A DNA stretch of 64,000 nucleotides from Aptenodytes patagonicus (taxonomy: Eukaryota > Chordata > Aves > Sphenisciformes > Spheniscidae), in contig NC_134970.1 in the NCBI RefSeq assembly GCF_965638725.1, positions 2,671,001 to 2,735,000 on the forward strand, read 5' to 3'. Below, in pieces: positions 1 through 64,000 of the stretch. The first letter of the stretch is position 1, and each line of letters opens with the position of its first letter. A model generated the notes under the pieces. The model did no database searches. It worked only from the letters and a program-made list of their open reading frames with translations, and was not told the origin of the DNA. Made by a program: the position numbers and the translations under genes.

Positions 1-3000
1 AGTAAATAAACACTTCATACATTGAAAGATAAAAAAATAAAAGTAAGAGCTTTCCACATATCTGATAAAAACCACTCTATGTAAAAGAAATGAGAACACC
101 TGTGCTCTAAAAAGTTAATGGTCAACAGATTTTAATATTATTGCTATAAGCTAAAAGCACGCATAGCAAGGCTTCAGGGGGATCTTTGTTTTGTTAACAA
201 AATAAGCTTTGAGAGAGGCACACGACTAGAAGGGGGAAAAAAAAAAGGAAGCAGGGAAAGAAAAGGAACCTGTTTTCCTTGTACATCAGAGAGCCCTTAG
301 TGCAGAGGGTTGAATTTATTCTTACTATCGCTGTCAAAGATTCAAAGTAGCTCTGTAAGCACAGCATAACCTTTCCACAACAGACAGCCCAAGCAAGGCT
401 GGCTGAATACTGATCACTTTCAAAAAAAAAAAAATCAACTTACTCTTTCCTATAGATACATGCAGCTGTCATCCTCTGCATGCACCTTTCCATGTAAGGT
501 CTCAAAGCAACCTCCTTCTTGAAAGGAGAGGCAACGATCTTTTAGAACTGATAAATGTGTTTAAATAGTCAACAAATAAATAACTTCTTACAGCAAAGAC
601 AACAGCAAACCTTTCACAAGATCCAGAATCCTTAAACTAAAGGTAACAGCAAATTAGCAGCACTTTCATCCCAACCATAGCAGCTGGCCATGCTGCTCTG
701 GGTTTGGTAGAGGGTGCGGCGTGAATGAGAACTATTTGCACGAAGCCTATTCATAAACCCACTGAAATGATGAGAGTGAGCTGGAAAAGGCAACAGAGTA
801 CGGAGAAAATTATAGCTGATCTTTCAGCTTACAGCAAGTATTTATTATGGAGCTTCACAAGCTACAGATGCTGCTTTCTGGAGAAGCCTCCAGCAGCAGA
901 AAAACAACGTACTCGCCCACTCCATACGTGTTGGTCTGGCGATCGCAAGCTTCTTCCCAGAACACTGGATGGAGCCTTCTCCTGTAGTACTGTAATACTC
1001 CTACCATGGTGCTCCTTAAGCTGGAGCTAGAAATTAATCAGTAACAGTCAAGCAAATTTATAAATCACAGCAAGAATGATCAACTGTTAGAGTATGTTAA
1101 CCAGAAAATAACTTGAAGTTTCAGAACAAAATAAAACAAAAACCCAAAACCAAACCAAAAAACTTGCTCATTTGCTGGCAACAGCTGCCGCCGCTTTCAA
1201 GACATACAAGACAACCCTACCTATAGGGATTTTCCAGAGAGACCAGCACCAGAATTTGTTCCCTTGTTTTAAATCTGAAACGAACCTACTACCTGAACCT
1301 CCGGGGGCACGTTGGGGGGGGAGGGCATTTTTAGCCAAGATTTCTGGGGAGAAAGAGTGAAAGGTGGAAATTAATGAATGCAAGGAGCCCTTTATAGCTA
1401 TCTTCTGTCAAGTTCATTCTGATGGGGATGAGGGAAATAATTTGATTTAAAGCCTAAGTAAAGATTAATTCCTTAAGTATGAAGGCAATGCATATGAATG
1501 TGTTTGGCATTAGACAACTAGGCTAAATAAAAGGATTTCTCTTACACTTTGGGGTAAAGTAATTTATCATTCCAGGCAGAAATTAATCATATAATGGAAG
1601 GTAACAACAACATATGGATTGATAAAAGATCAAACCAACCTCAGAGAAAATACAGACAATCTGGACGGGGTAAGAGCACATGGAGAGAGAAAAGGCAATT
1701 CAGCAATCAGTAACAAGACTTCACACCACACAGGAAATAAAATCGACACTCAAGGGGCCCAAGAGTTGGCTCCAAGGGGTGCTTAACCCAAGTTCTGAGT
1801 TTATCCAGCAACCCTCGTCAGCAGTGCTGACATCTTTGGTAATGTAGTAAGTTCCCTGCTAAGAAACCCTACACATTTCTTTAGCACAAACAAAACTTTG
1901 ACTTGCAAACAGTTGTACTAGATTAACCAGAAACTAATAATGTCACAGCTCTGATTAACCCAATAGAGATTAGTGTATTTAAGCCTCTCCTAGCATGTCT
2001 GTGGCTGCTGTCCGTCCTCCATTTTTCCATTTCTATAGCACAACTCATGGAAGCTCACAAGAGCCAAAAAAAGAAAAGGGAAAAAAAAGAAACAGAACAA
2101 GAAGTATCCAGAGTTTTTAGACATTCAGCTCCAGGGGGAAAACACGAGAGCGCAATTTCATTCATAGCAAGTTAAGTTTCCATCCAAACATCATTACTGT
2201 ATCCTGTGACCTTTGTAGTGTTGCATTTGTTCCTCCCTCCATACAGCACAGAAACCCTTTCCCCCTCCCTTTTCCAGCTGCACACTTTTAAGTCGTTTAC
2301 TGGCAAAGTCTTTTGTTCATATTTCAGCATCTTTCTGCAGCACTGGAGTCCGCCCCGTTGAGCTGGGACACAGACGGGTGCAAGCAGCCCACTATGCAGC
2401 AGAAATACTGGTGGTTTACCCTTTTTTTTTTCTTTGGAAAAGGGTAAATGGGATGAAGCAGGCTTCCTTCTTCAACAGATGGAGAGAACACAGAAAAGTT
2501 AGGAAGAGTTACTTTCATTAAAGAGACCAAAGCAAAACCAGGCTCCTTTCCAAAACCACTTCACAGAGATATTAATTTATTAAATTTCTGAATAACTGGT
2601 TATTGAACAGAGGGGAAAAACCTCCACGGGCCTGCTCAGAGCTCTGTACTTCTACAGTCCATAAAACACTTCGTATGCTATGCTTTGTCATTATCATTCA
2701 CTAATATATCCACTGCACATATTAACAAAAATGGGGACAATTTTTTTTCACAGTAATAATGGCTGCTTCTTATTTACATGTTTTCTGTCCTGAGCTTTCA
2801 AAGCACTTCATGTTCATCAGACAAGACTCTTCAAAACACATCTGTAATATACCTGCTTTATGATCCACAGAACTGAATTTACATCTACTGATGACAAAAA
2901 AAAGTAAAATAAATAAAAGAACCCTGTCAGTGGATTTGCCAAATGCTCGTCAGGAAAGCAACCCTTCCAGAGGGCAGGCATGTCAGCATCTTAGTAAACT

Positions 3001-6000
3001 TCACTCTGCCTCGCCTTCGTGCTGCATGTCCAAATTCTGCTTTAAAGGCACATGATACTGCTGTGGGTTTCCAAGAAGGTGGAAGAGCATCAGTTTTCTA
3101 GAAAGTTTCATTACTGTTCACTGATCAAAACTGCCTGGATGATTATTCGTAGTGCCATCAACAGCCTTAGGAGAAGTTAACTTGTCATAGTTGTGATTTC
3201 CAAGACAGACACTTAAGGCAGCCCTCCCCAGATGAATTGGGATAGGGGAAGGAGAATCGCCGCGTGCCAGTGAGCACAAAACAGCTACCATCTGCCTGTG
3301 GTTGCCACAGTACTGCCCAAGTTGAGTAACTACATCTGGTAGCTGACTGGAAGTTTCTTCGACCCATATCCTGTCCCTGTGTAAAATTTCTTCATATTTT
3401 AATAACAATCAGTGCTAATAAAACATTAATAACTCCTCTTTTTTCCCCCCCCTAAGAGCAAGAACATCACATAAAACGTGTTGTGGATACCAGGTACTCT
3501 TGGCAGTAGAATAGCAAGAGCACTGCCCCCGTGTTCACCTGCATAAAGAAAAGGATTTTGTGGAATTTCCCGTAACGCCTAACTTCGCAAATTAAGTGCT
3601 AACAAGTAGGAGCATCCTCAAAGACACGAGAGTAATTTATCCCACTATATTTAAACCTCATCCAACAGGCATCTTAAATATTCCCCAAATAAAGGCATAA
3701 TCATACGTAACATGACACGGCCCAGCAAGTTCCTTGAACTGGTCCATCAATTTGGTTTCCTCCTGCCCTGCATGGATCACTCCCTCCCTGCTGAGAAGGG
3801 GAACGAGGGGATCAATTAATGCCTAAATAGAATGGCTGACACAGGGAAATGACAATCCCTACCTCATTTCATTCAGATCGCTAAACCAACAAAGAGCAAC
3901 TGCTGTGAAGGACTTACTACCACAAACTGGGTTTCCCCTTAAGATTTCCTACCACTAAGCCTCCATCAGCAGCAGACAGTATCATATTTTATTATTGCAA
4001 TATCCAGACACACTCTGAACAAAATTGGACAGGCTGCTGATTAAAACATCGGCATTCACCACATTATCTGCAGCACCATCCTCACTATTTCTAGAAGTGG
4101 TGGAACAGGATGGATGGGAAATTGGAAGGGTGAGAAATGAGAAACAGAACGGCACCCCATCCATCATTACCAAGTCTCAAGCTGCAAATGCAAGGGGGGG
4201 GAAAAACCTTCACGTATTGTAACAATAGCTTAAAGCCCTGTACTCTCCTTTACTGTAGGGATCAATGATGATGTGACCAGCAGCCGAACAAATACAGCTT
4301 TTCAGCCTTCCCTCATGCCATGGGCACGCCACGCAGAGGCTAAAAACCAAAGAAAACAGAAAGATATCTTTCTAAACAATCCCCTTTGTAGAATAAGCAC
4401 TAGTTTGTGCTGCTAATCATCTTCTCCCTTTTCAGGTACCAAATAAAAGCTACAGCAAGAAAAACACATTCATTACCCTGTACAGTTTGCCTTACAAAAA
4501 CCCACCAATGACACAGAACTGTTTTGATTGACTGAGGCTTAGGATCTTTGGTTAGAAAACAATCGATCCACTTGTTCAGAGCGAGCAGTTTAGCAATTCT
4601 GGCAGCTACAGATCTGTCGGGAACAAACCCCCCTTCCTCGCAGGACCATCAGGGCATGCCCCTGCAGTGGGACTGAACTGCTGTCCAAAGAAAGAGTCAG
4701 GGACTAATTCCCAGGCAACAACTGTCGTTATTTTAAGTAGATTCAATTTGCAAGCACTCCCCATCTATAAATTGCATAGCTCCACGGCTTACTCTCTGCA
4801 TGAAAACTGTTGTCCAACGATAGCAGTACAAAAACAAACCAAAAACCCTTCCCTACTTAAAAGAAGGGAAGCCAAAAGGCTCTTCCTGGAAAGTCCTATG
4901 ATAAAAAAAAAACAACTTCAAAATTAGCAGGACTGACCAAATCACCCTGCCGCAGCACTTCAGGACTGTAGATTAAAATCCACTCTTGGTTTAGAGTTAA
5001 TCTGTTTATTTGGCTCCTTCTCAAGAGTCAAAAAGCCAGGAGCTGCTTATGTGCCACAGGATAAGGCAGCTCCCCTGGCCTAATTCAGCCAATTTTACAG
5101 AAATAAATGTGAAGCAAAAGTTGTTTCTGTGGCATGCTGAAAACACTTAAGACCTAAGAATTTTTGCACCACATTTAGCAACACCTTGAGAAAAAAATGT
5201 TGGAGAAAAAGCGCTCATTAAAGGAGAGGGGGGAACCCTATGAATGTTTTGAGAATTTGCTGCTTGTAGTTTACGCCAAAGATTTACTGCACTATTCTGT
5301 GCAGCATGCTGCAGCATACAAAAGGGTGCACACTAGATTAAACCGCACGGCTGTGCCAGGCACATCAGCTGAGGTTCACACCCAGGCGCAGCTCACATTT
5401 ACATTTATACTTGCTTCCCTCTCTGCTGCCTTGCTTGGTTAAAGAACAGCAAATGCTGGGCTCGTTTCTCCTGACCGACGCTGCCTGTCACTGACTCTTA
5501 CCTAGGCTCACCGCAGGCTGCATACTGCCATCCTAACATCATACCCACGCTGCTTCAGAGTGCAAGCAGCACACCCAGATAACTCTAGCTCTTGTAAACA
5601 CATATCCTTTTACATTCAGAATTGCAGAGGAAGTTTTTTTGGGTTGGTTTTTTTTTTTTTTTAATTCCCAGCCCCTTACTTTTTTTCCAAGCAACAATTA
5701 ACTCTCACCATACCAACTCAAAGCAAAATGACTGGGTCAGAACCTTTGGAGTTTAAACAACAGTAAATAGTTACTTTGATAGCAAAAAAAAAAAAAATTT
5801 AAAGGGTTCAAATCCATTTGCAGCATCTACTTGGAAAAAACACCAGCTGATCTTCCTACACACAGTTACTCTATATCCACATGTGTTTTCTGACTTTAAA
5901 CACTCACATCAAGAGTTTCACTGACCACTACCTAGAGATGTCACAACAAGAAGGTCCTGTTTTGTCTTTCGTAATATTGCTATTTTGGAAGAAAAGGAGA

Positions 6001-7731
6001 AAGAGAAAGTAGAAATGAGTAATGGTCTCTAATGATGGAATTACTGTGAAGTCAAGACCCTTTCTCCCATTTTCTCCCATACCTTTTATCCCTCAGCAAA
6101 TCAAACCATAACTCTGCATTTGCTTCCATCGCCTACAAAACATTGACAATATTCAGAGAGCAGGGCTCCTGTGATGTTGTAGAAATTCTCAAAAAGAAAG
6201 CATGAAATCTGCCAAAGTCATACAAAAATGAACTAAATAAAGTCATAAGTAATGAATATCGACTGTGCGTGGCATAGCGAAAGCTATTCAAAAGAACATG
6301 TGTTTAAACATACTCTCCATCTCAAAGGTTTAGATTTTTCACTCTTCATAAAGACAGCTGAAAAAGTTGACCAGGCAAATAGGTTCTTCCAAGTAAATTC
6401 CCAAAATGGGCAAAAATTAGTAAGCATTAAAAACAAAAAAAAGAAGAAAAGTCAAGCCTTTTAACTAACAGAAAAAGGAAAAGATACTAATGTGTACCCT
6501 TACCACGAAAGGAAATCATTTAGAGCTAAGGAAAAATGTCGTGGGGCTCCCTTAGTTGGGAGTTAGGGAAAACTGGCTATCGCTAGTAAACTTTTTATAG
6601 AAACCCTACTGGAGTTACACTGGCAGTTCCTTCTGCTTTTGGAAGAAACTGCAGCACTTAAGTGGACTGAGTCTTTTGGTCAGTAGCCTTGCAATACTTG
6701 ATGAATCTGCAGCAGAGGGATTTTGGAGATGGAGAAGAAAGAAGGAAGACTCTGCATTCTTTCACCTCTTCCCGTCCTCGTTAATAATCCATCAGCAGGA
6801 ACTGTACATGGGACAAAAAGAAATACAAACTATTGCTGTAACATCAAACCAGTCTCCCAACAGCCCCTTCCCCCTTTCTGGCAGCAGGCTGCTTCATTGG
6901 CCCAATCCAGCTCCAAAACTCAAGGGATTAGCACTATCAAGAACTGCAGAAAAACAGATGATTCTACAGCAAATTCCATAGCCAGAGTTTGGAGCAAGTC
7001 ATTGTTGCAAACAAATGGAATCACTTACATGCACAGAGTAATGATTAACTGTAAAAAAACCCTTAAAAGGTAGTTTTACATTTTAAATGTAAATGGTAAT
7101 CCAATACATACAAACTCAAAATCTCAAAATTCAAAACTATTCCACTCAACCACACCAGGGTGCGTGGCTGAAAAGTCTATTTACACAGTGTATTAAATAG
7201 GCTCTGCCAAAGAAGTGGCCAAGAGCTCAGCCGTAACTCTCCAAAGCACACATCCATGGTGCTAGGATCTGCAAACAGAGTCATAGTGTGCAGCGACCAA
7301 CCTGGTGACCTGAACACAAGACGAACGCAACAGAGAAATCATCGTACATACATAACGTCAACAGTACTGAAAATCCCCAGGTGCACAGGTTTAGCAACAA
7401 AATAAATTACAGTGATTTCAACTCATTGATCTAAACATCTAAAGACAGTTCTACAAATACCTTCTTTCTAGACAAGCGCTGCATGTGCTGTGTTAACAAG
7501 AAAACTTTCAACAGTTGAGAGAAATGCCAGTTCTGTTCCAAATCACCACCCCCAAAAGCATCACACTTCCTTTCTAGCCCCCAAATTACAGCTGCTGACC
7601 CAGTCACAGCTACTTTTGTAGTCTTTCACACGCAGAAGGTCTGTACCACTCCTAAGAGTTTACCAGGATTAAAAACTGCCGACCATCAATCAAGGTGCTC
7701 AGAAGATGTACCACACAAATGAGATTTGTAT

Positions 7732-7768
7732 GCAGCATTTAAGGCATTTTTAAGCAGCATTTAAGGCA
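7732..7768. repeat. Short direct repeat
   Basis: The 15-mer GCAGCATTTAAGGCA occurs twice, at 7732-7746 and 7754-7768, a small local duplication in SRGAP2 intron 1. Confidence 0.8.
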
Positions 7769-8927
7769 AAAGATCACAATCAGATCGAATACGCTATCAG
7801 TCGTTCCTCACCCAGAGAGGAAAAAGGGACTTACCTGAAATTTATCAGCGATTTTGGGGAGATTAAAAAGAAAGTTTTAGACATTTTAGTAGCCTGAATC
7901 TGATTGAAGCTGTGAGGCTTGCCTGAAGTTCTTCTTATCAGACATCTTCTCTTAGTTCAGGAGACACTCAACTAAATAACCACGCAGGCACCTCTGTGCT
8001 GTGGTTGCTCCTGCTATAAATTACCTCATCTATTTTTCATATTCCTAGCGCTTTTTGGACTGTGCTGCAAGACATGCATTTTAACCTTTGCTAGAGACTA
8101 CTCAAGGACAGAAGTGGCTTATGAACCCTCGCTGTGTAAAAAATTTCAGTATTAAATTTCTGTAGCCCAAACCATGAAGCTATTTACTGAAGCTTTATAC
8201 AAACTAATTAAATATAAGGCTCTCGTGGGATACGAGGAGAAAGAAAAGAAGAATTAAGAGACAAATCACTGGCTTCTCTTTCCTCAGCAAACGTACACTC
8301 CAGTTTAATACATTAAACCAAAAAACAGTCTGACGATCCTTGGTCAGGCATAGATAGGCAGCATCCAAATCTCACATGGAACACACTGCGCAGCATAAAT
8401 TAATTATCTCTGCTTTACCGCAACTTGCACAAAGGAATTGGGAGAGACAATCCAGACAAGGGGATGAGCTTGAGATATCAAAGGCTCCATATGGAGACCA
8501 CAGAATCTCACTTTCCAGCCTCACAGAACTCATAATCTTTGTGAGCACATGGTACAGAAACATATCAAAGCAGCACTTCCCTCCCCTGCTGACCCCATGT
8601 CATCTTGTCAGGAGAATTCCTACCGCATGACACGCAGCCATTTCAGAGTTTCCTCAAAGAGAGAAGCAGTCTCAACAAGTCTTGCAAGAAGAGGCCACTA
8701 ATACTGGCAATCTCTCCTCTCCTCACCAACAGCACAAAACATTCAAGTGCAGATAGCACAGACATGCAACCAAATACAAGGCAGACTCTGCTTGCATCAT
8801 CTAAAGGCAAAAGACTCAAGGTCAATGCAGTTGTTGAGGAAAGCCACCCTGCGTGGACACCTCAGCAGGTTAATTCACTTCTGCAGAAGACAGCGCGTTT
8901 GTAACTGAACCTCTAGATACTAAAGAC

Positions 8928-9152
8928 CACAGGATCGTTGGACAATTCAAGTTGGGAGGGAGCTCAGGAGGTCATCCAGCCCCATCTCCGGTAGTCGGCT
9001 GTAAGGTCAGAGCAAGTTACTCAAGGCGGTGCCCAGTCTGGTTCCAGCAACCTCCAAGGATGGATGCACTGCACCAGTACCTACAGACTGCAAAGCTTGT
9101 CCTCAGCCACACTGCACAAGTAATTAGGAAGAAACACATCGCTCCGTCCATG
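8928..9152 (-). mobile_element. Old, divergent CR1 LINE fragment, minus orientation
   Basis: The sequence shows degraded blocks of antisense CR1, among them TTGGGAGGGAGCTCAGGAGG, GTCATCCAGCCCCA and CTCCAAGGATGGATGC, in the order found in the 3' region of older CR1 subfamilies. The terminal octamers are not recognisable and the reading frame is lost. It lies in SRGAP2 intron 1, in the same orientation as the gene. The boundaries are approximate. Confidence 0.75.
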
Positions 9153-11649
9153 TCCCCTGACCACTGCACAGTTAAGTTTGATGTGTAAGAGGTAAATCAC
9201 TTTCATCTGCAGAAATTCATTTCATTCCAATGTTGATCTCCCCTGCCATTAGCTGCATGCACAAACCACGGCAAGAGCTAACTCCAACCCAAAAGAGGCA
9301 AAGAACTGGCTGTTGGAAGAAGACAGCAAATACTTATAGCTCACGGCCATGGGAAAACAAAAAGTTTCACTCATCAACACCCCCTACACACCTTTTACAA
9401 GAATAATTACCAAGTTCATTCAGCAACAGAAAACCAAAAATTTTGCATAACAATGATCTATTAACCATAAGCCATACTATTCTTTAAGTAGTTTTTGATT
9501 ATCAACTGAAGACTATTAAATTTTTAAACAAAGCTCAATCATTCTAGTATTAATAATCTAAAGTGCTTAAGTAAGTGTTTGTGGATTAATGGTTTTAAAT
9601 GAAGCCTCTAAACACAGTTTCCAACACACAGCCAGAATGGCGTGTAGCAAAAAAATGTAGTAAGTTCTAAATGCTAGTGAAAAATATCAGAGTTTTCTCA
9701 TCTGAGAAACAGATGATACCTTACAATTTATGTAGCACACCAACACCTGATTCATCTCACTCCCACAGCGACTGCTTCATGGCATCATTTCACAACACAA
9801 GAGAAAAGATACCAAACAACCCCAAATCAGAGTTAACACCATTTCTATGCCATTCCTGCAGTTAAAGTCAGAATTTGATCAGGACGCTAAAATTTTTTAT
9901 GCAAGGACCATGGTATGTTTAATGACTAGGCAGCACCACACTTTTGGATTTAAGTATGTCTTTACTACCATCTCATCTTCCCACTGTGGCAGAGAGACAC
10001 ACACGCCTCTCGAATTAGAGAGGCAAGAGGCCTTATCGCTCATGAGTTTTCCTATAGAGCCAAATCACTATCCAACTCAGAACCAAGGTTATCTATGAGA
10101 TGTAAAGCAAGTTTCATGAAATTTTAAGAGCAGCTTATAATTTCAAAGTCTCCCCCCGAACTTGATACCTAAAAGCAGAGGGATGACGATCCTCATTGCC
10201 AAAGCAGCTCGTGAAGGGTCGAAGCCAGGTGAAGAAGGGAAGCTCCCCGCTGTACTTTGAAAGGAATGAGGTGATGGGGGAGAGGATTGTTACCATACCA
10301 CCACGTCTGTTTTTGAACTGTTTGGCCCATCTACACCTCCCTCTCAAGGGAAGGGCAGGAGATGGATTAGCACCTTCCATTAGCCTCTTCTGGGGCTGTT
10401 TCTAGGTGTCCAACACAAGGCTTCCCCGGCATCACACAACTAACCCTAACCTCCCCGCAATCCCTCACGGCAGGCGTGCGCCTCGAGGAGTCCCCCACGC
10501 AGGGAAAGCTGAACTGCGAGAGGGATGAATATCCCGAGACAAACTCATAGCTGCCCTCGCCACTAATTCAGGAAGGAAACCCCCTTCTCCCAGCTCCTCG
10601 TGATCTATTTACACAGGTCCGCTGCTCTTAACCTCACATATTTAAGACAGGAACATTTTATAAGGCAAAAAGCAAAAATATCTATATGCTACAACAGTAG
10701 TTCACTTTTGGGTCCACGTTTCAAGGCTGAATTGACAGGTCTCCGCATAAGCACCTTAAGAGATGAACTGAATTTTGGCAGTAATGGTCTCTGCACACAG
10801 GGAAGGTCCATTTCCATTTTACCCATCTTGTCAGTCTCTTTTTTGAAAAGGAAGGGAAAGATTTCTTTTCTTTGCCAATGCATGAGAAATTTGAGAGGTG
10901 AGGAGATGCGCTTTACTAATTCTAAAGCCTTGTTCCTTATTATTGTGTCCAATTCGCAAATATTGTGACTACAAGCTTGATTCTATCACACACATTTTGA
11001 TAGGGTAAATAATGAAAGAACACAGAAGCCTCTAATTTTACACTGACTTCAACTCCCATTTCCATCAAAGACAGCTAGAAAACAGGAATAGAAACTAAAC
11101 AAGTAAAAAAGAAACGTGTTCTTCTCCATTTCTAACTTTAAGAACCCAAAAATTAAAAAAAAAAAAAAAAGAAAGAAAATAAACCCCTACCCAGCTTTAT
11201 ATTTGCTCACATAAATATTTTTAACATAAATGTCAAAACTACTTCCAGGTACAGAGTACTAGGGTCAGTGTAGGACATGCATCTTGTAGGACAACATGTT
11301 TTAATGATTTGTGACCAGTGAGCAGCCCCCCCAGTAGGAAAAATAACTAAGTGCATAACTGCAAAACAATATTTTAATTGTCAGTTTTAATCCAGGTTTC
11401 CTACTCAGATTTAAATCACATTTTTTTTAAATCACATTGATTTAACTCAATCAACCCTGCCCGAAGGCCATCCTTCCTGCATGCTATGACCATACCAAGC
11501 AAGTTTTAACCAATTAGATAAATCACTAATTCTCATAATTTCCTAACAGCGATATATCAAGCCATACACAAGCCATAATTATTTTTTTAAATAAGCATTA
11601 TCCTGAAAACTTCGCAAAAATAAGAAGCTAAGTAGACATTTCACCATCC

Positions 11650-11674
11650 TTTTTTTTTTTTTTTTTTTTTTTTT
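11650..11674. repeat. T homopolymer
   Basis: An uninterrupted T run of about 25 bases in SRGAP2 intron 1. There is no adjacent processed-gene sequence to suggest a retrocopy tail. Confidence 0.9.
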
Positions 11675-11814
11675 ACCTAGGGCACATGATAGCCTGAAAC
11701 CCAGCCAACTGAATTCTGCAGAAGACTCGCACGATCATTGCAAATATGCCTCTGACTCTTTATTGCCTTCCTTACGATGATGGGAATAACACTGATGCAT
11801 TAGTTTTATTCATT

Positions 11815-11853
11815 TATATGTGTATGCACATATATGTGTGTATACACACACAC
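11815..11853. repeat. TG/TA/CA-rich near-palindrome
   Basis: Alternating purine-pyrimidine sequence centred on GTGTGTATACACACAC, which is self-complementary and can form a hairpin or cruciform. It is a simple repeat in SRGAP2 intron 1. Confidence 0.85.
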
Positions 11854-12410
11854 TGCAACCTTAAGGTGTTACACTCAAGAGCACAGTAAGAAAAACCAGG
11901 CAGTAATATTATGGACTCACCAAGAGCAAAATCCTGAATAATGGAACTTTCTAGCACAAACAGCTTTACAGGGACCCTCAGCATGGTCCCCACTACTACC
12001 AGTGGAAATATGCTCTTCTGACACTACACAGATTTTTAAAAGATTCCCATGATAGGAGGAGGATTAAAAAGCAATTAACTGGCTCTCATATTTCAAATGT
12101 GCAAAGCCATATTTTAGAACAGCAGACAGAAAAATATGGATCTCTCAGAACTCAAAGATTTGTTATATTCCGTAAAAAAGCCCTTACCGTGATACCTTAA
12201 AACGGCAATACCATAGTAGGAACCTACCCCACGGGGACGAGAAAAAGCATTGCAAACCCAATCCAGCATTGTATTATGAAAAAACCCTGCAAATTCCAGG
12301 CAGTCTGCAAATGATTTCCCCCTTCCCCACCCAAACATCTGCTGCAAACTCCTACAATCGCAAGTCAGGACTGCGAAAGCGAAAAGAGGTGAAAATAAAA
12401 CCATTCCTAC

Positions 12411-12477
12411 CTTTAACTTGAGTGTCATATTCAGCTATGATCTCCTTATCCTTTTTGAATTTTGCTGGCGACGTCAT
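12411..12477 (-). CDS. SRGAP2: SRGAP2, first coding exon only (SLIT-ROBO Rho GTPase activating protein 2)
   Basis: SRGAP2 is a cytoplasmic F-BAR / RhoGAP / SH3 protein that bends membranes, acts on Rac1 downstream of Slit-Robo signalling and shapes neuronal migration and dendritic spines. Only the first 22 codons plus one base are here, reading MTSPAKFKKDKEIIAEYDTQ and then VK, as I recall the start of vertebrate SRGAP2 (the extreme N-terminus before the F-BAR helices). The start codon is complementary to 12475-12477. The exon ends in AAAG followed by GTAGGA, a good donor, with one base of the next codon left over, the phase expected before the conserved glutamate. The remaining exons lie beyond the left edge. 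The gene is head-to-head with FAM72A, the ATGs being 2.2 kb apart. Paralogues SRGAP1 and SRGAP3 start similarly, but the FAM72A neighbour fixes the identity as SRGAP2. Confidence 0.95.
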
Positions 12478-12974
12478 GTTTTCTTTTCCAAAATGATTAA
12501 CCTCAAAGCAGATCCACCAGAACACAAGATATAAATGCAATTTCGCTTCTCTCAATGCAATGCCTTGATTTTCCGCTTGTCCTCCCCCCCACAAAAAGGG
12601 AAAAAAAAAAAAAAAAAAAAATCAGTCCATGGAGAGAGGGTGTGAGACGGAGCACAGCAGCAGCAAAATGCAGATGTTGAGAGATCAGTGGATGGAAGAG
12701 GCAGCAGTTTTGTCTCCCTGCACCAAAACCTTTAGCAGCAGCATCAGACTAGCGAGATCCTGCAGCCCCCAAAGGCTCTTCCTGATTGCTAACGTTAATA
12801 GCACAGCCAGGGAGTGGAAGTCCTTCCGCACAACATGTTTTGTGTGGGTTTGGTTTGCCTTTTTTTTTTTTTTTTTTAAAAAATGTGCTCAGAGATGATG
12901 CAAATCAAATCCCAGCCGAGAGCAGAAACGGAGGACAAGAAGCCGTTTTCTTTGGTTTGCTTGCCTGCAAATGC

Positions 12975-13004
12975 AAAAAAAAAAAAAAAAATATATATAT
13001 ATAT
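12975..13004. repeat. A tract followed by AT dinucleotide repeat
   Basis: About 17 A bases run into seven AT units at the left border of the CpG island. Confidence 0.9.
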
Positions 13005-13991
13005 GTATTCAGAAAATTACAGCTTGCGGCCAGCAGTCACAAGATGCGCAGCCAAAATTCGTGACTGAAAGAAAAGCTGCCCTGACATTGCAAATCGTCC
13101 TTTAAGCAGCAGCGTGAGGTTAGAAATGCAGACCGGCCAGGTAACCAAGGGAAAACGCCTACACGGCAGGCGGCCCCAAGGGGGGAGAAGGGGCTCATTT
13201 GGAAAGCGGGGTCCCCAGGGGAGGGAGGGAGGGGAGGGAGGAGAACCAGCCTGCGCAGAGAGAAGGCGCTTCTCCAAATGAGCAGCAGCGCGGGGGGAAG
13301 AACAGCCAGGGGCTGGCCAAGCCGCAGCATCTGCCGCTGGGAAGCTGCACCCCAGCCCGCAGTTACACCAGCGGCGGGAACCGGAGGACGAGCCCGGGAG
13401 CTCCCCGGCACACCAGACCCGTCCCCGCCGGAGCGGCTCCATCCGCAGCTTTTCCTTCGGCAGCTCCGGGGTTCTGCGGTTATTTCGGGTTTGCCGGCGG
13501 CCCCGCGGCCCCTCGCCGGGGCACGGCTGAGAGCCGGCCCGCAGCCCGGGCGCCGCAGCCCGGCATGTGCGAGGCAGACGGGAACCCGCCCGCAGGGGGA
13601 CGGCGGGACGCAACTTTTCTCCCGTCTTTTTTTGTTTATCGTTATTTTTTCCCCCTTTTTTTTCGGGGGAGGGAGGGGGCGAGGCGGCGGCCCCCGCGGG
13701 CGGGCAGCCCCCGCAGAAGATGCGCGTACGGGAGGAAGAAATAAATAAACACGGCACCCGCCGGATCCGCATCCCGCCCGGGAAGAACAATGAGGGCGGC
13801 GGGGAGAGGAAGCGTGGGGGGGTCCCGGGGGGGGACCGGGGCTGAAGGACGCGGCCCCGCGCCCCGCCTCAGGGCCGCGCTGAGGGGAGGCTGAGGGGAG
13901 GCGGCGGGGCCGGCTGGCGGGGGCAGCCCGCGGCCCCCCGGCGGGCTGGCAGAGGAGGGGAGGGGGCCCGGCGGCCGGGCGGGGCGATTAC

Positions 13992-14110
13992 CTGGGCGCT
14001 GCGGAGCCGCCTCCCCGCCTCCCGCAGCCGGGCGTCCTCCGGCCGCTGGCGCCCGCCACCCGGTCCCCCTCACCGGTCCGCCGCTGCCCCGCCCCGCCGC
14101 GCGGCCCGCC
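13992..14110 (-). other. SRGAP2: Candidate non-coding first exon of SRGAP2
   Basis: On the minus strand the CpG island contains CAG followed by GTAATCG at 13992/13991, a plausible splice donor. The coding exon 1.5 kb downstream is preceded by a long pyrimidine tract (complement of 12601-12621) and an AG at 12583/12582, so a spliced leader is likely. The upstream boundary is a guess based on the nearest CCAAT box at 14110-14114; no transcript evidence is available. An unspliced leader running from the island to 12477 is the alternative. Confidence 0.35.
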
Positions 14111-14500
14111 CAATCGGCGGAGAGCGATGGGCAGGAGGGACGGGCGCCCCGGCCAACCAGGCGGCTCTATCTCTCAGCTGGGCCCGCCCCCCTTCCCGCC
14201 GCTTGGCACCCATAGCACCGCCCCGCCAGGGCGGGGTGGGCGTGGCCTGGCGGAGCGTCGTAGCCTCCGCCCCAAGGACTGCGCAGGGGCGGGGCGAGCC
14301 ATGCAAAGAGGCTGCTGGCTGGGCCAATGGGAGCGAGGGAGGGCGCGCCTCTCCGCCAATAGCCAGGCGGTAGGGGTGGTGCCACTCGTCTCCTCCAACG
14401 GCCTGCAAGGAGAGGATGGGCCCCGCCGCTGATCTCCACTAATCAGATCGGGGGGCGGGGACTTCCGCGCCCAATGGGAGACTGAGGTCGGGAATTCAAA
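14110..14500 (+). promoter_or_regulatory. CCAAT-box cluster plus CHR-like element upstream of FAM72A
   Basis: CCAAT occurs at 14110-14114, 14324-14328, 14356-14360 and 14471-14475, all in the same orientation. TTCAAA at 14495-14500 is the reverse complement of the cell-cycle homology region (TTTGAA). NF-Y boxes followed by a CHR close to the start site are known from genes repressed in G1 and induced in G2/M through the DREAM/MuvB complexes. FAM72A is reported to be a proliferation-linked gene, so this layout fits. Binding itself is an inference. Confidence 0.55.
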
Positions 14501-14526
14501 CTGACAGGTGGGAGCGCGGCCGTTAG

Positions 14527-18193
<3,667 letters not shown>

Positions 18194-19610
18194 ACGTTAA
18201 CTACAATATACTACAGTATCTTCCCTAGATTCATTGCATTGCTGTTTGGTTTGAATTTTTTTTTTTTTCCTGCTGGCACATCAGAGCTTAAACAATACAG
18301 GAAACCAGGAAATCCGGAAAACAATCCTAAAAAAGGAAGGTGGTATCTTCCTCTTTCACTGTAGCCTTCCTTAGACTCTTGAATCTGCCTAGTGTGTATC
18401 TTCTGACCAGAGACACGCCTTGGTTAGATCTGGAAATGCAGATGGAAGGTGCATTTACTGAGGTCTAGGTCTGTTTTGTTTTTTACATTTAAGTCTCAAC
18501 AGTTGATAATCCTTCTTAACTGTATATTTTCTTCTTTCCTAAAACAGTATTCACAGAGCAAAGTCTTTCAGTTGCTGTAAGTACAGCTTAAAAATCTTAA
18601 GAAGTAGTCAGTCTGGTTGACTAAGTTCTGAAAGGGCTCTGCCTTTGTGGTCATGCAGACCACTGCCCAGGGCTTCTATTCCGAGTATACAGAGTTGCTG
18701 AACAAGTGGCTTAAAGTGTTGGAGCTTTGGCTCTACGATCTGGCTCTCCTGCTTTTAGCAGCTTGTTCTCTGGGCATCTGAGACATGCTAGGATGCTCCC
18801 GCATGTGGACTGGGGAGCTATCTTACAGAGTCTTCCCATCTTCATCTTTCAGTACTTTTAGGATCATGTTTCTGTAGAGATCAAGGTCTTTTTTTTTTTT
18901 TTTTCCCCCCCCTGATAAAACCTAAATACTGAAGTTACTTAATGTCTAATATAACTTCAAGATTACACTAGAGTTTTTACTGAGGTCAACAATAAAATCC
19001 ATCCAGTTCTATGCGGGGTTTTTTTCCCCTTATAGGACAGGCATCCCTCCAAAGCAGAACTCAGCCATCCAATTGGGTCTTTTTAGAGAAAGAAAACAAA
19101 AAAAAGAGATCAGGTTAAATATTTGGTGTTCATGCCTAACCTTACATCCCGACGCGTACAGACAATCTGGTTCCTGTAAGAAGTAATGGATTCAAAGCTC
19201 ACTATCCAAGTTGTTACAGCCATAGTATTTAACATATGAACTAAATACCGTCCCCTTCAGCTAGTTACCTGAAGGATCACCTTTAGAAAATTCAAGGTAC
19301 AATCATATAAGAGAACAGAGCACACTTTTAAATTTGGACTGATGCTGAATAAATCGTTCTATAGCCTCTTGTGATACTTGGAAGAGGTGCAATGAAGGCA
19401 GATGTGATTGTCTTAGTATTTTTACTGTATGTTATATATTTCTGAATTAATGGTACTACCTCTTCTGCATTGTTTAAATGTATATTGGTGTATATATATA
19501 TGTGTGTGTGCGTGTATGTCTTGTTTTGACTTCCTGTGTTTTGTCTGCTCATTAAATAAGTTTTGGACTACATAGTCTTCTGGGCTGTAATAAATATGGA
19601 AGTGTAATGA
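18194..19610 (+). other. FAM72A: FAM72A 3' untranslated region with candidate poly(A) signals
   Basis: After the stop codon no ORF of note follows. AATAAA hexamers occur at 18991-18996, 19589-19594 and, further on, 19956-19961; any of these could end the transcript. A TA/TG microsatellite (19490-19517) lies between the first two. Which site is used cannot be told from sequence. Confidence 0.5.
19490..19517. repeat. TA/TG dinucleotide microsatellite
   Basis: A short run of alternating TA then TG, probably inside the FAM72A 3' UTR. Confidence 0.85.
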
Positions 19611-19961
19611 TATCAGATAATCAAAACAATGAACTAGCATCTTGTATTAAAAAACTAGTTGAATAATTAGGTTCTTACTACTATGATTTTGTTTTAGAGA
19701 CCCCCCTAAAAAATATCACCTCCTTTTTAGGCTGACAAACCTGACAGTTTCTCGGCCTTAAAGGTGTTTAGTCAGTTAACTCTTCTATAACACAACATCC
19801 CATTTTTTGCCAGTTTTCTATGCTGCATGAATCTGATCATGTTGTGACTACAGTATTAAGCTGGCAAAGTGACATCTCACACACAGATTTTTCCAACAGA
19901 ATTCATGATCTAAAAACACAACTGATTGTTTTTGTATAAGTAGCGCAATAGTTCAAATAAA

Positions 19962-22900
19962 ATTCCCATAATATAATTCTGCTTTGTTGCAAGTTCAACA
20001 CTTGCCATTTGTAACCTTCATAATATTGAGTCAACTCTGTGTCAGTGGCAGGGCTGACTGTAGGGCCGTTCTCCCACAGCGTAGAGGACTATAATTTCTT
20101 CACATCAAGTCAATAATTCTGGTTTTGCTCCCTATCTGCTCATACACATAGAACTGGCAGTTCTGCTATAAACTACTCCAGTTACACAGGCCCGTTGGAG
20201 CTAGTTCACCTCAACCAGGCATCAGCTTGAAATAAAAAATAAGCCAACTTTTAAGTAAGTTCAGTACTTTTTTTTTTGAGGATAAAGAAGTTGTAGGTAT
20301 TACATACAAAGTAAACAAACATCATCTGTTGCTCCAGCAGTCATGAATGTTACCAAACAAACTAATCATGTCTAGGGCTACTCCTGTTCTTTTCCATCTG
20401 AAACTAAAAGAGAACTGACTAAGCAGCTTGTGGTAAAGCCACTGCTCCCTATTCACAGGGCCCTAATGTTTTGGGTTAAGTTTCCAAGGATCACCCTGCA
20501 TAGGGAAATACTTTCCAGGTTGATAGATATATCTAACACTAAACAGCTGACACAAAACCAGATCAATATTTCTAGAAACACTCGCACGTACTTCACCCCA
20601 CCCAAAGCTTCGTTTGAAATAAAACAACTCGGGTCTCTATGGGTTTTTTGTTTTCTCTATACTCTTTGACATACAAGAGGACACGTGCTACGTATGTTGT
20701 AGCACAACCCTGGAATATGTTGTGAATGATTTGGAAGGCGATGGTTGCAAAGCATTTGGTATAATAATGCTGAACATTAAGGCAGGTAACTTCCAGAACG
20801 ACTGTATCGGCAGGATTCAGCTTCCCGATAGATCCATGGTCAGTCTGATACAGAAAACGCTGGGGAGCTGTTGTCATCTTTGGTAAGGATTTTACAGTGA
20901 AACTTTACGTGATCTTTGCTGTGCAGCCAACGATGTCAAAAGCAGAGCACAAAGCTGAATAACAAGAACCGAGTCCTAAGGCCTTTCTCTTCTGCTCGTT
21001 AAGGTACGCAAGGCAAGTAATTAAAGAACTTTAGTGTCTCTAATCAGATCTGGTTTTATTCAGAAGGGACTGAACACCAGGCAAAGGGTCTTAAATTTTA
21101 GACTCAAAGTCAGTGTTTCCACAAGGCTTCCAAAGTCTCCTGGCACTCACAGCACAGCTGAAATTGGCCTTAATGCCCATGGTATTGCATCTGCCGCGGG
21201 GCGCTCATCGGTCACACAACGGGCCGGGCCCGTTCCCAGCAGCTCTGCAGCTATAAGACATTGTGTAATACAGACTTGTAGGTTCAGGGTAACAGACTTG
21301 TTTGGATGAAAACATTTGAAAGTAGAATTCCAAAAGCCACTGAGGATAAATAACTTTGATTTGATTTTTAAATCACAGGGACCTGCGTAATCACGCTGCC
21401 ATCGACGGTCAAGCATTTTCTTTCCTGCAATGCATAATCTGCAATGCACAATACTAGCTGGAGGGGTAGGAGAAAGTCACATCAAAGACAGTGATAAATT
21501 GATTCCCCTTCATATTAAATAAGACTTACTAGAAAAAGCACATTTAAATATTCTTCATTATTCCAGTACAGATTAATGCCTAATCATAACCTCACATTTA
21601 TGTAACGCCATTCATCCCAAAGTGCTTTACAATGACAAACAGTTAAAAATCCTTTTACCGTTGAACTGCAGCCAACTCCAGGATGCAAAGCAGCTGCCAA
21701 GTAGACAGCATGCTGCAAGGACCCTGGTAAGCATCGTTCTGTAATGAAATTCAGTATGTGATCTCTATCGGTACGAACCGATATGTTGATTATTGAGGGA
21801 GGTTCAACTTGAAAGACACTCTCTTCTTAACACAGCCTGGAATGCAGTTCATCCACTTCGAGCCAGATGACAGACGGGTCACCTCTCCTAGGACAGAACC
21901 TGGAGTCCCAGGGTTTGAATCTGAGAAAGAGTCCTATGATAAGAGACAGAAATTACTAAGCTATCTTCTATTTTCTGCTCTTCTCTCTGGCATGCAAGAG
22001 CCGGCGTGCTTTCTAAAGCCAAGTAAAATGGTCATTTATTATAAATCACCCAATTACTTTGTCATGAGAGGTCATTGTTACATATTTTATTACATTTGCA
22101 GTCTGTGTGGTTTCTGAAAGCATACCCCAAGGAACAGTACATATCCCAAGTAAACAGCCTTTGTGTGCTATTATTTGGATTAAGGGAGTGTCTACAGGCT
22201 AGTATAAGTATAACAACTACGGGTGCCTATTGTGCAAGAAACTGTACGAGCACAGCGACTTGTAGACTCGGAGAACTCGCACTGTAAACAAAGCAGCCAA
22301 GGGATGGTAAGGGCACGGCACCATTGCCTCTGTCAGAGATCAGAGGTAAAGCCTGAACTGTGCAAGCCTGAAGAGGAGACTCCTTAGCTCCAAGACTACG
22401 ACAGAGAACCGAGCCGTGCCTGTCCCTGCAGCTATGGATCACTTCTTCCTATTCCAACAGGCGTTTGCAAGTCTATGAATAGATTCGGCTCTTCCAGCAC
22501 ACATACTCGATCATCTCATACTTAAAGCAAGGATCCTTCTCTGTGCCAGTGTTTCTGGATTTCTACTGCATTATTAGGTTTTTCTCTTGCTCTAGCATAC
22601 AAAGTGGGTATAGGCTCTAGCCAAATACCCATAAAAAGCCTACAAAGAAAACAGGTTATTCCAAACCTGTACAGAGACAGCATTCAAAGACCTGAGAGAC
22701 GTGCTCTTCAATTTATGCAGTATACAAGAATGACAAGAGAGAAAAGGAGGATGCCTGCCTTGAACATCTCCTGTGAAATTAACTCCAAGTTGTCGATGCA
22801 CCACCCAAAATTCCCTCTTCTCATCAGGAAATATCAACTGTGCTGTTCTCTGACAAAGCATCAGCATTTCCAGGCAGCTGTTAGCCAGGGGGACATTTTA

Positions 22901-25900
22901 GCTGCTTTGCTGTCTGCAGTGTCTCTTGTCATCTTGCATGCATGACACAAGCTTAACAAAGTGAGTCTGCACTCTATTGATTTCTCATTAGAAAGCATGC
23001 CTCACATTTTGGACAGCAATGAGGGGAAAAAAACAACAGGGAACAAAGCTGGTCAAATAGAAGCCAAACAAAGTCTCTGGTGCTTCACTTCTTATGTCAT
23101 CTGAATGCTGACAGCTTGATGTCTCTGGGTAATGCCACACAAGGGAAATTAGCACCCTAGCACTCTTAGGCACTGCCATCTGCATGTCAACGTATGTAGA
23201 AATTTGTGCAGGCAGTTATAAAGCAAGACTGATAAAAAAGACTTGATCTTTTGCATTTCTCTGACTACACTTATTTCCTGGAGGAAAGTGCTAATTAAAA
23301 ATAACCCAGTATCGCTCCAACGTAACTGCAGCCACACTAGGATTCTTCCCTGCTGTGCTATGGCAGAAGCTTATTAGTTCATCCCACTCTAGCATATGGC
23401 CTGTTTTGGAATAGGAAATTTCCACTAACAGAGGAGACAATGCTGGAAATACAGGTGTTTTGGGACTCTCATCCTAACTTACATAGGAACATAAAACCAA
23501 AGAGAAACTGGTCCTGTGTCTATTGGGCACATCTGACAGTCCCATACACAAAAGCAAGCAATAAGAATTAAATTTAAAAAAAAAAATCATCTGATTTTGC
23601 CTCTTCCTATCGTCTGTCTGCCTCTCAGAGCCAATGCCACACTCCAGCAACAGACTGCCCAGAGAAGCGAAGCGGTTTCGGGACCAAAGGACACTGAGAA
23701 AACCGGGAATACAAAGCTCACACGCCCTTTGTCTACATCTTTTGGAGGTTTTGCCAGTAGCTGTTCTTTTATTACAAATGTATTTGTCTTCATTTTAAAA
23801 AGTATAAGTATATATTTAGTTCTGAGACTAGCAAAGCTTCGACAAAAGTGAATCTGGTCTATTATTTCTGCTATGCTTATAGAACATGCCCAGAGAGCTT
23901 TTTCAGCAGACATTGGCACTAGAAGAGCTACAAGATAGTGTGCAGCAAGCTGCTTTGGATGTGAAGAGTGCCAGTCTTCACTGTGAGTGTTGCAAGCAGA
24001 CTTTGGCCTAAATTAAAAACACAGTGTGTGAAGCTAGAGACCCAAAAACATTCAAAGACCAGCATAGATAGGATCTAAGCCCAAGACAGGACTAAGAATG
24101 CACCTTCAAAAACCATGTATTCAAGCAAAACTATGTGTTAGGCTACTGTGCTAGACACAAAATCTAGGCCCTTTCAATTACAGAATTTTTAAACTGCTTT
24201 AGAGTCACTTGCTTTGACCAATTCACTTATTCTCTCGATTCATTACTGCGTAAGTGGACATAGAGAAGTAGATGGTTTTAGACCACCAGAATACCAAAGC
24301 TGCAATAGTTTCCCCACAGGGTGGTCAATGAAGCCAACACAATCGGAGAATTATTTGGTTAAAAATGCAGATGGAGTAACACAGGGTCACATTTGAGGGA
24401 AGATTGTGAAAGCTACTGCAGATTCACCCTAGCATCCACTCAGATGTCAATGAGCGCCTAAAATGTTTGGAAAAAATTAAGCAATCTGCTCTTGTGCAAA
24501 GGCCCATCACAAGACTTTCCACAACGTTGCTCTGCTTTTTATTGGACCCCAGGTTGGAAGTGAATTTTACTCTGCTTCAAATTTTACCCGAAGTCCAAAT
24601 GACTTTCTTTGTAGCTTAGAATTTAAAATTCAGATAAATACATTTTTTCATCTCACCTGCTACCAGAAGGCAGCATTCATAAGTGTCAGGAAGTATATAT
24701 TCAGCAGAATATGTCCATTATTTTATTCCAGTCCTTATGGGAAATCAAAATTCAAAAACTGCTTAAAAGCATCTGGCACTGGCCACTATAAGAAACCTTT
24801 TACCTTATTAACTGGATCCCCACTCTGATTTGATACAAACATGCCAGCGATGCATGAACTTGAATTGCTCCTTACCTTTGTGCCACTCTGATGGAAGATC
24901 CTCAGCAAATTGAGCAGCACTCACTGTAAGTCAACCACAAAAATCATAGGACTTCATAACAAGCAGCTTTTGGACAGTGGCAGGCACTTTGATAACAACC
25001 TGCCACTCTTCCTGCATCACTTGAGCCTCTCCTTGCTCCTGCCGGGGGGTTCAAAAAGCGGGCACTGGTGGCTTTGGCATTATCGTAGCGTACGTTGCCG
25101 GACCTGACAACAGAAGCAGCATTACTTTCCCCTCCCAATGCCTTGCTAGTGTATTTAAAGCGGTCACATCTCACCGTATACTATAATGGCTAGCAAGAGA
25201 TGCCAGGTGGATCCAAGCCTGCCGTTTTCCAAAGCCCAAGGGAAAGCAATGCAGTTATCCCCATGCTCTGTGCGTAATAATAAATGTGATTTTATAGTCT
25301 CTGTATTCTCCCTAGCCTCCCTGCAGAGATCAAAGTCAGCTATGTTTGGGTGTGTGCATGCACATACATGCATGGAGAAGACACATTAATTATGGTCTGA
25401 AAATTTCTCTGCTAGAAAAAGAACTGGTTCCCTCTTTGTCACTTACCTCTCCCCCACAAAAACTCTTGCTGGCCCAATTTACTCCTTGAAAACAACCTTG
25501 GATTGCAAATGACCTAGGGATAAGAGGCATCAACCAAGAATATCTTGGCTGAAAAACGTGTGCTTTGAAGAGCAGAAACTCAACACCAACACAGGCTTTG
25601 ATGCCATAGCACAGACCCAGTGACTTGTTTCTCAAGCTTTACCTTCCCTGTTCAGCGAGTGGTCAGATCAGCCGTCATGTTTGTGGCTAAATGACTATTT
25701 CACTGGGCTGCTAATTTCATAGACACCACTGATGGTATGATTGCAGAAAAATCAGGAAACGGTCATTTTCCTTTTGCTGACTTGGTTACAAAAAGGGAAC
25801 AGTGCTGGGAACTCACAAATGATGCCATAGGACTTTCCGCCTAGTAAGAGTTAAGGAGAAGCATCCCTTCAGCCAAAAACTGCACAGAGTTTTGATGTCA

Positions 25901-28712
25901 TCTTCTGGCCACTGCTAGAAAGGGAAAGGACAACACTCTCCTGGAGGGATCACAGCCTGACCCGGTGCTTTACGTCTCAGAGGAGAGTCGGTGGGGCCAT
26001 GGTGGCCACCGACAGACAAAGCCGACCCAGGATGTTCCCTGTGATGCAGTATTTCATAGGGCAGGCACCGTGCCAGCGTGGCATCGCCTTCGCAGGCTGC
26101 CACACCACACAATTGGGCTGTTGGTCAGGACACAGACCAACATCAAGAACGATCTTGTTTCTTTTGCTCCTGCAAGGGAGGCTGCTGTTTGCAAGACGTG
26201 GCCTCTGAGGGGGTGTAACAAAGCAGTGGGAGGGAAAGTATAAAGTACAGGTTTAGTCGGGTGAATCCATCAAGCCTGCAAGGTCTGCACACACCTTCGC
26301 AAATTGACCCCAGGTGCTGAACCAGTTGGAATGTGCTCAGGGAAAAAAGGTGTATAAAAAGTTGACAAGACTCACCCTTTCTCTTGCTGGAGAGGTGGGG
26401 AGGCTGGCTTTGTAGCAAGCGATGTCTGGGCATGCCAATCTGAGCGAGAGAGCACATTTGTGCCACTCAAAAGATGGGTCTGTTGCTATGCTTGAGCAGA
26501 CTGCTGGTCCCTCTAACTCATATACCTCCCTTTGCCTTGGCTAACGCTTCAGGAGACGCCTGTCTTTATTCCTACAGTGCTTGAACACTCCGGTATCTTG
26601 CCAGATAGCTATCCTATGCTTCCAAAGCTCTGCTAACAGTTTTTGCGTACTTTCTAAGCCAAACAGGAGCACTTCTGCCTCCCCCACTACCTTCCAAATT
26701 CCTTTGTAAAACAGACAATCCGATTCCTTCCTCTTCCCATTTTTAAACACAAACCAGTAATTGTTTCATGATAAATAACAAGTGTTTCATGCTTGACAAA
26801 CTGGCTTTTTTTTTTGCTGGTGTAAATCGCTGCTAGTCTGTTGCCCCCAAAAGACCCCTTTCTCAGCCCCTGCATACACCCAGCTGTACCCTCAGATCCC
26901 CCTTTAGTATTCTCGTGGTGTTGCCGTACACTGGAGGTGACAGTGTCTCTATTGCCGAGGTCACACAGCTTGTCATCCTGCTGGTTACTACTGGAAAAGC
27001 ATCGTCATAAGGTCACCACCGTCACAAATTGTGCCCCACACATCAAATGTCCCACAGCCAGGGCAGGACAACTGCGCTTCCTCCTGACCAAGGCGGGTCT
27101 CTACAGCAGGAGGTTGAAGCACACAAATAAGCAGGGCTGGGGGTAGTACAGCAAATGCACGCGTGTGCACGTTCCACGGTGATCTGGGGGTCTTCCAGCT
27201 CTGGGTCTCAGCACAATAGCTGTCATCAGGCCACAGAGTAAGAGACGCTGGCATTACGCTCAACAAATTTGCATTAAGAGTGATAACAGAAAATCCAACC
27301 GAATTTATAACTTCAGCCAATTCTAAAGACAGAAAGGTTCCTCAACACAACACTAAGCATTTAATTCTCTGATAACAGAGTGAGATAAAGATAGCAGGGA
27401 AAAAGCAAGAGCTCACTATCAATGGAAACAGAGAAAGGGACACTGATATTTTAAGGCATTCACCTTTAGGTTATAAGCTGCTTATCTCAGACTGCTACAT
27501 ACGTGGTCTCCTTGGGAACCGAGTCAGACAATAAATCAGATGTGCCAACATTTATCAGAAGCTCCAACTAGCCAAAAACATCAGCTCCCCTAAGAATGCC
27601 AAATCGGTTTTGCAAGATGCAGGGCCAAGCCTGGAGTCACTCTTGAGGCATGCAGCAGGGGTAAGAAATGCCGCTATTAAAAGAAATGTTGCTTATATTC
27701 CTGTTCCTCATTGCCGTGTCCTCCTGGAGCCACGGGCTGCGTCAGAAGCTTCAGAGGAAGGCGAAAAGAAAAAAAAAAATCAACCTGGCATTGCGTAGGC
27801 ATGGTTAATGCGCACATCAGGACAACATCTGCCTATCACGTGCCCGGTCAGCCACAAAAATAGCCCTACCCATTCTCCTCAGTTTGAAGCATGTAAGAGA
27901 TTATTCTTGTCTTAGTCTGAACTGTGGGGGGGAGCAATATACGGATAGAGTAGCGGTAGGAATAAAAACAGCTTGAGGAAAGTCAGCAAGATCAGTGTAT
28001 GAATATTCTCTAACTGCAACTCTCCTGCCAGACACAAGGAAAAAAATCCAGACATTTCACATGTGCAAAAACAAACAAAACAATCTCAACCAAATCTCTT
28101 TTAAACTGGTGAAAATTTCCCAACCAGTTCCAAAATGTTTAGCTGCTTATGTGTAACCAAAAGAATGTCATGGCAGGCGTTCTCGGGGCAAAGACCTCTG
28201 TCTCATTTACAAGGGATTTGGCCAGGAATTAGCTAGTGGGAAAGCGATGGCAGCAACACCACTTGGCGAGACTTACTTATCCAGAAATCCTGACCCTGGT
28301 GGCAGCAGACATATTTTGGTGGGCAATGTGATGCGATAACTGACCCATGGACTAGGAGCAAATGTCTTCAGCAGCAGTATCGGGGGAACTGGGTAAAAAG
28401 AGTGCCCACATCTGCTCATGGCACAGCTTTACATGTGGCCCAGAAGAGGAAAAAAGTCACCCTTTCCCTTGAACATTGTGAAGTGACTCAAGCCATATAC
28501 ATCTTTTAGAAAAATAACAAGTAAAACGGCTTACACCTGCTCTGGCCACATGCTGGCAACTGTATTTGTCAAGAGCGACAATCGCTGACCCCCGTCCAAG
28601 CACAGACATGGTGGTACCAGCTCCCTGGCTATCGCGGAGCCCCGTGGGCAACGCGTTTCGGAGCACACCCGGGCGCAACCGCAGCCAGAAAAGATGGGCC
28701 GGAATGGCCTGG
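19962..28712. other. Intergenic region, no recognisable gene
   Basis: Mixed AT-rich sequence with no exon I can recognise on either strand. All ORFs are short. One, at 20593-20877 on the minus strand, has an unusually protein-like composition and is listed separately. No large repeat is visible until the CR1 element at 28713. Confidence 0.6.
20593..20877 (-). CDS. Unassigned 94-codon ORF (hypothetical or pseudo-exon)
   Basis: An ATG-initiated minus-strand ORF of 94 codons, open for a further seven codons upstream (to an AG at the complement of about 20901) before a stop. The predicted peptide has a balanced composition with alternating hydrophobic residues, for example GSIGKLNPADTVVLEVTCLN, which would suit a beta-sandwich strand pattern. 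I do not recognise a family. No partner exon with a convincing splice site is seen nearby. It could be a lone exon of an undetected gene, a decayed pseudogene or chance. I do not assign a function. Confidence 0.15.
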   Translation of the reverse strand: MTTAPQRFLYQTDHGSIGKLNPADTVVLEVTCLNVQHYYTKCFATIAFQIIHNIFQGCATTYVARVLLYVKEYRENKKPIETRVVLFQTKLWVG

Positions 28713-29098
28713 TCATAGAATCATAGAATCATTGAGGTTGGAAAAGACCTCTAAGATCATCGAGTCCAACCGTCGACCCACCACCACCACCCACTAAACC
28801 ATGTCCCTAAGCACCTCATCTATACGTCTTTTAAATACCCCCAGGGATGGGGACTCCACCACTTCCCTGGGCAGCCTCTTCCAATGTTTCACCACTCTTT
28901 CAGTAAAGACATTTTTCCTCACGTCCAATGTAAACCTCCCCTGGCACAACTTGAGGCCGTTTCCTCTCGTCCTGTCGCTTGTTACTTGGGAGAAGAGACC
29001 AACACCCCCCTCGCTACAACCTCCTTTCAGGGAGTTGTAGAGAGCGATGAGGTCTCCCCTCAGCCTCCTTTTCTCCAGGCTACACAAGTTGAACCGCA
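28713..29098 (-). mobile_element. CR1 LINE retrotransposon, 5'-truncated, minus orientation
   Basis: The plus strand begins with TCATAGAATCATAGAATC, the reverse complement of the CR1 3' terminal octamer repeats, and continues into the antisense 3' end of CR1. Read on the minus strand, the element encodes the C-terminal end of the CR1 ORF2 reverse transcriptase, with landmarks such as [24 protein letters not shown] and a terminal VFKRR...LRDMV, followed by its stop near 28794. The 5' end is lost at about 29098, the usual truncation for this family. The frame is uninterrupted across the remnant, suggesting a relatively young insertion. CR1 is the dominant LINE of birds and other reptiles, which supports the host assignment. 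Confidence 0.95.
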
Positions 29099-29099
29099 G

Positions 29100-29760
29100 C
29101 CCCCGCACGCGTCCCCGCCGAGCTGCGGCGCTCGGCAGCGAGAGCGCTGCACCGCAGCCCCCTCCCTCATCCCAGCGCTTGCAGAGACTGCAAAAACGAT
29201 CTCCAGCACCCGCCCGCCCGCAGCCACGTCTGGAAGGGGAGCAGCAGACCGAGGGGTAATTCCCTGCCGCTCGTGGTGAAACCAGAGAGGCCCCCGGGGC
29301 AGCAGAGGGGCGGGAGAGGCTTTTGCCCGCCCGGGAGCCGCCGGACCGGCCGGCTTCAGCCCATTTTAACATCGCTGCCGGCGCGTCCGCCGTGCGCGTG
29401 GGTTAACGACAGACCTCGGGCTCTCCCAGCTGAAGCAGGGCCAAGCCCTCCGGCGGTGCCGCCCTGCCTGACCCCCCCCCCCCCCCCCGCAGCACCGGCA
29501 GCCCCCCGCCCCCGGCACGGGCCCCCCCCCAGCCCCGGGCACAGCCGCGCCCCTGCGGCAGCCGGCGCCACGGCGCCACCTGCCGGAGCGCGGGGGGAGC
29601 GCGGGGGGAGCGCGCCCCCCCCGTTGTTATAACCACCTTTTTATAATTCTTTTTTTTTTTTTTTAAAAAAAAAAACCCCGATCGTGGGGTAGAAACACGG
29701 CCCTGGGGCAGCGGCACTTCTGCATGAAACGCGGCCCCGGTACCCGATAGCGCCAGGATG
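29100..29760. promoter_or_regulatory. Orphan CpG island next to the CR1 element
   Basis: Immediately beyond the truncated end of the CR1 copy the sequence becomes very GC- and CpG-rich (for example CGCACGCGTCCCCGCCGAGC near 29105), up to an abrupt change to T/A tracts at 29637-29682 and a short GC-rich tail to about 29760. It contains C runs (29472-29488) and repeated GAGCGCGGGGG units near 29585-29615. No recognised gene starts within 11 kb on either side. It could be the promoter of an unannotated non-coding transcript or a distal start of a neighbour; no conserved coding sequence is visible in it. Confidence 0.6.
29472..29488. repeat. C homopolymer in the orphan CpG island
   Basis: A run of 17 C bases, with more C/G runs in the following 140 bp. 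Length is likely to be variable and hard to assemble. Confidence 0.9.
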
Positions 29761-31188
29761 GAGAGCGCTGCTTTCGAGAAAATTAAGAGGCTGTATCAGG
29801 CAGGCGATCTAATTCACGACTTACATCTTTCCCCTTTCTATGCGAATCGCAGCTGAACCCCTTCTGAGGTCATTCTCCATTAGCAAAATAAGAAATGAGG
29901 AGAAAAATAAAGTCTGTAGAGTCTCGGAAATGGTTCATTTAAAGTCTTTGCTGAAGTTTTCTTCTGGTTAGTCTTTTAATTTGACTTTAAGAAACCTTTT
30001 TGCAGCTGTGTTTTGACTTTGTGGCTATGGAAAATCTGCCCTTCACCAAAACAACTTCAAAATACCGTAACTGCCATTACCTCTCCTTCACTGGCCAAAC
30101 CAAGATAATCCCTGGAGAATACGATGACTGGGACTTGGCTTCCCGTTGGCAAACCTCTTCTCTTGGAATTTGTGCTGAAGTTCAGTGCATACTTACCAGT
30201 CTGTTTTCCCTCAGAAGTGCCATCAAGTGAATAATAGGTAGTGGAGAGCCATTTAAATCCAGTTAAGTAGCTCCTTACTTATTCCAGACTATCAAAAAGA
30301 AAGAAAACAGCTATTGAGGGGTCATCCAGAGAGAAGGCCTCTAGCAGAAGTAATCATGAGTGTCAGGATTTAAGAACATCCAAAAATGGTGTTCACAATT
30401 TAACAAGCTTTGATTTAAGTTTGCATCCATTCTGCAGCACCGAGCTTTTCAGGAAACAAGCAATCCTTGGGGACCGTGTGGGAACAACTACTTAAAACAG
30501 TCTTTCCCCATAGCAGTTCTACTCCCTTTTTTCTGTCCCCTTCTCTCGATCATACTGTGCATTTGAAAGGAGAAAAAGGCAATTACCTAGGATGTCAGAA
30601 AGGTTGCGCTGTTTTACTGCGTGTCAGGTTGGATGCCTGAGCTTATCTTAAATTTCCCAGATTGGACTGGTCATTGCTGCTGCTTGGCTTGTAACAGGTT
30701 ACAAACGGTTCCCGGTGTGACTGTGTCCCAGCAAATACTTACTGACTGTTCAGGACTTGCTTTCCCCTTGCTCCGCGGAAGAGCTCATTAGTGCCTCAGC
30801 CCTTCACCATGAACATGGAGTCTCCAGAGACCCCAGCTGTTCAGATTGGGAAGAACCTCGAGGGATGAAATCAGGAGCCACCCAGGCCTCTGCCCCTGGA
30901 AGTACCGGGGCAGGACCAGCCGGGACCTCTTCACCCAAGGGCTGCCCAGCACCCTCGGCTGACCCGCTCGGGTCTAAGCCATCTCACGCTTTACTCCGGT
31001 CAGCTCCACAAAAGCAGAACTGTTGAGCTGATTCACTTTGACTTCCTCCATTAACAACAGCCTGCCTGAAGTGAGGCAAAAATCAAGCAAATGAGGTGAA
31101 GAATGAGGTTTTCAGAGGAGGCAGAGTCAGGTCCCGATCATTAACGCTTATGTAGTTTTTAAACGTTTCCCAACACTGTCATTGCGTT

Positions 31189-31203
31189 TCTCTCTCTCTC
31201 TCT
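31189..31203. repeat. TC dinucleotide microsatellite
   Basis: A short perfect TC run of about seven units in the intergenic region. Confidence 0.85.
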
Positions 31204-34200
31204 GGTGACAGACTCTGCTGCTGCTTCACCTGTTTCCAAGCTGAGGTCCAAGACAAAACAACAATAAAATTCTATGTTTAATCTAACAGGGCCTCCCAGC
31301 AGTACATACTTTGTTGGAACTTATTAACCAGCTCCCAGCTTGTTCCCTGCATAATCAGTTTGTGCTTCAAAGTCCCTGCTAGCAGAGCTAAATGATGGTG
31401 TTAAATTCACTCATGTATAAAATTAATTAGTTTTGGGGCAGGACAGTGGATATTGGTTGTCAGAAGTTGGGATATCAGTCGAATGCTCAGGGCTCTGGGG
31501 ACCTTTGTAACTTCCCAAGCAATACCTTGTGCTCTTCTATCCTGAATGTGGTCTTTCAAGTGGGGCGGATGAGAAGAGCACTGGTGGCTCCCTGCAGCGT
31601 TCAGAAGTACAAGAATCATCCTTGAGTGGAGCAAAAAGCTGTGCTTGCTCCCGTTAAAGGCAGAGGGACTGCTCCCGCACTTAGCATAAATGTACGCTTC
31701 CAAGGTCAAGACACGTTAAGCCAGATACCAATCGCCGCTGCAGAAATCACCCAGCATTATAATTCCCCTCAAAACCGCTCCACTGTCAGAGCTGCTCTGC
31801 TCTCCATCCGGGGGTGGTTGAGGTGTCCAGCAAAGTGTCCCAAGGCCAGGTTTCCCAAGAGGTTGTTAGTCGAGTCTAGAGTTCGTCGAGACCCCAGCCT
31901 GGCTGCTGGAACTAACAGGGGATTCTGTTACACGCAAATCAGCAGGAGGGAAAACAGCATCTGGCTCATCACCCGCTGAAGCAGCAAGCACAGGTCACAT
32001 CAGGAGCTGTCCCTTTTCCTCTGCATCTCTGGTTTCTTTCTAGGATAATCCTTTCCCAATTAGCTTTTGAGGACTTAGACATTTAGTTATTTAAGTCTCA
32101 CCATTGAAGCCCACAGTCCAAGAGACTCTGGACCCGTGAGGCATCGGGGGCAGGTTCAAGCCTCCTTGCCTCGCTTGGCTAAACACAAGGGGTTTAGCAG
32201 TGATTTTCACATTTCATCTCAATTCAACAGTTAGCTGTAAATCCGCCCCCCTCATTGAGGCTGTGCTTGCTCTCACCTCGGTGTGACAGGCACAATGCTT
32301 CGTTAAGCCTCGAGCTGGGATTTGATGCCCTGAATTGATATCAATGATCTGCAAGGAGAGCCAACAGCTCTCTGGCTTACAGTCCCAGAACGTGCCAGCC
32401 CCAAACTCCTGCCAGACTCGATGGTGATCTCTCTTTGGTACTTGATAGGAAGGCAAAAGCTCCTTAGATTTAAGCAGGCACAGACTATCTACTAAACGCA
32501 AGCAAATACTGGGCTTTGAAAGGCCCATTGCAGGACCGTGTATGCAAATCCCCATCTAATTTGGGCACAACAGGACCATGATCAGAGCGTGCTCTCTCTC
32601 ATTTCTCTGTTTTGCCAGGCAAAACCCCGTAAAACCTCAAACAACCAACACACAAAAAACCCAAGCATCTGTCCCTCCCACCCTCACCTTAAACACGCTC
32701 TGTGATTCCCTGTGCTCACCCGCTTCTGCAGCGGCTAACTCAGTGCGTGAGCTCCCCTGAAGACGGGATGCAGAACAGACGCAATTATTTTGTTGCTGCT
32801 ACAGCAATAGCCGTATTCGCACGCCCATACAGAAACCCTAAAGAAAAATCACCCGTTGATGCTTGACCTGCATGTTAATTTGGTTCATTTTCTAGACGAC
32901 AGCAGCTCGGTGAGACAGGGAGATAATGTAAAGGCCAATGAAGAAATCCATTGATTTCAGTCTGTGGTTTCCCTACCAGCAGGCTCTCGCTACAGACTGT
33001 GATTTGCTTGCATGATGAAGTGATAATCCATTACAGCCAAAAATACTGGTCCACAGATCATCTGAATTGTAAGTGATAAAACTATGCACTTGGCAGGTTC
33101 CAAAATGTCATTATTCTCAAACACGGGGCAACATTTCCCATTTGCAGCAGTGCTAAGTACATCCTCATGGCCTTTCAAATCTGTTGTGCAAATGCATATG
33201 AAAATAGCTTTTAAGAGATGCCTTGGCAATTAGCACTGTACGTGCAGGGAAGAGTCAGAGACAAAGCAATTGTCTGGTAATGTTAAACGGTGTTCTTTGG
33301 AGGCACACAAACCAGACTGCCACGGACTAATCCAACCTTCGACTAAAATAATCCCTTCAATCTATGATCTGCCTAAAAAATAAGAGTTATACTCCTGCCA
33401 CGGCTTTTACCTTTGTTCACCATTATCAGGCACTTAGAGGCACCAGGTCAGATACTTCTCAAAATCAATTTCTGAGGAGGGGGCAGAATCATTTCTATTC
33501 CACGCTGCTTGAATACCTTATTGGACAATCAGTACGAAGTGAAACAAGTTGCTTTTATAAGAGCTCTAGATTGTTGGCTTTACCATCAAAGCAATCAACC
33601 GTTCTTAATCACAACGGCTGTCTCCCCAGAGAAGTCCTGGTCTACACGGAGCTCTTCAAAAATAGATGGACAATTTTCCTACTTTGTAGACCAAAAATAC
33701 CAGTTTCTCCCAGCTCTTCACAAGAGCCCAAAAGGAATCAGAGGTTGAACTTCAGGTTAAAAAAAATAAAAATTGAGATGCAGAAGAACGTTCAGACATT
33801 TATCTACGGCTCCCCGGGAGGTTCAAACCTGATTTCCCGTTGAGTTGAATAATCCCCTGAACACTGGAGCATACACCTGAGTTAGATGACAAACACACCC
33901 ACCTCTAACGCTAACATTAGTGGGCATAATCCTAAATTTTCCCCGCAACAAGTGTCCATTCAACACCCCAGATGCTGGGGAACGGTGTCCGTGGGGTCTT
34001 TTAACCCACACAGGGCAGAACAACAGGGACAACGCGGCTCTGCACTGTGCTGCAGCTGGGTGCAGGATACGTCCCGCAGAGCCTGCCCCGGCCGGCAGCA
34101 CAAGTTCCTGCACCAGCCCTGTCACCTCGGCACCGACTCTGCTGCCGGTAACAGGTCTGGGCTGCCTGAGCTGACCCCAGCCATCCATCTCCCGGGCAGG

Positions 34201-37200
34201 CAGTACATTATGTGCAGCCGCTGTACTTTATCACCTTCTCCGCAGACACCCCACATCGGGAGAGGATTAAACAGCATTAACTGCCTTCCCAAAGGCTCCC
34301 ATCCTGCTGCTCTGCCTGCCAGAGAACCGAGATGAGAGCAGTCTGAGGATTAACTACTCTTGTCCTAACCAAAGAGGTGGTGGGTGGGTGTTAACAAAGC
34401 TGCAAGGGAAGGCTCACCACGCTTGTGCAAGCCCTCAAAGCTGGCGCCCATTTCCAAACAAGACCTGGCAGTGGTGATGGCAGTGCCACAGCCTTGGGCA
34501 GAGCGGGTTGGTGGGGAGGGGAAGGACTCCCCCGCATGGTGTCAGCTCTCACCAAACCCGCTGCTGTTGTCCGAAGGGCTGAAGTTGCATCCCCCAGTTC
34601 ACACCAGGAAAGTCTGCTCCCCTGGATCACAGTCAGAACCGATCTCGGGCAGCATCTCCTTTGGCGCACAGAGCTGTGGTACTCTCCAGCCTCCATGTCT
34701 GGGACCCCCACCCTGGCAATTCCTGTGACAGCAGGGATCATCAGAGCACAGTAACGAGCCACGGATGCCCAAGAATCAAGAGCTACAGCAAGAAACTGCC
34801 AAGCAAAGCCATCATCCCAGCGTTACAACTCCATCAACGCTACAAGGATCTTCTGCCCGCAGCCATTTAATTAGGAGAACCAGACAGCATATTTAGAGCA
34901 CAGCGTTCTGCTTCGTTTGCAAGAACCACAGCACAGGGAGGAGGCAGACCATTAGGGCTACGTTTCCTAGGAGATTTTCACACACTAAAATGGCGGAGGG
35001 GGGGGAGACCCACATTTCATGCAAGCTGAAGGTAGTAATTCCACTGGCACTTCTGATGCGTTAAGCGTGTCGAGCTAAACTACTAGTGAAACTACAATAA
35101 TGCGCTTTAATTGGGCTTATTTTGTCCTATTCTCCACATACACAAAAAGGCAGCAAGAAAAGGAAAGAAGTTGCTCAAACAGCTTGAGAGAGGCAGCACG
35201 TCTAGTAGCAGTACTTCTAGCGGCCAAGAACTTGTCTCTTAGCATCTTAAAGTCCCTGAGATGGACAGTTCAAGAGCTTTCAGGGCAATAATGTCAGGGC
35301 AGGTAAGAAATACCCAGTGTTTTAATTGAACGGGAGAGGCTGACCTCAGTGCTGGTCACGCGGGGTGAAGTCGTCCCACCGCGGCAGCTGCACGATCCCA
35401 GACAAGTTTCCCCATATGTGGGCATAACCTGGGCCTGACTATCAAACAGGCAACAACCTTTAATCATGAAGCCTTTAGCTTTGCTTTAGCAGGGAGAGTA
35501 CAGATCACTGCAGATGCTTCCCCTATGATTTATCGTTTTCTAATATATTGTCCTGAAACAGCTGCTCCTTTCCTTTCATAATCCTGATTGATGCCTCTCT
35601 TACCTGGAAGGCAATGGGTTCTGACTAACCGCAGCATTTCCATCAGGCAAGAAGGGGAACAGTACACAAAGCAGATCTGAGGTCATGGAAAGGTTCTCGT
35701 TCACTTCCCCCCTGTATTGCGTTTTTCAATTAAACGTATCTTAAAGCCTGTGCTTTTCTTTGTCTGCACCAAAGGAGAGGGAGGAGGGTAAGAGAAGCAG
35801 TTCCCCTCCCACCCCAGAGCAGACTGCCTCCAGCATCCCTGCGCCCAGGGACACTATTGCAACCCCGACTTCAGCTGCAGATGCCGGAGGTGAGGTGGGC
35901 TGAAGCGGCTGTCGGGGCTGATGCCCGAAGCAGCCCAAACACCCACCCTGCCGTGAGCTGCCTGCGGGGTCAGCTCTGCCAGCCCGGCCCCACACAAATC
36001 TGTCCCCACGCAGCCACGCTTGGGACTGGAGCCTGGCAGTTATCCGTGCGACCAATGCAAATTTCCTAGCAAGGCGTTTATTAAAAATAACACAAAACAT
36101 CCCATCTCTATAGGCTGTAGGGCCTGAAAATCCCACGCACAGATCAGACCTCCACTGTATAAAGCAAAATACGGGACCTAAAGAAAGCACCTTTCCCAGC
36201 CTGGCCGAGGTGTGACCGCTGCCTCGGTGGGACTTCAGACCCGGGCGAATTCTCCCGTCCCCGCTGCCCGCCAGGCAGCTGTTAACCGGCTCGTCTGTCT
36301 GTCCACACCAGAGCTAACAGACATATATTTTCCTCACAGCAGCCTGTCAGGAGAGGACAAGAAAATGGCATTTGTTTCCAGCCTTGAAATGTAATTTTGT
36401 TTTTTTATTATTAATTTTAAGGTTGTAAATGCTCTGGCTGTGTCTGGTTTTGAAATGCTACTGATGATAACAGCAAAAGGAGATGAGTGAGTGGGGAAGG
36501 AAATTGAAGCATTTCACAGCTACCAAAGTCTTTAACCATCCCTGGCTGTACAAGGAAACCAACAGGGAGAACGTAAGGATGATAAACAAGCAATTTGCTA
36601 TCTTGAAGATGCCTGTAGCTTCAATTTTTCCTCTGGCAGTTGCCTCTACTTAAGCAGACTGTTTCCACACATACGGGTCAAATGAAAAGACACAGCAAAA
36701 CAACAAGGAAAAAGTAAACTGTAATAGAGTTATCAGCTGCAATAACACCCCAGGAGTGGATTTATTTTATCCAACAGAAATGCTCTTCTCCGGCCTGCAA
36801 GGCATTTCAGGATCACCTTGCAGACCACGCCAGGGAGAGCGGGCTGGTCCAAACCCCACCGGTGCAGGCTGGCTTGCCTCCGTGGGTTTGGGGGGGCAGG
36901 GAGGGGACACGTGATTCAGGGCATGGTTTTGGGAGACTTGGGGTGTTTGGGTGGGCAGGGCTGTCCCCAAACAGCAGAGACGCTGGGAGCAGCGTGGAGG
37001 ACGAAGGGAGCGATGCTCTCAGGCAAGCTCGGCTGAGTCAAAGTCACAGCTTGGGCACAGCACCTCCAGGGACGGCAGCTCAGCCCCCCAAGTTTATGTT
37101 CAAGGCAATGTTTTTAAGCACTGATGCTTTAAAGTTTAGTTCTTTAATGCAACACTGTCAGCTTTTGTTATTCTGCTTGCCAATTTTTACAGCTTCACAT

Positions 37201-38674
37201 GGATTTCCCATTAAAATCAAAACTGCTTGTTCTGCCTAGCAGTGTCCCCAACAGGCACCGCTTTGGGGCATTTGCCATGTGTTTAGCATATTTATTTATG
37301 CACCCAGACATGCTCTCTAATATTAAGCAGCATCGGGGGTTTTAATTAAATGGAAAAAACAAATCTGAATGAGGGAAAGGGGGGGAGGAAAAGGGGAGAC
37401 TGACACATCTGGCTTATAATTACCTTAAAATTATAGAAGCTCCTGTCTTCAGTTCCCAGAGCTGTATGACAGATATTGCTGCCCAATTATACAGCAGAGT
37501 TTTCTCTCTCTGGAGGGTAATGGGAGTCACAGCACAAGTGTTGAACCAGATGTCCATTTAGAGACAGTTTAATATTTTGGGGCATTTCACATGGTATCAG
37601 GATGGACCAGGGCTGTGCTAAATCCTTCCACACTCCCAGTAACGGGTGCAACCACATGCTCTGTTTGATGACCACACTGCGGAGAAATTTGTTTCCCTCG
37701 TAAGACAGACATGGTCACTTTTCTGAGAACTCTTCACAAACATTGCAAGCAGCAAAAAACAGATTATATCAAGTTTTCAGCTTCCAAACTCCCCAAGTCT
37801 GAGAAAAACAGAGGACGGTCCTACATGGAGTTAAGTCAGTGGCAAGAGCGAGCTAGGCTTTTAAAGGTCCTGAAGTCTTTAAGAACTGGAAAGTCTCAGC
37901 AGTTTATATTTTCAGGAGGTGGAAGTCATTCATGGCTTAACTTTGACAGAGGATTGGCATTAAAAGTAGCTTTAGATACCAGGAACTCCAAGCCCTCATT
38001 CCTGCCCTCAGTCTTTCCAAGGAGATGATCCCAAGCTGCTATAAAGCAGTTGCAACACCGTTAATTTTACAGCATCTGAACCAGTGCAAAATGACCAAAT
38101 CTTGTTTTTTCCTGACCTGAACCACAAAAGGCATTTCAGTGATTAAATGCTAAAGACAGAAGACAGACCGAGTATGCTTTGTGCTGTCAGCAATATAAGC
38201 TTAACACCATCACATACCACAAATAAACCATTTATTTTGGAAAGTGAGCCAAATCAGCATTTAAACCCAAGCCAACAGATTTTATTATTGAACCAACGAG
38301 CTACCCACAAAGCAAAGTAACCGGCTACTATGCCAAATGATTTAGCAATCACAAAACCTCTGCCTCTGTGTTCTGCAGTAAAAGCACACAGGATACCAGC
38401 TGGTAATAGAAACAGCATTTCATGCGCTATGCTTCACGGCATGTTGATGCTACCAGCCCCCAGAAATTAGCTATGTAATACAGCGTTACCTTGACAAACC
38501 AAATGTTAAGAGCTTAGAAATCCAGTTACATGGTCCCATACCTCGGCATCGCACCCAGAGGGAAGGGAGGAAACACAGACCTTGCGACAACAGTTTTCAC
38601 AGTGTTTCAGGGCTCAGGTCACCCTGCAGCAGCAGTAACCACCAGTGCAGAGCCCAAAGGGCTACCCCCAATAC

Positions 38675-38698
38675 TGCGCGCGCGCGCACACACACACC
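38675..38698. repeat. Alternating GC/AC tract with Z-DNA potential
   Basis: Six GC units are followed directly by six AC units, giving 24 bp of strict purine-pyrimidine alternation. Such tracts favour left-handed DNA under negative supercoiling. It lies 2.3 kb upstream of the AVPR1B TATA-like box. Confidence 0.9.
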
Positions 38699-38836
38699 CT
38701 CCCTCCCCACCCCAGGACACAAACCACCGTAGCACACAAAGATGCACTACCAGAAAACAGCCACACTTTTTCCCCACAACACCTCCAACCCCTACTCCCC
38801 CAAGCCTAGGTTATGGGAAACAGCCTAAATAGCTGC

Positions 38837-38874
38837 GGGTGGGGTGGGGTGGGGTGGGGTGGGGTGGGGCGGGG
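38837..38874 (+). repeat. GGGGT pentanucleotide array, strong G-quadruplex motif
   Basis: A GGGT is followed by five GGGGT units, one GGGGC and a final GGGG, so eight G runs are separated by single bases. This far exceeds the minimum for an intramolecular G-quadruplex on the plus strand. It is in intergenic DNA upstream of AVPR1B. Confidence 0.95.
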
Positions 38875-41012
38875 CTGAACTGCCCGGGCACAGCTGGGCC
38901 ATCACCTCCAAGGGGCTCCCAGAACGCTAAACAAACCAGCACCGTGCTCGGCGAGCAATTCCCGAGCTGCTTAGTTGGAGAACCCAGCTCTGGTTTTGCT
39001 GAAACACGCACAGGCAATGCGAGCGACGTGTCAAAATGCTCAGGAAACCAGTGAAAGAGAATGGGTTTATTTTTTAATCCATCTGCTTGAAAAATTTCCA
39101 TGCTGTGATAATCTCTCTCTCTAAAGAAAATTAATTTCTATTTTCCAAGGATCATTTTTCTTTTGTGAATTAGCTTCGCTTTCCTCTGAGCGCCTTTGCA
39201 GAAGTATTCTCCCCGCAACTAAACTTAGGTAAATCTGGAGTAAAAGCTCTAACTCCGAAGGAATTGCTCCCAAATCAAAGTGGTGCCAGCGGAAGCCAAG
39301 TCTGCCCTCAAAACACTTCAAATGTTTCTTTCTCTCTGCAGAATCTGCCCCTCCATCTCTGCCTTCATCGCAGCTTTCCATTGCTTTGTAGGTTTTTTTG
39401 CACTCCCCTCTATTAATCTTCCAAAAAATCAGCTGTCTGATCACAAATATAGAACATTACATTATTCACTGAAATACCTTCCTACCTCTAACTCCAGCAC
39501 CTCAGCCAGGCACTTTCCTGTGATGGGTACTTTATATCCACAGGGTCTCTTATAAGGATGAATGTCTTTTAATTAGATACAAACTGCGCTCATTTATGGT
39601 TATTAGAGGTGATCTGCAAATCTTTATTCAGCAAAAAACAGCCTTCTTACAGGCAACTTAATTGTAATATCACAGCCAGTGAGCCAGAGCAGGCTCTGCA
39701 AGCAGCAAAGCTCGTGTCGAGCAGACGAGCGCTAGGAAGAAGCCTGTGTCGGTGCATTTCTTCTGTTTGCTGCTGTCATTTTTCCCCAGTAGAGAAAGGA
39801 AAACACATCAGCAATAGATGGGTGGCTTTATTTCTTATTGACATAATTCGATAGCCAGTAGGGGAAATACAAAGCCTTAACGTTGCAAAACAAAAGGGAA
39901 ATTGCGTATGTGTACGCGTATATTTGTATACGTATGCAATGAAAATATTTTGCAATCAGACACCACGTGGGAAGACACACTGAAGGCTCAAAAAAGAGTG
40001 GGGAGATCAGGAGAAGAGGCAGGCGAGCAGGTGCCCACGCGCCCGGCCCCATGCTCCGTCGCAGCTCTGCCGAGGCGGGCGAGAGGCGGCCGCGTTTCAG
40101 CTGTTGTCACATCTGTATTTTCAGCCACGCAATTCATAGTGCATTTGTCCCGTGACTGAGGGTGCTTCTGTTGTCCATCGCCTTTCCTCTGGCTCACACC
40201 ACACCTTTGCATGAAGTCTGCAACTGCTGGGGCCTCTTCTGCTCACTTCTCCCCATCAGCTTTTCCTTTCCCATGAAATTTTTCCGGGGACTGTGCAGAT
40301 GAGAGATGGGGCAAATACCGACAACCCGAGGCGAAGGCTGCTCTGTGGATGAGCAGGATCCTGCTCCCCACCTTCGGTGTGGTTTTCTGTCAGATGGAGT
40401 AAAATGATAGCATTTAACTGAGGACTAAGCAGGCAGACTTGGGCTTTTGCCATGTCTCAGGGACAATCTCCATCCCCTTCCTATACAGGAGGAAAGGCAC
40501 AGCAGATCAAAACAGGCAACCTCAGGACGTGGTGCCAGTAAATGATGTTTCCACAGACTTTGCTGCGGCGCTGAGACCCAGCTGCACAAAGCCAATGGAC
40601 ATCTGACTCCTGCTGCTCTGGTGGACCCGCACCCCCTTGTCCCCCCGTGCCCAGGCTCTCAGACAGAGGCTTCTCCTGCTGGGCCAGGAGAGGCCAAGGC
40701 AGAGATTCAGGGGGGATCTGACTAGCAGGGACAGTGCAAATCAGGGGCAGAGCGTCCCCAGCCCTGACACGCTGCAGAAGAGGGGATGCAGGGGACAAGG
40801 ACAGGAGGATTCCCAGCCTCCAGCTCTTGCCCAGAAATTGCAGTTGGTAAAAGCCGCTGGCAAAGCCCAGGGCTTGCAGCTCCCGAGAGAGCGGCAGGAG
40901 GGGAACCAGCTCTCACCTGCCCACTGCAGTGTCCGGCAGTGCTCAGCACAGCGGCAGAGCCGGCGCGGTGGAGCCAGGAGGCTGGAGCCAGCCGGGGAGG
41001 GGAGCTGCCAGG

Positions 41013-41020
41013 CTATAAAA
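41013..41020 (+). promoter_or_regulatory. TATA-like box of AVPR1B
   Basis: CTATAAAA sits in a GC-rich proximal segment and would place a transcription start near 41045, giving a leader of about 615 nt if unspliced. No other TATA-like element is closer to the receptor start codon. The assignment is inferred from position only. Confidence 0.5.
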
Positions 41021-41147
41021 CCCAGACCTGGGCAGGCAGCGTTCACACACACGGCGACCGAGAGCCACCGCCAGCAGACAGCTGCTCCGCTTCCCGCAGA
41101 GACACGGACGCTCGGACACCGCTCACCTGACTTTTACTATTCTTGGA

Positions 41148-41562
41148 ATGAAAAGGCCAAAGAGATGCAGCCTCTGTAGCTTTTTCTGTTACTTTTGCTG
41201 CACTAGAAAGAAGCAACAAAGAGGACTCCCCTTCCCCCTTCAATTTACCAGCGCAGGGGGAGAGGGGACACGCAAGATGAGCAGTCCAGGGAGAAACAGG
41301 GATTTGGGAATGTTTAGTGCAGATGAGAGAAAGATCAAAGACTGAACCAGGGGCTCTTGCACCTCTTTGCTTATCGAGAATATTTGCACAGAGCAGCCCA
41401 GCCAGAGAGGGGAATTGCAGCTGCGCAGCACAGGATTAGCGTGATGTTGAGCTGTTGAGGTGACAACCTGGACCGGTGGTAGGGACCACAGGAGGAGGCA
41501 TGTCCAGCCCCCCTGGCCAGGGGCAGAGGAGCTGGTGCAGCGGTGGTCAGGGGCAGCGCTGA
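41148..41562 (+). promoter_or_regulatory. Upstream ORFs in the AVPR1B leader
   Basis: The first ATG after the inferred start site opens a 65-codon uORF (41148-41345). A minimal four-codon uORF follows (41444-41458), then a 20-codon one (41500-41562), all ending before the receptor ATG at 41661. Upstream ORFs in the V1b receptor mRNA leader are known to restrain its translation in mammals, so these could act the same way. A spliced leader would remove some of them. Confidence 0.5.
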
Positions 41563-41660
41563 CCCCGAGAGCTCAGCCCCGGGGAGGCAGGGAAGGGTTT
41601 AACAGGCCATCAGAGACGAGCATTACAGCTGCCTGTACTCCTGCAGAGCTTCCCAAAGGG

Positions 41661-43823
41661 ATGGAGCCGGGCTGGGGCTGGAACAGCACTCATTGCAGCC
41701 AGCCTGGGCACGGCCAGGGGCTGCTGAGCCCCCAGACCCTGGCAGGGGACCCCAACCTGACCCTCTTGCACAGCCGGGATGAGGAGCTGGCCAAGGCAGA
41801 GGTTGGGGTGCTGGCCACGATCCTGGCTATAGCAACTGTAGGCAACGTGGGGGTGCTGCTGGCAATGTACCGCCTGAGGAAGAAGATGAGCCGGATGCAT
41901 CTCTTCATCTTGCACCTGGGGCTGACTGACCTGGGTGTTGCGCTCTTCCAGGTGCTGCCACAGATGATCTGGGAGGTGACGTACCGCTTCTTGGGGCCAG
42001 ACCCACTCTGCAGGGCAGTCAAGTACCTGCAGGTGCTGAGCATGTTCGCCTCCACCTACATGCTCATCGTGATGACGCTGGACCGCTACATGGCCGTGTG
42101 CCACCCGCTGCGCACCCTGCAGCAGCCCAGCCGCCAGGCCTACGTGATGATCGGGGCTACATGGCTGCTCAGCTGCCTGCTCAGCCTGCCCCAGATCTTC
42201 ATCTTCTCCCTGCGGGAGGTGCGCCAGGGCTCAGGGGTGGTGGACTGCTGGGCAGACTTCAGGTACCCATGGGGAGCCCGAGCCTACATCACCTGGACCA
42301 CACTGTGCATCTTCATCCTGCCCGTCGGCATCCTCACCGTCTGCTACAGCCTCATCTGCTACGAGATCTGCAAGAACCTCAAGGGCAAGACCCAGAGCGC
42401 TGCCCCCAGCAGGGGGGGGCCTGCAGCAGCTGCCCCTCCTGCTCCCTGCTCCTCCGAGAAGAGCGGGCAATGCTCCAGCGGGCAGCCCTCGCGGGTGAGC
42501 AGCGTGCGGACCATCTCCCGTGCCAAGATCCGCACGGTGAAGATGACCTTTGTCATCGTGGTGGCCTACGTTGCCTGCTGGGCACCGTTTTTCAGCATGC
42601 AGATGTGGTCGGTGTGGGATGAGGATGCTCCTGATGATGGTGAGTAGCGGTGAGGATGCTGGGCTGCAGCCCACAGCAGGCACACAGCATGCCCATTGCA
42701 TTTTTAACAAATGAGCTGTCTTATTTTGTCATTTTAAAAATCACGGGGAAGGCTACAGATTTGTTCCCCAGTAGTATTTATAGAAAACATTTTGCAGAGT
42801 CAAATCATTGCTTTCACCAGAAAAACCACTGAAAAGCCATGGCTTCTGACCATCACCTGTAGGGACGTGTAAAGATGTTATGTGAACATCTTTGCCATGT
42901 GTGCTTCTTCCCTCATGTGGGAAATTGCTTCAGGAGCTGCTGTGTTTGATAGGTGGCTGCAGGGAGGGTTTTAATTGTGCCTGCTGCTCCCATCCTCGGC
43001 TCGGACTGCCTCGCGGAGCAGCCGTGCTGCTGGAGCAGGTCCTTCACGTGTAACACCAAGCGCCTGTAAGGCTTTTGCTGAGCCAGCTGCAGAGGTTTCA
43101 GAAGTGGATTTCTGATTTAATAGGTTGACTTTTTCCTGGAAATTTTCAGTAGCTCTCCTAGCCTGTTTGTGGGTAGAAGGAACTTTAGCCAAGATTGAAA
43201 GGCCTCTGGGAGATGCTTTGGCCAGCAAACAGGCTGAAGGAAGGTCCAAAAGCTGCTGGGTCTCATCTCCCAGCACATCCCCATTGCAGTATATCACCCA
43301 CCTGCAAACCTCAGCCAAGGGTAGAGCCTGGCTCTGCCTGCCATGCTGCAAACTCTCCTGCCCAAAGAAATGCCAGTCAGATGGGATGGGAATGGGACAA
43401 AGGACACATGCCCGAGCCAAAATGAGCCCCAAGGTCCTGCCCGTTGCATACTGGGACCCTGTCCAGAGCATGCCCAGCCTGGTGGATGTTTCAGCTCTCT
43501 CCCTTGCCTTCCCAGAGTCCACCAACGTGGCTTTCACGATCACCATGCTGCTGGCCAGCCTCAGCAGCTGCTGCAACCCCTGGATTTACATGTTCTTCAG
43601 CGGGCACCTGCTCCAGGATGTGGCACGCTGCCTGTCCTGCTGGGGTGGCCCCCGGCCCAGGCTGCGGAGACAGGCCTCCACCGGGAGCCTCTGCAGCAGA
43701 AAAACCACCATCCTGAGCCACAGCCACCACACCAGCCCTGCCAGCCTCCCCCTGCACGGGGGCAGCACCAAGGACTTCTACCCACCCTGCGAGGAGGTGA
43801 TAACTGAGTTGAGCACGCTCTAG
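41661..43823 (+). CDS. AVPR1B: AVPR1B, V1b vasopressin / vasotocin receptor (avian VT2), two coding exons
   Basis: A class A Gq-coupled receptor for arginine vasotocin/vasopressin, acting on pituitary corticotrophs to release ACTH. Coding exons 41661-42639 and 43516-43823 join (GAT GAT G | AG TCC) to 428 residues, close to human AVPR1B. The intron lies after TM6, as in other AVPR genes. Visible: N-glycosylation sites N8-S-T and N32-L-T; DEELAK before TM1; N62 (1.50); D90 (2.50); VLPQ in TM2; C117 and C196 as the loop disulfide; DRY at 141-143; W168 (4.50); P221 (5.50); CWAPFF with W307/P309 in TM6; QMWSVWDED in loop 3; and NPWIY in TM7. DCWADF and SRVSS...[14 protein letters not shown] are subfamily hallmarks. 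The third intracellular loop is Ala/Pro/Ser-rich, and the C-tail has a cysteine pair (SCW after CL) for palmitoylation. The ATG chosen is the first in-frame one. Confidence 0.97.
42640..43515 (+). other. AVPR1B: AVPR1B intron
   Basis: An 876-bp intron from GTGAGT to a CCTTCCCAG acceptor. Read-through from exon 1 meets a TAG within three codons (42645-42647), so intron retention would give a receptor truncated after TM6. The last 390 bp happen to be open in the exon 2 frame, but the peptide has no receptor-like features. Confidence 0.9.
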
Positions 43824-44740
43824 GCTGTGGATGTCCCCAGGCACATCCCTCCACTGGAGACAGCTGCCACCAGATGCAACACCACAAACGTTGTCACGCA
43901 GAGCTGTGTCTCTCCCCACCTAGTAGCATCTCATTTTGCAGGACTGGGTGCTTAACCCAGAAAGCATCACTGTCCATCTTGTCCTTGCATGCTTGCTACT
44001 GTGCACGCTGTGTCTGCTGTGTGCATCGGGGGAGACGGACAGGGCCCCACCAGCCGTAGCCCAACCGCAGCATCCACCTCCCTCGTACATTAGGAAGCCT
44101 CTTTCTGCCTGGCTGCTCTCCTCCAGGAACGCCTCACAACCCAGGTATCCGCTGGGGGATGCTGCACCAGCGCGTCTTCCTGGAGGGACTCCGGCTTTGG
44201 GTGTTTAACAAATGCCAGCAAAGCAGCCTAAGCACAGCAGGAGGCAACGTGGCTACATCTGCTCAAGAGCTCCCCGCAAGCAAGTTACTCATCTCCCATC
44301 CTCAGGGCTTTGCTGGCAGAGCAGCAAATGCAGACACAGCTTTCCCACACCCCGGGGCACAGCACACTCTCCCCCCTGCGCTGCATAGCATTGCCCTTTG
44401 CTGACAGGCAGCTCTGGAGCCAGACCCCCTGCCCACCTCCCCGGGGACAGGGCTGCAGCAAAAGCCACAGGGCAGAAGTGTCCTCTCCTGTTGTGCACAG
44501 CTGTCCCGCTACCGCACAGTGGCATTGCACTGCGCTGGTGCAAGCATCCAAAATGCAGCACTGACACCAAAGAGCTGCTCGGAGGAACCTCGGCTCAGCT
44601 CCAGCTTGCCCAGGCAGATCCTGCCTCCCTCCGTGCCCCGGCACTTTCCATCAGGTTTACTCACAGCCCCTAGTTGCTGTGCAGGGCTGCTCCGCACTGT
44701 TCAACAGCTGCTGCATCCCATTAAAGAGCTGCTCTCAAAT
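43824..44740 (+). other. AVPR1B: AVPR1B 3' untranslated region
   Basis: Non-coding sequence after the receptor stop. The first good poly(A) hexamer is ATTAAA at 44721-44726, giving a 3' UTR of about 0.9 kb. The end is inferred. Confidence 0.5.
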
Positions 44741-46980
44741 TGCTGCTGCTTTTGTCTTATTTAGCAGAGATCAGAGTGCTGAAACCACCCAGGGCTCGGA
44801 CATGGCTTCAGGGCACTTGGAAGCACAGAGGAGGGGCAGCCGGCAGCCAGGAACAAGCCATGGCCTTGCAGTCCCAGCCTGGCCCCTGCCCTTCTCCCTG
44901 CATGTTGTGGGTCTCCCAGAAGCTGTTTTGTTTAAGAAGAAAGCATGAGCGAGGCAGGCAAGAGCGTCCATTTGCTCTGGGAGTCAAGCTCAAAAGCTGC
45001 TGATGGAGAATGTACAAGTGCCCTAGAGAGCAAGGTACCGAATTCCCTGCAAGCAAGGTATGTTATTCTCTCTATTATCACATGCTAAATCTGTAAAAAT
45101 AAGACATTAAGAGTAAAGTATTTTGAAATCTTAAATTAATTTTCACCTTTTAATCACCAAGCATTTGAATCAGTTTTTCCAGAAACTCCCACTAGCTGGT
45201 TTTGACCTCATCTCCAGTTCCATAAACGCCTTTAGCAATGGTTCCCAGAGACTGGGTTTTTTGAACATTTTCCTTCATGTGCCCTTCAAATTGGGCCAGA
45301 TCTGCACAACAAAGTCATAAACCCAGTAGTGCCCGACCTCAGAGTCCTCCCCAGGATCAATACCAAATCAATCGTCGCACAACCTTTCATTAAAGCACAT
45401 TGCTGCTGAGCCGATTTGAACTGCACTTGGGGCAGCTCCATCCCTGATGAAGGGGGGCCGTACCAGGAGGCAGCGGCTCCATCAGCCTGGCAGAGCTCCC
45501 AGCTATTGCATGGTTCCCCTTCCCCAGCACTTTGAAAGTTTATTTCTTGAAAAATCATAGGTAACAAAGTGCAGAGTGATGGGAGGGAACTGGTCCCCAT
45601 TTGCAGCCGCGATTTGCTGCAGCAGAGCAAGGACAGCAAGCCCTAGCCACAGGCAGGGCTGGCCAGGCACTGACTCTCCGAGACCTGAGGAGCATGAAGG
45701 TGACCTGACAAATGTAATCACTGACAAGCAGGGGAAGCAGCACCTCTGAGAAGATAACAGCCTTCCCAGCACATTCAGTTCACAATCCCAAGCTTATCTC
45801 TGCAAGCTGAAGAGCCCCCAACTCAGTTTTGTTAGAGAAAATTGCAGTGCGCTACTCCAAGTCCCCTGGGAATTAAACCAATACTTAAGGAAAATGTGAA
45901 ACGTGGTGTCAGACCACAGGGGGGGGCAGTGGCATGTGCCCCAGCCCAGGGCACTGACACACAGCCCCCCCCACCAAAGCTCTGCTGGGTGCGGGCACCA
46001 CTTGGCTGGGGAGAGGCCAACTCCTGCACCCAAGGCATTTGGTGCAGGGACAAAGCAGGAAAAGCAAAAGGTGGGAGACAGGGAATATCATCCCTCCCCA
46101 CGAGACACAGAGGGATTTGACTTGCCTACGCTCACATGGAGACCTGTGGTCCAATCCTGTGCCCCTCACAGCCCAGAGGGACCAGCAGCCAGCCCAGATC
46201 CTCCAGCTGAGGAGGGGGGATATAAATCCCCTGGGAAGCCCTCAGCCGTTTGCCAGCTGGGCTGACGACTACGGCTTTCAGCTGGGGGAGGAAACTTCCT
46301 GGCGGGGCCACCCTCCTTCCCCAGCCCTGGCATCCCCCCGATGCCTGGCCAGGGGGTCAAGCTGCTCGTGCGGCCACCCCAGCCCCAGCGACAGCTCTGA
46401 GGGCAACGGGGACTTGGAAAGATTTTGAGCTTCAGAGGAAAAGGGGTGCAGGGGAGGGCAATGAATCAGGGCTTGTCGGGCAGCGAGGACAAAGCCGGTG
46501 GAGGAACGGTATTTAAAAGGATTTTATGACAGCGATCAGCAAAGAAAGCATGGTTCAGAGGAGTTGCCAGCCAGTTCGGATGGGTATTTTGAAGACAACT
46601 GCATTTCCCTTCCCTGAACTACATCCCATTTTGAGGGGCAGGGGGGGGAAGTTTCATTTGCTTTCATGAAATGAGAGAAAGGGCCATCACACAAAACTGG
46701 AGAGCACATTTCAGCCTGGGTAGGAGGAACGTTTCCCTGCGCCATCCCACGCTCAGCAGCCTTCAGGAACAGTGATGCATCTAAGTAAAATACCAAGCAA
46801 ATTGCATCGGCGGGTTAGAGTGTTACAAGGAATAAAAGCTGGCAGGTGTCAGCCCGTGCCCGGCGCTGACCGAGGCGAGGGGAAGGGGAAGCCCTGCTCG
46901 CGCGGCTGCCGGGGGCTTCGGGCATCTCCCCATCCCGGTGGTGGTCTGACCTGAAACCCCGCCAAGCAGCATCCCGGGAG
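44741..46980. other. Convergent intergenic space between AVPR1B and RHEX
   Basis: No coding exon recognised. It should contain the RHEX 3' UTR on the minus strand; the nearest AATAAA on that strand is the complement of 45539-45544, 1.4 kb past the stop codon. GC-rich ORFs here look like composition artefacts. Confidence 0.5.
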
Positions 46981-49706
46981 TCACAGCTTCACCTCGGTGT
47001 ACTCGATGGACTTGGATGCCACAGGGCTGGAGCAGGGCCAGAAATCCACGTTCCTCTTCTTTGGGTCCACGTTGACGTAGTCCTCCCTAGTCTTCATGTT
47101 CTCGTAGTCCCCAGGAGAGCCTGGCCCGCGGGCTTTCCCCGGGAAGACAAGGGACGTGTAATTGAGGTTTTCTTCTGAGCAAGGGCCCTGGAGAAGCAGA
47201 CACGAACCCCAGGTCAGGCACCAGCATCCACCCGGGGTGGCTTTGCCCTTGAACCCACACGAAGGCGTGCAGCCGTTCAAGGTGCCCAGGTTGTGCCCAG
47301 GGATCTCCCTGGCCCCTGGGAACGCTTCCCTCTAAACGGGGAACATTACGTATGGCAGGTGACAACCATCACCCCAGCCTCACTGCCGGTATTGCAGTAC
47401 GGTTCGATGCATTTGCCCCTCCGTTGCTACTCTTTGGGTCTCAAGCCGGGCAGAGGCCGTGCGGACACGGCGCCGGCACCCCCGCTGCTGTGGCTGTGGT
47501 TGCTTTTGGCAAAGGCTCTCTGCCCGCCGCCATACCTGCGGGCAGGAAGGGCTGCTGTCTGAGTCCTCCGAGGTCTCTGAAGACGTGTCGCTGCTCCCTT
47601 AAAAACAGGAAACATTACCACCTCGATCGCTACTTGGGGGGTTAAAGGAAAAAAATAATTAGGGGGAAAACGCAAATGCACTCAAGGGTGAAAACTGAAA
47701 ATCCAAAAAGCATCAGTGTGATCCCTCCCCTCGTCATCCCCCTGCCCGTGGGGAAAGCCCAGAGGGGGGCAACTGGAATTGCGAGCGGCTGTTGCGCCTG
47801 CCCTTTGCCCGGTCGCTTGCTCCCTCTTCCACCCCAAGGCCAGCAGGTGGGGGTCTTCACAGCCGGTTAAGGAAGAGAGTATTGCACACGTGTAATACAT
47901 TTATATTCATGTGCCAGGACAAAACCCCATTGCTGTAGGATCCCCCCCTTACCCGTGTAGACTGGTCTTTGCACCCCTTCCCCTCCGGCTGAAGAGGTCG
48001 GAGGCTGTTGGGGCTGTGCTGCAGGGCTGCTGCTCGCCTGCTTGCCGCAGGAATGGCTGGCTGCAACAGAGAGGCGAATTAGCTCCCTGCTCCGGCCCGA
48101 GATGCCGGCTGTGTCCGATGCACCCCCACGCACCGTGCCACACGGACCCCCACCCGCCCCCCGAGCCCCAGCACTGCCCCACAGCAAAGCCAGTTCAGCG
48201 CAAGCCGCTGGCACGGCAATAATTATTATTATGTATTGGAGCAGGCACATATCTGTCAATTCAATTACTGAGATGATTAAGTGCGTGCCCTGTTCTCCCA
48301 CGATGAAAGATTCCAGTGTTAAATCACGCCATCAGGGCCTCTTCCCGTGCAAGTTTGAAATGAGTTTGACCCACGGGGCCAAGCAGAGCTTGTTTATGTA
48401 CAAATGTGGGCAGCAGTTTTGCGTGAAAGATTTTCCTGCTGGAAATTGTAGCGTCATCTGAATTAATATTTCGCAAATTGATTCCGATGGTAATTTTTCC
48501 ACCACTTTACTAAGAAGAGCAATAAAAGAAAATGTTTTTGAAACAACAAAAGACTGTATAACCCTATCCGATACTGCCCACACCACTTATAGCTGCTGGC
48601 AGAGCGGCTGTCGGGGCAGCCTCCCCCGGCCGCAGCCTGGCCCCCCAGCACAGCACAGCGATGCTGGTGGATAATCCCTGCCCTGCCCCGTTCCCATCCC
48701 ACGCCGGTGCCTGGCCCACCCGGGGGTCCGGCGGGTCCCTGGGGGGGCCCGGCTCCCGTGCTCGCCCCGTGTGGGCTCCGCAGCGGCACCGGTCACTCCC
48801 CCGAGCGTCAGCGAGAATCAGACCCAGAACAAGGAGTCGGTTGTGCTTTACAAACCGGGGGATGTTGAAGCTTTGGGCAAATGACTTTCACTCTCTGAAC
48901 TGGACGATTGCGAGAAAGAATGAGGAACACAGCAGGTGAAGCCGACAAGACAGTAAATTACCTATTTTCCTGCTGAGCATGATGTAAAGTGTCACCAAGA
49001 GGAGAGTGTATAGGATCAAGGTGACAGCTGAGATGGCAACAAGCACCCACCTGAACAAGAGAAAAATATTTTCTCTAAGTGAAAGAAATAACCAAATTAT
49101 TTTAAATCTTTCAGGTACTGTTTGGCTGGCATTGCTTCAAAGCATGTTTTAGACCAAGGTTTGCTGGTACAGTTTTTGGTTTTGCTTTTTGTCTTTAAGG
49201 CAATGTGCCCAAAAATCTGGGGCTTCATTTTCAAAAATGACTAGTGCTCCTTGCGCTTCATTTTTGGGTGCCCGTCCTAAGAAGGGTTTTCGAAAGCCTC
49301 ATTGCCAGCGGGGGGGGGTGCGCAGTGCTTGCTGGAAGAGAGAAGTTACAAATATGGCTCCTGCCAAAATCACAAGCCCTTTCTGAGACTCGCGCCTGTG
49401 TGTCTGCCAAACGCGGCCATCCAGTGACAACGCGCAATTGCCCCCAGCGCAGCAAAATGCAGGCACGGTGTCGCCAGCAACGGGGGCTGCGGCATCCCCG
49501 TGCTCTGCCGCTGCTCCCGGACCCACGGCACAGCATCCCCACAGCCAGAGCCCGGCCAAGCGAGGACAGAGAAACCGAGCAGAAAGGTGCCCCGTAGCAG
49601 CAGTTATCCTTCCATCTTAGAGCATCTCCCTCGCCGCAGGAGGGCTGCAAAGGGCTACCCGTGGCTCTAGCCCGGGCCGCTGTACTCACCATTCACAAGT
49701 GCTCAT
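46981..49706 (-). CDS. RHEX: RHEX-like single-pass adaptor (regulator of hemoglobinization and erythroid expansion; C1orf186 homologue), five coding exons
   Basis: Minus-strand exons 49690-49706, 48962-49050, 47953-48060, 47536-47597 and 46981-47187 join through GT-AG introns in consistent phases to 161 codons (160 residues; human RHEX is about 172). Residues 1-6 are extracellular, 7-31 form one hydrophobic membrane span, then SRK marks the cytoplasmic side. A Ser/Pro/Gln-rich linker and an acidic Ser-rich exon (SSETSEDSDSS, 77-87) follow. The last exon carries four tyrosine motifs: NYTSLVF (Y102), DYENM (Y120), DYVNV (Y129) and EYTEV (Y155). Their order and spacing match the human tail (DYTQVVF, DYENI, DYVNV, EYDQV) as I recall it. 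YxN motifs are Grb2 SH2 sites; human RHEX binds GRB2 and supports EPO receptor signalling in erythroid progenitors. Its place between AVPR1B and CTSE is that of human RHEX. The membrane exon is less conserved, so orthology rests on tail, exon layout and synteny. Confidence 0.88.
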
Positions 49707-52700
49707 CCTCCCCGCGAGGCGTCTCGGCGGTCGGTGAAGCGCTGGAGGTCTCGGCGGGGACAGAGAGAGGCAGCTAGCCCTGGTGGCAATGAACCAAAAT
49801 GGTCCCATTGAGCTTCACACTGCTCCACATCCACTGAAGATCAGGCTCACCGCTTGAAAGCAGTGGTCTGGCATCGCAGACGTAAAATAAAGGTATCCAG
49901 CCTTCCCTCTGCGCGAGGCTCTTACTGTATGTGCGATTCCTTCTCGTACGCACCCCTTACACGGCCACTGACTCTCCCTGCCATTATCATCGAGCTTAAT
50001 GGTTTTATACACTGGTCATATCTGATACTTGACTGGAGCTTCTGGGCTCCACCGTGGCGCTGATAATAACAAGAACCGAAATTTATTCTTCTTGCGTTCT
50101 AACTGCTCTTGCGTTTCTTTTTTTTTTTAAATCCACAAAAAATATTTGATAACTATAACCTGGGGAAAAAAAAAACAACATAGAAGAAAGTAACCAAAAG
50201 AAGGCCACGGGTTTGGTGTCAGGCTCTTGCATCAGTCAAGATCCAGCCAGAAAAGTCCGAGGCCCTTCAACAGCTCTGCATTTGAAACACCTCGGATTTA
50301 ATTTTAGATGAGCGCTTAAATCCTGTTGAAGTTAAGGGGACTTAAGGGGCAGAATTAGAAAACACATACGCCTGAACTGGACCCCTTGGCTTGGGACTTT
50401 TGGCCATAATATTCAAGAGATCTATAATAAAGGACGACAATCAGGGGCATTCATTTTGTGAGCTTTCACTTGCAAAAAAGCACTTTAAATTTTCACTCAA
50501 TTCCTATATACTTACTGTTTATAAATAGCTAACAGGGAGGTTATCTTCAACTAAAGCTTTTATATGATGATTAAAGGAGCCATAATAATATGGTTGATAG
50601 ACTGATAGATAGATTGATAGTGAGAGCAAAGGCATTATCCATCCTATGGATCAGATTCTATAATTTCCTCTATGACACATTTCTAAGAGTAATTCATCAA
50701 AAGCTTTTCCAAGAGCCTCACCAATCTCCTGCGAAATTCCACTTACCCAAACAGTCTGGCAACTGCCAAGCTAAAAGTCCATTTCTTGCTGGAATTTTCC
50801 CCCTCCCTTATTGAACTGATCTGTCCCCAAATATCCTTCTCAAATGGCTGTCATTCTTAAATGGCTCATTTCCTATTGTGGGGCAAGAGATGCTGCTGCA
50901 GCAGATAACAATCTGAAAAATGAGCTGTTCAAAAGGAAATTGCAAAATAAGACCCAAATCCAAATATCAGTAGCAGGCAGCTTCTTTGCTGAGATGGGGT
51001 ATGGCGAGATTAAAGAGGTGATACACATAGGCGTATTGAAATAATCTATGTTGAAGATAACAGCTAGTAAGATGCTGGCAGCACATGTACTTTTTTGATG
51101 TATCAGGTAACTCGCTGTGAGCCTCCCTCCCTCCAGCCCCCAGGATATTAACCCTTTCTCAAGCAAGATGCCCTTTTGAAATCAAGGCTTGTAAAGAGCC
51201 CCTGCACGGCTGGTTACCGACTAGTGAATTCAGGACATCTACGCTCAATCTAAAGGTAAGCAAAATCATGGGAACGCCTCAAATTATTTTAATCCCATTT
51301 GAGTCGGGCCTTGCGGCCCCAAGTTAAGGCTAAAGCTCAGGCTGGCAGTGGCGCATGCCTGCAGGCATCCCTCGGACGCGGACACCAAACCCAGCTCTTG
51401 TCCTGATGTACGACCCCTCTGCTTTCCAAGGCATTGCGTGCAACGGCCAGTGGAGTGCAATATCCAGTAGCGTTTTACCTGGGCGACCAGAGCTTTCCGC
51501 ACCTTCCCTTTCCCGCAGGCCGGGGGCAGCTGGGGCCTTGGAGCGAGCAGGAATTAAGGACCTTTCAGCAGCATTTTCGGTGGCCGTGCAGCCGCAGGGG
51601 TCCAGCGGTGCAGAAGCGCTCGCCGGCTCGGTGCCGGATGCGGTCTCGCTCTACCCCCATGGCAATGGCAGGAACGAGCCCACACGAAGTTCCATGACAC
51701 TCCCCCTCTGTCAACTGGCCCATTTAAATATATCTGGGTGTTTCTCTGCTGTTCTGCAGCCGCTTCTGCTCTGGGGCTGGGACACTGTATCCCCCCGGGC
51801 AGTTCTCCCTCTTGCTCCATCTTCCAGCAGCTTTGTGCTAAAATGCAGCTGAGCTTTGGTGGAACAGAGCGGTCCCCGAGGGCAGAGAGCTCTGCCCAGC
51901 AGCAACGGAGCTGGCTCAGTGCTGAGCAATTCAGCTGCCACCCAAAAATTGCTCTGGGTGCTTCCAGGTCTTCTATAGAGGTAAAACATTTTAAATCATA
52001 AGGGACGTGGTCCCAGAGCCTGGCATGGCTTGGTGTCTGCTGGGGGTGAACGGGTCTCCACCCGACCACTTTCTGGAAAAATTTTCTGGTCAGTAGTAAC
52101 TTGCGGTGTCACTCAAAAACAGCGGGGTGCAAACGGCAGACTGGCAGACCCACTCCCGTCGGTTCGCAGCAGATTTGGGGAGCGCTGGGCCACTGCTCCA
52201 TAGGAACTGATTTTGCAGCTCTCACACTGAGACAGCGTTCTGGTGCTGGAGATGCCCTGCAGCAGCCCGGCCTCTCTTGTGCTTCTTCCCTGGCAGGAGA
52301 TGGGCAGGGAGCGAGGGACCCCCCTTCTCACGGGGTCCCTGACTCCTGGGGACGGTGCCCGCTGGTGTTTAAACATCTCCATCACCCCCACGCTCCTGTA
52401 GCAATGCTGTCCTGGGGAAATAACACCCTAGCATCTCAGCGAATCCCCCCAGACTTCCTAAAGGCAAAGAGAAGACCGGCTCCTGAGAAACTCTACGTAC
52501 CCTCAGCTGCCAGGCGCCGTCGGAGTTCACCCCCAGGAGCTGCATTGCGAGTTGGGGTCCCCTGCCAGGTCCCCGTCGTGGGTGAGTTGCTGCCCTCGTT
52601 TCCCCACCATCCCCTGGGACCGCAGGGACCACGACATCCATCACCTCCATCACAGGGGGATTTTAGTCCTGCTTTTCCCACAGCTTCTGTGCCACGGGTA

Positions 52701-55400
52701 AATATTTAACTGAAGCTTGCTTGGGTTTATTATTTTTTTTTTAAAGTGAGTGTTTGCTATTGCAGGGTTTCACTCTTTCAAGTGCTCAGTGATGTATAAA
52801 CAGATTAACAGGTGGAAGAAGTATTTGATAAACAGAAGAAAGGCTTTTCAGAAAATGCTACTTGTGTGCGATTTGAATCAGTCAGAGCTAATCGTGGAAG
52901 TGGCTAAACTAAAGGAAATATAAAAAAAGAACACAGATAACATATTTTTAGCCTGAAAGCAGGTTTCTTAAAATGAGTAAAGCGCCGTACGCTGAGCCGG
53001 CAAGAGGCATGTTTTTTGCACAAGGTGCATAACCTATTTCTAACGTATCTGAGGGCAAGTATGTAAAGCTGGATGGGGTGAGATACACTTTATGACAGCT
53101 ACTGCCTGGAAGTAATACAGGACTATATATAGGCCATATATTGCTTATAAGAACCTGGGATGTTCCGGTATCTGGCAATCACGTTTCATTACATTTCTAC
53201 TGAATGTAAGTGCTTTTTCTACTGTTCGGATTCAAAGGCCCCCAGTCTTACGAATAATTCTGCATGTTTTGCTCCGTCGCTCTGGGCTCTCTCCGCCACA
53301 TCAGGAGGTGCCGTAAAGGCAGCACCGACACCCCAGGCGCAGGCGGCCGGGCAGCGCCAGGCAGGGACGGGCAGCGCCACGGCTGACCCCCGCCAAGGCG
53401 AGGGGCACCGTGCGTTGGAAACGGCGCAGCTCCCCCGTCTGCGTGTGCAGTGTATTTCAAACGTTGAGAAATAGCTGAAAGTGCATACGAAGCAAAGCCT
53501 TTTCTCTCAATTTTCTGGACAAATATGGCCGAGCCTTGCATTGGCTCCCAAAAGAAAGAGAAAAAAGCCATTTTGTTAGACTTGAAATAAACGTTTGATT
53601 TGCCTTTAAGAGTTTTAAAATTACGTTTAAAATAACTAAATAAAAATAGAAATAGATTTGCTTAACTTCAAAAATTCCTAAATGAAAGGTTTGGCCTCTT
53701 TATTTCTTTAATCTTCATATTTCAACGCTGCATCTACTGTCACGAGTTTGCAGATTATTATGATCCAATTGGGGATCTTTTCCACTAAATAAACTATTTC
53801 GCTTAAAGTATTCAGCTTGTCTGTGCTACAGCTCATACGCACATTTATCTCAGAAGCCCAATGACCCTTCAGGCTGGATTTTCTTACCGGATTTTCAGGT
53901 TATAAACCATGTCCGTAACATTCGACTTGCTGCTTTCAGCTGATCTGGCACTTGCTGCAATTGGTTTTGTTTTAGGAAGTTTTTTTTTAAATCCCTTCTA
54001 TGAATATACGATTAGGATGAGAAGGGAGGCCAGTACATTAAGCTGCATCTTAAAAGGGAAATAAATAATAACTTTGTATAAAAGCTACTCGGTAAAAAAC
54101 ACTGCAGCCACCAACCTGGGCATGGGGAAATGCAGGGAATTTGCACTTGACTTGGAAAAAACGGCTGCGTCTGCCATCAGTGTCAACTCTGCCATGCCCC
54201 GCGTCTCCACGCTCACATCGAAGAAACCTTTGATGAGATTCTTTTAAGCTTAATCTCCCTGCGAAGCCACGGAGAGGAGGAGCCCGGCAGCAGCTCCCAG
54301 GGATGGAGAGACAAGACCCCCATAACAGGAGACACGAGTCGTCTCCTTCTCAGGCCATTCCCCATTAGCCGGGGTTTCAGGTGGCCGTGTCGGGCTCACG
54401 GCCCCGCCGGTACCTGTGCCTCGCAGGCGAGGACTTTAATTTGATTAGCACAGTGCTAAGGGTAGAAACCCCGTTAATTACATAAACGGTGCTCACTGGG
54501 TAAAACACCTCCCTTTGCGGCACCCATGACCAGTTATTATAGTGCCATAAACATGGAAAAAACCCACAAGGACGACACAGCATCATCAGAAGCCTTCAGC
54601 CACGTGTCTGAGAGATGGTGGCAGCAAGAAAGTCCTCGCCTCCCCCCGCTCGCCTCCCCTCTGTATCTGAAGGCTTTATTTGTTCATTAGCGTTTTTTAT
54701 TTGCATTCACAGGGGCTTAATGAGACGGCCATCCTGTGTTAAACAAAAATCAGCCGCTGGGGAAGAGCCCATTAGTGGCTGTAAGGCAACATGTAACTGT
54801 CTTCCATGCAAAACACTTCTTCCTGACCATGCTTTGATGACTCTGACTGCTATTTAAAAGGGAAAGTTGCAGATTCCTGAGCAGTTCATCACTGCTAATT
54901 AGTCTTCACCTTTTAAAGTTTGTTCAGCAGCTGCCCAATGCAACAAACGCATCCCTTTCCTGCACCCCCCCCGCAGCCGTCGGGGTGTGGGGCACCCCAT
55001 GTCCATGGGCAGGTCCCTGGGGGCAGCTGTAGGGCAAAGAAAAGGGGAAACGCTCCCCCGGAACATTTAGGGGGGGTTCCACCAGCTCAGCCGGGCCGTG
55101 TGGTTTCCAGTGGATAAGGGGCTGGCGCTGGGATGAAGACCCCATTCTGCTCCTGCTGCGGGACCTTTGCTGCCCCCAAAAGCGGCCAACACAACCCCCT
55201 GCCCAGTCCCGGCAGGTCCCCGTGCACCGTCCTGCTCTGCCGCTGCCAGCCCCTCGCCCACAAAAACAAACTTGACCCTGGTGCGCTCGCTCTGCCTCAC
55301 CTGGGATGTGGTCAGTGATTCATTTCCACTGCCAAAGCCCTGTGTTGACATTGAAAGGGGCGTTATCGCAGGCGCTGGTACACCGGGGCGAGGGTGTACC
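49707..55400. other. Intergenic region between the divergent RHEX and CTSE genes
   Basis: It should hold the RHEX promoter near its left end and the CTSE promoter at its right end. No exon is recognised. A GATA-unit imperfect microsatellite lies near 50594-50622. The 202-codon ORF at 52101-52709 has no family features. The middle part (52.7-54.1 kb) is AT-rich and otherwise featureless by eye. Confidence 0.55.
49984..50153 (-). promoter_or_regulatory. Cluster of GATA motifs upstream of RHEX
   Basis: WGATAR matches occur at 49984-49989 (as TTATCA), 50061-50066 and 50148-50153, within 450 bp upstream of the RHEX start codon. GATA1 sites would suit an erythroid gene. The motif is short and common, so this is only suggestive. 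Confidence 0.3.
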
Positions 55401-55406
55401 TGTTGG

Positions 55407-55414
55407 TATAAGAA
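55407..55414 (+). promoter_or_regulatory. TATA box of CTSE
   Basis: TATAAGAA lies 75 bp upstream of the CTSE start codon and would give a transcription start near 55437 with a leader of about 45 nt, a normal arrangement for secreted aspartic protease genes. Confidence 0.75.
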
Positions 55415-55481
55415 CAACGCCACGGCACTGCCTGCACCCGCAGAGCCCGGCCGAGGCCAGCGCTGCCGCCGAGCCGCCGAC

Positions 55482-59809
<4,328 letters not shown>

Positions 59810-60050
59810 GGCTGTGGCATCCCGTGGGTCAGGAGGGGAACGGAGCCATTGGGCTGCTGCCCTCGGGCAGGGCAGGGGACTTCACCGCTGCATCAGCGTC
59901 CCCGGAGGTGATGAAGACACCTGGGGACCACGGCTGAAGACCCCAGCAGAAGTTCGGCCCGTGCCAGGAAGCCATTTCATAGTGAATATAAAAATGTCTT
60001 GAGCAGCTCTGTGATCTGCTTCGCAGATTCTCTTTTTTTAAAAATGGGTC

Positions 60051-60068
60051 AATAAAAGCTTTAATAAA
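60051..60068 (+). terminator. CTSE: Tandem poly(A) signals of CTSE
   Basis: AATAAA at 60051-60056 and again at 60063-60068, about 245 bp after the stop codon, followed by TG-rich sequence (CATGTTGTG) suited to cleavage-factor binding. Confidence 0.85.
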
Positions 60069-63000
60069 ACAAAACCTGCCATGCTCATGTTGTGACGAGC
60101 ACAGCAGCAACCCTGCAGATCTCGGCTGGGATGCACTGGATTGTTAAATCCTCCTTCCCTGGCCCCTGCCCTCCTCCCCGCCGAGCTAAAATCCTCGGTG
60201 CCCCCATGGCACTACCAGGGCTGCACGCTCAGTGTTACCGGAGTCTCCCTGCTCTGGAGGGAGCCTTGGCGGTGCAGGAGATGCTGCTGCCCCTGGGCAG
60301 CATTGGATCTGAAAGGTCAGCCCCCATGGTCCTTAGCTGGGATTTCCACGCTGGTAGAAGAGGAGACTTTGCCCACGTAGAGCAGAAAGTCCCAGCAGGC
60401 GGCTCTGGGCATCCCCAAGCTCCCCGCCGAGCCCGAGGCAACGGCTGCAGGTAGGGGCAGGGCAGGAGCTGGGTGAGCAGCAAATTCACCGGGAAAATGT
60501 GTCGCTTCAGCAGGCTGAGCTGGTGCCGATAAACAAGAAGGTGACTATGAGACTGGAGAGACCCTGGGGCTCTTTCTGCGCCACAAAACTCCCAGAACAA
60601 CTGGTGATTTCCAGTGAATTTTGCTTTGATCCCTGGGACACTTGCAAAGACAACGTGGTTGGTGGGTGCACGAAGCGAGAGAGGGCAAACCAGCTGCCAA
60701 ACTCTGCAGCCAGCGGCCGCGGGCTGGGCTGGCTCGGAGGGCGGCGGGGGCCGGGGGAGCTGTGGGGGGCTGCAGGGGGCTGCCGGCCATGCGGCTCCCC
60801 GTGAATCACGGCAGCGCATGTGACTTGCTGACAGTGCAAGGGATGTGGGAGAAAGCATGAGCAATCGTGGCTCATGCATGATGCATCCCGAGACACGCAT
60901 GGAAGGCAGCGAGAAAGGGAAGCACAGAGAAGGGTTATTTTTATCCGTGCCTTTGCTCAGTTTTCCTGGCTGACGCTGAAGCAAGGCCCTGCAGCGGGCT
61001 GGCATCGGGGCTGAGGTGCTGGGGTCCTCGTGCCGGGGCTGGGCTTTGCGGCTGCTGCATCTTTCCCAGACTGGAGCAAACTTCAGGGTTGGGTCTGAGA
61101 GCGCTGGAAAATTCAGATCGGGTTGTAAACTTTGCGGCTCAGCCTTGTCGTTTGCAATAAAAGAAAATATCTGACTTACTCAGAAACATTGATTGTGCCA
61201 CTGACCAACATACGGTTTCTGAAACCGGTTCCTGTGTTGACTTCACCTCAGCTGTGCTTTCCCCAGGCACTGAGCAGATAAGGTGCGGGGGCAGCTGGAC
61301 AAAGGTCTCCTCTCCCTCTTCCAGCTTAACTCTTAGCACGCCAAGGTGCTGCTGGGCACCAGCCCATCACCGCAGCCGTAGGCATTGGGGGAGCATCCAG
61401 CTTCCCCAGCACGACGAGGGACCACCTGGTGTCCCTGAACACTGACCGGCAGCAAGAGGTGGCCCAGCCTGGACTCGACCGGTGCAGTGTGCATCCCATG
61501 CCCTCTCGGCAGGTCTCGGGGGGTCCTCTCCAGTCCTCCTTCCCACGCACGGCAGATGCTCAGGGGATGTTACTCTAACAAATACTGAGCATCCGAATAG
61601 GGAAATAGGGACCAACCGGGCTGCCTCTGTCCCCTGGGGAGCAGAGGTGGCTGAACATCCGCAGGGAACAGTTTAGTCACTTGGACTCCTTTTGCTTTCT
61701 TCCCCTTCCCTCATTCTCACTGCCCTGTGAGCCTTGCTGCAGGGAACAGCCCGACCTCTCCTTGTCCACATGAGCCTTTCCTCTGGACGTGGCAGTCCCC
61801 AGCCCGCGTTTCATCGTCTCCTAGCTGCGAGATCTTCCTCATAGTCACAGGGCACAAAAACCATGCTTTTTTCCTCAGAATTGCTGACTTGGTGAAGCAA
61901 TCAGGACAGGCTTGTAGCTGTGGTTGCAGGAGCTGCTGAGCAATGTGTTGGCCATCGCCTCGTCTGCACCACCGCTCCCACCGCCTTCGTTCAGGGTGAA
62001 GCTCACACCAGGAGTCGTAGGGAGAGCAGGAGCTCTGGGAAAATCCCTTTTCTCATAAGATCAAACAAAAGTCGGAGCCGGCGCTGAGCCCAGGCTGGGC
62101 ACCCTGATGGGTACAGCCCCTCCTGCCCGAAAGCAGAAGTGGCTGTGGGCATCATCTATAGCAACGCAACCACAAACCCCATCTCCACCGGCATGGAGAG
62201 GCATCAATCATCTGACCGGCTGAGCAACGTCCATCCCACCGGGCTCGGAGGGACACGTGGAGAGGAATGAGGGCAGAAGTAGTCGAGGGGGAGGTTGGGC
62301 AATGGAGTCTCGCTGCAAGGGCAAAGGTGAAGTAGCACGACGAAAATAGGCTGAAAACAGGGATTAGGAGAGACCTGCTGCAGGGGAACAGCCTTTTACC
62401 CACTGCTGGTGAGAACTGGCTCAGGTGCTTCTCCTGCCTCATCCCAGCTCCTCCCTGCGCTTGCCCTGTGGGGGAAAAAACAGATTTTTCTGGCCAGACA
62501 GGTCCCAAAATTACACCTGGGAAGGAGGAGGGGGAGGGTTTGTCCTGCTGAGTGCAGTGATCTTCCCTGAGATCCCATAAGGGATGTCTACAGGAAAAAA
62601 AATCTACAAAAATGAGGGCAGCCAGTAGAAAAGCAAAAGCCGGTGGCCTCGGAGGGACGCCGCATCCCCGGGGATGTGGGGGGACCCGTGGGTCGCCCTA
62701 TGTCCCCAGATGCGGGGTCCCTCCAAGGCGACCAGTGGTTGTTGTTCAGTGTGAGGGAGCCAGGAGGGTTCACAGAAGGGGGGGACACCCTGCTCCCGGT
62801 GCAAACCCCGAATCCTATCGAATGCTTGGCAAAGGCTCAGGACCTGCCCTTGCATGCTGGGGAGCACAGCTCTGCCTTTGCAGCCACGGCCAAGTGGGTT
62901 TTCCCATGCCAAAGAGCCGTGGCCACCAGCCTGATGCTCAGAGAGATGGCCAGAGGCTTCCTTGGTTGCTCCACAGTGGCAGCTGAAATCCCCAAAATCC

Positions 63001-63630
63001 CACTTGCCAGCTGAACACGTCCTCCTCCAGGAGATGCCACCAGTTGTGGTTACCAGGGCTCCCATCCTGACATGGTCCCCTCCTTTTAGGGTGCCTGTGG
63101 GATGCTGGCGTTGGCCGTGGGTGCTGGGTGGGATCCCCTAAGGACTAGGGGTTGCATGGATATGGCATGGTGTACCAAGGGGCTGCAAACACTCCTGCTT
63201 CCCACCCTGCCCCTCTCCTCCTGCCTGCAAAAAGAGACGAAGCCACACAGAGCCCACAGCCCCCTCAAAGGGGGGGGTTGCCCATCTGCTCCCTGCTCTC
63301 TGCCAGACTGAGACCCCAGCCCCACCTCGCTTGCCACCATCCCCCCGCCGTCCCCAGCTCCCAAAGCCGCTTATCCCATCCCACGCTATCAGAGCTGCCT
63401 GAGCAAAGTCCAGGGTGGCTCCCACGGGCTCCGGGGATGCTGCCAATAGCCCCACTGGGGTTTTGTTCTCAGCCCCAAATAATCCCCCGGCAGGAATGCA
63501 GGTAAGAGGTCCCGGGGAGGTGGGTAAAAGGTACCGGGGGATCCTGAGCAAGAGAAAAGGCCAAAAGTCAATCCCAAACTCCAGCAGATGAGGGAACCTT
63601 GTTCTCTTTCCACTGTCAGACCCTGAGCCA
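60069..63630. other. Intergenic region downstream of CTSE
   Basis: GC-rich but without recognisable exons on either strand; ORFs of up to 256 codons (60235-61005, minus) have low-complexity composition and no family motif. In mammals RAB7B and SLC26A9 lie beyond CTSE; no part of either could be identified here. Confidence 0.5.
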
Positions 63631-63960
63631 GGGAGCGCCCAGCAGAGCCTCGGAGCCGAGGGAAACGCTGTGACATCCCAGCGCCCGCCCGCGGCTCCTC
63701 CACCGGCTCCGGCAGGATCTCAGCCCCTTTCTGCTGATGTCACGGCACGGGGCCCCACAGCCGCCTTCCCCGGGCGGCGGGCAGGCGGGAATCAGCGCCG
63801 GGGACGGCCGCCCTTTCCTGGATCCTCCTCTCTCGCCTCTTCCCTCCCCGGGACGCCGGCTGGAACGGAGCCGAGAGCCTCGGCCGCCCGGCAGACAGAT
63901 GCCCCGGCAGGTTAGTGCGCTGCCCTCCGGCCCCTCCTGCCACCGGGGCTGCGGCCAAGA
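63630..63960 (+). promoter_or_regulatory. CpG-rich segment at the right edge, possible start of the next gene
   Basis: CpG density rises sharply (63640-63900). On the plus strand CAG followed by GTTAGTGCG at 63910/63911 is a usable splice donor, so a non-coding first exon could end there. No coding sequence is recognised and the window ends 90 bp later, so gene and strand remain open. Confidence 0.35.
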
Positions 63961-64000
63961 CTGCAGCTGAGCGGGGGACCCCTGGAGCAACAGCCAGCAG

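What the first reader, a model, noticed from the sequence alone, without database searches (positions are those of the whole stretch)
46981..49706. Intact RHEX-type adaptor in a bird-like genome
The five-exon minus-strand model gives a 160-residue single-pass protein whose tail keeps all four tyrosine motifs of human RHEX in the same order (YTxxVF-like, DYENM, DYVNV, EYTEV). RHEX was described in human erythroid cells and, as I recall, has no mouse counterpart, so preservation here would show that it is an old amniote gene lost in some mammals. The extracellular part is reduced to about six residues, making it a nearly pure cytoplasmic docking tail. Bird red cells keep their nuclei, which makes an EPO-receptor adaptor there worth testing.
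Basis: partly seen in the sequence, partly recalled or inferred. Interest (0 to 1): 0.7.

Follow-up and report, generated by a model that had tools for sequence, protein, structure and literature searches.

The report
Bird version of blood adaptor RHEX
A bird-like genome carries an intact copy of RHEX, a small membrane protein that relays growth signals in human blood cells and that papers describe as absent from lower vertebrates, so the gene looks old rather than new.

Summary
Confirmed. The minus-strand model at 46981-49706 is an intact five-exon gene, all four introns GT..AG, coding for 160 residues. It matches Pfam's RHEX family over nearly the whole model (E 1.3e-29, 104.2 bits against a cut-off of 27). 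It lies between a V1-type vasopressin receptor gene and cathepsin E, the order I recall for human AVPR1B-RHEX-CTSE. All 4 matches in its own 1.35-Gb genome are this gene's exons. [quoted passage not shown] this locus contradicts 'lower vertebrates'. The two EPO-regulated human tyrosines (Y132, Y141) have counterparts (Y120, Y129) in Grb2-type pYxN motifs. The short extracellular part is not a bird reduction: recalled human RHEX has about nine residues there. A role in bird red cells is untested. RHEX also marks gamma-delta T cells in pig, dog and goat and restrains KIT in human mast cells, so the ancestral receptor is open. It is a new member of a known family; bird database entries may already exist, which I could not check.

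The parts
49690..49706 (-). RHEX exon 1 (coding part, 17 nt): MSTCE plus two bases of W6
   Evidence: A at -3 of the ATG, GTGAGT donor; not found by the homology search (too short)
48962..49050 (-). RHEX exon 2: single membrane-spanning segment
   Evidence: Kyte-Doolittle peak 2.53 over residues 8-26; matched (3.1e-7)
48978..49049 (-). Membrane segment, about residues 7-30 (limits by eye)
   Evidence: hydropathy; codon arithmetic from the exon coordinates
47953..48060 (-). RHEX exon 3: juxtamembrane low-complexity tail with Y70
   Evidence: matched (2.9e-16)
47536..47597 (-). RHEX exon 4: Ser/Asp/Glu-rich linker
   Evidence: matched (1.5e-5, with intron sequence and one stop read through)
46981..47187 (-). 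RHEX exon 5: signalling tail with Y102, Y120, Y129, Y155 and the stop codon
   Evidence: matched (2.9e-41)
47158..47160 (-). Y102 codon (LNYTSLVF, ITIM-like)
   Evidence: motif name recalled; codon arithmetic
47104..47106 (-). Y120 codon (DYENM, Grb2-type pYxN), counterpart of human Y132
   Evidence: PMC10177086 for human Y132; codon arithmetic
47077..47079 (-). Y129 codon (DYVNV, Grb2-type pYxN), counterpart of human Y141
   Evidence: PMC10177086 for human Y141; codon arithmetic
46999..47001 (-). Y155 codon (IEYTEV, ITIM-like)
   Evidence: motif name recalled; codon arithmetic
41451..42644 (+). Neighbour: open frame holding a V1-type vasopressin/vasotocin receptor exon (AVPR1B by position)
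   Evidence: PF00001, 2.5e-46; best PDB hit V1a receptor, 6.2e-104
56197..59809 (+). Neighbour: cathepsin E gene (CTSE), from the propeptide exon to the stop; limits read by eye, signal-peptide exon not located
   Evidence: A1 propeptide 1.7e-7; Asp 1.4e-21 and 2.1e-9; best PDB hit cathepsin E, 2.3e-31; Asp 1e-17; Asp C-terminal end 1.6e-13; sequence
18017..18190 (+). Neighbour: open frame holding a FAM72-type exon (YPEH2ZP)
   Evidence: PF14976, 1.7e-7

Best explanation
This is the bird orthologue of RHEX (C1orf186). Shown: an intact five-exon gene, a single membrane segment with almost nothing outside the cell, and a tail of about 125 residues that matches the RHEX family end to end, in what I recall as the RHEX gene neighbourhood. 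Inferred: a receptor-bound tyrosine kinase phosphorylates the tail, and Y120 (pYENM) and Y129 (pYVNV) recruit the SH2 domain of Grb2. That either boosts Ras/MAPK output, as reported for EPO in human erythroid cells, or holds Grb2 away from the receptor, as proposed for KIT in human mast cells. Y102 and Y155 fit the ITIM pattern and may add a phosphatase-recruiting brake (speculative). Which receptor and which blood cell use it in birds is unknown. The confidence given is for the identity; for Grb2 docking as the molecular mechanism I would say about 0.65.
For: Pfam PF15763 E 1.3e-29, 104.2 bits against cut-off 27, residues 6-159 to profile 2-166 of 167. Open frame with all four introns GT..AG. 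Neighbours: V1-type vasopressin receptor, cathepsin E and FAM72-type exon. All 4 matches at E <= 0.001 in its own genome are exons of this gene. A human RHEX sequence typed from recall carries the expected residue at all 5 phosphosites named in the passages of PMC10177086 that I saw (S56, S80, S128, Y132, Y141) and aligns at 55 identities of 152 aligned residues, z 26.4 against 500 shuffles; human Y84, Y113, Y132, Y141 and Y167 each align with a tail tyrosine. Spacing Y120-Y129 equals Y132-Y141. PMC10177086 passages: Y132 and Y141 rise with EPO and SCF; Grb2 binds RHEX in erythroblasts.
Against: No RNA, protein or phosphorylation data for this gene. Exon 1 is only weakly supported. A search for the EPO-receptor ligand-binding domain gave 9 matches on three contigs. 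Growth-hormone receptor was not among the 3 either, and 6 were not typed, so this cannot show that EPOR is missing. [quoted passage not shown]
Confidence: 0.93

Rival explanations
1. The gene is RHEX (so this sits inside the best explanation), but its old job is in lymphoid or mast cells (gamma-delta T-cell or KIT signalling), and EPO-receptor coupling is a later or human-specific use.
For: RHEX marks gamma-delta T cells in pig (PMC12995613 passage; PMC8261551 table), dog (PMC12756145 passages) and goat (PMC13154703 passages); in human mast cells it restrains KIT signalling (PMC10177086 passages). Chicken erythroid progenitors were described as not EPO-dependent (PMC4539667 passage).
Against: No bird expression data were available. 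Human erythroid function is reported (cited in PMC10177086). GATA-type sites upstream of exon 1 (10 against a shuffled mean of 4.3, 0 of 300 shuffles reach 10) would fit erythroid, mast or T-cell GATA factors alike, and 4 of the 10 sit in one GATA-like short repeat.
Confidence: 0.45
2. A decayed or unexpressed relic of RHEX.
For: I have no expression evidence at all; no AATAAA lies within 1.4 kb downstream of the stop.
Against: Intact frame and splice sites; full-length family match; tail tyrosines and DYEN/DYVNV kept across a bird-mammal split given as 310 million years in PMC4628740 (passage).
Confidence: 0.03
3. Another transmembrane adaptor family (LAX1, SIT1, LAT or NTAL type) rather than RHEX.
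For: Same architecture: tiny outside part, one membrane segment, tail with Grb2-type tyrosines (architecture of those families recalled).
Against: Three Pfam families are listed up to E 10 and only RHEX passes its cut-off; the gene neighbourhood is that recalled for RHEX.
Confidence: 0.01

Closest known systems
RHEX (C1orf186), human; Pfam PF15763
   Same: Single membrane segment, short outside end, five aligned tail tyrosines including both EPO/SCF-regulated ones, neighbourhood AVPR1B-RHEX-CTSE (human order recalled).
   Different: 55 of 152 aligned residues identical to the recalled human protein; 160 instead of 172 residues; human Y155 is replaced by proline (FWYF to FWPC); C-terminal motif IEYTEV instead of AEYDQV.
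LAX1 / SIT1 / LAT / NTAL transmembrane adaptors (recalled)
   Same: Works like them: membrane-anchored phosphotyrosine docking tail for Grb2 (inferred here).
   Different: Not among the families listed; not filed as a member.
C1ORF150 / HGAL (PMC11518702, passages)
   Same: C1ORF150 is another EPOR- and KIT-modulated adaptor from the same laboratory, also described as missing in mice, rats and lower vertebrates.
   Different: PMC11518702 discusses predicted myristoyl switches for membrane localisation of these adaptors; not compared by sequence here.

Membership tests
RHEX (PF15763) | Match to the family profile above its curated cut-off over its length | tested here: met
   104.2 bits against 27; profile positions 2-166 of 167
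RHEX (PF15763) | Single-pass membrane segment next to the N-terminus | tested here: met
   Kyte-Doolittle peak 2.53 at residues 8-26
RHEX (PF15763) | Tyrosines equivalent to human Y132 and Y141 in Grb2-type motifs | tested here: met
   Y120 (YENM) and Y129 (YVNV), same spacing of nine (human positions from PMC10177086)
RHEX (PF15763) | Genomic place between AVPR1B and CTSE | tested here: met
   for the neighbours; the human order is recalled. V1a and V1b receptors were not told apart by sequence
RHEX (PF15763) | EPO- or SCF-induced tyrosine phosphorylation and Grb2 binding | not testable with these tools
   Needs cells; described for human in passages of PMC10177086
LAX1 / SIT1-type adaptors | Match to their family profiles | tested here: not met
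   No such family among the three listed up to E 10; that Pfam holds models for them is recalled, and the filters drop most matches above about 0.1

The most novel reading that the evidence does not exclude
RHEX is an ancestral amniote two-way switch: two Grb2 sites flanked by two ITIM-like sites (LNYTSL, IEYTEV), serving KIT and gamma-delta T-cell signalling before mammals, with EPO-receptor use added later and the whole gene lost in mouse and rat. Birds would then be the missing in vivo model for a gene that a paper calls impossible to explore in vivo using rodents.
Probability: 0.3. Interest if true: 0.6.

Novelty: new member of a known kind. Interest (0 to 1): 0.42.

Why it matters
[quoted passage not shown] An intact orthologue in a bird-like genome, in the same neighbourhood, would make the gene at least as old as the bird-mammal ancestor, so its absence in mouse and rat would be a loss. 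Chick embryos would then be a practical in vivo model, and the open question of which receptor RHEX originally served becomes testable.

Tried and rejected
Own-genome searches with the RHEX family (PF15763, 12 tries) and the EPO/TPO family (PF00758, 6 tries) did not complete, so EPO presence and RHEX relatives more distant than could find are untested. Its built-in control of 14 well-known genomes rang in 0.

GATA-type sites (WGATAR) upstream of exon 1: 10 in 2 kb against a shuffled mean of 4.3 (0 of 300 dinucleotide shuffles reach 10); in the nearer 1 kb, 8 against 2.9 (2 of 300). Four of the 10 sit in one GATA-like short repeat at 50595-50620, and 2 of the 32 fixed 2-kb tiles of the window also hold 10, neither of them this stretch, so I give this little weight. 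One E-box/GATA composite and no CACCC-type site were found there.

The nearest AATAAA on the minus strand after the stop is at 45544, about 1.4 kb away (43000-46980 scanned). ARAGORN and Rfam found nothing in the window. No structure prediction was run: the product is spliced, and I expect most of it to be disordered.

Of the nine open frames, five matched a family and four did not; of the five, one matched. The last cathepsin E exon failed because I had the frame off by one, shifted by one base, matched (1.6e-13).

Papers, for bird RHEX: 20 listed of 20; 30 of 36; 2 of 2; 40 of 150, many about robots; 5 of 15,461, too broad to help; none; none. Nothing listed is about bird RHEX by title or abstract start; the two papers (super-enhancers, asparaginase) were not opened, and the unlisted papers were not seen. 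The discovery paper (10.1084/jem.20130624, DOI recalled) is not held; its claims are taken from papers that cite it.

Full report
What is there. Five minus-strand exons (49706-49690, 49050-48962, 48060-47953, 47597-47536, 47187-46981) join into 483 nt coding for 160 residues, all four introns GT..AG. GC at codon positions one to three is 0.49, 0.52 and 0.71. The product has one strongly hydrophobic segment (residues 8-26 at the peak) after about six residues, then a tail of about 125 residues.

What it is. [quoted passage not shown] the two other families up to E 10 are below their cut-offs. No PDB sequence matches better than E 0.84. In the window's own genome (1,352,360,349 bases, 618 contigs; the window is C22:2671001-2735000) all 4 matches to the protein at E <= 0.001 are its exons 5, 3, 2 and 4; exon 1 is too short to be found.

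Neighbourhood. A V1-type vasopressin/vasotocin receptor exon lies at 41451-42644 + (best PDB match V1a receptor, 6.2e-104; I did not tell V1a from V1b by sequence, so AVPR1B rests on position). Cathepsin E lies at about 56197-59809 + (best PDB match cathepsin E at 2.3e-31, the next, cathepsin D, at 1.8e-20). A FAM72-type exon lies at 18017-18190 +. The order FAM72, AVPR1B, RHEX, CTSE is what I recall for human 1q32; I could not fetch the human region.

Comparison with human. It has the right residue at all five phosphosites named in the passages of PMC10177086 that I saw (S56, S80, S128, Y132, Y141), which supports but does not prove the recall. It aligns with the window protein at 55 identities of 152 aligned residues with 18 gap positions (z 26.4 against 500 shuffles; tail alone 27 of 62, z 23.5). 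Human Y84, Y113, Y132, Y141 and Y167 align with Y70, Y102, Y120, Y129 and Y155; human Y155 has no counterpart. The human part before the membrane is also about nine residues, so the short outside end looks like a family feature, not a reduction.

What print says. [quoted passage not shown] The window contradicts the lower-vertebrate part. A primate-only reading is also contradicted by pig, dog and goat papers that report RHEX transcripts, as a gamma-delta T-cell marker (PMC12995613, PMC8261551, PMC12756145, PMC13154703; passages only). I found no paper on bird RHEX among those listed (limits in Tried and rejected). Gene databases were not available and may already list bird RHEX.

How it most likely works. 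Y120 (YENM) and Y129 (YVNV) are textbook Grb2 SH2 sites (pYxN, recalled). Their human counterparts are the EPO- and SCF-regulated sites, and Grb2 binding to RHEX is reported in erythroblasts (PMC10177086). In mast cells the same paper describes RHEX as a repressor of ERK1/2 and p38, without effect on STAT5, and suggests that it draws Grb2 away from KIT. Y102 (LNYTSL) and Y155 (IEYTEV) fit the ITIM pattern [SIVL]xYxx[ILV] (recalled); in recalled human only the first does (VDYTQV). I did not test how often two of five tail tyrosines would fit by chance, so a phosphatase role is speculation.

Bird context. [quoted passage not shown] My search for the EPO-receptor ligand-binding domain gave 9 matches on three contigs; the three typed were thrombopoietin receptor (C5) and prolactin receptor (C33 and C34). 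This says nothing firm about EPOR. The EPO search did not complete.

No tool named the species.

Verdict. A real, intact RHEX orthologue; ordinary as a gene, of moderate interest because it contradicts a published statement and opens an avian model. Erythroid function in birds is a hypothesis, with gamma-delta T-cell or mast-cell use as a serious rival.

Noticed in passing
window 41451-42644 +, 56197-59809 +, 18017-18190 +: Neighbour genes: V1-type vasopressin receptor, cathepsin E, FAM72-type exon, in the order recalled for human 1q32.
   Followed up: partly
window 49808 (minus strand): An upstream in-frame ATG (T at -3), with no stop before the predicted start, would give a 194-residue form with about 40 outside residues.
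   Followed up: partly
window 49984-51060: Ten WGATAR sites in the 2 kb upstream of RHEX exon 1 against a shuffled mean of 4.3; four sit in a short GATA-like repeat.
   Followed up: partly
window 28797-29402 -: Open frame that resembles the C-terminal end of an avian CR1 retroelement (by eye, recalled); no Pfam match.
   Followed up: no
L010 (G000:C33) and L011 (G000:C34): Prolactin-receptor ligand-binding exons on two contigs, with nearly equal PDB scores (3.3e-20 and 3.2e-20); could be Z and W copies, haplotypes or a duplication.
   Followed up: no
L009 2-574: Open frame near a receptor-domain match on C33 that looks by eye like a retroviral integrase piece; left as seen.
   Followed up: no
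window 14531-14618: Perfect GGACG and GGAGC pentamer arrays in the GC-rich 14-16 kb stretch.
   Followed up: no
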